The notes beneath the pieces were generated by a model that saw nothing but the letters and a program-made list of their open reading frames with translations, ran no database searches and was not told the origin of the DNA. Of a stretch of DNA of 64,000 bases, positions 1 through 64,000 are shown piece after piece (the first letter of the stretch is position 1; each line of letters opens with the position of its first letter). This stretch comes from Mesocentrotus franciscanus. Lineage: Eukaryota; Echinodermata; Echinoidea; Camarodonta; Strongylocentrotidae. The stretch lies in NCBI GenBank assembly GCA_037976565.1, contig CP137666.1, positions 61,688,605-61,752,604 of the forward strand. Reading direction: 5' to 3'. The position numbers and the translations under genes were made by a program.

Positions 1-313
1 ATTAGGGATGGGAGGGGATATTTAAATAGATTTTAATGATTTTTGTTTTTAGAGTTATGGTTTAATTTAATTTAGTTTAGTACATGTACAGTGTATTTTA
101 ATTAAGCCTTACTATTTAGTAATATCGTTATATTATCATTATGTATATATTGGACTCCATGGAAGAACAGAGCCATTAGGTTAATGGCTCTGAAATGAAC
201 TATCCAACCGTTTTATCATTCTATCATTGTTATATAAGTCTTTGATTTTGTTATATTGTGTTATTGTTTTTTATGATGATTTTCGGAAATAAAACAAACA
301 AACGAAACTCACT
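1..313 (+). repeat. Probable 3' end of a non-LTR retrotransposon
   Basis: AT-rich sequence containing a small stem (gagccattag/ctaatggctc, about 170-191) and ending near 285-305 in aaataaaacaaacaaacga, a short A-rich repeated tail. This is the usual look of a LINE 3' untranslated end. No coding part is visible in the window; it would lie to the left. Called from appearance only. Confidence 0.35.
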
Positions 314-355
314 ATCATGCGCATACAGATTTTTTTTTTTTTTTATAATAGTAGT

Positions 356-1111
356 GTTTTGAAAGTTGAAGATATTTATAATTTACAACTAGGAGCTCTA
401 ATGTATGAATTGAATGCAGTTCTACTGTCAGTAGCCTTGGCTAGAATATTTAAGAAAAATAACCAAGTTCATAGTTATTCCACACGACATGCGCAAGCAT
501 ATCACTTACCTCTTGTTAGAACGCAATTTGCCTTGACTACATTGGGGTCCACTGGACCTAGGTTTTGGAATTCCTTTGAACCAAGAATAGCGCAATCTGT
601 CAGTATTTATGTATATAAGCGCAAACTAAAGTTACTTTATTTAAGTCGATATCGTCTAGGTTTATAGTTGTGATCAATATTTAAGAAAATTATTTGCTAT
701 ATAGGTCAGCAAAATTCTACTCCCGTTTCTCACATCTATTCATCTGTGTGTCTTGTTTAGTTTTTGTTTGTGTATCAGTCCTGTTGCTCGTAGTATTTTC
801 CTGTTTCTCTTGTTTATAGCCATTATTTTAGTAGTCAGTAGATTTTTATCATACTTATTTATGTTTATATTTTCCCAGTTGTTTAGTTAGTTTAGTTTGT
901 AAGCATTTAAATGTATGCATTATTCTTATCTGACGAGTTTGTTCATTTAGGACATACTCATAAGCTACTCATGAGGGACCTTAATTCCACAAGCCTTGCT
1001 TTCAACCAAGGTCACCTCATCTTTCTATTGTAACGCCATATTCTGTTAACTTGTTATATTCATGTCATATTTGTAATGTGTGTTATGAAAGAAAAAAAAT
1101 TGAACTTGAAC
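356..1111 (+). pseudogene. LINE relic: C-terminal end of reverse transcriptase ORF plus 3' UTR
   Basis: The frame open from 317 to 667 encodes, from about 356, the segment after the reverse transcriptase thumb found in CR1/Jockey-type LINEs: a hydrophobic stretch (LKVEDIYNLQLGALMYE), then HSYSTRHAQAYHLP, then GPRFWNSFEP near the C-terminus, matching the family's usual 'YxTRxaxxxxLP...G.k.WNsLP' layout. Everything upstream, including the catalytic YADD box, is missing, so this is a 5'-truncated dead copy. The following 440 bp is AT-rich and ends at 1098-1111 in attgaacttgaac, a short tail motif that also ends another relic near 6905-6920. The family was assigned by eye and the superfamily is uncertain. 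Confidence 0.6.
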
Positions 1112-1261
1112 TATTACGGAGCTTTCTCTAAAAGTTACTTGAAATTGTTGGAAAATTGCAGTTTTTTCACTTAGAATTTGAAGAATTATTCTGGATTATC
1201 TCCTCTTTTTGATACTCAACGTGTTTGTGTGTTCCGGTACGTTACTCCCCCATTGTGAAAT

Positions 1262-1444
1262 TTGTATCGTACCGGAAAAGTAGGCTCGTCATCTCCAAGC
1301 TCTAAAATGGGCATTGATGAGGATCTAACCAAAGAAAACGCTTCACTTCTTCAGAAAACAAAAGCTTTTCGCAAGGTATTCGCGACGTGGTCTTTTGATG
1401 GACGGTCATTGCCCTACTCCCCGCCACTGGCGGAAAGACACTGA
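1262..1444 (+). pseudogene. Possible LINE ORF1 fragment
   Basis: A 60-codon frame whose middle part (GIDEDLTKENASLLQKTKAF, then a WSFDGRSL segment) resembles the short conserved stretch near the end of many LINE ORF1-like proteins, where 'NedLTkxNxxLlkkak' is followed by 'W..nGki'. The similarity is short and from memory, and there is no start context or continuation. It lies between two reverse transcriptase relics, which supports a retrotransposon origin. It could also be chance. Confidence 0.35.
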
Positions 1445-1671
1445 AGCGAGTAATCCACTCTGAAAGTGACTTGGACTTATTGTGATTCTATGGATTTTTA
1501 CTTATATAAACTTTGAACTGAATTAAGCATTTTATCAAATGTACAGTGATGCCCTCTCTGCTATTGTTTAAAATTATAAATCTTACTACATAAAGTCTTG
1601 TTTTTCTTGTTTCTCGTTCTCGTGATTAACATATTGCATTTTCTTTAAAATTGCAGTGTAAATACGTTTTT

Positions 1672-1779
1672 ATGTTATTTGGCTCACACAGAATGTTTAT
1701 TAAATGTAGCAAGCTGAACTTGAATGTAAATGGGATAAATATACGTCATGAACAATCTACGAAGTATCTTGGTACGTTG
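1672..1779 (+). pseudogene. LINE reverse transcriptase scrap
   Basis: Thirty-six codons reading MLFGSHRMFIKC...LNLNVNGINIRH...STKYLGTL before a TGA. This matches the region just after the catalytic core in non-LTR reverse transcriptases, where 'K(T/S)..MlFGt' is followed by 'l.i.g..i..v...KYLGv'. The reading frame ends right after KYLGTL, so this is a broken fragment. It is from a different part of the protein than the 356-667 relic. Confidence 0.5.
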
Positions 1780-1782
1780 TGA

Positions 1783-3087
1783 AAAAAAAATCAAGTACCT
1801 GTGTAGTTAGGACTTAATCATGCATATAATGTTATAGTGAACGCATTGAGAACAACTGACAGCAAAATACTACGCATATCAGTAAATAATGTACATTGAG
1901 ATAGCAGGACTTACATAGGCTAATACCTAAACTAAGTTTTGTTATATATCTCGACAAGTATATTATTGTCAGGAATTTACACTACAAGCCGATATTATGC
2001 ATACATCTACTCTGTATATTTTGGTAATCACTATATTGCACACCCTATAAGATCCTTAACTACCCCCCCCCCCAAAAAAAAACAACAACCTACTATGGGC
2101 ATGAGCCAGGGTTATTACAAGTAAAATGGAGCGGTTGGATTATCTGTCAATTAGTAGGAATGCACTTCAAAAGGCTTTCATCCCCAAATTTTAACAATGC
2201 AGGAAACCCCGTTCTAAGATTTCACTATGTTATAAACCCAATTGAAAGATTTCAACAATGCGTTAAACACCGAAACCAGACAATATTAGGTTCCGTTTGC
2301 CCATATCCATGCAAACCAACCTTAATTCTCTTCCATTCGTAGAAAACCATTAAGAGAGTGAAGAAATTGATGCCTAAAAGTTGCCAGATGATGTTCTGCT
2401 GATTTAAAAAACAAAAGGAAGAAGTAAATACTAGATTAAATAAATAAACCAATGATTAAGTCAGAGAAAAACTCAGATTTTGACTAGCTGTCATCCGATG
2501 GGGAGTTCATAATTATGAGCACTGGGCACACAATAGCCATCAGTAAAGGGGAAGCTTTTTTTACATTGTGAAAAATTTGCCAAAAATCAATTAGCCAAAA
2601 CTCTAAATTGAAATTAAAAACATTTTTACAAGTATTAGCCTTTATTGGCATTGATTTTTTTTTAAATATTTGGTGATTTGGGGTGACTTTTGACTTTTTT
2701 GGGGATGATTTTTTCACAAACCGTTCGGTGATATTGTTCTGCTGGGACCTGGCAACACTGCCTTAGTCGCGTCATAAAGTGAAAGCAGGCTTAGAATGTG
2801 TAGGTGTCTATCCTAATACTATCTCATTTAAAACAGATATGTATCAGAAAATTATTTTAAAGATAAAGTTCAGTGCTGGTCATGCGATTATCTTGAGAAT
2901 GGAAAATGTGTGGAACAGTAGAAGCAATTTGGGATGTTTGAATAATTATATAGAGCTCAACGAAATAATAAGAAATTAAATCAATCTTTCCGACAGTATG
3001 CAGTCATATGCACTGCATACACAATCATGTTCCATAATTTCTCGTCATAATTGAACGTATATCAGAGCTTTTGATAATTATTTAGGG
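1783..3087. other. Intergenic, no recognisable feature
   Basis: AT-rich DNA with a C8/A9 junction near 2067-2084. The short open frames show no domain or codon pattern I recognise. Confidence 0.5.
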
Positions 3088-3088
3088 A

Positions 3089-3245
3089 GATGTGAGTTGG
3101 TCTAGCGGCACGTTCACTTGGTCAGCGCTCTGTCTTAGCCTACAAACTGGCTAAGCTAGGCGACCCCGGCTCGAAACTGAGTCACGTCTTTCAGATGGTA
3201 ACGTTAAAAATCGGTCCCCAGACGTAAATAATCATATCTGATTGA
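3089..3245 (+). repeat. tRNA-derived SINE, 5' part
   Basis: The sequence gtgagttggtcta (about 3092-3104) fits an RNA polymerase III A box, and ggctcgaaactg (3168-3179) fits a B box, at roughly the spacing of a tRNA gene. The tRNA-like part is followed by the tRNA-unrelated body (gatggtaacgttaaaaatcggtcccc), as is common in marine invertebrate SINEs. A true tRNA is unlikely because a clean cloverleaf and acceptor stem are not apparent. Confidence 0.55.
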
Positions 3246-3513
3246 TGATTGATATACGTTTGTCAAAACCCAATTACACACACATTTCTTTTCAGAGGTA
3301 TTTTCTTGCTTAATGCATGGACACAAAGATGCCGATTAAACTCAGCAAAATGATGTTATCATTCAAAATGTTCATACTGAGATTATTTAGAGCATTTAAA
3401 TTCTTTTCCTATTCACTCCACATAAAATTATCATCTTCTCCAGATTTACCGAATTTTGTCTTTCAATAAACACCGCTAATTCCCAATTAGGGTCTGTTTT
3501 AGGGGCTCTGTGG

Positions 3514-4456
3514 GTTAACCCTTACTGTACTGGGGGGGGGGGGGCCTGGGAGCCCCATCCACATTTTCAGAGATCGCGCCGCAACCGCTTAGAATTTTAA
3601 ATTGTCGTTTCATGACTTTTTTTCCTCAAATCTTACGCACATTTTGATACCATTTTTGTCGAAATCAGATATACCTGTAAGGTGTTACATAACAATTAGT
3701 ATGCGCATGTCATCAAAAAGTGCTATAATTGCATATATTCATGTACAAGCAGAAATGTGAATACAGGTTTAGATGTATTTCTTCATAAGTGGAAGATATC
3801 AATTGATATCAAATTTCATTGATATGTTTCTCAAAGTAACTTGATGTATTCCAGAACAAAAGGAATACATTAGAAATAAAACAATGGATATAATAAGAAA
3901 TAAAAACAATAAAATACATAAGAAAATAAAATGATGAATTTCGAACTTTTTCGGATATGAGCAGTGATATGCAGATGGGTACTGGAGAAATATTATTCTA
4001 CAGTGAGAAAGTGGGTGAAATTATTATTTTTGGCTTTGCTCACAGTGCTAAACATACTTGCAACAACAAAAATCACGTAATCTGCGTAGGGCCTATCCAT
4101 AATTCATGCATTTTCAAATATCATAAAAATAATGAAACTTCAGGAATTTGAAATGAAGGAGACTTTTTATTCAATATATTTCAAGATTCTTCACAAGTCT
4201 AAAAACAAATATTTAGAGTTTTCTGTAAAATACATAAAATTTGCATTTTGCATAATTAATTAGGCTTTAACGACAAAAATGTGCATATTAGGTAAAAACT
4301 AATTACACCATCTTGTTCCTTACGTACATATCTACAAACATGCACATGTTTGTGTTTATCGGACATTCGACGGCCGAGATCATAGGGGCTTCCAGGCCCC
4401 TTCCCCCACCCTCCAGTCAGGGAGATGCTCAAAATAGCCCAGTACAGAAGGGTTAA
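3514..4456. mobile_element. Non-autonomous DNA element with terminal inverted repeats
   Basis: The left end (gttaacccttactgtactgg, 3514-3533) is repeated inverted at the right end (ccagtacagaagggttaa, about 4439-4456). A second inner match (ggggcctgggagcccc against ggggcttccaggcccc) extends the inverted repeat with an indel to roughly 60 bp. The interior is AT-rich and has no transposase. I did not find a convincing target duplication. Confidence 0.5.
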
Positions 4457-5351
4457 ATCTACGGCTACGGTCAGACTGACAACCATTATGTCATTAATGT
4501 GATTTAGATGGACTCTTATTGGTGTCTCTCTATATAGACCCCTGTATACGAAAAACAGCACTCGTCAGTGTTGGCAAGGGTGTTCAATCCCATAAGTGGT
4601 AAATGAATTAATAAATAAATAAATAAATAGATAAATGAATTTAAAAAAAATCTCTTTCGGGACAGGTTCCTGGCCTATCATTTTAATTTTGCCATATCAA
4701 TATTTGTTTACCTTTAATTGTTTAGGCCAGCTAGGTGCAACCGATACGCTATAGTGCACTTGCGCCATTGTAGGACATTCAGGCATATAAATGATCAGAA
4801 CATGTCCTGGTGCAATCTCTATAGCCACTGACGCAAAGCAGGATGTGTTGGTTTCGGAAATTTTGTTCGGTTTTCGACGGAATCTACACAAACAAAAGAG
4901 TGCATACAGAACAGTGTGCGACAATTATTATTCAGGGCGCAGCCGACATAATAGACGCCTGTTGTTTTCTATACCTTGTACTGCGGCATGAATTCTACAG
5001 TTTTTAATATATTTTTTTAATGTTTTTATTGTCACATACTTTATTTATTGAATATAACCAAAAAAAGCATGAAAAAAAGAAACATTCAAGCTTAGGCTTT
5101 TATAGATTTAAATACAATCAGTTCCCCTTGTCTGTATATAGTCGATACTTTTCTGCATAAACATGTACTATTCCTCAATATAGCTTTTGTAAATTGAGCT
5201 ATATAACTGAAAGAATATGTACAGTGTGAATTGATGAAATAGTATTGTTTAAATAGAATCATTCGAGTCTAATGATTTTCAAGCGGGGAAATTGTCGGAA
5301 GACACAAATTTATTTCAGACAATAGGAACTATTTTCTTTGTAGACAGGTGA
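4457..5351. other. Intergenic; short (AAAT)n tract
   Basis: A taaataaataaataaatagataaatgaa microsatellite lies near 4606-4640. No coding or RNA feature was recognised in the rest. Confidence 0.5.
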
Positions 5352-6089
5352 CAGTAGCGTACCTACGGGGGGCAGGGGGGCAAAAAATAGGAAAGAAAAG
5401 GAAAGGAAAGGAAAGGAAAAGGGAAAAGGGAAGAAAGAAGGGCTAAAAACACGAGTTAGAAGTGAACCCAGGGCACTCACTTATCCGTATATAGACCAAG
5501 GCCCCGCGGTTCAGCTAGCCATGCTCCGAGATTTGGGTCGTTTTCAGGTCAGAACTAGCCCAAATTCGTTTTTTAGGCCTATAAGATTAAAACAAAATGC
5601 CGATGATCGCTCTACACTAGGGCGTACAAGTTACAACGTTGAAAAGTATGTCAGGACTCAGTTAGCTTCAGGTCCATCTGTCAAATCATCATGCCGTTAT
5701 ACAATGTACAGGGCCCGCGCTACGACGGGACTCGGGGGGGGGGCCCCCGATTTTTTGAAAAAGTATGTTAAAGAAAAATAGAAAGAAACCAACCAAGGGC
5801 AAGGCCCCGGCAAAAAACTTTCCTGCAAAATGCGACACCACATTAAAGCGCGAAAAAATAGCAAATGCGAGAGGTAAAAACACGGAGGCATCGTCAAGCA
5901 TGTCGGCAAAGCTTCCGAGTTCGGCAGTTTGCGGATTCATAAAATCAGTCCTTAAAAGCCTAATTCGTTCAGGAAATTACACACTTTTATCGTTAGAATC
6001 TGGGTAAAACACTCCATTCAGTTGTACAGGTGTCATCCAAAAAGTTTCTATTTCAATCTGCGCATAATTATATGCAAATTATACCGATT

Positions 6090-6310
6090 TCAATTCAATT
6101 CAATTCAATTTATTTATGTTTCCAACGAAACAATACAAAATCAGTTTTAAACATTTACAACAATTTAAGAATACATATTGGAAACAGAGGGGTCCACTAA
6201 AAAGCAATGCTTGTACAAGTGTGGACACCTAAATGATACTTAAGAACAATGATTAATTAAATTAACAAGTTCTTAACTACAAAAGGAACTACAAAATAGA
6301 GGAAAATGGG
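6090..6310 (-). repeat. LINE 3' end with (AATTG)n tail, minus strand
   Basis: Read on the minus strand, an AT-rich 3' UTR-like block with aagtgtggacacctaaatg-type sequence ends in several aattg units (ttcaattcaattcaattcaa at about 6090-6110). A short tandem tail of this kind marks CR1-like LINE 3' ends, and the plus-strand relic at 16.6 kb ends similarly. No coding part remains. Confidence 0.4.
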
Positions 6311-6654
6311 GGGGGGATGCCAACAGAGACGAGAACGGGACAAGACAGTACCTTACATGACAAACCGAACAAAATCAGTCTCATGCATATCGTTTTAGTG
6401 TCACAGATGAGTCGTTACTGTTACACTATATGGACAGATTGGATAGATGTGTAAATCATTAAAATTATAATCAGTGTACGATGCGAAAACGATTCATCTC
6501 CAGCTTTCGGAAATAATAATAATATTCCGCTTTTGTATGGCGCTTAATACATCTACGATGTCTCTAAGCGGTTCACAGATATGATACTAACCTGGGAATT
6601 TTTGTTGTGTCCTGCGGGACGCAATTACTCACCGCTTTTGCATAATTTGTGCGT

Positions 6655-7609
6655 GAGATTTTTTCTTCTTCTTTCTATTAAGTGCCCCTTTTTGTTTAAA
6701 TCTCCGATGAGTGCCCTTATTCATATTTGAGAGGTGCCCCCTTTAACTCTGTAATAAGTGCGCCTTTTCATCTCTGATAGTTACCCCTTTTATTTTGTGC
6801 CCATTTTGTGCCCATTGATGTATAAAAAAATTGATTAATGTACTATTACATGTACCAGTCTTTTTTGTTGTAAAATATTATATCATGTTTTGTGTGGTTT
6901 TGAATAAATTGAACTTGAACTTATCCTTTCTAATTAATACCATTTTCTTCTGATAATTGCACTTTTTCCGTTATCATAAGTGCCCCTTATTAAGTGTGCC
7001 CCATTTTCACCTCTGGTAATTCCCCTTTTTACTTTGACATGTGCTCTTTTTCTTTGCTTCTATTTAAGTGTCCTTTTCCCTTTGGATATGTGCCCCCTTT
7101 TCCTTTCCCCATAAAAAAGTGCTCCTAATTTAAAGCCATTAAGAGCATTTTTTTTCTTTAATTTCACCCAAATCTGGCTCGCTACGCTCGCTCGTATTTA
7201 AAATTGATATAATTATGTTTCTTATTAAAGATCTTTTCAGTCTTTCATGATTAGATTGTGCTTAAAACCCCATCAGGATTGTTTTCCTCTTGATAAGATG
7301 TAATTTTTTGCACTGCGACCTCACAAATCTCTGATAGTTCGCTCGCAAATAAATATTTTAACCATCACAACCAACTGCTAAGTACATGTATGATGCTTAA
7401 ACAGTATCTTGGACCATGTAAAGAGAGAAACAAACATTGAAATCATCCCTGATAATGTACTCACAATGTAGGGGTAAATACCAATGTCTAAAAAGTTGTA
7501 TATTTTCGCTTTGAGGTTTCCCTTTATAGGTGCCCCCTTTTCCCGGAAAAGCGCCCTTTATTGTTGGTGCCCCCCCCCCCCCACTATGAATGACGCTCCG
7601 CCGCCCCTG
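6655..7609 (+). mobile_element. TGCCCC-repeat DNA element, copy 1 (left end missing)
   Basis: The first half (about 6680-7130) is a degenerate tandem array of 25-36 bp units around aagtgccccttttcacctctgata. It is interrupted near 6800-6925 by AT-rich sequence ending attgaacttgaac, probably a nested LINE tail. The second half (7130-7609) is a unique block with gctcgctacgctcgctcg, ending in ccgccgcccctg. The same order recurs at 48490-49542, which has both ends, so the left end is lost here. Confidence 0.55.
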
Positions 7610-7999
7610 GCCTGCTAAAACCTCTGAATTTCCGGCAGGGCTCCGCCCCCTGGACCCCACGCCAATTTACACTCCGCTCGCTACGCTCTACCTGATCGTA
7701 AATACTTTAACCCCCCCCCACCACTTTGAAAAACGTTCCCCGGGCCTGATGCAAGGTGTTTGAAGCTGAAGCCCGACGCAAGTGATTGCTGTCTGCCCAT
7801 CCCAACTGCTGTCCTAGTCTTGTACCGACTGGTTTTGACAATCAAGTGATACCTGAGATACTAGGAAACTATAGACCAAATCGCACGAATTGAGTTTGAA
7901 AATTCGATTTTTCTTCAGCTTCTTAGGGGGGCAAACCCCCCTGTCCATGCAAGCGCGAAACGCCGCTAAATATTTTCTTACGAATCGCCCCCCCCCCCC

Positions 8000-10320
8000 T
8001 GTTACACCCACAAATGTAATAACGCCCACAAATGTTACAACGCCCACAAATGTAATAACACTTTACCCACAAATGTAATAACACCCACAAATGTAATAAC
8101 ACTTTACCCACAAATGTAATAATTTCACCCACAAATGTAATAACCACTTTACCCACAAATGTAATAATTTTGGTAAGTGGTTGTTACACCCACAAATGTA
8201 ATAACGCCCACAAATGTAACAACGCCCACAAATGTAATAACACTTTACCCACAAATGTAATAACACCCACAAATGTAATAACACTTTACCCACAAATGTA
8301 ATAATTTCACCCACAAATGTAATAACCACTTTACCCACAAATGTAATAATTTTGAATCACCCACAAATGTAATAATGACTTTACCCACAAATGTAATAAA
8401 TTTGAAGGGATATTTTGTCGAATTTGTTCAAAACTAAAACCCTGTAATAAAGCATGGGTATAGCGCGCAGTCTTTACTCCAGACCCGGTTATTTCAAAAT
8501 TTAAAAACAGACCCCATAATCATTTTCCTGTGGAATAACATAACAATCGAGCGTAGTCTTTCCTCCAGACCCGGTCATTTCAAAAATAAAAAACAAAAAA
8601 AAACAAAACAAAAAATTCAAATCTAAGACCCAACAATCCTCCAAATTAAGACCCGGTAATAAAGTATGGGATTAGAGCGTAGTCTTTACTTCAGACTCGG
8701 TTATTTAAAAAAAAAAATTTCAAACTAAGACCTCCCCATCCTTTTCCTGTGGAATAACATGGGTATAGAGCGTAGTCTTTCCTCCAGACCCGGTTATTTC
8801 AAAAGAAAAAGAAATTTAAACAAATCTTCGAAACTAAGTCCCACCATTTTATTCCTCTTTTTTTTCATTTAAAAATAAATTACATTATAACATATGTGGA
8901 TACAACACGTCACAAATAAATGATTGGTCGGCGGTCACACGAACTGACAAATCAGTCAAAATGGTCCATATATATAACACACAGAGGAGGGACCGATTCG
9001 ATGGTTCGTTGACCGTCGACGATTTGTTAATATGTAAAAATTCTAACGCCCACAAATATCCTGGAATTCAATGTTCGTAGAAAAAAGTAATCGAATAAGT
9101 GATCTTAAATGTATTTAAATATTGTATATATTATATCATTTTTTTAAATGACCGGGTCTGGAAGAACAACTATGCTCTAAACCCATGCTTTATTACAGGA
9201 TCTTAGTTTGGAAGATGGTGGGTCTTAATTTTAAAGTTTTTGTTTTTGTTTTGTTTTGTTTTTGAAATAACCGAGTCTAGAGGAAAGACTACGTTCAATA
9301 CTCATGTTATTCCACATGAATAAGATGATGGGGTCTTAGTTTTGAAGATTAAAAAAATTAAACGGGTCTGGAGTAAAGACTACGCTCTAAACCCATGCTT
9401 TATTACTGGGTCTTAATTTGGAATGGAGGGGTCTTAGTTTAAAAGGTTTTTGTTTTGTTTTGTTTTATTTTTGAAATAACCGGGTGATGAGTAAAGACAA
9501 CGCTCTAAACCCATGCTTTATTACCGGGTCTTAGTTTGGAGGATTGTTGGGTCTTAGATTTGAATTGTTTGTTTTGTTTTTATTGTTTTTATTTTTGAAA
9601 TGACCGGGTCTGGAGGACAGACTACGTTCAATACTCATGTTATTCCACATGACTAAGATGATGGGGTCTTAGTTTTGAAGATTAAAAAAAAATTAAACGG
9701 GTCTGGAGTAAAGACTACGCTCTAAACCCATGCTTTATTACCGGGTCTTAATTTGGAAGATGGAGGGGTCTTAGTTTAAAAGGTTTTTGTTTTGTTTTGT
9801 TTTATTTTTGAAATAACCGGGTGTGGAGTAAAGACACACTCTAAACCCATGCTTTATTACAGGGTCTTAGTTTGGAGGATTGTTGGGTCTTACATTTGAT
9901 TTTTTGGTTTTGTTTTTTATTGTTTTTATTTTTGAAATGACCGGGTCTGGAGGAAAGACTACGCTCGATTGTCATGTTATTCCACAGGAAAAGGATTATG
10001 GGGTCTTAGTTTTGAAGATTTTTTATTTTTGAAATAACCGGGTCTGGAGTAAAGACTGCGCGCTATACCCATGCTTTATTACAGGGTTTTAGTTTTGAAC
10101 AAATTCGACAAAATATCCCTTCAAATTTATTACATTTGTGGGTAAAGTCATTATTACATTTGTGGGTGATTCAAAATTATTACATTTGTGGGTGAAATTA
10201 TTACATTTGTGGGTAAAGTGTTATTACATTTGTGGGTGTTATTACATTTGTGGGTAAAGTGTTATTACATTTGTGGGCGTTGTTACATTTGTGGGCGTTA
10301 TTACATTTGTGGGTGTAACA
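8000..10320. mobile_element. TU-like foldback element, 2.3 kb
   Basis: A near-perfect long inverted repeat. The outer part of each arm is an array of a 15-bp core (cccacaaatgtaata) with 3-9 bp spacers: 8000-8400 on the left and inverted at 10124-10320 on the right. The inner part is unique sequence with cagacccggttatttcaaaa-type blocks, running inward from both sides to a loop near 8840-9070. The ends are TGTTACACCC and GGGTGTAACA. There is no open frame for a transposase, so it must depend on another element. An outer domain of about 15-bp direct repeats with a unique inner domain is the layout known for sea urchin TU elements. The flanks are C runs, so the target duplication cannot be read. 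Confidence 0.75.
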
Positions 10321-10909
10321 CCCCCCTCGCCGCCGGCTTGATCCGCCTCTGTATGTACCCTCCCAGTGCGTGATTTCTCCTATATATCTAGTGATATATC
10401 ATTTTACTGTTACATTTTTTTCTCACTTTACTACATTTATTTTTATTGAGTGAATAGATGTATATTCTGAATATTCATTAGTTTTAATTGTGCATGTGGA
10501 AATGAAACAAATGCAAATCAATACAATTCAATTCAATGTAAAATACACTTTTTTCATCTCCAAATGTGCAGAATAGGGAACATGATATGTCAATAGCTTC
10601 TTCAAAGAGGAATAATAGAAGTACGTTAATAGAAACATTGTCATTACCAGTTATAAGTTAACCACTGATTTTGTCAAAATTCAATACATTTAACTTTTTT
10701 TTTTTAATGATAATTTTTCTTTTAAATCAAAATAGACCAAAGATTTAAAGTCGCCCGATCGCAAATATTAATATCGACAATATCCCTACTGTGTTATTGG
10801 GACAACCCCTAGTCCCTCTTCACCCCCTTCCACACCTCAACACCCCTCCCCCCCTTGCTCGTCAAAATCGCTTGCCCTCCCCTGACGAGGTATGCCAGGT
10901 ACGCCACTG

Positions 10910-11139
10910 ACAGGTGGTCGGAATTTTTAGATGATCGGCCTGATTACTCTCAGTTACTAGTATCTTTGGTGTTTGATGCTTGTCTCTACGCCATAGTAAA
11001 AGAATTTACTTTGAAGTATTGGATTTGTTGTAGTATAGTGCTCTGCTACGGCGGAGTGATATTTTAATAGGATGGGTACCTGGTTAAGGTTGCAATGAAT
11101 TTCGGCAGCGTGGCTATTTCTGTCTTCCGACATAGGTTT
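10910..11139. other. Intergenic, nothing recognised
   Basis: Unique-looking sequence between two mobile elements. The short open frame here resembles no known protein. Confidence 0.4.
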
Positions 11140-11876
11140 AAAAAAGGGGGAACTTATCAAAGGGCAGTTATATAGATACTGCTGAAAAGTTAAGAAAAAA
11201 CTTATCAAAGGTACAAAGTGGAACTTATATTATGTTGAAAGGGGCACGTATTAGAAAGGAAAAAGGGGCACTTTACAGAATGGAAAAGGACACTTATTGG
11301 AAAGGAAAAGGGGCACGTGTGAAAGTGAAACTATAAAATGGATCCGTATCAGCAGTTAAAATGGGATCTTTTCGCACCTGAAAAAGGGCACTCATCAGAG
11401 ATGAAAAGGGGCACTAATAAAAAGGGGGAAATGCACATTTATTACAAGGAAAAGAGGGCACGTGTCATAGTAAAAGGGCCTTATCAGCAGTGAAAAGGGG
11501 CACTTTACCAACCTGAAAAGGGGCATTCATCAGAGGTGAAAGGGGACAAGGGGGAGGGGCATTTATTACAAAGCAAAAGGGGCACTTATCAAAAGTGAAA
11601 AGGGGTATGCACTTCTCACAGCTGAAAAGAGGCACTCATGAGAAAGGAAAGGAAAGGAGCATTTATTAAAAAGGGAAAATGAGTATTTAGTACAAAGGAT
11701 AAGGGGAACTTGTAAAAGTAAAAGGGGCACCTATCAGAGGTGAAAATGGACACTTATGAGAAGGTGAAAGGATACTTGGTAGAAAGAAAAGGGGGCACTT
11801 TGGGGATCCTTGAAAAAAATGTGGGGGCATTGTGCCCCCTTGTCTTCTCCTCCCCCTCCCCAGAGCGCCGCCTCTG
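11140..11876 (-). mobile_element. TGCCCC-repeat DNA element, copy 2, minus strand, partial
   Basis: A degenerate array of aaaggggcacttatcagaggtg units, the reverse complement of the repeat at 6.7 kb and 48.5 kb. It ends at 11866-11876 in cgccgcctctg, which is the inverse of the CAGAGGCGGCG start of the copy at 48490. The unique half of the element is absent, so only the array and one terminus remain. Confidence 0.55.
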
Positions 11877-12604
11877 AGTTTGATTACAATCTAATCTGAG
11901 CCGTTTGAGATCACGATATGGTAAAATAAAATCGTTAGTATTGAAAAGGTATAATAGGAAATGGAGATTCGTGAAAGAAAATTAAAACTGAACTGGGTGT
12001 CCTTCCGACTTCATTGTTGTATTCTTCTTTTCTATTTTGAATTCTATATTATGTTTGTTTAAAGGTTAATTTATATTATGTTGTAAATGTTCTGTATATC
12101 ATGTTTTTATTGTGAATTCGGGAAAAAAATCAAAATCAAATCAAAAAAAAAAAAATGTAACTAATTATTTAAGATATAGAAATACTATAGTGTCCGTGCA
12201 TGTACAAGAATTTCCAACTGTCTACTTTATTCAAATCAGATTTAGAAGTTTTTTTTTTCTCCATGCAGGTATAGGCCTATGTATATTTAATAGTCATGTC
12301 TGCATACATTGTAGAGCAGTTATTGATGTACGTGACAACCTTTATTGTATTATTCCAGAAATAAAATTACATGGATATTATGTTACCAACCTCGCCCGGC
12401 CCTGTAGACATTCTTTCTAGATACTATAGTAAGAAGTGTTTTTCACAGAATTAAAAAAACTGGAAAGCTTATTTTGAGCTATAGATCTAGACATATAGGC
12501 CCGCCCCCCTATATAGCAAAATTGATAGGCATTCATGAATTCCCCGTTCGTACACCTATATATTCATGGTCTGACCACTAATTGGACGTCGGTCTCGCCA
12601 AATC
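11877..12604. other. Intergenic, nothing recognised
   Basis: AT-rich with A-rich tracts near 12120-12160. The open frame at 12112-12420 shows no domain, signal peptide or codon bias that would support a gene. Confidence 0.4.
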
Positions 12605-12762
12605 CGGGCTAACTCAGCCTACGGGCGAACTCGGCCTTGCTGTAAAAACGGTCCCCTAACCCTAACCCTAACCCTAAGTACCCTAACCCTATAACCCTAA
12701 CCCTAAACCTAACCCTAAAACTGCAAAAAATGACCGTTTTACAGCGAGGCCGAGTTGGCCCG
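12605..12762. repeat. Interstitial telomere-type repeat inside an inverted repeat
   Basis: The stretch 12653-12720 consists of ccctaa units with a few variants (ccctata, ccctaaa), the C-rich strand of the TTAGGG repeat. It is flanked by an imperfect palindrome of about 30 bp: cgaactcggccttgctgtaa on the left (about 12626-12645) and its inverse ttacagcgaggccgagttgg on the right (about 12739-12758). The whole could fold into a hairpin with the telomeric tract as loop. Confidence 0.75.
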
Positions 12763-13539
12763 ACTCCGTGCAGAATGTATCATGTTAAAAATGTAGGGAA
12801 ATTTGGGGAGGCCTACTTTTAGGTTGGATGGGCCGGTCACGCCATTTCCCCCAACCGAATTCAGTGCATGTCAGTCTGCCCCTGGCAGTGTCCAGCTATT
12901 ATTTTGATCGTTACGAAAATCAGTGAAGTCTTATACCTGGACACAGATTTCACTTGTGAGTTGTGGATGACTGAAAACCCTGTCTTTTGAAATTTCTACA
13001 TGTACGCAGGTTCATGCTATTGTGAAGCTCGTTATCAGAGCAACAGAATCTCTAATATAATATAAATACAAAGGGACAATCTCAGGGAGGCGTAACATTT
13101 TTCAATATAGAGGGCATTTTTTCCATACCTCCGATGGTTTTCAATTATACTTTGTAGCACATAATAAATATCAGGGAGCGAGAACAAAACAAAAACTAAT
13201 TTGGGGGTCCCGGGTGATCCATATAGTAGTGAATGGAATTCTGTGATCTTGCCTTGAACGTAGCCTACTGGTAGAGCAGACCACAGAACTGTACAGAACT
13301 GTACATGTTCTGTGGAGCAGACGAGGAATGAACGAAAGGGGAGGCAATCCAAATCTTCGTCCAAACAAAGGCCAAAGTTACGCTATACAAATATAGGCGC
13401 ATGTCACATGATCACATACGAAATCACGAGACCTCGGAAACTGGGAAAAACCGCTCGGCAGTGTATGTACCGTATACTGTACTGTACTGTACGTACCGGT
13501 ACGATATAACTGCTGCTTGCATGCACTGCACATGCACAC

Positions 13540-13845
13540 TATAGTCTATAGTCTTAGACTAGTAGGGTCTACTCTACTTCATTGATTAATCTTGCAGTCA
13601 TATGACGTGCAGTAGATCTACAGTGATATAGATTCTACTTCTAGAGAGCTAGGCAGCAGCAGACAGAGACCCTACTCCCTAGCCCTAGGACTAGGAAGTT
13701 AACTCAAACTAGGCGCAGAATTAGCGTCCTCTGACTCTGAGTCTGAGTCTTATCATATTTTTGTGCTTGTGACCAGTCACCTCCAGTGGATAGTGGTAAG
13801 TTTCATTTTAATTTAATTTAATTTCCAGTAGAGGGGGCTAGACCT
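13540..13845. other. CTAG/ACTAG-rich low-complexity DNA, left part
   Basis: Numerous ctag, gacta and ccta words (ctagagagctagg, ccctagccctaggactagg), continuing beyond the inserted element at 14450-14650. A short tctgactctgagtctgagtc run lies at about 13730-13750. No coding potential was seen. Confidence 0.5.
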
Positions 13846-14440
13846 AGACCGAAAATTTCTGTCTCTTTCGTTCGTTAGCCTCTGATTTGGGTAGGGTCGG
13901 CTCCTCTCTTTAGAGACAGAAGCCGACCATAAACGCTCCTGTGCAAACGTTTTGGCCATTTATGGCCAAAGAACTTTGCCCAAAATACTCAATTTTAGCG
14001 GATTCATATCCGATGCATTTATGTTTGAAAATTAGGCCTAGGCTAATATACATATTTTAAACTGTTACTGTCAATGGATGACGTCATCTTCCTTCATGCG
14101 CAGTAACAGTTTAAAATACGGCTGCAAGAATTTGAACACGGAGCTCAATTTCGGCGATGAAAATCCGGAAAAAAGACCATTAAACGCATCATACAGTCAA
14201 TCTGGTACAGTAAGTGGAACCGATGTATATATTAGCCTAGCTAGGCCTAATTTTCAAACATAAATGCATCGGATATGAATCCGCTAAAATTGAGTATTTT
14301 GGGCAAAGTTCTTTGGCCATAAATCAATGGCCAAAACGTTTGCACAGGAGCGCCTATGGTCGGCTTCTGTCTCTAAAGAGAGGAGCCGACCCTACCCAAA
14401 TCAGAGGCTAACGAACGAAAGAGACAGAATTTTCCGTCTA
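13845..14440 (+). mobile_element. Mutator-like foldback MITE, copy 1 (596 bp)
   Basis: Terminal inverted repeats of about 200 bp start TAGACCGAAAATTT and end AATTTTCCGTCTA. The element is flanked by a perfect 9-bp direct repeat, ggctagacc (13836-13844 and 14441-14449). Inside, ttttaaactgttactg and its inverse form a second short hairpin around tgacgtca. A 61-codon open frame (14078-14263) is shared with the other copy, but it has no transposase feature and is not supported as a gene. Long inverted repeats with 9-bp target duplications are the hallmark of Mutator-like elements. Confidence 0.8.
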
Positions 14441-14449
14441 GGCTAGACC

Positions 14450-14650
14450 TAGCTAGTACTAGGCCTATATTCTAGTACTAGGTAGGTCTAGTAGGGTCTA
14501 CTAGTAGTAGTACTAGACTATAGGGAGCTAGCGCTAGCTCTCTACTAGCCTACTAGTACTAGGCCTAGTAGTACTACTAGTAGTAGATTCTAGGCAGTTT
14601 AGGTCATTTTTTTTGTAGGACTAGGCTAGGACTAGGAGATAGGTAAGGGG
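14450..14650. other. CTAG-rich low-complexity DNA, right part
   Basis: Extremely dense in ctag, actag and ctagta words, for example ctagtactaggcctag and gggagctagcgctagctctc, with several self-complementary blocks. It is the continuation of the sequence before 13845, split by the MITE. Confidence 0.6.
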
Positions 14651-14659
14651 GCGGTAATT

Positions 14660-15150
14660 TGTAGATCTATCATCTAGATCTAGTCTACATGTCATTATTT
14701 AAAGATACAACTTTTATTTACACAATGCACTTTGATTATTCAATTTGGACCAACAATTCTAGAGATATGGATTTTTAGATAATATTTCAGAGCCCTATTC
14801 TTTGGATGAAGTTCTATTCTTTGGATGAACTTACAGGGTAGCGCGCCCGGTATTAGGGAGGCCCATGGTGAAAATCTGCATTTTGAAATTTAGGGGTCAC
14901 TTTGAAGTAGCTTAACTTCAAACTCAGAACAAAAGACCAACTGAATTATTTTTTTCTTCGTAGTAGATATAAAGTTTAACCCATTGAAAAAAAATTGAAA
15001 CCCCCATATCAATAGTTCTTATGTTATGAATTTTTGAAAACTCATAAACTTCGACTTGTGTTTTTTTATATTATTAGCAATTCCCAAATATGTGTCCAAC
15101 CCGGACTCCAAGGCATGATGTTGAAATAAGAAGTGTTGATCTCTGTTTCC
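14660..15150. other. Intergenic, nothing recognised
   Basis: AT-rich sequence up to the truncated start of the LINE. No gene signals were seen. Confidence 0.4.
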
Positions 15151-15151
15151 C

Positions 15152-15978
15152 ATGTATATATACTTTAATCCTAGACAAAAAGAAATTGATTTAGAAGTTG
15201 TAAGTGAAAATTTAATGAAGGTGCAGGAATGGTGTAATGCAAACGAAGTCACAATTAACCTACAGAAAACAAACTATATGATTATGAAATCCAAAGGTAG
15301 ATCATTAGACAAAAAAGGATCTGTGAGAATATCATTTGTAGGAATTGAAATTAATTGTCACCTTTCATGGAAAGAACATATTCAGACAATAAACAAATGC
15401 ATACGAAAGAAAGTAGGCATTCTGTTTAAACTGAGACATTTTGTTCCCAAGAATATACTTGTGTTATTATATATAAGGCTTTTATACAGCCTCACCTCTC
15501 TTATGGAGTAGAAGTATGGGGGAGCACTTACAAAAGTAATCTAAATTGTATATATTTAAGTCAAAAAATGGCAATGAGAGCAATTACATTCAGTCCACTT
15601 AGAACAGACTCCAAACCTCTTTTTCAAAGTCTAGAAATATTAAATATTTTTCAACTTCATGAACTTCTTGTATCAACATTTATGTATGATTTGGTAAAAG
15701 GTGTTTTACCACACTCTTTAGTTGATTATTGTCAGATGATACAGCACAGATATGCAACTAGGAGAAAAGAAAGTGGCTTACTCTATCAACCAAAATGTAA
15801 AACAACGCAAGGGCAATTTTGTATTTCGTTTGTAGGAACAAAGCTGTGGAATGATCTCCCAGATGAAATTAGATTAAAAACATCGAGGTTATCTTTTCGA
15901 GACATCTTTCCACCTACCTTCTATGTAAATGACGTGGGCTCAGTCTCACCCCCTCTTCGTTTTTCCTTTTTTATTTAA
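15152..15978 (+). pseudogene. LINE reverse transcriptase, C-terminal third, frameshifted
   Basis: Two open segments (15152-15511 and 15568-15978) join across one frameshift near 15470. In order: VTINLQKTNYMIMKSKGR, a G(I/V)EI..HLSWKEHI block, an IRKKVGILFKLRHFVPK helix, QPHLSYGVEVWGSTYKS after the shift, a LEILNIFQLHELLVSTFMY stretch, RYATRRKESGLL, and GTKLWNDLPDEIR. This is the standard order downstream of the catalytic palm in CR1/Jockey-type reverse transcriptases. The YADD box, endonuclease and ORF1 are absent, so the copy is 5'-truncated and dead. It is the best-preserved retrotransposon protein in the window. Confidence 0.75.
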
Positions 15979-16640
15979 CTTGTCTTCCTTTAATATATGT
16001 ATACACTTGCTTGTTAACGATTATAGCTGCCTTAAGCTTTTACAGGATTTGTGCATACATGTACGCACATCTGTATATTATTTTTTATTAATACATCCTT
16101 TTCATTTTTATGAACACATTGATGACTTTATTTGTTCAAAGATTTGTTATCTTTCAGTATAATGCATAAACACTTAAACTTTGTGTTGTTTTTTTTTTCT
16201 TTTCTTTTTTTTCTTTTTTTTCATTTTAGAAATGTAAAAAAGTAACATGATACTGTATTATTTTGTTGTATATATGTAAATACAAAACAAACAAGTTTTA
16301 CATTTATATGTATAAACAAATAAAAAAAAAAAAATCTTGCCAAAGAATGGAACTAGGCTCAACTAGCACTTGTGCTAACTTCTAGTTCCCATTAACAACT
16401 TCACCTAAATATAGTAATACACATATTTACGTACATATCTTTTGTACATTTAATAGTATGCAGAGCTATGTCTAAATATCGTTTTAAAACCATTACTGTT
16501 CAATCAACATTACTCTTATGTTATGTATATAGTCTATGTATCAGTATTATTCTTTGCATTTTATGATTGTTCATATGTACTGTCATTATTGTGATGTGTT
16601 GTTGTTAATAAATTCAATTCAAATTCAATTCAAATTCAAA
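15979..16640 (+). repeat. 3' UTR and (ATTCAA)n tail of the LINE
   Basis: AT- and T-rich sequence following the reverse transcriptase relic. It contains caaagaatggaactaggctc ... cttgtgctaacttctagttc (about 16338-16390), whose pair ggaacta/tagttcc can form a stem, and ends in aataaattcaattcaaattc repeats at about 16607-16640. Short tandem tails rather than poly(A) are typical of CR1-like LINEs. Confidence 0.6.
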
Positions 16641-19600
16641 ATGATGGAAATGCATCAAAAACAGGATACAATAGTCTTTTTCGAAAAAAAAATCATATTT
16701 ATGAGAATTTTGATCAAAAATATGATCACGCCCATTTTTCATTAACAATTTTAGTATTATTTGAACCTTTTTTTCTGGGTGAATCTAAATTCCTAAAAGG
16801 TACCGAATTTTATTTAACTTACACTGGGCAGTATTATTGATGATTAGAAAAAAAAATCAGCTTCACTGGATATGTAGTTTTAAGTAACCAAAGCATATAA
16901 AATGAAAGAAAACAGGACTTTTCGCAATAATTCAATAATATGACACGCTGTCGAAAATTGAGATGGTGTTAAAAAAAATCATAGCGTTTAGACATTAGGT
17001 TGAAAACATTTACTTTTTTCTTTTTCTGCTAAAAATTTTTGGTATTTATCAAGGAAAAAATAATTCACGTTCCAAAACGCTCTTGTTTTTTATCGACAAG
17101 ATATGAAATATGCATTATTGATTCATTTGACAACTTTTGATAAATTTGCAGAAATACTGTTTAAATCATATACACATCCTTAAAAAAATGATTTTGTTTA
17201 AACACTGTCACCAATATGCATCATTACATTTAAAGTTTTGACACTTGTGGTACTTTAGGTGTATATATAGACAGTAATTTCAATATTAATGATTAAATAT
17301 GAATATATGTACTAGTACAAACAAAAATGAAGGAAACTCAATAAATGTTACTTTCAAGGGCATCTTTGGACTCACTTTATTCAAACAGCAGAACAAATTC
17401 CATTTTGAAAACAAAAGTACATGTTAAGCAGAGAGATATGTACCTAGGTATTGTAATTGCAAACATTTTAGACAGTTCCATATTTCCTGATTAATATTCA
17501 TATTTCATGCAAAAATTATGATTTTTGATTTTTATAATATTTTTTTCTTTTCATCTCCAGGTGCTGATAATCAATTTGTTAAGTCATATTTTATGCTAAT
17601 TTTTAATTTGATGACACATTCAAGTTGACATTACTCAAGTATAAGCATAAAAATACTATGGCGTCAAAGTTGTAGAAAAAATACAATTCCCCACGATTAA
17701 ACACTGATGACCTGCTGTCGCAAATTTCGAAGGACCTTCAAAAAAATGTTCACCTTTTTTTCTTAGCACTGAGAGATTTCATTTTCAAATTTTTAAGTTG
17801 ACACAAATGTCTTCTATCAAGAAGAAAAAAAATCAAATTCCCAATCAGTTTATTTTGCAACTGCTGTGCTATGAAATATGCATTATTAACTTATAAGTTG
17901 ACTTTTCCTAAATTTGTTTACTTGTGTTGCAATTTGAGACCATACTTCTTTGTCCATGATCAACAATAGATTCTTTTATAACTTTTTATGTAAAGCGCTG
18001 TGAAACAAAAGCTAGTTTGTTAGAGCGCTATATAAATGACTTTATTGTATTGTATTGTATACTTCAAAATATCATTACTGCATACCTGTAACATATAAGG
18101 AGCTCATTTTAAGATGTCCTACAGAAAAATAATGTTAACTATGAACCAAAAAATAGCTCAAACTCCTTAATACTCTTTGTTTTTAACATTCATACTATGA
18201 AATATGCATTATTATTTCATATGATAAATTTGCCCCCAAATAACTTTTATGAAATTTGATAATACAAGTATAATCGAAACCAGGATTCCCCCAACTGTGG
18301 AAAACAAAATTATTCCAAACACTTGAACATTGCATAATTATATCATAATTATGCAGAAATATAAAAAATTATAAATTTATAATGTAACTGTATACAAAGT
18401 AAGATAAGATGTTTCTATTGCAGAAGGCTGCCGCTCATTACATCAATACCTCCCTAATGATGCCTCGCAGACCTTGATCCCAAATTTTCTACCATGTTGG
18501 ACTTGGGGCAGATGAATGAATATCTGAAAAGAGAGAGAGTATAAATTAGTTGAATATTAAAATAAAGAAATGTAAATATTTTCTTAAATCATAAATGTAC
18601 TAATGTAGTGTTCCTTCTTAAAGCTGTCATTTTTGTATCAATACAGATGAGAGATCTGAATAAAAATTGTATAGCAATAGACAAGGTGTACTTCATTTCA
18701 TTTTGAAAATATTATCTGGTTTAGCCGGGGACTTGATTGGCCGGCCGGCGCTTGAACACCAACACACACTTATCGATTCTAGGTACATGCCCTCTAACAA
18801 AGTAATAGTTTTCATAACTGATAATCAACTTGATAATGTCTTAATGATATTTGATTTTTTTTAAATTCTTTTGAATTTGATAATTATTTATAGGCCTAGA
18901 GTTGACCTAGATCTAGACCAGAAATTAATTTCATTTGACATTTCATAAAATATTTAATTTATCACTGACACTGTGAACAAGTTTCAAAGTTAAAATAAGA
19001 TTTGAAAATAATGAGCGTCTTTGTCAAATTCTTAAGCAACTTAATCTTGCGAAAATCAAGAGCACTATAATATAAACCGCCCCTAACATGGCATGCCATG
19101 TCACGTCATTCCAGCAAAGCACAGAGAGTCAATGCTAATATGCGTATTGACCTCTAGCACTGCACTACGTGTTAATAAGCAGCATTTGAATACATGAATA
19201 GTCAATACACTCATAACACACAGATGCACGCAATCATGCCGATGCGGCTGATCGGCAAGTTTGACAGTGGACTCCCAATTTGAATTTTTAAATTATTCTT
19301 TCTAACATCGGAAAGTTGAAAAAATTGTATTTTACTGCTATTTAAGTGTCATCAATCGTCACTAAAGTACCGATTTTGAGTGAAATTAGTTGAGTTTTGT
19401 ACAGTGGTTTTTTAAATGTTGAGAATCAATATCACAGCTTTTAATACACAGCCAGGATAGAAATACAGCCATGTGTGTCACGTCACGTCCGCATGTATTG
19501 CATTTATCCAAAACCATTGCCCCACACATACGAATTTGTGTTTGTTTACATGTCACAATAAGCACCGAAACCGCCGTGCAATGTGCGGCGACGCAACAAC

Positions 19601-21427
19601 GAAAACATCGAACCACTACATCAGACACGGCTTCAAAGATCGAGACCATGTCGGAAAACCCTTTACTCAAAACCAAAACTATGACAAGTTATAAATAAAT
19701 ATATTAATGATTAATATGAATCCGGCAATCCATAAATTTATCATAAACATTAACAAACCAAGGTTCAAACTTCACACCGTCGCCACAAATTCGGGGGGTA
19801 ATCATGGTAATGGCTCTCGATCAATGCGGAAGTAGATCTGGCACATATGCGTAAACGAGTTCGAGAATCATCCATTCTATTTCACTTTTAACTAGGTCTA
19901 AATAGTTATTTATTCGATAATTTGGAGTTTATGCGTGGAGAAATATTACTTGTGTGCGGTTTTTCTTACTTTTTACGATAATTTGACAATAATTTTGCAT
20001 GTGAAATGAAAAATCATCAGGATGGTTTTTCGTTTACTTGCCATGAGACGTTCTCGCACGTAGGGCCGTGTCAGCTGCGAAGCCATGCTATGAACAAAAT
20101 CCAGACGATTGTGGTAAAAACTCGGGGTACATTTTCAGTTGATGCTCGACTATGAAGTCATGAAATATCACTAAACTTTCAGATATGGCTTTTTATATAT
20201 CGGTAAAGGTCTAGTGAGACCGGCAGTCCACGAAATATTTTGGTTTCGGAAATATAAGCGTCAGAATCGAAGCTGTCATTACGTGTAACTTACAATGCTA
20301 AATGATAATAGAAAAAAGCTCTCGCGGTCGTTGTTTCGAGCTGCTTAGACTCTTTAGAGCCTTTACTATATATAAACCATCTTCTGATTGGTCAAAAATA
20401 AAAACAAAATTGTCCAATTGAAAGAAAGGCTTTTATTATGAGATTTTCAGCGGCAGGGATTACCCCCGCCGACTAACCTAATGAATGAGGTACTTTCGGT
20501 GACCGCGCAGGGACAAAAGGGCCCGAATCCAATAGAATCTTTAAAAAAAACGAATTACCTCCTTGTTATTCAAAAGGCTCTATTTCTCATCAGGGTCCTC
20601 TAAAATCTTTGAAAATTTCAGAGAATATCGATCCACTATCTCTTCTCAAGGAAAACAAGTTTTGAGTAATTTTGAGTTTTCTATTTAATAAAACAAGGCT
20701 TTTAAAAACACATCTTTTGGGGGAAATTACGGGTAAAACGGCAGAATCTTCATGGGCCTCCCTACCGGTATTCGGTCACTTAAAGGTACTAGTCTATGTC
20801 CCATTTGCAGGCCCAAAAAATGAAAAGATTAAATTCCAACGGCATTTGAAAGACAATACTAATTTAGAACTTCCCTACAAAAAAGGGGGCTTGAAAATAT
20901 CTTTAACTATTAAGTGGGAAAATAACGACTATTAGTTGTCGAATCGACTAAGGTCAGTAAGGAGCTATAGAGCCAGTAAGTAATAGTCTGATTTTTCAGA
21001 CCATTGTACCGAATGGTCGTTTTTTATGCTGCGCAAAGATTCAATCAGTTTAATTTTGGCCATTACAAGAAGTGGGTTATTGATGTAGACAAATGCTCAT
21101 GTACCCTTTACAGCTCATTTTATGTATGTTATTACCAAAGATGAAAAAAAGCCAGTCAGTCACTCAATAGTGTCTGACAGTGAAGTCTAGCAAGTAAACG
21201 GGTTTCCTTGCATAATTTGAATATATTAGGACACTGCTAACGTTTAAATTTCACAGATAGGACAAACATGACATATTCATAATTCCTGCAAAGTTCTACA
21301 GAATTTGATGTTGGCTGCAAAAGGGATATAGTATCTTTAAGGGGAAATCGCTCATATTTTGAATTCGTACCTCCTACATTTGGCAATCTACCCATCAAAA
21401 GAAAAGAAAATTGTTCCTCTAACAAGA
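16641..21427. other. Intergenic; one SINE/LINE tail, otherwise featureless
   Basis: AT-rich DNA. At 17985-18060, gtaaagcgctgtgaaacaaa ... gagcgctatataaatgactt ends in repeated ttgta units and looks like the 3' end of a retroposon. No exon, RNA gene or transposase was recognised elsewhere, including in the short open frames near 19.5 kb and 20.7 kb. Confidence 0.4.
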
Positions 21428-22356
21428 TTTTAAAGTAGGGTGTCTGGACGATTTTTCAATTTTCCCTTTTGGATTGTTTTTCACCATTATGGTTGGATAA
21501 TTGAAAAAATTATTCACTCAGAATAATACATTTCAAATTTCAAGACTCACCGATGTTTCTATCAAAAGTTAAAGCCCCTTTAATTCCCTACAATATTCAT
21601 CCTCTTTTTTGTCAGAATCGACAAAAAAGACGTACACGCAGAGTTATGTTGGTTTGCTAAATTTAGCAAAACTGCTGAATTGCGCAATATGCAAGCGTAC
21701 ACATACGCGTGCAAGCGTATGCGTGTTGTAAACTGCATGCGCAACTTTGAGCGTGAACGGCAATCCATTGTCTTCAATGGGCACCCACTTCCGGGTCTGT
21801 TCGCCAAATACACACACGCGGTCCGATGCATATTCATGTGCAGTTTTTACGCGCTATCACCATGGGTTCGGCCTGCGCGGAGCTCACGCCTCCCTACTTA
21901 GCTGATCCGAAAAATGGGGGGAAGGGTATTTTCAAACTGTAATCGCTTGTGATCCCTTGGGGCTAGTGAAAAAATAAGCGCCGGTATATTTTCCTTACGT
22001 CTAGCCCTACTTAAGCTGGGGGGCTCTCTTCAGGAAAGTGGCAAAGATCGGAGCTACGATGGAAACGATGTTTAAATCGCTGTTTTGATCAAGATATTTT
22101 TAGAATCCCGAAGTGAGCCCCTTTGTGGAATATGGAGAAAAACCTGCTCTTTGACTTTCATATGATACCTCATTTATTGAGTTTCACCTTCGGGATCACG
22201 AGCGATTTAAGTTTGAATTTCGATTTGGTAAAAAAAACATTGACCAATTTTGCATGATCGCGCAATGTACGTAGACTACATAGGGCTGCGTGCAATCTCT
22301 ATGGGAAGGATTTTAGCACACAACATCGGGTGCGCGATCAGACACCCTATTTAAAG
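21428..22356. mobile_element. Candidate DNA element with AGGGTGTCTG terminal inverted repeat
   Basis: tttaaagtagggtgtctg (about 21429-21446) matches the inverse of cagacaccctatttaaag (22339-22356) at about 16 of 18 positions. The interior (929 bp in all) has no transposase. No clear target duplication was found, so the boundaries may be approximate. A further inverted pair, cagtattcggtcg at about 22420 and gaccgaatactgg at about 22950, lies just downstream and may be another small element. Confidence 0.4.
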
Positions 22357-23220
22357 TCACTTAAAATATAGAATGATGTTAAGGAAAATATTTCAGAGAG
22401 ATGAAGGAGCAGTTTTCTGCCCAGTATTCGGTCGCGCCGCCAGAATTCGGTCACGCGATTTTATCGTTTCTCCGTTGACAAGGAGCAAAGCGTATTTGCG
22501 CACTATTTTCACACAATTGCGTGACAAAGCACTGAATGCCAGTGCGTTGATCGAATACTGGACGAACACCACCGCATGGCAAGGGTATTGTACAAATACC
22601 TCTTGCACGTCGGTAGGTGCGTCATTTGCAAATTCGCAGCGATGGAGCGAACACGGAAGAGCTCCTCTTCACACACATACTAAATTCATTGCACCAGCAC
22701 ACGTAGTTGTTTCACAATAGGCTTCTACATATGGCTATGCATTTTAACTCATGTGCTAACAGAACCCGGAAGTGCAGAAAGTTGTGCGACACTGACCAAT
22801 TTCGAGTTAAGTTGGAGATCTTTCCGGGGCCCTATACCTGATTTAATTTTGAGAGTTAGGATGAGTTGTTCAGCTGCCTGATTTGTGCAAGTTTCGTGGC
22901 TCATAAATTATTTTTGAGTTTGTTACAACTGTTGAAACGGCAGTGTCTGACCGAATACTGGAAATTGACCGAATATCAAATACCGGGCGCGTTACCCTAA
23001 AGTATTACTATTAACCTGTGTCTAAGCAGTGGCACCATGCGTACACCGGTACGCGTATTAATTGGCCTTGGGTTAGAATTTTGATGAAAACACGCATATC
23101 ACACACAGCATACGCATATATGCACACACTAGACAGAAATAACCGTCTGGTATGGGTCATTCTTTAATAAAACTGACATTTGTTGACATTCCCCATACAC
23201 AGACGGTTTCCTATACGGCT

Positions 23221-24573
23221 CGTGGCGGCGGCGGCGGCGGCGGCGGCGTCAACATCAAAACTTAACCTAAGGTTAAGTTTTTGAATTGTTAATATAATTT
23301 TGAAAGTATAAGGTCCTATTAAATGAAACTTGGATTAAAGGGTTATCAAGTATCCCCAATCATGTGAGGAAAATTTCAGGTCACAAAGTCAAGGTCAAAG
23401 GTCATTTCAGGTCAACAAACTTAGACTATGTTGTGGCATCATCATCAAAAACTTAACCTGAGGTTAAGTTTTTGAATTTGTAATATAATTTTGAAAGTAT
23501 AAGTTCTTATTCAATGAAACTTAGACTAAAGGGTTATCAAGTATCCCCAATCATGTGAGTAGAATTTCAGCCCACTAGGTCAAGGTCAAAGGTCATTTCA
23601 GGTCAACAAACTTAACTATGTTGTGGCATCAGGCTAAGATTTTAAAAATTGTTATCATAATTTTAAAGGATACATTCCTATTCCATGAAACTTGAACATA
23701 AGGGTTATCAAGTATCCCCAATCATGTTATTAGTCTTTAGGTGACAAAGTAAAGGTCAAATGTCATTTCAGGTCTGGAAACTTAGACTTTGTTGTGGCAT
23801 CAACATCAAGATTTTGAAATTTTAGCATAATTTCAAAAGTGTTTGTTCAAATTCCATGAAACTTGTACCCAAGGGCTATCAAGTATCACAAATCATGTGA
23901 CACAAATTCCAGGTCACAAAGTCAAGGTCAAAGGTCATTTTAGGTCAGTAGACTTGGATTATGTTCTCAAAATTTAATATGAGAATTAATAAATAAATTG
24001 TTATTTGTTCATATTTCATGAAAGTAAATATTCGAATCATTCAAGTACTTTCCCATGAATATTCTAATAGTAATTTTAGTATTCGATCCCAGGCCTAGTA
24101 TGTACATGATCAGTTACAGCTAGGTGACAATATTGATGTTTCGATAATATATATTGGAGTATATCTCATAATAATGTTCTCATTATGCTAATGAGACGTG
24201 ATGTGATGTAGATGGGCTTTACCTTCCAATTGTTTTTACACAAAATGCTGAAAAATCCTCTTTTCTTAAAAAGTTCATTAGATAACTTTATTTGTAAATT
24301 ACTGACAAGCATTGAAACATTTATAGTCTTACCCATACACTAAATCTCATTATATTGTATTCTTGTGATACAGTAAATAATTATTCTGATGATTCATAAT
24401 CAATATTCACTTCAAAATGCTTATTATATTCAGAGGATTTCATTTATGGGGGTCTGCAAATGGGCCACCCTGCCTATAAAAATAATGTCCCAACCTCAAT
24501 TTTTCATCATATCGAATTGCGTAATGCTGAATTGCGTAATGCAGGCGAGACCGCCGAGAGCGTTTCACTTGTT
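23221..24573 (+). mobile_element. Helentron/HINE-like element family A, copy 1 (5' end lost)
   Basis: From gtcaacatcaaaacttaacc to the right end this is a direct-orientation copy of 54015-55407, nearly identical by eye. The body holds about four degenerate units of roughly 165-200 bp, each with caaggtcaaaggtcatttca and ttgtggcatca. The right end has gcaggcgaga followed by a small hairpin around ccgccgagagcg, then tttcacttgt. The left terminus is replaced by a (GGC)n tract at about 23224-23248. Two degenerate short open frames in it are not genes. Confidence 0.55.
23224..23248 (+). repeat. (GGC)n microsatellite
   Basis: About eight ggc trinucleotides at the point where the 5' end of the element at 23221 has been lost. 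The copy at 54.06 kb has only a short gcggcgacggcggcg here, so the tract has expanded. Confidence 0.8.
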
Positions 24574-25654
24574 TATTTATCAATGAATTAAAAATGAACA
24601 TTGAACAGTTAAATTATTTTATGGCATCTTCAAGCATATAAAACCATTTATTATGTCCACTTGCAGCTAGTACAGATACATGTAGTAACAAAATTAGATG
24701 TAAAAATAAACTTCTTAGCCATGATGGCTTTGGCAATTCAAATTCCATTGCAGCCAGAATCTGGGTTATTTTAAGACAATAATTGGAAAAAGAAAAGCAT
24801 AAGAAAGAAGAGAAGAATGGAGAAGAAAAACAGAATAAAGTAGAGGATAAGAATAGAGAAGAATAGAGAAGAAAAAAAAGAAGGAAACGGGTGGAGTGTA
24901 AATGTTGTGTCAGGCCACAATAAGGTGGTTTTAGTCTAGAAGAGAACAGTTTGGGGATCAGCTCCAATTTTATGCAGGAAATATTGTGTACAGCCAACTT
25001 TAGTTCTGATACGGTTGAGGTTGACCCAGGCTTTTCTTGAGAGGTTACTGCCACTTGGTTTTGCACAGGGCTCTGGGATGAACTCCTTCAAGTTGGTAGT
25101 AGACGAATTTCACTGGTCTGACCAGCATTTTGCTATCCAGGTGGGTAAGGTGGAGGGGGGGGGGGCATCTCAAGCCGCAGCTTAGCAGCATTTAATTGTT
25201 GCAAAGTGTCTTCTAGGGAGACGCTGTCCTTCAAAGGCAGAGGGGGCAGGAACAAGGCAGTTATCTCTGTCATGCTTTTGGGTAAGTGTAGTGTAATGCG
25301 CATCTTGTCTGAGCTGAGCTGGTGGTATGCCAGACAGTATTGGCAGGTTAAGTTGCTGACAGGTGTTGCAGTGAGAGAGTGTTCCGCTTATTAGTCTCAT
25401 TAGTCTGATTAGGTGCTGTGGCTCCATGCAGGATAAAGAAGAAGGATGATTGTGCCCGTGAACGCGTCACAGCTCTCACCTGCATTATCCGGATAATAGC
25501 GGAGAAGGTCAGTTTCTATTAGGCGAAATTAATCCCTTATCGGCTATTAACCGGATAATGGCTTCTGATAGAAACACGCTGATTATCTAGCAAGTGTAAT
25601 TACATAATTTCATTGACAGAATGTAATTGTATTAGAGAATCATCTATAATAAAG
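24574..25654. other. Intergenic; purine-rich tract
   Basis: A GA-rich stretch (agaaagaagagaagaatgg and similar, about 24780-24895) creates a low-complexity open frame on the minus strand. No gene was recognised. Confidence 0.4.
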
Positions 25655-26394
25655 ACTACAGGACACAAAACAAACAATATGAAACAGAAAGTAAGCATAC
25701 AAATGTATCAAGTGTTTTATTGCTGAAGTGGAAGCTACATGTATAGTGACCACAAAATCCCCTTAACTTTAATATTCTGTACCATTGTTAGCTGTCGATG
25801 GTCATGAGTTTTACAGCTGGATCACATGCTTCTTGTCCTACTACAGGACACAAACCAAATAATATGAAACAGTAAGTAAGCATACAAATGTATCAAGTGT
25901 TTTATTGCTGAAGTGGAAGCTACTTGTATAGTGACCACAAAATCCCCTTAACTTTAATATTCTGTACCATTGTTAGCTGTCGATGGTCATGAGTTTTACA
26001 GCTGGATCACATGCTTCTTGTCCTACTACAGGACACAAAACAAATAATATGAAACAGTAAGTAAGCATACAAATGTATCAAGTGTTTTATTGCTGAAGTG
26101 GAAGCTACATGTATAGTGACCACAAAATCCCCTTAACTTTAATATTCTGTACCATTGTTAGCTGTCGACAGTCATGAGTTTTACAGCTGGATCACATGCT
26201 TCTTGTCCTACTACAGGACACAAAACAAATAATATGAAACAGTAAGTAAGCATACAAATGTATCAAGTGTTTTATTGCTGAAGTGGAAGCTACATGTATA
26301 GTGACCACAAAATCCCCTTAACTTTAATATTCTGTACCATTGTTAGCTGTCGACGGTCATGAGTTTTACAGCTGGATCACATGCTTCTTGTCCT
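25655..26394 (+). repeat. Tandem array, 185 bp x 4
   Basis: Units start at 25655, 25840, 26025 and 26210 with actacaggacacaaa and end in catgcttcttgtcct. They differ at only a few positions (for example cgatggtcat, cgacagtcat, cgacggtcat). There is no open frame through the unit, so a non-coding recent expansion is likely. Confidence 0.9.
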
Positions 26395-28249
26395 TCCTTA
26401 AGTTCCTTTGTACTTTACAGGCAGGATATCAGTCACATTTGTCTTGAAAAAATGGAAGGCCGAACAAGGTCTTGAACCTTACCTCTGTCTAGTCAGGTTC
26501 ATGTTCATATGACTGTACATCCGGGGGAAAATAGACGGGGGCGGAGGGCAATTTTGCCCCTGAAAAGGCATACAAGAGTCCCCATAGGCACCATCATCAT
26601 CTGCTGCTTATATACAGTATGAAACTTTTCTATCGGACATTTCAGGTCTCGACCCATTGTATTTGTATGGGAGCCGGAACTGCCTTTGCCACATACCGTC
26701 TACCGAGTTCAAATAATTTTTTTAAAATGCAATTACACAGTACATATGAGAGGAGCTAAGCAAAGGCTAGGATTGTGATCAGTTTACATGTGACCGTGAG
26801 GATACTTAAACTCTTGAGAAGCATCTTTTGAATTGTTAGCTAGTGTGATTACATATATATTAGAAAATTTGCTGTTTCTTGAAATAGTGACCCAGGCACA
26901 GGTCTTAACTTTTTTTGCGCAAAGAATTTCCTATTCTTTGTCCAAATCATGCTGATCAAGCTATACTTTTTTGAACAATTTCTCCTTCTTGTGAAGTTCT
27001 CTTTGATAAAGATGCATTCGTCATGTCACAATTCTTGAGTTCAAATCTTTGTGAGCATACTTTGAGGACTTTGCCATAAGGTCACTGTAAAGTCACCGTC
27101 ACTCCCAGTCTCTTCTCACAGATGTAGATGCATGAAGACCAAATCGGAATGCATATTTCAATGATGCCACAAAAAAACAGCAGACAATTGCATTGAGAAT
27201 ATTGCTTTTCATCATCTATACTTGATTTTGTGTCCTGTATCTGGGATAGGAGTCGAAGAGATTTTGTCATTGTACAAAGTGAAATAGATACTAAGACATA
27301 TCTGGTTGTGGATTGACTGCCCGAATTCAGTCCGTAGGGTTGATTTTATCAACACCATTGATTTTGTGACAACATTTTTAACTGATAGCATTTCGTAAAA
27401 ACTTCTAGGACTGCTCCAGATTTCCCAATGATTACTTTCCTGATTGATTTTATCATTCAGTCATGTTTAATTAAGTTGGCACTGTGTCTAGAATAGTCAA
27501 TTTATTAACCTACAGCTCTAATTTATGAAAAGAGTATGTTTGGAACCGTTAGTGTAGTGGTCCACTTGCATGTCTTAATCAGTCACATTGGGAGAGACCT
27601 GGGGAAGTGGGGAGTGTACACAAAATAAAAAATATATGTTCCATTTTATCCAGGCACAGGTATGATGTAGTAGTTATATTTCCATAGCACCCTAGGGGGA
27701 AAATGGAAGTCTTTGACATGTCTATCCAAATCCAATGGAGAATTGCTGGCAAAGAAAAACGGAGGATTACCAATATGTGTACACTGTATGTGATCAATCA
27801 CAAATTTAATTTAAAGATAAAGACCAGTTCTGGTCATGCGATTGCATTGTGAAAGAAACGTTGTGGAATCGATCAGAAAATGTTGATCATCTAGCATATA
27901 AGTCTTGGTGTGTACTGAAGGTTCTGGAATCATAAAAATGATAAGAAATTTGGCCAAGTCTTGGTAATGTTACAAGCACTGTACACAGAAAGGTGTATAT
28001 GGGACTAAGCGACACGTGCGCGCACATGCGCGATATCTTTTTGGTCCCAATAGATATAATAATTTACCAAATATATCAATTAGTAGGCGGTTTCCCGGCA
28101 AAATTTGTATCATCACGTATTAGTCAAAACATATTCTTTCACATGATTGGTAATGAGAGCTTCCATTTCATTTCTTAAGAGGGGGGCATTTCCAAAACGG
28201 GTCTATACCTTTAAAGAAAATGTATTCTTTTTTTTTAATAATTAGTGTC
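26395..28249. other. Intergenic upstream of progranulin, nothing recognised
   Basis: No conserved exon or repeat was identified. The 5' untranslated exon and promoter of the downstream gene may lie in this stretch or in the foldback after it, but no TATA box or initiator could be defended. Confidence 0.35.
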
Positions 28250-28835
28250 ACTAGTTCCGCCAGGAAGGTGTTATGAATGGAGATACCGTCTCGAAAGAAT
28301 TTCCCGAGGGAAATTAGATATTCAAGATTAACTTGGCTAAACAACAAGAAATGTATAACCCTCTCCAGCCATCAAATCCATCAACAGCTGTCCTTATCAA
28401 TGCACAAATTCCCTCTGGCATTCCAAATATTACAAAATGTTACGCAACGCCGTCTGCTCCCCTAAGTTCTCTATACACTCGGTCGTAAAAATATGCAGAC
28501 ATCGACCTTAGAAGTCATGCGTGGCACCGCAAAAATTACGTCATGTTCAGTGAAGATGTATATAGCTATAACATATAAAATACAGAATCCACAACATATG
28601 ACCAATGCAACTTTCTATTGGGCTGGCAACGCATAAGCCGCCGTGCTCGCTGGGCTGGGCTGTGGGTGGAAAGGGAGGACTTAGTGCTACCAGGGAGCTG
28701 CGCAGTCCCAGACGGGGATTAAGGGGATTACGGTAAGGGAAACAAAAGACACGCGGTGCCACGGATGACTTCTAAGGGGCCTCTAGGACGGGATCTCCAT
28801 TCATTAAATCTTCCTGGTTCCGCTAAGCTATTTAC
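28250..28835. mobile_element. Foldback element just upstream of progranulin
   Basis: The outer arms pair: ttatgaatggagataccgtc (about 28271-28290) against the inverse of gacgggatctccattcatta, extending outward through gttccgccaggaa. The inner arms also pair: ccttagaagtcatgcgtggc (about 28507-28526) against the inverse of gccacggatgacttctaagg. No coding sequence. It lies about 150 bp before the exon carrying the progranulin start codon, so it may overlap the 5' regulatory region or first exon. Confidence 0.5.
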
Positions 28836-28988
28836 CTCATTCTGTTTTCTTTTATTACAATTGAATTGATGCCAGTTGGACTGGGCACTTTAAATGTTCT
28901 AGAATCACTAAGATCAAGATTATTTTTATTCTTTTAACAGTCAATTGTCATTATTCTAACTTCTTTTTGTAATGTTGTTTCCTTGCAG

Positions 28989-29068
28989 AGAGAGAGATGA
29001 AGCTGGTGGCTATCCTTGTGGCTTCCCTCGTGTCACTGGCATTTGGAGGACCCCTGAAAGTATCAAAG
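28989..29068 (+). CDS. GRN: Progranulin exon with start codon and signal peptide
   Basis: The acceptor tttccttgcag ends at 28988, followed by 8 untranslated bases and ATG at 28997. Twenty-four codons then reach the donor gtacat at 29069. They encode a short basic N-terminus, a hydrophobic core ([15 protein letters not shown]) and a small-residue cleavage zone before GPLKVSK. The strong acceptor upstream of the ATG implies at least one non-coding 5' exon, which I could not locate. Confidence 0.85.
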
Positions 29069-32000
29069 GTACATTTCTCTATGGTTAGGAAGAAATGGAA
29101 ATAGTTAATTTATTAGAAAGTGGTTCAATGATGGGGAAGTATGTGTATAGCGGGGACAATTCACCTTTTGAGCAAATTTAAAGAGCTTGTCTCGATCATG
29201 TCAATCTCATGTGATATCATTTTAAAGAGAAGGTTGAGTTTTGGGAAGGGGGGAAAAATAATTTGTGAGCATTATCATTGTTAATATGCAAGTGTGGAAG
29301 AATATCAGATAAAAAATGTTCCCTGAAAAGCATGGCTCTTCAAATGCCTAAATATTCTAAATATGGCATGTAACAGCATAAAAATCGGGATGGACTTTTA
29401 TGCCACATGTTCGTGTAGTCCCACATCTTTCTGTGTACAGTGCTTGTAACTTTACCAAGACTGGGCCAAATTTCTTATCATTTTTAATGATTCCAGAACC
29501 TTGCAGTACACACCAATACTTATACATGCTAGATGATCAACCTTTTCTGATCGATTCCACACCGTTTCTTTCACAATGCAATCTCATGACCAGAACTCAA
29601 CTTTATCTTTAAAATGCAAGTCTTATAACGTTTTGGCTACATTGTATCTTTTTCCAGGTGGAAGAACTTGCCAAAGAGAATACTTGTAAAGATGGGAAGA
29701 TATGTACTTCTACTTCAACGTGTTGTAACGGCTTGAACGACGAATCAGGATGTTGCACATACCCAAATGCAGTATGCTGCTCTGATGGTCGTCACTGTTG
29801 TCCTACAGGCTACGAATGTGATGTCACCAGCAATACATGCATAAAAGGAAATGATGTGATGATGATGTTGATGGCAGATTTAACTAGTTTTGCATCTGCT
29901 GTAATTTGTCCAGATAAACAATCAGAATGTCCAGATGGTAATACCTGTTGCAAACTTGCTTCTGGCCAATATGGTTGTTGTCCTCTACCAAATGCAGTGT
30001 GTTGTAGTGATCATGTTCACTGCTGTCCATCAGGATACACTTGCGATGCAGGAGCCTGCACACAAGGAGAGTCTGTTGTCTCTTGGTATGAAAAATCGTC
30101 TGCCACTCCTGTGCAAGTAGAGAGTGTTATATGTCCAGGAGGCCAAGCACAATGCCCAGATGGTAATACATGTTGCCAACTTCCTTCTGGTCAATATGGT
30201 TGCTGCCCTATACCAAATGCAGTGTGTTGTAGTGATGGTCAGCACTGCTGTCCATCAGGATACACTTGCGATGTATCTGCAGGAACCTGCACAAAGGGAA
30301 AATCTGTTGTCTCTTGGTATGAAAAGTCATTTGCCACTCCTGTGCATTTGGAGAGTGTTGTATGTCCTGATGGCCAATCAGAATGTCCAGACGGTAATAC
30401 ATGTTGCAAACTTGCTTCTGGCCAATATGGTTGTTGTCCTATACCAAGTGCAGTGTGTTGTAGTGATCATCTTCACTGCTGTCCATCAGGATACACTTGC
30501 GATGTATCATCTGGAACATGCTCACGAGGAAAATCTGTTGTCTCTTGGTATGAAAAGTCACCTGCCACTCCTGTGCAAGTAGAGAGTGTCGTATGCCCTG
30601 ATGGCCAATCAGAATGTCCAGATGGTAATACATGTTGCAAACTTGCTTCTGGCCAATATGGTTGTTGTCCTATACCAAGTGCAGTGTGTTGTAGTGATCA
30701 TCTTCACTGCTGTCCATCAGGATACACTTGCGATGTATCATCTGGTACATGCTCACGAGGAAAATCTGTTGTCTCTTGGTATGAAAAGTCACCTGCCACT
30801 CCTGTGCAAGTAGAGAGTGTTGTATGTCCTGATGGCCAAACAGAATGTCCTGACGGTAATACATGTTGCAAACTTGCTTCTGGCCAATATGGTTGTTGTC
30901 CTATACCAAGTGCAGTGTGTTGTAGTGATCATCTTCACTGCTGTCCATCAGGATACACTTGCGATGTATCTGCAGGAACCTGCACACAAGGAGAGTCTGT
31001 TGTCTCTTGGTATGAAAAGTCACCTGCCACTCCTGTGCATGTGGAGAGTGTTGTATGTCCTGATGGCCAATCAGAATGTCCAGATGGTAATACATGTTGC
31101 AAACTTGCCTCTGGCCAATATGGTTGTTGTCCTATACCAAATGCAGTGTGTTGTAGTGATCATCTTCACTGCTGTCCATCAGGATACACTTGCGATGTAT
31201 CTGCAGGAACCTGCTCCCAAGGAGAGTCTGTTGTCTCTTGGTATGAAAAGTCATCTGCCACTCCTGTGCATGTGGAGAGTGTTGTATGTCCTGATGGCCA
31301 ATCAGAATGTCCAGATGGTAATACATGTTGCAAACTTGCCTCTGGCCAATATGGTTGTTGTCCTATACCAAATGCAGTGTGTTGTAGTGATCATCTTCAC
31401 TGCTGTCCATCAGGATACACTTGCGATGTATCTGCAGGAACCTGCACCCAAGGAGAGTCTGTTGTCTCTTGGTATGAAAAGTCACCTGCCACTCCTGTGC
31501 AAGTAGAGAGTGTTGTATGTCCTGATGGCCAATCAGAATGTCCAGATGGTAATACATGTTGCAAACTTGCTTCTGGCCAATATGGTTGTTGTCCTATACC
31601 AAGTGCAGTGTGTTGTAGTGATCATCTTCACTGCTGTCCATCAGGATACACTTGCGATGTATCATCTGGTACATGCTCACGAGGAAAATCTGTTGTCTCT
31701 TGGTATGAAAAGTCACCTGCCACTCCTGTGCATGTGGAGAGTGTTGTATGTCCTGATGGCCAATCAGAATGTCCTGACGGTAATACATGTTGCAAACTTG
31801 CTTCTGGCCAATATGGTTGTTGTCCTATACCAAATGCAGTGTGTTGTAGTGATCATCTTCACTGCTGTCCATCAGGATACACTTGCGATGTATCTGCAGG
31901 AACCTGCACACAAGGAGAGTCTGTTGTCTCTTGGTATGAAAAGTCACCTGCCACTCCTGTGCATGTGGAGAGTGTTGTATGTCCTGATGGCCAATCAGAA

Positions 32001-35000
32001 TGTCCAGATGGTAATACATGTTGCAAACTTGCCTCTGGCCAATATGGTTGTTGTCCTATACCAAATGCAGTGTGTTGTAGTGATCATCTTCACTGCTGTC
32101 CATCAGGATACACTTGCGATGTATCTGCAGGAACCTGCACACAAGGAGAGTCTGTTGTCTCTTGGTATGAAAAGTCACCTGCCACTCCTGTGCATGTGGA
32201 GAGTGTTGTATGTCCTGATGGCCAATCAGAATGTCCAGATGGTAATACATGTTGCAAACTTGCCTCTGGCCAATATGGTTGTTGTCCTATACCAAATGCA
32301 GTGTGTTGTAGTGATCATCTTCACTGCTGTCCATCAGGATACACTTGCGATGTATCTGCAGGAACCTGCACCCAAGGAGAGTCTGTTGTCTCTTGGTATG
32401 AAAAGTCACCTGCCACTCCTGTGCATGTGGAGAGTGTTGTATGTCCTGATGGCCAATCAGAATGTCCAGATGGTAATACATGTTGCAAACTTGCTTCTGG
32501 CCAATATGGTTGTTGTCCTATACCAAGTGCAGTGTGTTGTAGTGATCATCTTCACTGCTGTCCATCAGGATACACTTGCGATGTATCATCTGGTACATGC
32601 TCACGAGGAAAATCTGTTGTCTCTTGGTATGAAAAGTCACCTGCCACTCCTGTGCATGTGGAGAGTGTTGTATGTCCTGATGGCCAATCAGAATGTCCAG
32701 ATGGTAATACATGTTGCAAACTTGCTTCTGGCCAATATGGTTGTTGTCCTCTTCCAAATGCAGTGTGTTGTAGTGATCATCTTCACTGCTGTCCATCAGG
32801 TTACACTTGCGATGCAGGGGCCTGCACACAAGGAGAGTCTGTTGTTCCTTGGTATGAGAAGTCATCTGCCACTCCTGTGCATGTGGAGAGTGTTGTATGT
32901 CCTGATGGCCAATCAGAATGTCCAGATGGTAATACATGTTGCAAACTTGCTTCTGGCCAATATGGTTGTTGTCCTATACCAAATGCAGTGTGTTGTAGTG
33001 ATCATCTTCACTGCTGTCCATCAGGATACACTTGCGATGTATCTGCAGGAACCTGCACACAAGGAGAGTCTGTTGTCTCTTGGTATGAAAAGTCACCTGC
33101 CACTCCTGTGCATGTGGAGAGTGTTGTATGTCCTGATGGCCAATCAGAATGTCCAGATGGTAATACATGTTGCAAACTTGCTTCTGGCCAATATGGTTGT
33201 TGTCCTATACCAAGTGCAGTGTGTTGTAGTGATCATCTTCACTGCTGTCCATCAGGATACACTTGCGATGTATCTGCAGGAACCTGCACACAAGGAGAGT
33301 CTGTTGTCTCTTGGTATGAAAAGTCACCTGCCACTCCTGTGCATGTGGAGAGTGTTGTATGTCCTGATGGCCAATCAGAATGTCCAGATGGTAATACATG
33401 TTGCAAACTTGCTTCTGGCCAATATGGTTGTTGTCCTATACCAAGTGCAGTGTGTTGTAGTGATCATCTTCACTGCTGTCCATCAGGATACACTTGCGAT
33501 GTATCATCTGGTACATGCTCACGAGGAAAATCTGTTGTCTCTTGGTATGAAAAGTCACCTGCCACTCCTGTGCATGTGGAGAGTGTTGTATGTCCTGATG
33601 GCCAATCAGAATGTCCAGATGGTAATACATGTTGCAAACTTGCTTCTGGCCAATATGGTTGTTGTCCTATACCAAATGCAGTGTGTTGTAGTGATCATCT
33701 TCACTGCTGTCCATCAGGATACACTTGCGATGTATCTGCAGGAACCTGCACACAAGGAGAGTCTGTTGTCTCTTGGTATGAAAAGTCACCTGCCACTCCT
33801 GTGCATGTGGAGAGTGTTGTATGTCCTGATGGCCAATCAGAATGTCCAGATGGTAATACATGTTGCAAACTTGCTTCTGGCCAATATGGTTGTTGTCCTA
33901 TACCAAGTGCAGTGTGTTGTAGTGATCATCTTCACTGCTGTCCATCAGGATACACTTGCGATGTATCATCTGGTACATGCTCACGAGGAAAATCTGTTGT
34001 CTCTTGGTATGAAAAGTCACCTGCCACTCCTGTGCATGTGGAGAGTGTTGTATGTCCTGATGGCCAATCAGAATGTCCAGATGGTAATACATGTTGCAAA
34101 CTTGCTTCTGGCCAATATGGTTGTTGTCCTATACCAAATGCAGTGTGTTGTAGTGATCATCTTCACTGCTGTCCATCAGGATACACTTGCGATGTATCTG
34201 CAGGAACCTGCACACAAGGAGAGTCTGTTGTCTCTTGGTATGAAAAGTCACCTGCCACTCCTGTGCATGTGGAGAGTGTTGTATGTCCTGATGGCCAATC
34301 AGAATGTCCAGATGGTAATACATGTTGCAAACTTGCTTCTGGCCAATATGGTTGTTGTCCTATACCAAGTGCAGTGTGTTGTAGTGATCATCTTCACTGC
34401 TGTCCATCAGGATACACTTGCGATGTATCATCTGGTACATGCTCACAAGGAAAATCTGTTGTCTCTTGGTATGAAAAGTCACCTGCCGCTCCTGTGCATG
34501 TGGAGAGTGTTGTATGTCCTGATGGCCAATCAGAATGTCCAGACGGTAATACATGTTGCAAACTTGCTTCTGGCCAATATGGTTGTTGTCCTATACCAAA
34601 TGCAGTGTGTTGTAGTGATCATCTTCACTGCTGTCCATCAGGATACACTTGCGATGTATCTGCAGGAACCTGCACACAAGGAGAGTCTGTTGTCTCTTGG
34701 TATGAAAAGTCACCTGCCACTCCTGTGCATGTGGAGAGTGTTGTATGTCCTGATGGCCAATCAGAATGTCCAGATGGTAATACATGTTGCAAACTTGCTT
34801 CTGGCCAATATGGTTGTTGTCCTATACCAAATGCAGTGTGTTGTAGTGATCATCTTCACTGCTGTCCATCAGGATACACTTGCGATGTATCATCTGGTAC
34901 ATGCTCACAAGGAAAATCTGTTGTCTCTTGGTATGAAAAGTCACCTGCCGCTCCTGTGCATGTGGAGAGTGTTGTATGTCCTGATGGCCAATCAGAATGT

Positions 35001-38000
35001 CCAGACGGTAATACATGTTGCAAACTTGCTTCTGGCCAATATGGTTGTTGTCCTATACCAAATGCAGTGTGTTGTAGTGATCATCTTCACTGCTGTCCAT
35101 CAGGATACACTTGCGATGTATCTGCAGGAACCTGCACCCAAGGAGAGTCTGTTGTCTCTTGGTATGAAAAGTCACCTGCCACTCCTGTGCATGTGGAGAG
35201 TGTTGTATGTCCTGATGGCCAATCAGAATGTCCTGACGGTAATACATGTTGCAAACTTGCTACTGGCCAATATGGTTGTTGTCCTATACCAAGTGCAGTG
35301 TGTTGTAGTGATCATCTTCACTGCTGTCCATCAGGATACACTTGCGATGTATCATCTGGTACATGCTCACGAGGAAAATCTGTTGTCTCTTGGTATGAAA
35401 AGTCACCTGCCACTCCTGTGCAAGTAGAGAGTGTTGTATGTCCTGATGGCCAATCAGAATGTCCAGATGGTAATACATGTTGCAAACTTGCTTCTGGCCA
35501 ATATGGTTGTTGTCCTATACCAAATGCAGTGTGTTGTAGTGATCATCTTCACTGCTGTCCATCAGGATACACTTGCGATGTATCTGCAGGAACCTGCACC
35601 CAAGGAGAGTCTGTTGTCTCTTGGTATGAAAAGTCACCTGCCACTCCTGTGCATGTGGAGAGTGTTGTATGTCCTGATGGCCAATCAGAATGTCCTGACG
35701 GTAATACATGTTGCAAACTTGCTTCTGGCCAATATGGTTGTTGTCCGCTTCCAAATGCAGTGTGTTGTAGTGATCATGTTCACTGCTGTCCATCAGGATA
35801 CACTTGCGATGTGTCATCAGGCACATGCACAAGGGGTAGCAACATCTTGGAATGGAGTTCAAAGTCAAGTGCACGTTCCAATGTAGACAAACTTCAGGTA
35901 TGTATAATGTTTATTCTTTTATGCTTATAAACACCTTCTTTTATCATATAGAAATTTTCTTTGTAAATGTCATTCTACAATGTTTTTAATGTATAAAGAG
36001 ATGCAGTATAAATGCACATCTTGGTGTCCCAGGATGCATTTTGTTTTAAGATGAGAATCAAGTGATGCAGTCTCTGAAGTCCTATAATACAGGAACAACC
36101 CTGTCCTGTAGGCAATGGGTTACAGTGTACCAATCACCTACAAAATTTGTTCTGTATGTTAGGGGTTTCATGTCGCCATACTGTATTCAAAATATTTGAA
36201 TTTGAGTTTGAATATTATCTGTATTAACTAGGCCCGCTATTAACATATATTATGAGTTTAAATACACTCTCAATTAACATAAAAGCAACTTGAAAGTAGA
36301 AAACTTGACGCACCCATTCACGATCCCAAAGAATAGAGCCCGCACGGAACTCAAGTCTGACCTGGGTTCAGCTCACTTTTGCAAAGAAAATTCTGCCTGT
36401 TATGCACATTATGAAGACAACTAACTCTATTCCGTTATCTCTCTATGCTCATTATTTGACTATTGCTAAAAAAAATTGCAGTTATCTTTTCGTTATAGTC
36501 TAGATTATTCAGTGCAAATTTAATTTGATTCTATGAGGTTGTTTTTGTCATTACCAAAATACCAAGAACATCTTGTAGGTCGATTTGCATTTTGATATGT
36601 GAAAATTGATCTTTTCTCTTTTTGTATATCTCTTAGACTATTACAGCCACTGAATCAGCTACCATCTGCCCAGATAGCAAGACATCATGCCCTTCATCAA
36701 ACACTTGTTGCCCCCTCATGGCTTCAGGAGAATGGGGTTGCTGCCCTGTACATAATGTAAGTTGTCTACAAGTTTTTAGATATGCCTGCCCCCAGAGATA
36801 CAAGTTTTTGTTATGAGTCAAATCAAGTTGATCAGTAGGAAACCATTAAATCTTTTGTGTGCAAGTCCAAGTGATTGCTAAAACAACATGTATTGTTGAT
36901 AAGTCAATCACAAAGAAGTAATAGGTTGATGACTTGCAAACCATGTGAAGTTGCAATCCATATCTAATCAAAAGTGAATTGATTGCAACCTTGTTTTGTC
37001 ACGGTCACAAGTGGTGTTATTGCAATCATGTCAAGTCACATGCTGAATGGTGCAAACCATGTCCAGTCCAAGTGAAATGATTGCAAACCATTTTAAGCAA
37101 CAAGTGTAGTGATTGCAATATATGTGTAGTCACAAGTAAAATTGATTGCAAACCATGTCGGCATGTGAAGTCACAAGTTGGGAGATGGCAATTCATGTCA
37201 AATCAAAAGTTAAGTGATTGCAGTCCATATAAAACATGTTCATAATCACAAACAATGTCATATCAAAGGTCAATATATTACAGCAAACCAAGGTCAGAAG
37301 TTTATCAATTACTCCGTCACCAGTCAATTGATTACCACCGGTATCAAAATCATGTCCCAAATTATTTGATAACTTACCCACACCAAGTTACACCAGAACT
37401 AAGTTAACTAATTACCAAATTCTTGTCTCAAGTCCTTTCATTTCTAACCAAGTCAGGATAGAGCAAATGCAGACATGTCTTGTGTTTACTCGGTTGATTA
37501 TTGATTCAGTCAGATCACAATTCCTTGTTTGCAAATGGAATCCATGTAGAAACCGATCACTAATATTCTGAAAGTATGCATGTATGTTTTCATAATAATG
37601 ATAACTTTTAAAGGAGGATGTAAAAGGTTGGAAATGTCAGATTTGGATAAATTTTGCCTGTACATATAAAGAAGAGAGTCTTATAAATGAAATAAAGTAA
37701 GTATGAAAGCCAAACATTGTCATCCAGCCAAGAAATCTTTGTTTGAAGTGACCAATTTGCAACTCTATTTTTACATCCTGGACTTGTGTGACGTAAGAGG
37801 GAAGACCCGCCGCTAATAAGCCAGTTCATAGTTGCAGTCTGAGCATGAGCAGATAAAGGTCACTGCAGACCAAATTGTGAAATTCACGGAGACAAAATAC
37901 TGGATACGTGCTCATGAAAGTTATGTAATTATTATTCATATATGCACAAGCAGTGCACTCCATGACACAGGTGGAAGTATTCTTAGAAAAGGGGAAACAA

Positions 38001-41000
38001 AGGCTATTTTTGTAGCACCTCCATCGCTGCATAATATTATGATGGCATCGTGTCTTCCCTCTTACGTTACAGCCCTTAGACCGAAAACGATCGCCTTCAC
38101 CTTCTCGCTTCGAGTCGCTCGTGGAGGCTTGTTTAAATGATTGTTTTTTAGTGTCAGTGGTGTTTTCAAATCATTAATTGAATTGAATCTTGTTTATGAA
38201 GTGTTAAACTGGCATAATATTCTATATTTGTTGAATTTCATTGATTGTAATGTTTTTCTTCTCCATCCTCCCTTAAACTTGTAATTCATCCAGGCTGTGT
38301 GCTGTGATGACCACATTCACTGTTGCCCATCAGGCTACAGTTGCGGAACCAACTCCTGCCAGAAGGGCTCCAAGCACCTACCCCTTCTCTCCAAGTCCAC
38401 TGGCCTCCTTAAGCTTACCTTTGAAGGACAGCAAGAGCCAGAGGTCAAAGTTCATGATAATAAACATCTCCTATTTCAGGTGAGAGAATCCCCATACATT
38501 AAGTCAAACGATTGGGGTTATGGAGTAGGTCTATAACTAGGTGGACAGAGTTGAAGCTATGAATTTGACAAGTGTAGATATTGACAGCAGAGCAGTTGTC
38601 ATCAGACTGGGTGCCAAAATAACTTTTAATCCTTGTTCATCAAGATGGTTTAGAATATTTTCTTGAAATATCTGTAGAATCTGTATGAGGATGAATAAAG
38701 TGAGATCTATGGCTCTTGACAGATACAACCACGTTTATGAATCTCTCTTTTTTTTTAATTTCCATTTATTTTTAAATTCCATTTTTATGAACATGATAGG
38801 TGGTCTCCCATGAGGAATCAGGTGATAAGATCATGTGTCCTGATGAGATCTCATCATGTCCCACTGGATCCACCTGCTGCCAGACACCAGGAAACATCTA
38901 CGGCTGCTGCCCCTATCCAGCGGTAAGTTCTTTCTATTTATACAATTTTTATGCCTCCGGCTACTTTGTAGCGGAGGCATAAAAATTGTGTTTTCTAGTT
39001 GTCCGTCCGTATGTACGTACGTACCGTTCTCGTGATCGCGTTCGTTATCTCAAGAACTGATTGATGGATTACCGCCAAACTTGGGTCATGTATGTATCTT
39101 GCATAGCCAATGAACTGAATAGATTTTGGGGTCACGAGGTTAAAGGTCAAAGGTCACAGGGCTCATTATGTATGCAAAAACAGCTTGTGATCACACTATC
39201 ATTAGAACCGGTGGACGAATTACCATCAAACTCAAGACATGTTTATGTATCTTGCAGAGCCAATGAACTGATTAGATTTTAGGGTCATGAGGTCAAAGGT
39301 CAAATGTCATGGGGCTCATTATGTATGCATATAAATAGCTTGTTAACGCATTATAATTAGAATCGACAGATGGATTACTATCAAACTCAGGACAGGAATT
39401 TATCTTGCAGAGCCATGTATATGAAAAATAGCTTGTAATCACGATATTCTGAGAACCCGTTAATGGATTACTATCAAAATTGAATATTAAAAATTGCTTC
39501 CGTTTTGGTTTGTAAAATCGCTCTATGGCAGAGCCATCATTTTCGACTGCGCGCAGTCGAAGTTCAATCTAGTCTTATTGTAGGTTTAATTGCTCAATGG
39601 ATAGATCATTTTTTGTTAGGCATAGAATATCATATAATATGGAAGACTGTTTGAACATAACGCAACCGTCAAAAGATTATATTTCTTTCATAATAACGAG
39701 AAGAGATTTTTTATTCAGTGAATGAATTAAATTGAATTTCAATGACTGCATGCTGACAAGGTTCCCAGGAAAGATCAAGGAACTACATCTTGTATTAGAT
39801 GATACCCTTGCCTGGCTCTACTTCAGAGACAGGTACAAATTGGATAGGATCTTTCAACTGGAAATTTATTGAAAGGAAAGGATGATAGTTTGCCAAATAA
39901 AGGAAATGATGGCAATTTGTGTAGTTATTAACTTCAAATTGAAATTATATTTGGACTTCACAGACCTTTATTCCTTTTTTTATTTTTTTATTTTTTTATA
40001 TTCAAATCAAGTTTATTTTACAATGGACTTCTTTGTAAATAGTGAGACTTTCATACTGTATGGGTTGTGGACCTCTCCCTTGTTATGTATGTGGTTTGAA
40101 TACATGCAGCTATTTGAAGCAGAAAAATACATTAGAAGTTTCAGTTTCAGTTTCCTGGTTATGTTTTTATTGTGATATCAAGATTTTATAGAAAAATATC
40201 TATATACTTCAAGGGCAGTAAAAAAAAAAAACTAATTTCTTGTTATGTATGTGGTTTGAATACATGCAGCTATTTGAAGCAGAAAAATACATTTTTAAAA
40301 AATAGGGGAATCTGCATGCAGCAGAATTAGTTTCAGTTACCTGGTAATGTTTATATTATGATATCAAGATTTTATAGAAAAGATTATACTTCAAGTTCAG
40401 GGGCATTCAGTATTGTGGCTATTGTGAAAGCTTTCAATTTTACTCTTGATGGGTGCTCATCACTGACAAGAAATCAGGTCAAAGGGTAGATCATTAACTC
40501 TAGGCATGTCTTACTCTCTTTATTTGTTGATATTTTTTTTTGCTGTTTGGCTATAATCCTCCTGATCCTGATTGTCCATACCCACATCAACCAATTAATC
40601 ATACATTTATCACATTCGTTTGATCAGTTCTGTGATCAATATAGTTATTTGAAAACTTTGAAGATGTGGCGCATTACAAAACTTGCAAAGAATTAATTTA
40701 CTTTTTTTTCCTCATTAAAAACGGTATAATTAAACCGACGTTCAGGAAACCTTTTAAACACCAGGGCCCATGTTCAATTATATTTAATACTGGAATCATG
40801 TCAGTATTTCACTTAGTATTCAGCTTAGCTATTGATAGCTGAAATCTTACTCAAATCACATCTAAATAATTTATTTTAGTAAGCCAATTTTAAGCCATTT
40901 TAATTTAGTAAGTACATTTTAAGCCAACTACTTTCTGATAGCCATTGTGACCAGGGCTCAATTTTTTCTTCCCCACGGGGGCTCTTCCCCCCAAAAAGCC

Positions 41001-42186
41001 CCTGTGAGCTTTCACATGACTGAATTTGTTACATATTGACTCACGGGGATCTTTTAGTAATGACGGGGGGCTCTTTCTTTAATACAAATTTCCATTGAAT
41101 TGGTACCCATGGCCATGATACTCCTAAATTCTTTGCTATTTCATCATTATCATTTATTTAAGTCAGCATTTTCCCTCTTACAACTTTACAAGTTACATGG
41201 TGTTACTGACTTTCATTCCTTGATGACATTCTCTCCATTTCTTCCTGTTCTGCACATTCCTCCTCATCATTCAGAGCAACCTTATTACACTCTTTCTTTA
41301 GTCTTTACCATATCATTCCACAACATCTTTGGTCTTCCTCTTCTTCTCAATATGCTCTCATACCACCTGGCGCGGTATAGCCACTGCTGACGGCCGCACT
41401 GCACTGCGAGCTTCTGTTCTTTGTATCGGTAATACTCGTAGAGATGTGGAGATGGGCGATATAACACCATCTTGCGGTGAATAAGCTTACATTTGTTTAC
41501 AATATGGCGGCCTCCAGACACCAATAAATTCGAGCGAGAAATCCTGCACGCTTATCTTACTTCCATAGTTCCATTTCATTGATTTAAGGTTTGAAACGCA
41601 ATATTGTGTGAAAGTTATAACAAAAACTTTCAATTTTGCAATCGCCCCCGTGAGCAATCTGAAGGAGGTAATTTTGTAGCTCATGGGGGCAAATCGCCCG
41701 TCGTCGCCCACGTGTATTTCGAGCCTTGATTGTGACATCACATAACTAATCCAAAATTATGCACAATAAGTTGCATTGAATTAAATGCAAACCTTTCTTA
41801 ATTTGCTTGTGCGCATGCCTCAGTAAGAAAAAACACATGCCTGCTAATCAAGGCCTCCACAATATTTGGCCTAGATCTGCTATGGACCTGTCTTAAACTA
41901 GTAATGGTAAAATATTTAGCCACAATCTTCAATTTAATATCAAAGTTGTCAAAGTATTTCATCTAAGCCAAAAATGTAATAAATTGTTCCGTCATAAGTT
42001 TTGAATTGAAGACTGGGCCGGATAGATAAGCAGGTTCTTTCTATTTTGATTTTGTTTGATCAGGCCATCTGCTGCTCTGATCTGATACACTGCTGTCCAA
42101 GTGACTACTCGTGTAACACCTCTACAGGAACGTGCACCAAAGATGACCATATCATGCCATGGGTGGGAAAGATTCCAATTGTCTAG
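28997..42186 (+). CDS. GRN: Giant progranulin, 29 granulin domains (spliced, 6 coding exons)
   Basis: Join 28997-29068, 29658-35897, 36637-36756, 38294-38479, 38800-38922, 42064-42186. All junctions are GT-AG and phase 0, giving 2,287 residues. Residues 1-17 or so form a signal peptide ([17 protein letters not shown]), so the protein is secreted. Domains follow the granulin pattern C-x6-C-x5-CC-x8-CC-x6-CC-x5-CC-x5-C-x6-C, with the family's AVCC-x-D-x-x-HCCPxGY core. Domain 1 covers residues 34-85, domains 2-27 about 108-2081, domain 28 2115-2166 and domain 29 2219-2271. No transmembrane segment was seen. Progranulins are secreted precursors cut in the linkers to about 6 kDa granulins; they act in growth, lysosomal function and immunity. 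Human progranulin has seven and a half domains, so this is exceptionally long. Repeat number could be affected by assembly of near-identical units. Confidence 0.9.
29658..35897 (+). CDS. GRN: Progranulin giant exon, granulin domains 1-27
   Basis: A single exon of 6,240 bp (2,080 codons) between the acceptor tttttccag (ends 29657) and the donor gtatgt (35898). Domain 1 is divergent and followed by its own linker with [11 protein letters not shown]. Domains 2-27 are almost identical, with a constant linker [20 protein letters not shown]. Every domain keeps all 12 cysteines, and no stop or frameshift occurs in 27 units, which argues for purifying selection or very recent homogenisation. Domains 2 and 14 are two residues shorter near the end (DAGAC instead of DVSAGTC). 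Invertebrate exons of this size are unusual, and other granulin genes split each domain over two exons. Confidence 0.9.
29904..35828 (+). repeat. 231-bp tandem array encoding granulin domains 2-27
   Basis: Twenty-six units of 231 bp (two of 225 bp), in frame because 231 is 77 codons. Two main variants exist: type A with CPIPNAV and [10 protein letters not shown], and type B with CPIPSAV and [10 protein letters not shown]. From unit 17 to unit 26 they alternate strictly B-A, giving a 462-bp higher-order period. Pairs 21-22 and 23-24 share the private changes tcacaagg, gccgctcct and agacggtaat, so that dimer duplicated recently. Because the period is a multiple of three, other stop-free frames also run through the array on both strands. 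Confidence 0.95.
36637..36756 (+). CDS. GRN: Progranulin exon 3, first half of granulin 28
   Basis: Forty codons between the acceptor tatctcttag and the donor gtaagt. They encode the [10 protein letters not shown] start, [16 protein letters not shown] and end at VHN, exactly before the AVCC of the next exon. Cutting the domain between the third and fourth cysteine pairs is the usual place for a granulin intron. The sequence is clearly divergent from the array units, so this domain was not part of the recent expansion. Confidence 0.9.
36830..37345 (+). repeat. Degenerate tandem repeat in progranulin intron 3
   Basis: Loosely repeated units of about 35-40 bp around gtgattgcaaaccatgtcaa and tcacaagt, seen perhaps a dozen times with many changes. 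Non-coding and old, judging by divergence. Confidence 0.6.
37788..38070. mobile_element. 283-bp MITE in progranulin intron 3
   Basis: The left end gtgacgtaagagggaagac and the inverse of the right end, gtaacgtaagagggaagac, match at 18 of 19 positions. There is no transposase. A short open frame across it is not a gene. No target duplication could be fixed. Confidence 0.6.
38294..38479 (+). CDS. GRN: Progranulin exon 4, second half of granulin 28 and linker
   Basis: Sixty-two codons between the acceptor ttcatccag and the donor gtgaga. [22 protein letters not shown] completes domain 28 with its last six cysteines; the final loop is short. A 40-residue linker follows, rich in K and L ([19 protein letters not shown]), unlike the WYEKS linker of the array. 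Confidence 0.9.
38800..38922 (+). CDS. GRN: Progranulin exon 5, first half of granulin 29
   Basis: Forty-one codons from the acceptor catgatag to the donor gtaagt. [10 protein letters not shown] leads into [15 protein letters not shown] and GCCPYPA, stopping before AICC, the same split point as domain 28. A HINE-like repeat begins only 28 bp after the exon end. Confidence 0.9.
38951..39573 (+). mobile_element. Helentron/HINE-like element family B, copy 1, in progranulin intron 5
   Basis: Begins with the hairpin atgcctccggctactttgta/gcggaggcat. A (gtccgt/acgt) tract follows, then tandem units of about 150 bp with aactgattagattt and gaggtcaaaggtca. It ends with the perfect palindrome ttcgactgcgcgcagtcgaa (39542-39561) and then gttcaatctagt. 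The 3' palindrome close to a CTAGT end fits Helitron-type termini. Orientation matches the host gene. Confidence 0.6.
40078..40407 (+). repeat. Two-copy direct duplication in progranulin intron 5
   Basis: The block starting cttgttatgtatgtggtttg (about 40078) recurs at about 40229, and both run through tgcagctatttgaagcagaa to gatatcaagattttatagaa. The second copy carries an extra aaaataggggaatctgcatg insertion. Non-coding. Confidence 0.8.
40952..41728. mobile_element. hAT-like non-autonomous element in progranulin intron 5
   Basis: The ends CAGGGCTCAATTTT and (inverse) CAAGGCTCGAAATA match imperfectly. The flanking 8-bp repeat attgtgac is perfect (40944-40951 and 41729-41736). Subterminal gcccctgtgagc and gcccccgtgagc are also inverted relatives. 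Length is 777 bp with no transposase. Eight-bp duplications and CAGGG ends are usual for hAT elements. Confidence 0.65.
42064..42186 (+). CDS. GRN: Progranulin last exon, end of granulin 29 and stop
   Basis: The acceptor gtttgatcag ends at 42063. Forty codons follow: [17 protein letters not shown] ... GTC completes domain 29, and a 16-residue tail ([15 protein letters not shown]) ends at TAG 42184-42186. The conserved glycine of the HCCPxGY motif is an aspartate here. Confidence 0.9.
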   Translation, partial: AICCSDLIHCCPSDYSCNTSTGTCTKDDHIMPWVGKIPIV

Positions 42187-42975
42187 TCCATTGAGATGCA
42201 AGGATGACATGTCACAGGAGACTTAACACAAGATCAACAAATTTATAGACAAAAATATGATTTTCCGTTTATGGTACCCATCAGTTGGAGAGACTATTTT
42301 TCTAATTTGAGTACTATGAGTATGCTTCTTAAAGCAGAAATTTTCTATGATATAAGCTTGATTGATTAATGGTTATAGTTATGTCAGTTTTAAAAGATAG
42401 ATTTAAGAATTTATTAGCTTACAAAAATTGAAATTCAAGTAGTGTTAAAGTACTACCTAAAGAGTGTTTTGAGATAGAAGAAGCATACCATGTGAAAGAT
42501 TCCACACCACTTCCGACTCAAGTAGTAGTGGGTAAGAATTTCTTATTTTGACCTATTTCTTACTGACAAAAAATGATGATATGCATTATCATGTCAAAAT
42601 TGGTGAAGTAGTGGCGACAATACACACATCCTTGATTTGATGAATTTCGTTTTTGCAGTTTCAGATTGTAATTCTAGTACCGTATCAGTTGTGAACTTGT
42701 GATTTATTTCATTTTCTCATATATAGAGCAGTTACATGAATATGTAGTTCATTTTTTATTGATAAACATTGTTACAACAGTTACAATAATTTATATATAT
42801 ATATATATGAATTAAACAGGAGGAAAAATATAATCATGATGTCTTGAATCTAATTGAGTTATGTTTACTAGAGATATATGTTAAGAATATTGTTGATGGC
42901 CATTTATGTGGTGTGGATTTTTTTTAATTTTGTGGAGATTGATATTGTGATATTGCACTGTATTTTTTATGAGGA

Positions 42976-42981
42976 AATAAA
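42976..42981 (+). terminator. Candidate poly(A) signal of progranulin
   Basis: An AATAAA hexamer within gaggaaataaagttcagatc, about 790 bp after the stop codon. A second AATAAA lies near 43257. Which one is used cannot be told from sequence alone. A (TA)n tract at about 42792-42808 lies within the presumed 3' UTR. Confidence 0.45.
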
Positions 42982-43019
42982 GTTCAGATCTAAGAGATCA
43001 AAAGATAAATATACTATGG

Positions 43020-44268
43020 ATGCAAATCTATGATCAGAGAACTGTTGAAGATTGTGTGTTTATTTGTACTATCAATTTAAGTAAAGGTGAAGGGGAAGGG
43101 GAATTTCAAGGATTTATATTCTTTTTCACATAGGGCTGCATATCACTTTTTCGGCTATTCAATCCTTGTCAGCTGTTATATCACTGATATGGTATGGCAA
43201 ATTGGCATTGCACCATCATCCCCAGAAATAACTGTTAAACATTGTTTATAATAATATTAATAAAGAATAATAAGGAGTATGTTGTAAAGCGCCATAGCCA
43301 GTATGGAAATGCTCAAAGCTCTAGTCTTGGAGAGTACATGAAAAGTAGAAATATATATAGAATGCAATACAGACTATTAAAGATGATGTGCTTGTGTACC
43401 TCTGATATAGCAAAGAACGATCTGCTTACATGCAAGCTCCACAGTACCGTATCAACTGGGACCTCTGATATAGCACTCCTCTTTAACAAAATATAATGCA
43501 CTTTCTGTATTTGAAAAGGTGAGGCCAGTGTGGAATATAATGATTTGTGTATTAGCCTGGGCCACTATTAACTGTAATTTTGATTATGTAATATTATCAA
43601 CATAGTATTCCATTCTTTTTTGTCAATTCCTAATTAGTTACCTCGGTCATTCCATGCGATATAATTGTTGTAGCAGTAATTATTGGAGGTACTATTATGC
43701 ATTTTTCTGTTCTGCCATATTTCTTTTCAAGAAGAAGTAGCAAGTTATATGCAAAGAGTAATGTGGACTTATGATTGTATAGTGTTGCTCTATTGCTGGT
43801 ATTATAAGAAATATAGTTATATACATGCCCATTCATAGTATTATGAGGCAACTATGAATAGCTGCAGAATGTACGTGTGCATGACTTATGGGAATTTCAA
43901 ACATGCTGATGTGTAATACCTCAGTCCATCTAGATGCTGCTTTAATCAGATTTTGTACAAACTGTTCCCAAGTTTCTTGCAAATCTCTTCTACCAGTAAT
44001 CATGCATTCACTGTATTCTCAGTTGAGGTACACTTCTTGTGTTTACTCACCCACTTGCTCTGGCTCACAGCCAAGTAGCGCATATGTATTCTTTCAGAGA
44101 TATATTGGAATTGTTTATATATAGTTTTGTATTGTTACTCATGAATATTCATTTATACAACAAAATCAACAAATTCCCACGAAGGGATTGGCCAGGAATG
44201 GCTCACGCAATACTTCCACCGTGAAAATTAATAGAAATGGAGGGACGTCGATCATGGTGCATGTACAG
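43020..44268. other. Intergenic, nothing recognised
   Basis: A gttgtaaagcgccatag motif near 43280 resembles a retroposon 3' end. The short open frames show no family. Confidence 0.4.
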
Positions 44269-46754
44269 CAGGGCTGCCAACACTCACGCATTGAGCGTGA
44301 GACTCACGCATTTCACTCAATTCTCACGCTCTCACGCTAACAATGAAATTCCTCACGCACAAATCTTAAATAACTAAATAATAATAAAAACAGATAAATT
44401 TGAATGAATTATGCGACCAAAATCAAGAATTTAGAAAGTTTTCCTCCTTTTATCCCCTTTTATCGAAGACGAAAGCCTCGATCTCACTTATCGCGCGCGT
44501 GCGTGTGTAAGATCGGCGACTATTATATAGCTAGCTAGCCTGATATACGCATATCCTCGCACCGTACCCATATCCATATGCAGCTAGCCGGGTCAGCCCG
44601 AGCCTACGCCGGACGCGTCTTATTTTTTCGTACCACGGCGAGCCCAGATTCCTATTATATCATGAATATTCATTACGCAGGGTCGGGGAAAGTCTCGATT
44701 CTCTTGAATATTCATGTATGATCGAGGTGGGAACTATCCTACGCGTGTAGCATGCGCAGCATCGAATATCGTGTGTAACACGTTGGATTAATGGTAGGCC
44801 TATAAAACGACATAGAAAAGCAATGTCATGGTCATTTAGATAATACAGTCATAAATGCTGTGTTTATACTAGTAAATGCCAAAATGTCAGTAGAAGATTA
44901 TATAGCATATATTTCAAGCAAGAGTCTTGATAGGCAATTTATGAGTAGGCCTACCGTACTTTTCTGAGGTCAAGTTGAATCTAATTCTTTTCATGAAGGG
45001 AAAATAATCAGTTCGCTGTTTGCTTTTTAAATATTACAAGCAGAGGTTGAATTTTGGTATTGATTATGTGATACATTATTATGAACATGAGTTAAGTTCA
45101 ATTAGCAAAGGTGAATTTGATATCCAGCTGCTTGTATAGACTAGTGACTTAGATTTGCCCTTTGCAGCTGGTTATCAAGACAGTATTGAACAAGTGTGTG
45201 TATTTGATGCTTAGGAAAGAAAGCAGTTATTTAATCCGGTTAGAATTGGTGAGAACGAATATAGCACTGTGTGTCACAAATAAATCCTTATTCGTTTAAT
45301 ACGAAAGAGTATCTTTACGAGGATAAAGTACGTAGCTATAGAGTTTGATTTCATAAGTCATTTATTATGACAGGTACATAGTATGTGAAACGACACATCA
45401 TGCAGGCACTAAAGTAATTATTCAGTGGTAATATTATGCAGTTAAGTGAGCATGCATAGATCATAGAAATAATTTAAGTGCAATACACAGGTATTTATTT
45501 TTGCTAAATGTCTGTAAATATGTAGGCCTATTCTTGTTATTTAATTTTAATACAGATTGAATTGTCACTACGACCCAGTCTAAAGAATAAAACGTCAAAT
45601 CCAGTTTTATCAAATTAACATTTGCTAATTGAACTTAACTCATGTTTATACTGTATCACATATTCAATACCAAAATTCAACCTCTGCTTGTAATATTTAA
45701 ACAAGCGAACCTAGAACTGATTATTTTCCCATGCATAAAAAGAACTAGATTCAACATGACCTCGGAAAAGTACTCATAAATTGCCTATCAAGAGAACAAT
45801 CATTTTACTCTTGCTTGAAATATATGCTATATATCTTGTCTACTGGCATTTTTTTTTGCATTTATTAATAATTAAACACAGCATTTATGACTGTATTATG
45901 ATCTAAATGACCATGACATTGCTTTTCTAATGTCGTTTTATACCATTAATCCAACGTGTTACACACAATATTCGATGCTGCGCATGCTACGTATGTAGGA
46001 TAGTTCCCGCCTCGATCATACATGAATATTCAAGAGAATCGAGACTTTCCCGACCCTGCGTAATGAATATTCATAAAAAATAGGAATCTGGGCTCGCTGT
46101 GGTACGAAAAAATAAGACGCGCCCCGGACGCGCCCCGGATATGGATCGGACGTACGTACGAACCAGCAGCGAGCTCGAGTACGTCATCTGCAGTTGACAA
46201 TTCAATTGATCGAGAACAGCAGAGATTTCACGGTTCTATGCTTTGTTTTTAAAGAAGGCCTAATATTACTTCATACAGTAGAATAGAATGAGAGGGATTT
46301 TAAAAATATAAAGTGAATTTTGAGAGTGAAAATGACTTGTGATTATTTGTAACAACTTAATTAAAGTTGAACGAAAACTTGCCTGTGGCTTTGTCTCAGA
46401 GAGTGAGCGCGTGGGGCCCTCAGTACCTCGCTCTACGCCTAGCCCAGCGGCCCACGTTCGTGGGCGAACAATCAGGTATTCCATGTTAATAATTTTCTTT
46501 ATCTCTCTGTATGATTTTCTCTCTCCATATTGCCTTTAGCTATATGTTAAAATACTCTCTAAAGTATGCACCAGATCACACAATTTCACCTTGAAAAATA
46601 AAAAAGCTCTACACTGTGGGAGGGGGGACGCCCCCCTCCCACACCCACCCCCACTCCCTCGCTCCGCTCGGTCGGGCTTGGTCGCTTCGCTCCCTCGCGC
46701 TAACGCTTCTCGTATAATCTCACTCTCAACTGTTTTCCAATGTTGGCAGCTCTG
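44269..46754. mobile_element. DNA element with CAGGGCTGCCAACA ends and a long internal hairpin
   Basis: The left end cagggctgccaaca (44269) and the inverse of the right end, cagagctgccaaca, match at 13 of 14. Both are flanked by tgtacag (44262-44268 and 46755-46761). Inside, two arms of about 490 bp (about 44615-45115 and 45610-46125) are inverted repeats of each other, separated by about 500 bp. Near the left end are repeated ctcacgc words. No transposase frame is present. The inner hairpin may be an element inserted in the outer one. Confidence 0.6.
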
Positions 46755-47149
46755 TGTACAGTATATGCTGGATATACCGTGATTGATGTCACACGGGTCA
46801 TTCCTATGCACCTGGCAAATACACGCATTGTGACATGCAATGCGCTAAACTTCTGAGGTGACTGATAGCTTAAACACTGCATTACATGTAGGTCTATCAG
46901 GTTTGTTAAAGGCTAGCCTCTAAAAAGTGCATAGCTTTATGGTCCCCTATCATATCATAAGCAATGTTTCACTGTTGAAATAATTTTCCAGATTTTTGCA
47001 CCATGTGTATGCAGCTTGGAGAAAAGATGTTGATTTTATCTTTATTTTCAGCTATATGTAGTTCATACCATTAGTTTTTCAATTATTTGATGAGGGCTAT
47101 AAATTTAATGAAACCTTGAAAGGTAAACTCTACAGCAATTTGGAAACAT

Positions 47150-47700
47150 AATTTCACTGTGTTGCAATCATTCACTCGTATACATGGCCTAGAAATACAT
47201 ATACCGGTAGTTTAGATGTTTGAGTAGTCCCCTACATACATTATGAATGCATATATACTATTACAGTTAATGATGCCATTGCAATGTTAATTAGGCTGTT
47301 CAGAGATACATAATATCAGGCACGTTTCATTGTGTTCAGTGCAAACATGCAATATTGCACTAGTATACATAGCCTAAAAGCTTATGAAGTACAGAATGTG
47401 TATATATATATGAGTAATCCCATACACATGCATACATGTACACACTTAGTTTTATGCTAAAATAATGCCATTGATGTTAATAAAGTTCAGTCAAGCACAT
47501 TTCTTTGTTTTGCAATATTAATTGATATAGCCTGGAAGTATGTAAAGTATAGAATGTAGATGTATGAATAGTCCCACATACACACCACCACGATGTGAAT
47601 ATATGCTAAAGTATATGTTGTCATTGAATATGTTAAGTTAATTCTGTTAATGAGGCCGTTTACAAGAGACAAATTATAGGCACACACGATGTATGGTATC
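47150..47700 (+). repeat. Degenerate 160-180 bp tandem repeat, about three units
   Basis: Units can be followed by atagcct(a/g)(a/g)aag at about 47187, 47369 and 47528, each continuing with agaatgtaga, gagtagtccc, catacacac and ttaatgatgccatt-like blocks. Divergence is high, so this is an old duplication. No coding potential. Confidence 0.55.
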
Positions 47701-48489
47701 CAAAAGTAGATAATTTCTTCTTTTTTGGGGGGGGGGATGAGAAGGGTAGGTCCCAGTGGTCCTAGCCCCCCTCCACAACATCTTGGATCTGCCCCTGATA
47801 TGCCATATATCACTCTGCCTGCATCCAGACCTCACTCATCAGTAGATATTGCACTGGATCGATGGAAGATGTACCAATGAGAGTTTGTTGATGAAAAATT
47901 GTAACATCCTGTCCTGGTTTTACGGGGGAAAAAAACATTAAGTTGTTCATTTTTATATTGATATTATTGATTTCTAAATGATGCCTTGATGGTTTGCTCT
48001 ACATAATGTTTTACTCTTGCAATAAAATAGAATGATTCCAACTCGTGGAGTGTAAATTGGAGTCCTCATATTTGTCAGCGGGCAAAACTAAGGTAATTCT
48101 GTCCCATATGTTACCACCAAGCATAATTTGTATACCCGACAATTCTATCTACTAGAACTTGGATTTGACCAATTCACAAGGAAAAGGACACTTGCGATGT
48201 TAATTTTTGTTTACTTTCACGTATTTGTGGTAACATATGGGACAGCATTAATCGGACACGTCCAAGTACAGTGAAACCTGTATGAAAAGACCATTGAACA
48301 GACAAGAAAGCAGTCTTTAGAGGCAGATGTTCTGTAAGTTCAGGTTATTTAAAGTACAGTCAGAATCTGTTCAAGGGAAGCCCAAATTGTGGTCAATATA
48401 GATGGATGGTCTTCAGCTGTATATATACAGCTGGTCACTTAAGCAGGTTTTACTGTACTTCGGGTTTACAAGGAAGATATTATGTAACA
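47701..48489. other. Intergenic; G-tract and inverted pair
   Basis: A tttttggggggggggatgag tract lies near 47725. The pair ctgtcccatatgttaccacc (about 48099) and its inverse ggtaacatatgggacag (about 48228) suggests a small foldback element. No gene was recognised. Confidence 0.4.
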
Positions 48490-49542
48490 CAGAGGCGGCG
48501 CACTCGGGGCACAGTGGCCCCCTTTCAAGTACCCCAAAAGTGCCCCTTTTTACATAGAAAAAGTGCCCCTTTAACTTTGCAAAAGTGCCCCTTTTCACCT
48601 ATGAAAAGTGCTCTTTTCATCTCTGGTGAATGCCCCTTTTCACCTCTAATAACTGCTTTTTTTATTTTGACACGTGCCCCTTATCCTTTCTAATAAGTTC
48701 TCTTTTTCCTTCTTATAAGTGCCTCTTCTCATAATTACCCCTTTTCATATCTGATAAGTGCCCCGTTTATTTTAACATGTGCCTCTTTTTCTTTTTGATA
48801 AGAGCCACTTCTACCTTCTCATAAAAGCCCCCTTTCACCTCCGATAACTTCCCCTATTGAAATCTGATGGTGCCCCTTTTGCGTCGACAAATGCCCATTT
48901 TCCATTCTCATAAGTGCCCTTTTTTGTCCCTGGTTAGTGCCTCTTCTCAGGTGTAAGAAGTGCCTCATTTTCTCCTCTGATAATTACCCTTTGTATTTTG
49001 ACACATGTTCCTTTTCTTTTCTAATTAGTGTCTTATCCCTTTCGATAAGTGTTCCCTTTTCCTCATCATTAAACGTGTCCCTAATTTAAAGTGATTAAGA
49101 GCAATTTCTCCCAAAGCTCGCTCACATTTATAGAAAAAATGATATAATTATGTTACTTATCAAAGGTCTTTTCAGTCTTCCGTTATGAGAATGTGCTTAT
49201 ACCCCCATCAGTATTGGTTATTTTTCCTCTTTATAAGATGTAATTTTTCGCACTAGCTGCCACCTCACAAATCTAAAATTTGCATCGCTCGCTCGCAAAT
49301 GAATATTCAGACCATAACACCCAACTGCAAAGTTTGATGCTAAAGCAATATCTTGTACGATAATGCATGTATAAAGAGAAACATATATTGAAATCATCCC
49401 TGATAATGTAATCATAATGTAGGGGTATATACCAATGTCTAAAAAATGGTGTGTTTTTGCCTTGAGGATTCCCTATGTAGGTGCCCTTTTTGTTGGTGCC
49501 CTTTTTGTTGGTGCCCCCCCCCCTACTTTGGAAGTCGCTCCG
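48490..49542 (+). mobile_element. TGCCCC-repeat DNA element, complete copy
   Basis: The ends CAGAGGCGGCGCACTC and (inverse) CAGGGGCGGCGGAGCG are inverted repeats. The flanking octamers atgtaaca (48482-48489) and atttaaca (49543-49550) match at 7 of 8. The first half is the aagtgccccttttcacctct tandem array. The second half is the unique block also found at 7130-7609. No transposase. The end sequence and 8-bp duplication suggest hAT or a relative. Confidence 0.65.
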
Positions 49543-51506
49543 CCGCCCCTGATTTAACATGACTTTTGATGGTATTTTAGTCTTGGTTTTTATTTAGTGA
49601 TTAAGTCTTCAGAATCTGACTCTGACTCTGAAGAAATACGGCTCAAATCTTCTAGTGGAATAAAACGAGTCAGGGACTGGGTGTGCATGCGCATGGAAAT
49701 AATGAAATAAAACAATTGAACTCTGTTTTAATTGGATATGGCACCTTTTTTCTCCTTCAAATTAAGGAAATTAAGGAAATTAAACCCTCTCTACAATTTG
49801 AAAATGGGCATATGAAATTGTGAAGCTTCAATCACTCTTAAAATTAAACTTCATAGGGCAATCCAATATCTAACAATTTCAGTCATGTGAAAACAGAGAA
49901 TTCTGAGGAACAGGATGGAACTTTGAAGAAGAAAAAGTGGACCAGAAAATTATTGATGTTTTGAAAGTTGAGATCTCTAAATTTATGTAACATAGCTCAC
50001 TATAGGCCTATAGTGATCTCAACTTTCTACAATAGATAAATTTCTTTCCATTCATCAGATTTTTTTCGTTGTTGACTTTAGTTTAACCCCCTTGGGCCAC
50101 ACCCTTTCCTTACCAACTCGATCCGAACCCTTTATATCTTACCAAGCACTCGACACTTGAATTGATCCCCCACCCTCCACGGCGCCACCATCCCGATCCC
50201 CATATGTATGTACCATACCTACCGGACCGTATACCACCAGGGCTAGCTAGGCTAGGGCCTAGGGCTAGGGCAGTACACGACGAATACGTACAAGTTTGAC
50301 GATTGTGTAACATTACGACGTATAGTAGTCCATGCAGAGCTATAACTAAAAGGACCTCAACTTCAAGCTGATGCCTGATGGTAAATATTCATTAATTAAT
50401 TGCTCTACTGTAGACTTTTAAGTTTTAACATCTCGAATGGGACATGAGAAGCTTTTTTTTTATAATGAGAGCGAGAGCGAGAGGAACATGGGTGAGTGGG
50501 ACGGTGACACTTTCAAATTCTTGCAACTGCCATGACTTACGAATTACGGAAGTAGGAGGTCCGTATTTCAACGTTGGGGGCTAGCCGAGTCGCCGGCCGG
50601 CCGGGAGTGCTGTACGTGTACCGAACTCTACTTATGCCTTACTTACTGGCTGTTGTCTATCTCATCGCCGCCGAGTGGCCCACATATTGCACATTCAGGT
50701 GCAAATTGAAAGCGGACAGTACCTAGGGCACAGGCGCAATCCCGGACCCCTCCCCCACTCAGTGTTATTTAGGGTACGCGTATGCTTGTTCCCTCATTTT
50801 TAAAGCACCCCCTATCAGAGGACTGCCAACATTTCCGAACCCCCCTTTCGCGGGCTTTTCGCGGGCTTTTCGCGGGCTTTTCCTGCCTTGGAGATCGACC
50901 CCTAAATCTGGAACACTGCTCAATGTACCCCCCTATCTATGATATTCAAAATATGTTATGACCCCCTTTTTGAATTTCTCAGGAGTCCAAAGAGAGAGAA
51001 AGAAAAAACACCCCCTTTTTAAAGAAATCTCCAGGTGAAAATTAATTCAAATACACCCCCTTTTTTTTACAATTCTCGGGCCGGACTTTGTCGCACGAAA
51101 AGTACCCCTTTACCGGACATTTTGGTAACACGCATGGTATCCTTCCGTTCTCGGAGTGGGGGGCCGGGGGCGCAATGCATTATGTTGCCAATGAAATTCG
51201 TTTGCTTTGACTTTGAGTTTGACTCTTCTTCTCTAGTTCTACACACTGTACATTTAATGTGCATGGCTGTCACGTCTGTGTTCGAGTATGATTAAATGTC
51301 TCACAGACGAATTAATATGATAAATTGCCAATCTTTTTCTTAATTCCTTTGACTTTGAGTTTGAGTTTGATATAAACTATACAAAAAGGTACCTAATACA
51401 AAGTTTTGGTATGGGGTCATGAATTTGGTTCAAATGAACATATTGGAAGCATATGCGATTTTACAATATCCAATGATCGTTGCCGCTGTTGAAATTGAGC
51501 CTAAAC
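49543..51506. other. Intergenic; short GC-rich repeats
   Basis: Three copies of ttcgcgggctt lie at about 50847-50882. The surrounding 50.73-51.17 kb is rich in acccccttttt words and flanked by a loose inverted pair (gcgcaatcccggacccctcc against the inverse of ccgggggcgcaatgc), possibly another element. No gene was recognised. Confidence 0.4.
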
Positions 51507-52098
51507 TAGACCGAAAATTCTGTCTCTTTCGTTCGTTAGCCTCTGATTTTGGTAGGGTCGGCTCCTCTCTTTATTGACAGAAGCCGACCATAGGCGCTCC
51601 TGTGCAAACGTTTTGGCCATTTATGGCCAAAGAACTTTGCCCAAAATACTCAATTTTAGCGGATTCATATCCGATGCATTTATGTTTGAAAATTAGGCCT
51701 AGCTAGGCTAATATATACATCGGTTCCACTTACTGTACCAGATTGACTGTATGATGCCTTTAATGGTCTTTTTTCTGGATTTTCATCGCCGAAATTGAGC
51801 TCCGTGTTCAAATTCTTGCAGCCGTATTTTAAACTGTTACTGCGCATGAAGGAAGATGACGTCATCCATTGACAGTAACAGTTTAAAATATGTATATTAG
51901 CCTAGGCCTAATTTTCAAACATAAATGCATCGGATATGAATCCGCTAAAATTGAGTATTTTGGGCAAAGTTCTTTGGCCATAAATGGCCAAAACGTTTGC
52001 ACAGGAGCGTTTATGGTCGGCTTCTGTCTCTAAAGAGAGGAGCCGACCCTACCCAAATCAGAGGCTAACGAACGAAAGAGACAGAAATTTTCGGTCTA
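51507..52098 (-). mobile_element. Mutator-like foldback MITE, copy 2 (592 bp), inverted
   Basis: Same family as 13845-14440, with the internal part in the opposite orientation. The ends are TAGACCGAAAATTC and AATTTTCGGTCTA, and the flanking 9-bp repeat agcctaaac is perfect (51498-51506 and 52099-52107). The shared internal frame here is 51680-51865 on the minus strand and differs by one residue (a lysine for an asparagine), so the copies are young. Confidence 0.8.
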
Positions 52099-52559
52099 AG
52101 CCTAAACATGCTAAAATGATGAAATTGTAAATAATAAACTCGATCTTTATGTTGTATAGCTCCCTCTCAAGACTGATATTACTTTAGCTTTAAAACAATG
52201 TTTCTTGACTACAATCGACCGATTTGCTATTCCCGTTCGGGAATTATATATCAGAACTGCATATTCTGAGATTTTCATGGTCGCATGCAGCTACCATGGA
52301 ATGGCCTTGCGCGCTATTTGAAATATTTTGAAATTTACCGGGAGCACCAGTTAATTTTTTATTATTCAATTTTTCGAAAGCAGAACTGCTTTAGGGGCTA
52401 AATTTCTTGTGTTTATAATACATCCACAGGGGCATCAAAATATCAAAATTTTAAAGAATTACTATCCATCCAATTTTCAAAATTTCCCAAAACTTTGCAT
52501 TACCTTTAATTATTAAACTAGTGAAATGAAACCTTAAAAACAAGCAGTTCTAAATTTAT

Positions 52560-53425
52560 AGTCTAAAAGTTGTAGTAAAAGAAAGTAGAAGAATCAGAAA
52601 AGTATACTGGTAACTGGTGATAGTTTGAACAAAATCGGACAAAAATAGGAAAGTTCTGGATTTAAAAAAATGTAATCTCTATACATAATGGAACTTCAAA
52701 TTGGCTGAATTGGTAATGTCTCTATGACATAGTGGCGGACAACTTTCCCATTTGTTCCAACGCACAAAATGCAGGGCTGTCAACTTTGGCTTTGGGGAAC
52801 TGCTTGCAGGGAGATTTTTTTTCTTCAGACGAACCAGCGTACTTGTATCGTATGCACATTTTTTTTTGCTAAAGGGAGGGGGGGTTGAGTAAAAAAGAAA
52901 ATTTTTAGTGCTCACTTTCACCCCTGTTGTTTCGATAGTTTTTTTTAATTTTGGTGCGGGAGATTTTCATTTTACACGTTTGGCGGGAGGTTTTTTCATG
53001 AACCGGGAGATTCTATATCGTCAACTGGAGAGCGGAAAGAAGGGCGTGGTGGCTGGAGAATGAGGGTGGTGGTGTGAGACTCCCTCCGAATGCGGGAGGG
53101 ATGACAGCCCTGCAAAATGGTATGACTTGGGATGGTCTTCTTTTTGGGAGACCTGTAATAAATATTCTCTCCATTATATATTTTGACTAGTGCCTCAGTC
53201 AAGGGTGAAGGCAATTGAAAGAAAAACATCAATTAGTGATATTTTTGTACACGACAAACAGGAAAGTTATCCGTCACTACGTCATATTCCAATGACAAAA
53301 TTGCCAATTTGAGATTTGCATAGCTGTACTACGCTGTAGTGATTTCATATTTCAAACAATCATAACTGTCTTATTACCATTGGTCTAATTTGTTTCAAAC
53401 TAGTCCACATCAAACGGCACATCCA
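52560..53425. mobile_element. Foldback MITE family F, copy 1, interrupted
   Basis: The arms pair: tggcggacaactttcccatt (about 52732-52751) against the inverse of caggaaagttatccgtcac (about 53261), and outward gaacaaaatcggac against the inverse of gtctaatttgtttc. A smaller element (52772-53112) is inserted between the arms. Related copies lie at 53632-55735 and 58490-59085. Confidence 0.5.
52772..53112. mobile_element. 341-bp element with CAGGGCTGTCA ends
   Basis: Perfect 11-bp terminal inverted repeats, cagggctgtca and tgacagccctg, flanked by the perfect 7-bp repeat caaaatg (52765-52771 and 53113-53119). The interior has several gggagat(t)tt words and no coding sequence. Confidence 0.75.
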
Positions 53426-53631
53426 GGATTTCAGGCCATTGATAGAGCCTCTCAACCAATGGCGTCTATGCTCATCAGAGCCCTGCATTGTAAACCTCCT
53501 GATCCAGAAAGCAATCTGTTACATATCTGCTTTGATTGCATTTAATATTGGCAGAATATGTGTAAAGCAGTAATTGGTTCAAGTCTAGTTTACCAAACAC
53601 TTGAATAATAATTTGTGTATACCGGTAGCTA

Positions 53632-55735
53632 GAAAAACAAGAGAAACAGAGCAAATAAAATTTGAGTAAAAATCGGATAACTAATAAGTATGAATAACTA
53701 CACACTGTATGGAACTTAGAAAATCACTACACAAATTGCCAATTTGGTTATCAGTTTGTTACGTCATTGCCTCACTATTTATCAATTGCTTTATATGATT
53801 TTATCCCATTAATTTCCCTTTTTATCCCCCAAAAAAAAAAATGATTTCCCCATGCGTATGCCCAGGTTATGTGATTGCATGATTTGTATCATACTGCGTG
53901 CATGACATTTCACAAAATCTTTTATGAACTTTGAAGAATTTATACTATTTTCCGAATACTGTGTATTCATAATCATTGATTTTAATATAAATAGTTTATC
54001 AAAGTTCACATTTTTGTCTCGCCTGCGTAGCAAAAAGCGAGACATAGGCGCCGCTTTTCTGGTTGCGGCGACGGCGGCGTCAACATCAAAACTTAACCTA
54101 AGGTTAAGTTTTTGAATTGTTAATATAATTTTGAAAGTATAAGGTCCTATTAAATGAAACGTGGACTAAAGGGTTATCAAGTATCCCCAATCATGTGAGG
54201 AAAATTTCAGGTCACGAAGTCAAGGTCAAAGGTCATTTCAGGTCAACAAACTTAGACTATGTTGTGGCATCATCATTAAAAACTTAACCTGAGGTTAAGT
54301 TTTTGAATTTGTAATATAATTTTGAAAGTATAAGTTCTTATTCAATGAAACTTAGACTAAAGGGTTATCAAGTATCCCCAATCATGTGAGTAGAATTTCA
54401 GCCCACTAGGTCAAGGTCAAAGGTCATTTCAGGTCAACAAACTTAACTATGTTGTGGCATCAGGCTAAGATTTTTTAATTGTTATCATAATTTTGAAAGT
54501 ATACATTCCTATTCCATGTAACTTGAACATAAGGGTTATCAAGTATCACCAATCATGTTATTAGTCTTTTAGGTGACAAAGTAAAGGTCAAATGTCATTT
54601 CAGGTCTGGAAACTTAGACTTTGTTGTGGCATCAACATCAAGATTTTGAAATTTTAGCATAATTTCAAAAGTGTTTGTTCAAATTCCATGAAACTTGTAC
54701 CCAAGGGCTATCAAGTATCACAAATCATGTGACACAAATTCCAGGTCACAAAGTCAAGGTCAAAGGTCATTTTAGGTCAGTAGACTTGGATTATGTTCTC
54801 AAAATTTAATATGAGAATTAATAAATAAATTGTTGTTATTTGTTCATATTTCATGAAAGTAAATATTCGAATCATTCGAGTACTTTCCCATGAATATTCT
54901 AATAGTAATTTTAGTATTCGATCCCAGGCCTAGTATATACATGATCAGTTACAGCTAGGTGACAATATTGATGTTTGGATAATATATATTGGATTATATC
55001 TCATAATAATGTTCTCATTATGCTAATGAGACGTGATGTGATGTAGATGGGCTCTACCTTCCAATTGTTTTTACACAAAGTGCTGAAAAATCCTCTTTTC
55101 TTAAAAAGTTTATTAGATAACTTTATTTGTAAATTACTGACAAGCATTGAAACATTTATAGTCTTACCCATACACTAAATCTCATTATATTGTATTCTTA
55201 TGATACAGTAAATAATTATTCTGATGATTCATAATCAATATTCACTTCAAAATGCTTATTATATTCAGAGGATTTCATTTTCGGGGGTCTGCAAATGGGC
55301 CACCCTGCCTATAAAAATAATGTCCCAACCTCAATTTTTCATCATATCGAATTGCGTAATGCCGAATTGCGTAATGCAGGCGAGACCGCCGAGGCGTTTC
55401 ACTTGTTCATGATTTAACTGAAAACAATTACTCTATTATTAGTGCATCCACACAAAAACATATTACTATCAAATATTATAACTTGGATGCTGGTGTGAGG
55501 GTATAAGATTTTTAGGGAAATTGAAAATTTATGTTATCAATATAAAGAAAGCAATTAGTGGATAGTGAGGCAATGACATCACAGACTCATGAGTGAGTTG
55601 CCAATTTGTCCTGTGATTTTCAAAGTTTTTCATGTAATTAAAATTTCATAACTTTCTTTTTAGTAATCCGAATTTGCTCAAACTTTTTTTGATTGGTTTG
55701 TCTGATTTTTCTGCTTCTATTGAAAGTAAGTTATT
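53632..55735. mobile_element. Foldback MITE family F, copy 2, split by a HINE-like insertion
   Basis: The left arm (53632-53797) pairs with the inverse of the right arm (55540-55735): for example acgtcattgcctcactattt against the inverse of gatagtgaggcaatgacatc, and agtaaaaatcggataact against the inverse of agtaatccgaatttgct. The element at 54015-55407 sits inside, so it arrived later. Confidence 0.5.
54015..55407 (+). mobile_element. Helentron/HINE-like element family A, copy 2 (complete)
   Basis: The 5' end tgtctcgcctgcgtagc forms a hairpin with gcgagac (54037-54043). The body has about four degenerate 165-200 bp units with caaggtcaaaggtcatttca. The 3' side has gcaggcgaga (55376-55385), the inverse of the 5' tctcgcctgc, followed by the small hairpin cgccgaggcg (55387-55396) and tttcacttgtt. 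One inverted repeat terminal and the other subterminal before a 3' hairpin is the asymmetric layout of Helentron-derived elements. It differs from copy 1 by scattered substitutions. Confidence 0.6.
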
Positions 55736-55849
55736 TTGGAGTGGACTTGCCCTTTAATTAAGGAGTACCCTGTATGAAGAAAATAGAGGATAACATTACA
55801 CGGCGCAAAAATTGCGCCCTATACATGAATGTACATTAGTGAGCTTTCG

Positions 55850-56100
55850 AAAACAGGACGATAGGCAAAGAATGTCCTTTGGCAAGACATTGATCTACAT
55901 TTGCCACACTCAAGTGACTCAACCCAGGTGATGTACATGTAAATGGGTACCTGGCAGGAATTATTTCCTTGAAATGCTAGAGCGCCGAAATGGCAGCCAT
56001 GCTACAGCCAGTGTAATAATCAGGAGCGCCAGGAGTGTCAAGTCTGACAGATATGAGTGCTATACAAGAACCCAATATGATTATTATTATTATTATGACA
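55850..56100 (+). repeat. SINE-like retroposon
   Basis: Contains aatgtcctttggcaagacat, caacccaggtgatg, aaatgggtacctggcagga and gagtgctatacaagaaccca, ending in (att)n. These blocks occur in this order in many marine animal SINEs as the conserved central domain and tail. The tRNA-like head is not clear. Confidence 0.5.
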
Positions 56101-56647
56101 CATGGAGTTTTGATTCTGATCTCAAGAGTCTCAGACAGAAAATAACTTCAAGTATACTTTGGTACTGTAGATTTAATTTCATTTTGTTTTCTTTAATTCC
56201 ACCCTTATTGAAAGACTCACAGGCCTTCAATGAGCAGGACTTTCCGAAGAGTCAGCTTCACTTGGATTATCAAGTTTGATGAGAGCCTAGGGTGACAGTC
56301 TGGTCACAAAAATATTTGGACTGGATCTTGTCAAGAGGAAGTGCCAGCTGGAGGCCCTCTAAATCCATTTTCACCCATTGTCTGTGGTACTTCACAGTAA
56401 CTGTCAGAAGTTCAGAACTAAAATACACTACCTGAGGAAGCTTGAATAATTGCAAACGGCTCTACAAATTACATTTACTTCTAATGGAGCTGTTCTGATC
56501 TGATGTAAAAGTACATGTCCGACTCTGACCCTGTACAGAGGTGGGAAAATATTAGAGAATTTGGATTTGGTTGGACATATTGAAAACTGAAATCACAAAG
56601 GTTGTGTTTGATTGGACGTTCTGACGAGAGAATCCTATGCCTTCACA

Positions 56648-58433
56648 ATGAGTGCCAAGTGGAATAACGTGAAAAGTGGTATGTTTGAATTTGTTCAAAT
56701 AATTTTTCATGCTCCTTAGTTCCCTAGTTCTGCTTATCTTTCTTACTTACTACCTGTCTGTCCCTCACACTCCTTAACTTATTTGACTGAGATCTATGTA
56801 GAGTCACATGATCCACCTTTGTTTTTACTCGGTTTTCTCTGTCCCCCCTCTTCTCTCTCTCTCTCTCTCTCTCTATTTCTTTTAAATAAGTGTGTATCAG
56901 AAATTAATGAAACTGTACATCAGTCTTACATAGCAGTAATCATACCCACATGTACTCATTTTAAATCACATATATATTATATATTTATTCACTAATTAAA
57001 ATTAAGAAATTCTTATTCTGAAGGAATTCTTGCATAAATTTTGCAGAGTACTCTTTTTTATTGATATGATATTTGGGGGGATGATTTGACCCTTAATGAA
57101 GATTTCAACTAAAAATGGGCAAATCATACTCGATACTTGATAGATCACCTTGTAGAGTTCTGGCTCTCAGCAGACATAAGTATCATCTGGATTCTTTTTC
57201 TGTATTCCTGGGTCCTAATTCCTGTCCATTGGAAAATATGTAATGTTAGCAACACATCTATTGTCAATTTGTCACTACTTAGGGTACACTACAATAGGGA
57301 TTTGATAGTCATGTATTTAGTTATTTCATTTCCTTTTCCTTTAAATCTGTCTGTTGTGTACTATGGTTTGTTCTTTAATTTTGTAGATCGAACAAAGACT
57401 TGGGTGCATTCTGCAGCAGCCTTGTCAGCAGGTCATGTTGTCTATAATGTCAAAGTAAGTAGATGTAAATGTGTATTTAAAATAGACATGTTTTTTAAAA
57501 CTTTTTTAAAACTTAAGTTAACCATTGGCCTACTGAATTCTATACAAAGTACATTTTGGCAATGGATTAAGAATGTCTTTGGATCAAAAATGGATTTTTA
57601 AAAAATGGATCCAAAATGTCAATGGATTACGAATTATCATTGAATTATAACTTAAGTGTTTAATTATAAAAGGAAAGGTATTGAAATAAATGTTTATAAA
57701 TAAGTGTTATCTGTTCATGCCTAAATGTTCAACAAGAAGATTTGAGTCTTAACGATTAGAAACAGAGAGAAATCATGCGGGTAACATTTTAAAGAAATCC
57801 CTATCATAACAAATATCTTTTTTGTGGAAATCGGTGTGATCGTGATATTTGTACTTGTACATTATATAATGATCGTAAATTGTATATAAGTGCATTGTAA
57901 ATGAGTGAAGTAAAGAGATAAAACTATAAAGGACATCGCCATCATATAACCATGAACTTTGTTTGTAACTTTGGTTATGTCTACATCTTCCAAAGGAAAA
58001 GTAATTCTGTTTAGATTGTTGTACGTCAGTCACACCACTAAACCAAATCCAAACTGACTGATTTTTGGCCTTTGGGGGTAATGCAGTTTTTTGTTTGGTT
58101 TGTAATTAATCTTGTATACAGGTTTTTTTGTAGGGCTCATTGACTGAAGTATTACATTATATGTTCTAATGTATTCAATATTTATATGTTACAATACTGT
58201 GATGTGAATTGAGATTTTCTTTTTCTAGATAATAGAAATTCTATATATATCTGTTTTATACAAATGAATCAATTCATTGTGCAGCCCATACTTTTAAGAA
58301 GGGATAATTGTTATGTACAGTAATTTGTGTTTTCCTCTGTTTTTAATATCTTCTCTGACAGTATCTGGGATCGGTAGAGGTATCAGCCCCCAAGGGAGCT
58401 GATATTGTGAAGGAAGCAGTGACTAAATTAAAG
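56648..58433 (+). CDS. GULP1: GULP1/CED-6-type PTB adaptor, first three coding exons (gene continues beyond window)
   Basis: Join 56648-56678, 57387-57454, 58362-58433, giving 57 codons so far. The start is supported by an in-frame TGA at 56609-56611. Exon 1 (MSAKWNNVKS) ends in phase 1 at the donor gtatgt. Exon 2 gives DRTKTWVHSAAALSAGHVVY before gtaagt. Exon 3 gives YLGSVEVSAPKGADIVKEAV and ends TKLK. The order KTW(x)H, GH(x)xY, (Y/F)LGS.EV..PKG and V(K/R)(D/E)AV.KLK is the start of the phosphotyrosine-binding domain in GULP1 and its fly and worm relative CED-6. These cytosolic adaptors bind NPxY motifs of engulfment receptors such as LRP1, Megf10/Draper and CED-1 during clearance of dying cells. 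The rest of the domain and the leucine zipper lie past the window. LDLRAP1 is a less good fit. Confidence 0.8.
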
Positions 58434-58489
58434 GTAAATATAGTTACCAACCATTTCTATTCCGGAGGAATGGTTCTTAAAGTTTTCCC

Positions 58490-59085
58490 TTTAAAGAGCA
58501 ATCAAACCCTTGTATTAAGTTGATGAAAGCAGAAAAATAACAGAAACAGAATGACAAAAGCTTGAAATGAATCGGACCAATAGTAAGGTAGTTATGAATG
58601 TTCGAAATATGAGATCACTAAGTCTATGCGAATCTCAAATTGGTAGTTTGGTCAGTGGATTGTGACGTAGGATGTGGATAACTCTCCCATTTGCCGTGTA
58701 CCAAAATATCACTAATTTCTGTTTTTCTCGTAAGTTCCTTCTCTCTTGGGGCACTACTCAAAATATATTATAGATAGCATATTATTATAGGTCCTCTAAA
58801 AAGAATAGACCGTCCTGAGACATGATTTTTTGAAAAATTTAAATTTTAGTCATTTTATATGATGGAACAGATGGGAAAGTAGTCCGGCACTACATCACAT
58901 TGGCATAACTGCTTCAGCCAACTTGAAGTGCCCATACGTATAGTGATTACAACTTTCAAAAATTTTAACTTTCTTATATTAAGTCAGATTTAAATGAAAC
59001 TTTCATTAGTTTGCTTCTCTGATTGTTCTGCTTTCTTTTAGAGTAGTTGTCTATTTGGGTTGAATTTCCTTTAAACCAGTTTCAT
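58490..59085. mobile_element. Foldback MITE family F, copy 3, downstream of GULP1 exon 3
   Basis: Left-arm blocks agcaatcaaaccc, aagcagaaaaat and atgaatcggaccaatag pair with the inverse of right-arm blocks cagatttaaatg, gattgttctgctttctttta and gggttgaatttcctttaaa. The interior has the ggataactctcccatttgcc motif shared with 52732. No coding sequence. Confidence 0.45.
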
Positions 59086-60940
59086 TTCTCTCATTTTCTG
59101 AAAATATCTGTGTAAAAGTGAGCAATAACGTCCTAATTTTGTCCTTGTAGATTCTTGTTTTTTTTAGCATAATAGCCTAAGATAGGTTAGCAGGTTTGGG
59201 TACATGTAAATATCATTAATGTACTCATGGTGACAGTACACACATTGTATTTAGATCTTTTATGACACTCCAATCCATGTACATACTACATGTACATTGT
59301 ACATGTTGGTGTAGTGGGATGGGGGGCTGCTGCTCCCTTAAGAATTTTGACATTACTGTTATATATAGCCAGCCTCTATACCATGCAGTTTCTTTCTCAC
59401 TGTAGAAAAGCATAAAACAAGTTTTCTTGCTTTGCTCGCAGAAATGGGAGTTGATATTTAGGGGAGAGACATCAGCCCCTGGCAATGTTGTCATGTGTGC
59501 CTAATACTTAAAGATCAGGTTCATTGATTTTAAAAACTAACTTTATTGTCATTATTGCAAAGGTAACACTTTGATTTGACAAGGTTATCAAAATTCCATG
59601 CTCGGAAACATTCGAAGTAATGATTATTATCAATTACAAAACTCTTAAATACAGCCCGACATAGCACCTGAAATGCTCTCCGATCGCTGCTGAGATGTGT
59701 GACGTCACATGTTGAACATGATTTGCACAAGCAGACGATGTCCCATGACATCTTACACATTTTCAGTGCCTGTTTCGTCGACTTCTCTTCAGTTATTTCT
59801 CTTACTTCACTACCGTCAGACTAAATGTTTAATCTATTGCCTCACTCTAAACCCCGCGCATGGTATTATTTTGATGAAAAATGCAGCGATAAAAAAATAA
59901 AGGAATCCGTAGCTTGTAAACAAAATAAGACGCCATTGTATTTTCAGCTGCATACACCGCGGTATGTTCGGCGTTTCAAGAGGGAACAAATGCGTCCATG
60001 CTTTTATTCCAGGGGTTTTAAATTTGAAAGTGTGGTTTCTTTGATTGTTCATTAACCCCTATCCTGTGTATTTACAAACAAAAGAATTTAGTTATCAGAA
60101 TCGGGTCATATCCCTTTTGAATGGTGTAAAATTCCATCACATTTATAAACACTAAACTCATTATAATTTGAGAAATAATAGCATTGCAATTATGTTCATT
60201 CTTTATGGGATGTCGTCTGCTTGGGCAGGATTAGTTCATATTGTGACGGCATTAAAACATCGTTATTTTTCTGGCGAATCTCTCGCATATCCCAGATGCT
60301 ATGGAGGTGGTTTTATTTGTATTTTTATAAATCATCCGATTTGAAGTTGACCTACAACTTGTACGATGGCCATCTATTAGCTTACCAGTTTCTAGTAATA
60401 TGTTATTTGCCATATTTGTGATTTTCTTTGAACCCGCACTTTAACATTCAGAAAACAGAAAGATCAGAGAATAATATTGAATAACTTGGTGGAAGTTTTG
60501 GAAACATTTTATAAGGTTGAAGTTGTTATGAAGTCCTGCATTACATGTTCAGTGTACTTTCTAGCACATGTTCTACAAGGGTGTTTGAAAATATATCAAT
60601 GAATCACGTAATCTAGCAAATGTAATTAAATTAAACATGCTTACCGGTACATTGGTCATGGTGTTCCTTTTACACTAGTGCAGCAGTAAATGTTCAATGC
60701 TATACACTCTACATGTAGGTTGAGGCAGGGAAAAAAATATTTAAAATGGGATACTTTTCAAGCTTGCTTGCATGAAAATAACACTCTTTAATTTGTTTTG
60801 CATTGAACTCTATGCAAATTTTTGGGGGCTCTTTTATGACTTTCAGGGGCTATTTTTGGCATTTTGGGGGCAAATTTGCCCCGAGCCCCTGTGTATTTTT
60901 TGCCCATAAGTGACTTTGCTTTATTGGCTGAATTCTTTTT
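59086..60940. other. Probable GULP1 intron, nothing recognised
   Basis: No further exon of the phosphotyrosine-binding domain was found. Near 60820-60900, gggggctcttttatgacttt ... gccccgagcccctgtgt resembles the ends of the element at 40952. Otherwise AT-rich. Confidence 0.4.
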
Positions 60941-61986
60941 ATGCCTCCGCCACCGAAGGTGGTGCCGGAGGCATCATGTTTTTGGGTTGTCCGTCCGTAC
61001 GTCCGTACGTCCGTACGTCCGTCCGTACGTCCGTCCCGTTTGACCGTTATCACAATATCTCAAGAACCATTTAAGATTTAAACTTAAGACTCGGGAATAG
61101 TATTTATCACCATAGGAAGACGATCTGATTAGATTTTGGAGTACGTAGGTCAAAGGTCACAGGTCACAGAGGTCAACTTATGAAATTCCTTGTATTGAGT
61201 TTGTTAGCGCGATATCTCAAGAACCATTTGAGATTTAAACTTCAAACTTAAGGATAGTATGTATCACCATAGGAAGACGATCTGATTAGATTTTGGAGCA
61301 CGTATGTCAAAGGTCAAGGGTCACAGAGGTCAACTTATGAAATTCCATACATTGAGATTGTTATCATGATATCTCAAGAACCACTGGAGATTTAAACTTC
61401 AAACTTAGTGATAGTGTGTATCACTATAGGAAAACAATCTGATTATATTTTGGAGCACGTAGGTCAAAGGTCAAGGGTCATAGAGGTCAACTTATGAAAT
61501 TCCATACATTGAGATTGTTATCATGATATCTCAAGAACCACTGGAGATGTAAAAACTTCAAACTTAAGGATAGTATGTATCACCATAGGAAGACGATCTG
61601 ATTAGATTTTGGAGCACGTAGGCCAAAGGTCAAGGGTCACAGAGGTCAACTTATGAAATTCCATACATTGAGATTGTTATCATAATATCTCAAGAACCAC
61701 TGGAGATTTAAACTTCAAACTTAATGATAGTGTGTATCACCATAGGAAGACAATCTGATTAGATTTTGGAGCACGTAGGTCAAAGGTCAAGGGTCACAGA
61801 GGTCAACTTATGAAATTCCATACATTGAGATCGTTATCGCGATATCTCAAGAACCACTGGAGAATTTTCACTTCAAACTTAATGATAGTATGTATCACCA
61901 TAGGAAGACGATCTGTTTAGATTTTGGAGCATGTAGGTCAAGGGTCACAGAGGTCAACTTGTGAAATTCCATGTCTTCAGCTCGTT
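60941..61986 (+). mobile_element. Helentron/HINE-like element family B variant, 3' end missing
   Basis: Starts with the hairpin atgcctccgccaccgaaggt/ggtgccggaggcat, then a (gtccgtac) microsatellite (about 60990-61036). About six tandem units of roughly 155 bp follow, with atctcaagaaccactggaga, caccataggaagacgatctg and aggtcaaaggtcaagggtca. The 3' palindrome seen in the other family B copies is not present. Confidence 0.6.
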
Positions 61987-62381
61987 TAATATGACTTTAC
62001 ATTTGATATTCGATATGATGTAATTTTAATGGAATTTCTGAAAGGATTATGCTTTTATTGCAAGACTTTTCGCCTGTAGAGTATGACGTCACTCGGTGTT
62101 GAGGCTGGTGTTGAGCTATCGATAACGCGATCGGTATCGTCCTTCTAAACTGACCGTCGGTGTTGGAGCTCGGTTTAGCAGCCTTTCCATGCTCTCAACA
62201 CCAACACCAACACCGAACACCGTACTTGAAATCACTCAATGTCTTATGGGTACACAGTTCATGAGAAAAAGCAAAAGGCACTGACAATTGAATTTCATAT
62301 GCAGCGCATGTCATTCTTTAAAAAAAAATCAAATGAAAACGAGCTTTAATTCTTTATAATGGCAATACATGGTTACTTTTT

Positions 62382-63189
62382 ATGCCTCCGCTACAAAGTA
62401 GCCGGAATTATGTTTTCTGGTTGTCAGTCCGTGCGTACATACGTGCGCACGTGCGTGCGTCTGTGCGTGCGTCCCGTTCTCGTGATCGCGTTATCTCAAG
62501 AACCAATTGATGGATTACCGCCAAACTCAGGTCATGTATGTATCTTGCAGAGCTAATGAACTGATTAGATTTTGGGGTCACGAGGTCAAAGGTCACAGGG
62601 TCCATTATGTATGCAAAAATAGCTCGTGATCGCGTTATCTCAACCGATTGATGGATTACCGCCAAACTTGGGTCCTGTATGTATCTTGCAGAGCTAATGA
62701 ACTGATTAGATTTTGGGGTCACAAGGTCAAAGGTCACAGGGCTCATTATGTATGCAAAAATAGCTTGTGATCGCGTTATCTCAAGAACCGATTGATGGAT
62801 TACCGCCAAACTTGGGTCATGTATGTATCTTGCAGAGCTAATGAACTGATTAGATTTTGGGGTCACGAGGTCAAAGGTCACAGGGCTCGTTATGTATGCA
62901 AAATAGCTTGTGATCACGTTATTTCAAGAATCGATTGATGGATTACCGCCAAACTTGGGTCATGTATGTATCTTGCAGAGTCAATGAACTGATTAGAATT
63001 GGGGTCACGAGGTCAAAGGTCACAGGGCTCATTATGTATCCTAAAATAGCTCGTGATCGTGTTATCATTAGAACCAACAGATGGATTACAATCAAACTTG
63101 AATTTTAAAAATTGCTTCCATTTTGGTTTGTAAAATTGCTCTATGGCGGAGGCATTTTTCGACTGCGCGCAGTTGAAGTTCCATCTAGT
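62382..63189 (+). mobile_element. Helentron/HINE-like element family B, copy 3 (808 bp, complete)
   Basis: 5' atgcctccgctacaaagtag hairpin, a (gtgcgtgc)-like microsatellite, and four units of about 140-150 bp with gaaccgattgatggattacc and acgaggtcaaaggtcacagg. Then subterminal cggaggcat (63147-63155), the inverse of the 5' end, the near-perfect palindrome ttcgactgcgcgcagttgaa (63158-63177), and the end atctagt followed by a T run. The minus-strand open frame here is a repeat product, not a gene. Confidence 0.65.
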
Positions 63190-63477
63190 TTTTCTTCTCC
63201 ATTTGTAATAAATTTCTTATGCATGTACAAGAAGTTGTTCAAAATAGATGAAATCTCCCCTGTTTGGTTTATTGGGAGGGAAGGTTTCTTAAAGATTAAG
63301 TGTTCCACGGTTGCCAGAGAACTACAAAGGCAGTGGGCCAGAAGCACAAAGGACATATTGAATTGATGCAAACAGTTCTTAAGCAGATAAAAGTCTTTTT
63401 AAAAGTCTATTGAATGGAAGGATATCTACTTAATAGTGGGAATTTGAATAAGGAAATGTGTAAAGATAATATTTGAT

Positions 63478-63822
63478 TGTAAAGCATGTTGACTGTTAGA
63501 GAGGAACAAGAATCTGTGTGTTAGTAAAAAGCTCTGTAAAGCATGTTGACTGTTAGAGAGGAACAAGAATCTGTGTGTTAGTAAAAAGCTCTGTAAAGCA
63601 TGTTGACTGTTAGAGAGGAACAAGAATCTGTGTGTTAGTAAAAAGCTCTGTAAAGCATGTTGACTGTTAGAGAGGAACAAGAATCTGTGTGTTAGTAAAA
63701 AGCTCTGTAAAGCATGTTGACTGTTAGAGAGGAACAAGAATATGTGTGTTAGTAAAAAGCTCTGTAAAGCATGTTGACTGTTAGAGAGGAACAAGAATCT
63801 GTGTGTTAGTAACAAGCTCATT
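63478..63822 (+). repeat. Tandem array, 57 bp x 6
   Basis: Units begin at about 63481, 63538 and 63595, then every 57 bp, with aaagcatgttgactgttaga and end in gtaaaaagctctgt. Only single substitutions are seen (aatatg for aatctg, taacaag for taaaaag). Since 57 is 19 codons, a minus-strand frame stays open through all copies; it encodes only the repeated 19-mer and is not supported as a protein. Confidence 0.9.
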
Positions 63823-64000
63823 TCATTGACATGTAGATTCTAACCGGATTCTAATCTAATTTACAGAAGTTTCAGGGGATAATTGTCTATTTGTTCATCT
63901 TACATGTACAGTATTGCCTGAAATAAAGTATGTACTCTCACACTGTCTCACGCGTGACTGCATGTATTATTCCATAGAATTTGATGTGACTTGGTGCATA

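Follow-up and report, generated by a model that had tools for sequence, protein, structure and literature searches.

The 64,000-nt stretch of DNA analysed here (the window) holds a gene whose protein is almost entirely a chain of granulin modules, which raises the question of what the gene is, how so long a run of modules came about and is kept uniform, and whether its size is exceptional.

The precursor comprises 2,287 residues and a stop codon, and is encoded on the forward strand between 28997 and 42186 by six coding exons with phase 0 joins and GT-AG junctions. The spliced frame of this length that the initial annotation had put forward was thus reproduced on translation of the six exons. 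The splicing itself is predicted from the splice signals and from comparison with a protein of the sea urchin Lytechinus pictus (P0125). Coding exon 1 (28997-29068, +) supplies the ATG, a start resembling a signal peptide as judged by eye, and the residues GPLKVSK; the start aligns with that of P0125. Giant coding exon 2 (29658-35897, +) has 6,240 bases, or 2,080 codons without a stop, and encodes modules 1 to 27 with their linkers. It is followed by coding exon 3 (36637-36756, +), in which a linker precedes the N-terminal half of module 28, and by coding exon 4 (38294-38479, +), in which the C-terminal half of that module precedes a long linker. Similarly, coding exon 5 (38800-38922, +) consists of a linker and the N-terminal half of module 29, and coding exon 6 (42064-42186, +) of its C-terminal half, a C-terminal tail that aligns with that of L. 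pictus, and the stop codon. Six cysteines could be read in the sequence of each of exons 3 and 5. Exon 2 lies within the longest stop-free run of the + strand (29613-35927, 2,105 codons). When the window was simulated 50 times with a first-order Markov model and read in three frames of one strand, no stop-free run exceeded 218 codons, which rules out a chance reading frame.

In progranulin genes each module is typically built from an N-half exon and a C-half exon, according to the excerpted text of Palfree et al. 2015 (PMC4527844). This split is present in modules 28 and 29 and absent from modules 1 to 27, which share a common exon. It is likely that the inner introns were lost from a block, which then grew in tandem.

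Several repeats were seen in the window outside the coding exons. An inverted repeat flanks coding exon 1 (27810-27996 and 29423-29613). Its arms measure 91 nt (92%) and 64 nt (95%) and lie ~1.4-1.6 kb apart; they could allow pairing of the pre-mRNA around this exon. At 25655-26394, 2.6 kb upstream of the ATG, a 185-bp tandem repeat is present in four copies with 98% matches. Intron 5 contains a repeat of ~153 bp (39063-39415), and an open frame on the other strand at 62408-62923 apparently belongs, by eye, to the same family. An open frame of 73 residues occurs twice, at 14042-14263 (+) and 51680-51901 (-), with one residue different, and is a dispersed repeat. Near the window edge, the open frame at 63426-63839 (-) is a minisatellite made of the tandem 19-residue phrase LLTHRFLFLSNSQHALQSF. 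The open frames at 293-667 and 15140-15978, which by eye we take to resemble the ends of non-LTR reverse transcriptases, were without a Pfam match at E 0.01, and the same held for all 10 open frames selected outside the granulin gene. The window gave no Rfam match at the gathering threshold.

The identity of the gene was examined by a Pfam domain scan covering exons 2, 4 and 6. Granulin (PF00396) was found above the curated cut-off in 27 separate stretches of exon 2 and again in exons 4 and 6, and was the sole domain with matched stretches. MoaF_like, DUF7402, DUF6406 and DUF2120 passed on their whole-protein E-values with no matched stretch for any of them and were set aside as repeat artefacts.

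One array unit matched human granulin A (2JYE) by sequence with an E-value of 1.9e-20. A structure was predicted for two modules; the best of five models had a mean pLDDT of 83, with values of ~70-90 through the inter-module linker, the other four had 56-67, and pTM was 0.46. In a Foldseek comparison the two-module model aligned to the zebrafish granulin 6CKU (1.9 Å; TM 0.75 by target length). Alignments to the human granulins A (2JYE, TM 0.33) and C (2JYT, TM 0.37) were weaker, and no Foldseek match of this model reached E 0.001. The sequence match to 2JYE and the model match to 6CKU together point to a granulin fold.

The modules were also compared with one another. All 29 have 12 cysteines and between them hold all 348 cysteines of the precursor, and a profile built from 400 modules also counts 29 full modules in the window protein. 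The number of complete 12-cysteine modules given in the initial annotation is therefore borne out, as a number that holds for the sequence as assembled, in which the array covers ~6 kb with exact repeats of up to 770 bp. The linkers are cysteine-free and have ~24 residues. The description of the granulins as almost identical is right for the array, which together with module 1 places 27 of the 29 modules in exon 2, and wrong for modules 1, 28 and 29, which are divergent. Only 13 distinct peptides occur among the 29 modules, and two of them make up 18 modules.

The divergent module 1 (29685-29840, +) is followed by the tandem array of modules 2-27 (29907-35831, +), built from a 231-bp unit of two types, A and B. 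The stop-free run contains 25.6 copies of this unit, with 94% matches. Between units 16 and 26 the two types alternate, and the linkers mostly begin with acidic TQGE or basic SRGK according to unit type (A, B). The longest exact repeat in the array has an offset of two units which, with the alternation, points to a probable amplification of two-unit blocks.

The closest comparison is provided by P0125, annotated as 'uncharacterized protein ZC84.1-like isoform X1', which has 1,904 residues and 24 modules as against 29 here. The two proteins have in common the start, the divergent first module, an array unit of 77 residues, a final pair of modules unlike the others, and the C-terminal tail, and the shared ends, first module and last modules identify the window gene as a sea urchin progranulin. 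The N-terminal parts are 69% identical (104 aligned residues) and the C-terminal parts 77% (252). Modules 1, 28 and 29 of the window and 1, 23 and 24 of L. pictus are reciprocal best matches at 77, 83 and 85% identity, respectively. With PF00396, the 12-cysteine modules and orthology at both ends, the initial assignments to progranulin and to an echinoderm are right. The C-terminal identity to the Diadema protein is 62% for the window and 63% for L. pictus, suggesting that the window progranulin is closer to Lytechinus than to Diadema.

A different pattern was found inside the array. Window modules 2 and 4-27 have their best matches within their own protein (96-100%, as against 87-92% to L. 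pictus), the exception being WIN_03 (0.868 to its own modules, 0.887 to L. pictus array modules). Likewise, L. pictus modules 2-22 match best within their own protein (96-100%, as against 91-92% to the window); WIN_27 tops their window matches, partly tied with others such as WIN_26. A comparison of 22 units from the window with 20 from L. pictus gave fixed differences at seven of the 77 residues of the unit. Mean unit identity is 0.958 within the window and 0.967 within L. pictus but 0.858 between them, a gap reached by 0 of 300 label permutations, in which units that are not independent are treated as independent. A FastTree phylogeny was set aside as stand-alone proof of homogenisation, as support was 0.0 for the array clade of the window and for that of L. 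pictus; WIN_02/14 and WIN_27 lay outside the main window clade. Such low support is explained by the shortness and near-identity of the modules, and the species split therefore rests on the identities and the counts of fixed differences.

At the DNA level, the 231 pairs of 22 window units gave a mean pS of 0.0825 and a mean pN of 0.0183 (pN/pS 0.22). Between unit types pS was 0.129, compared with 0.036 within A and 0.033 within B. An array homogenised in each species, with edge modules that remain one-to-one orthologues, is the pattern expected of unequal exchange or conversion combined with purifying selection. In an intron-free stretch, units would be gained, lost and homogenised by unequal crossing-over and gene conversion, and purifying selection would maintain the 12-cysteine fold. 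Thus it is very likely that this is a Lytechinus-related sea urchin progranulin in which exchange has homogenised the array under purifying selection, and whose precursor, predicted to be secreted or lysosomal, would be cut in its linkers.

As to the last of these points, the precursor would be secreted or routed to lysosomes, and proteases would cut the cysteine-free linkers to give single granulins and multi-granulin fragments, by analogy with mammalian progranulin. The excerpted text of one study (PMC8330050) states that lysosomal proteases digest the mammalian linkers and that human granulin F is freed by asparagine endopeptidase. A scan of the precursor's linkers revealed no dibasic or furin sites. 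None of 22 array linkers contains asparagine, so asparagine endopeptidase is unlikely to be the enzyme that cuts them.

The lack of dibasic and furin sites would also fit a long chain maintained as such, to act as a multivalent protein that is secreted or built into a matrix, rather than mainly to store single granulins. The array is a regular polymer of a single unit, and the confidence of the best two-module model is maintained across the linker. Against this, the linkers of mammalian progranulin are digested by lysosomal proteases (PMC8330050), and here the amino acids of the linkers vary more than those of the modules (pN 0.038 compared with 0.010), as would be expected of spacers. We consider a multivalent chain rather unlikely, and a precursor that is cut in its linkers remains the preferred reading.

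The true number of modules could differ from 29 if near-identical units had been falsely expanded or collapsed during assembly. The longest exact repeats exceed a short read, and several units are identical in DNA sequence (9, 13, 17 and 19; also 15, 18 and 20). However, the whole array of ~6 kb fits within one long read, and its 22 variable sites across units, 17 of them with a variant common to more than one unit, argue that it is not a single block copied over. Similar numbers are found in the database proteins of L. pictus, Diadema and Holothuria, which carry the same assembly risk. An assembly error of this kind is improbable. No result of the analysis argues in particular for the altered dose per transcript or the defence or growth specialisation that the initial annotation put forward. 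We also doubt that selection for a larger granulin dose in defence or growth raised the copy number: the 12 cysteines kept in 29/29 modules and the pN/pS of 0.22 indicate that the extra units are not decaying, but predictions with more than 20 modules span many phyla without a nameable common habit, and exchange in an intron-free tandem array would add or remove units without selection.

Homogenisation by exchange is preferred to selection for dose. On a further reading, to which we attach little weight, the array could be a coding minisatellite that changes rapidly and differs in its number of units among individuals, so that the granulin yield per transcript would vary too; the A and B linkers may be cut by different proteases to give two product pools. 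Since the array lacks introns and alternates two types of unit, the exchange process could be tested by comparison across individuals.

The size of the protein was assessed by applying the profile built from 400 modules to 301 database matches and to the window. The matches were the best 120 of each of three length-limited searches, and are predicted proteins in an uneven sample that includes isoforms. More than 29 modules were counted in 14 of the matches listed, at least 29 in 17 and at least 20 in 56. A record length is therefore ruled out, with more than 29 modules in 14 of the 301 matches. The initial annotation had thought the chain surprising beside vertebrate progranulins of roughly 2-12 modules. 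This contrast does not stand, as predicted proteins reach 29 modules in the electric eel Electrophorus (P0133), 27 in Scleropages and 25 in Polyodon, all vertebrates, and 41 among invertebrates. Predictions with more than 20 modules came, among the matches listed, from cnidarians, a comb jelly, ribbon worms, molluscs, a bryozoan, a tick, a tunicate, amphioxus, fishes and echinoderms. The comparison of granulin counts among echinoderms that had been proposed at the outset gave, from database proteins, 24 for L. pictus, 28 for Diadema, 28 for Holothuria and 39 for Patiria.

A size record is thus of no importance for this gene, which is a well-explained sea urchin progranulin of a kind, the long single-exon granulin array, that has already been published; a paper on this very gene was not found among the matches listed from the open-licence literature. 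Its interest lies in the comparison of the same gene with L. pictus, which makes it a clear case of a secreted regulator with a core homogenised per species and ends that are orthologous. In the excerpted text of Palfree et al. 2015 (PMC4527844), how such repeats arose is described as still not clear.

Equal or longer chains of granulins are predicted in Electrophorus, in the hydrozoan Hydractinia (P0130, 41 modules), the ribbon worm Lineus (P0124, 40), the sea star Patiria (P0121, 39, read unit by unit) and a Branchiostoma hybrid (P0128, 39). Among sea urchins, the array of Diadema antillarum (P0134) alternates two unit types, of 76 and 77 residues, through most of the protein; the A/B sequence differs from this alternation and two-unit blocks may have arisen twice. 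The excerpted text of Palfree et al. 2015 (PMC4527844) describes the Grn of Strongylocentrotus purpuratus and Paracentrotus lividus as highly repetitive with near-identical modules, as here, those of S. purpuratus lying in a single large exon like exon 2. It reports near-identical modules in one large exon for amphioxus as well, where the Grn of Branchiostoma floridae has more than 30 modules and repeats in large exon(s) as here, although the exon layout differs. Human progranulin (GRN) also consists of tandem 12-cysteine modules but has 7.5 of them, each full module on two exons (PMC4527844), whereas here one exon carries 27.
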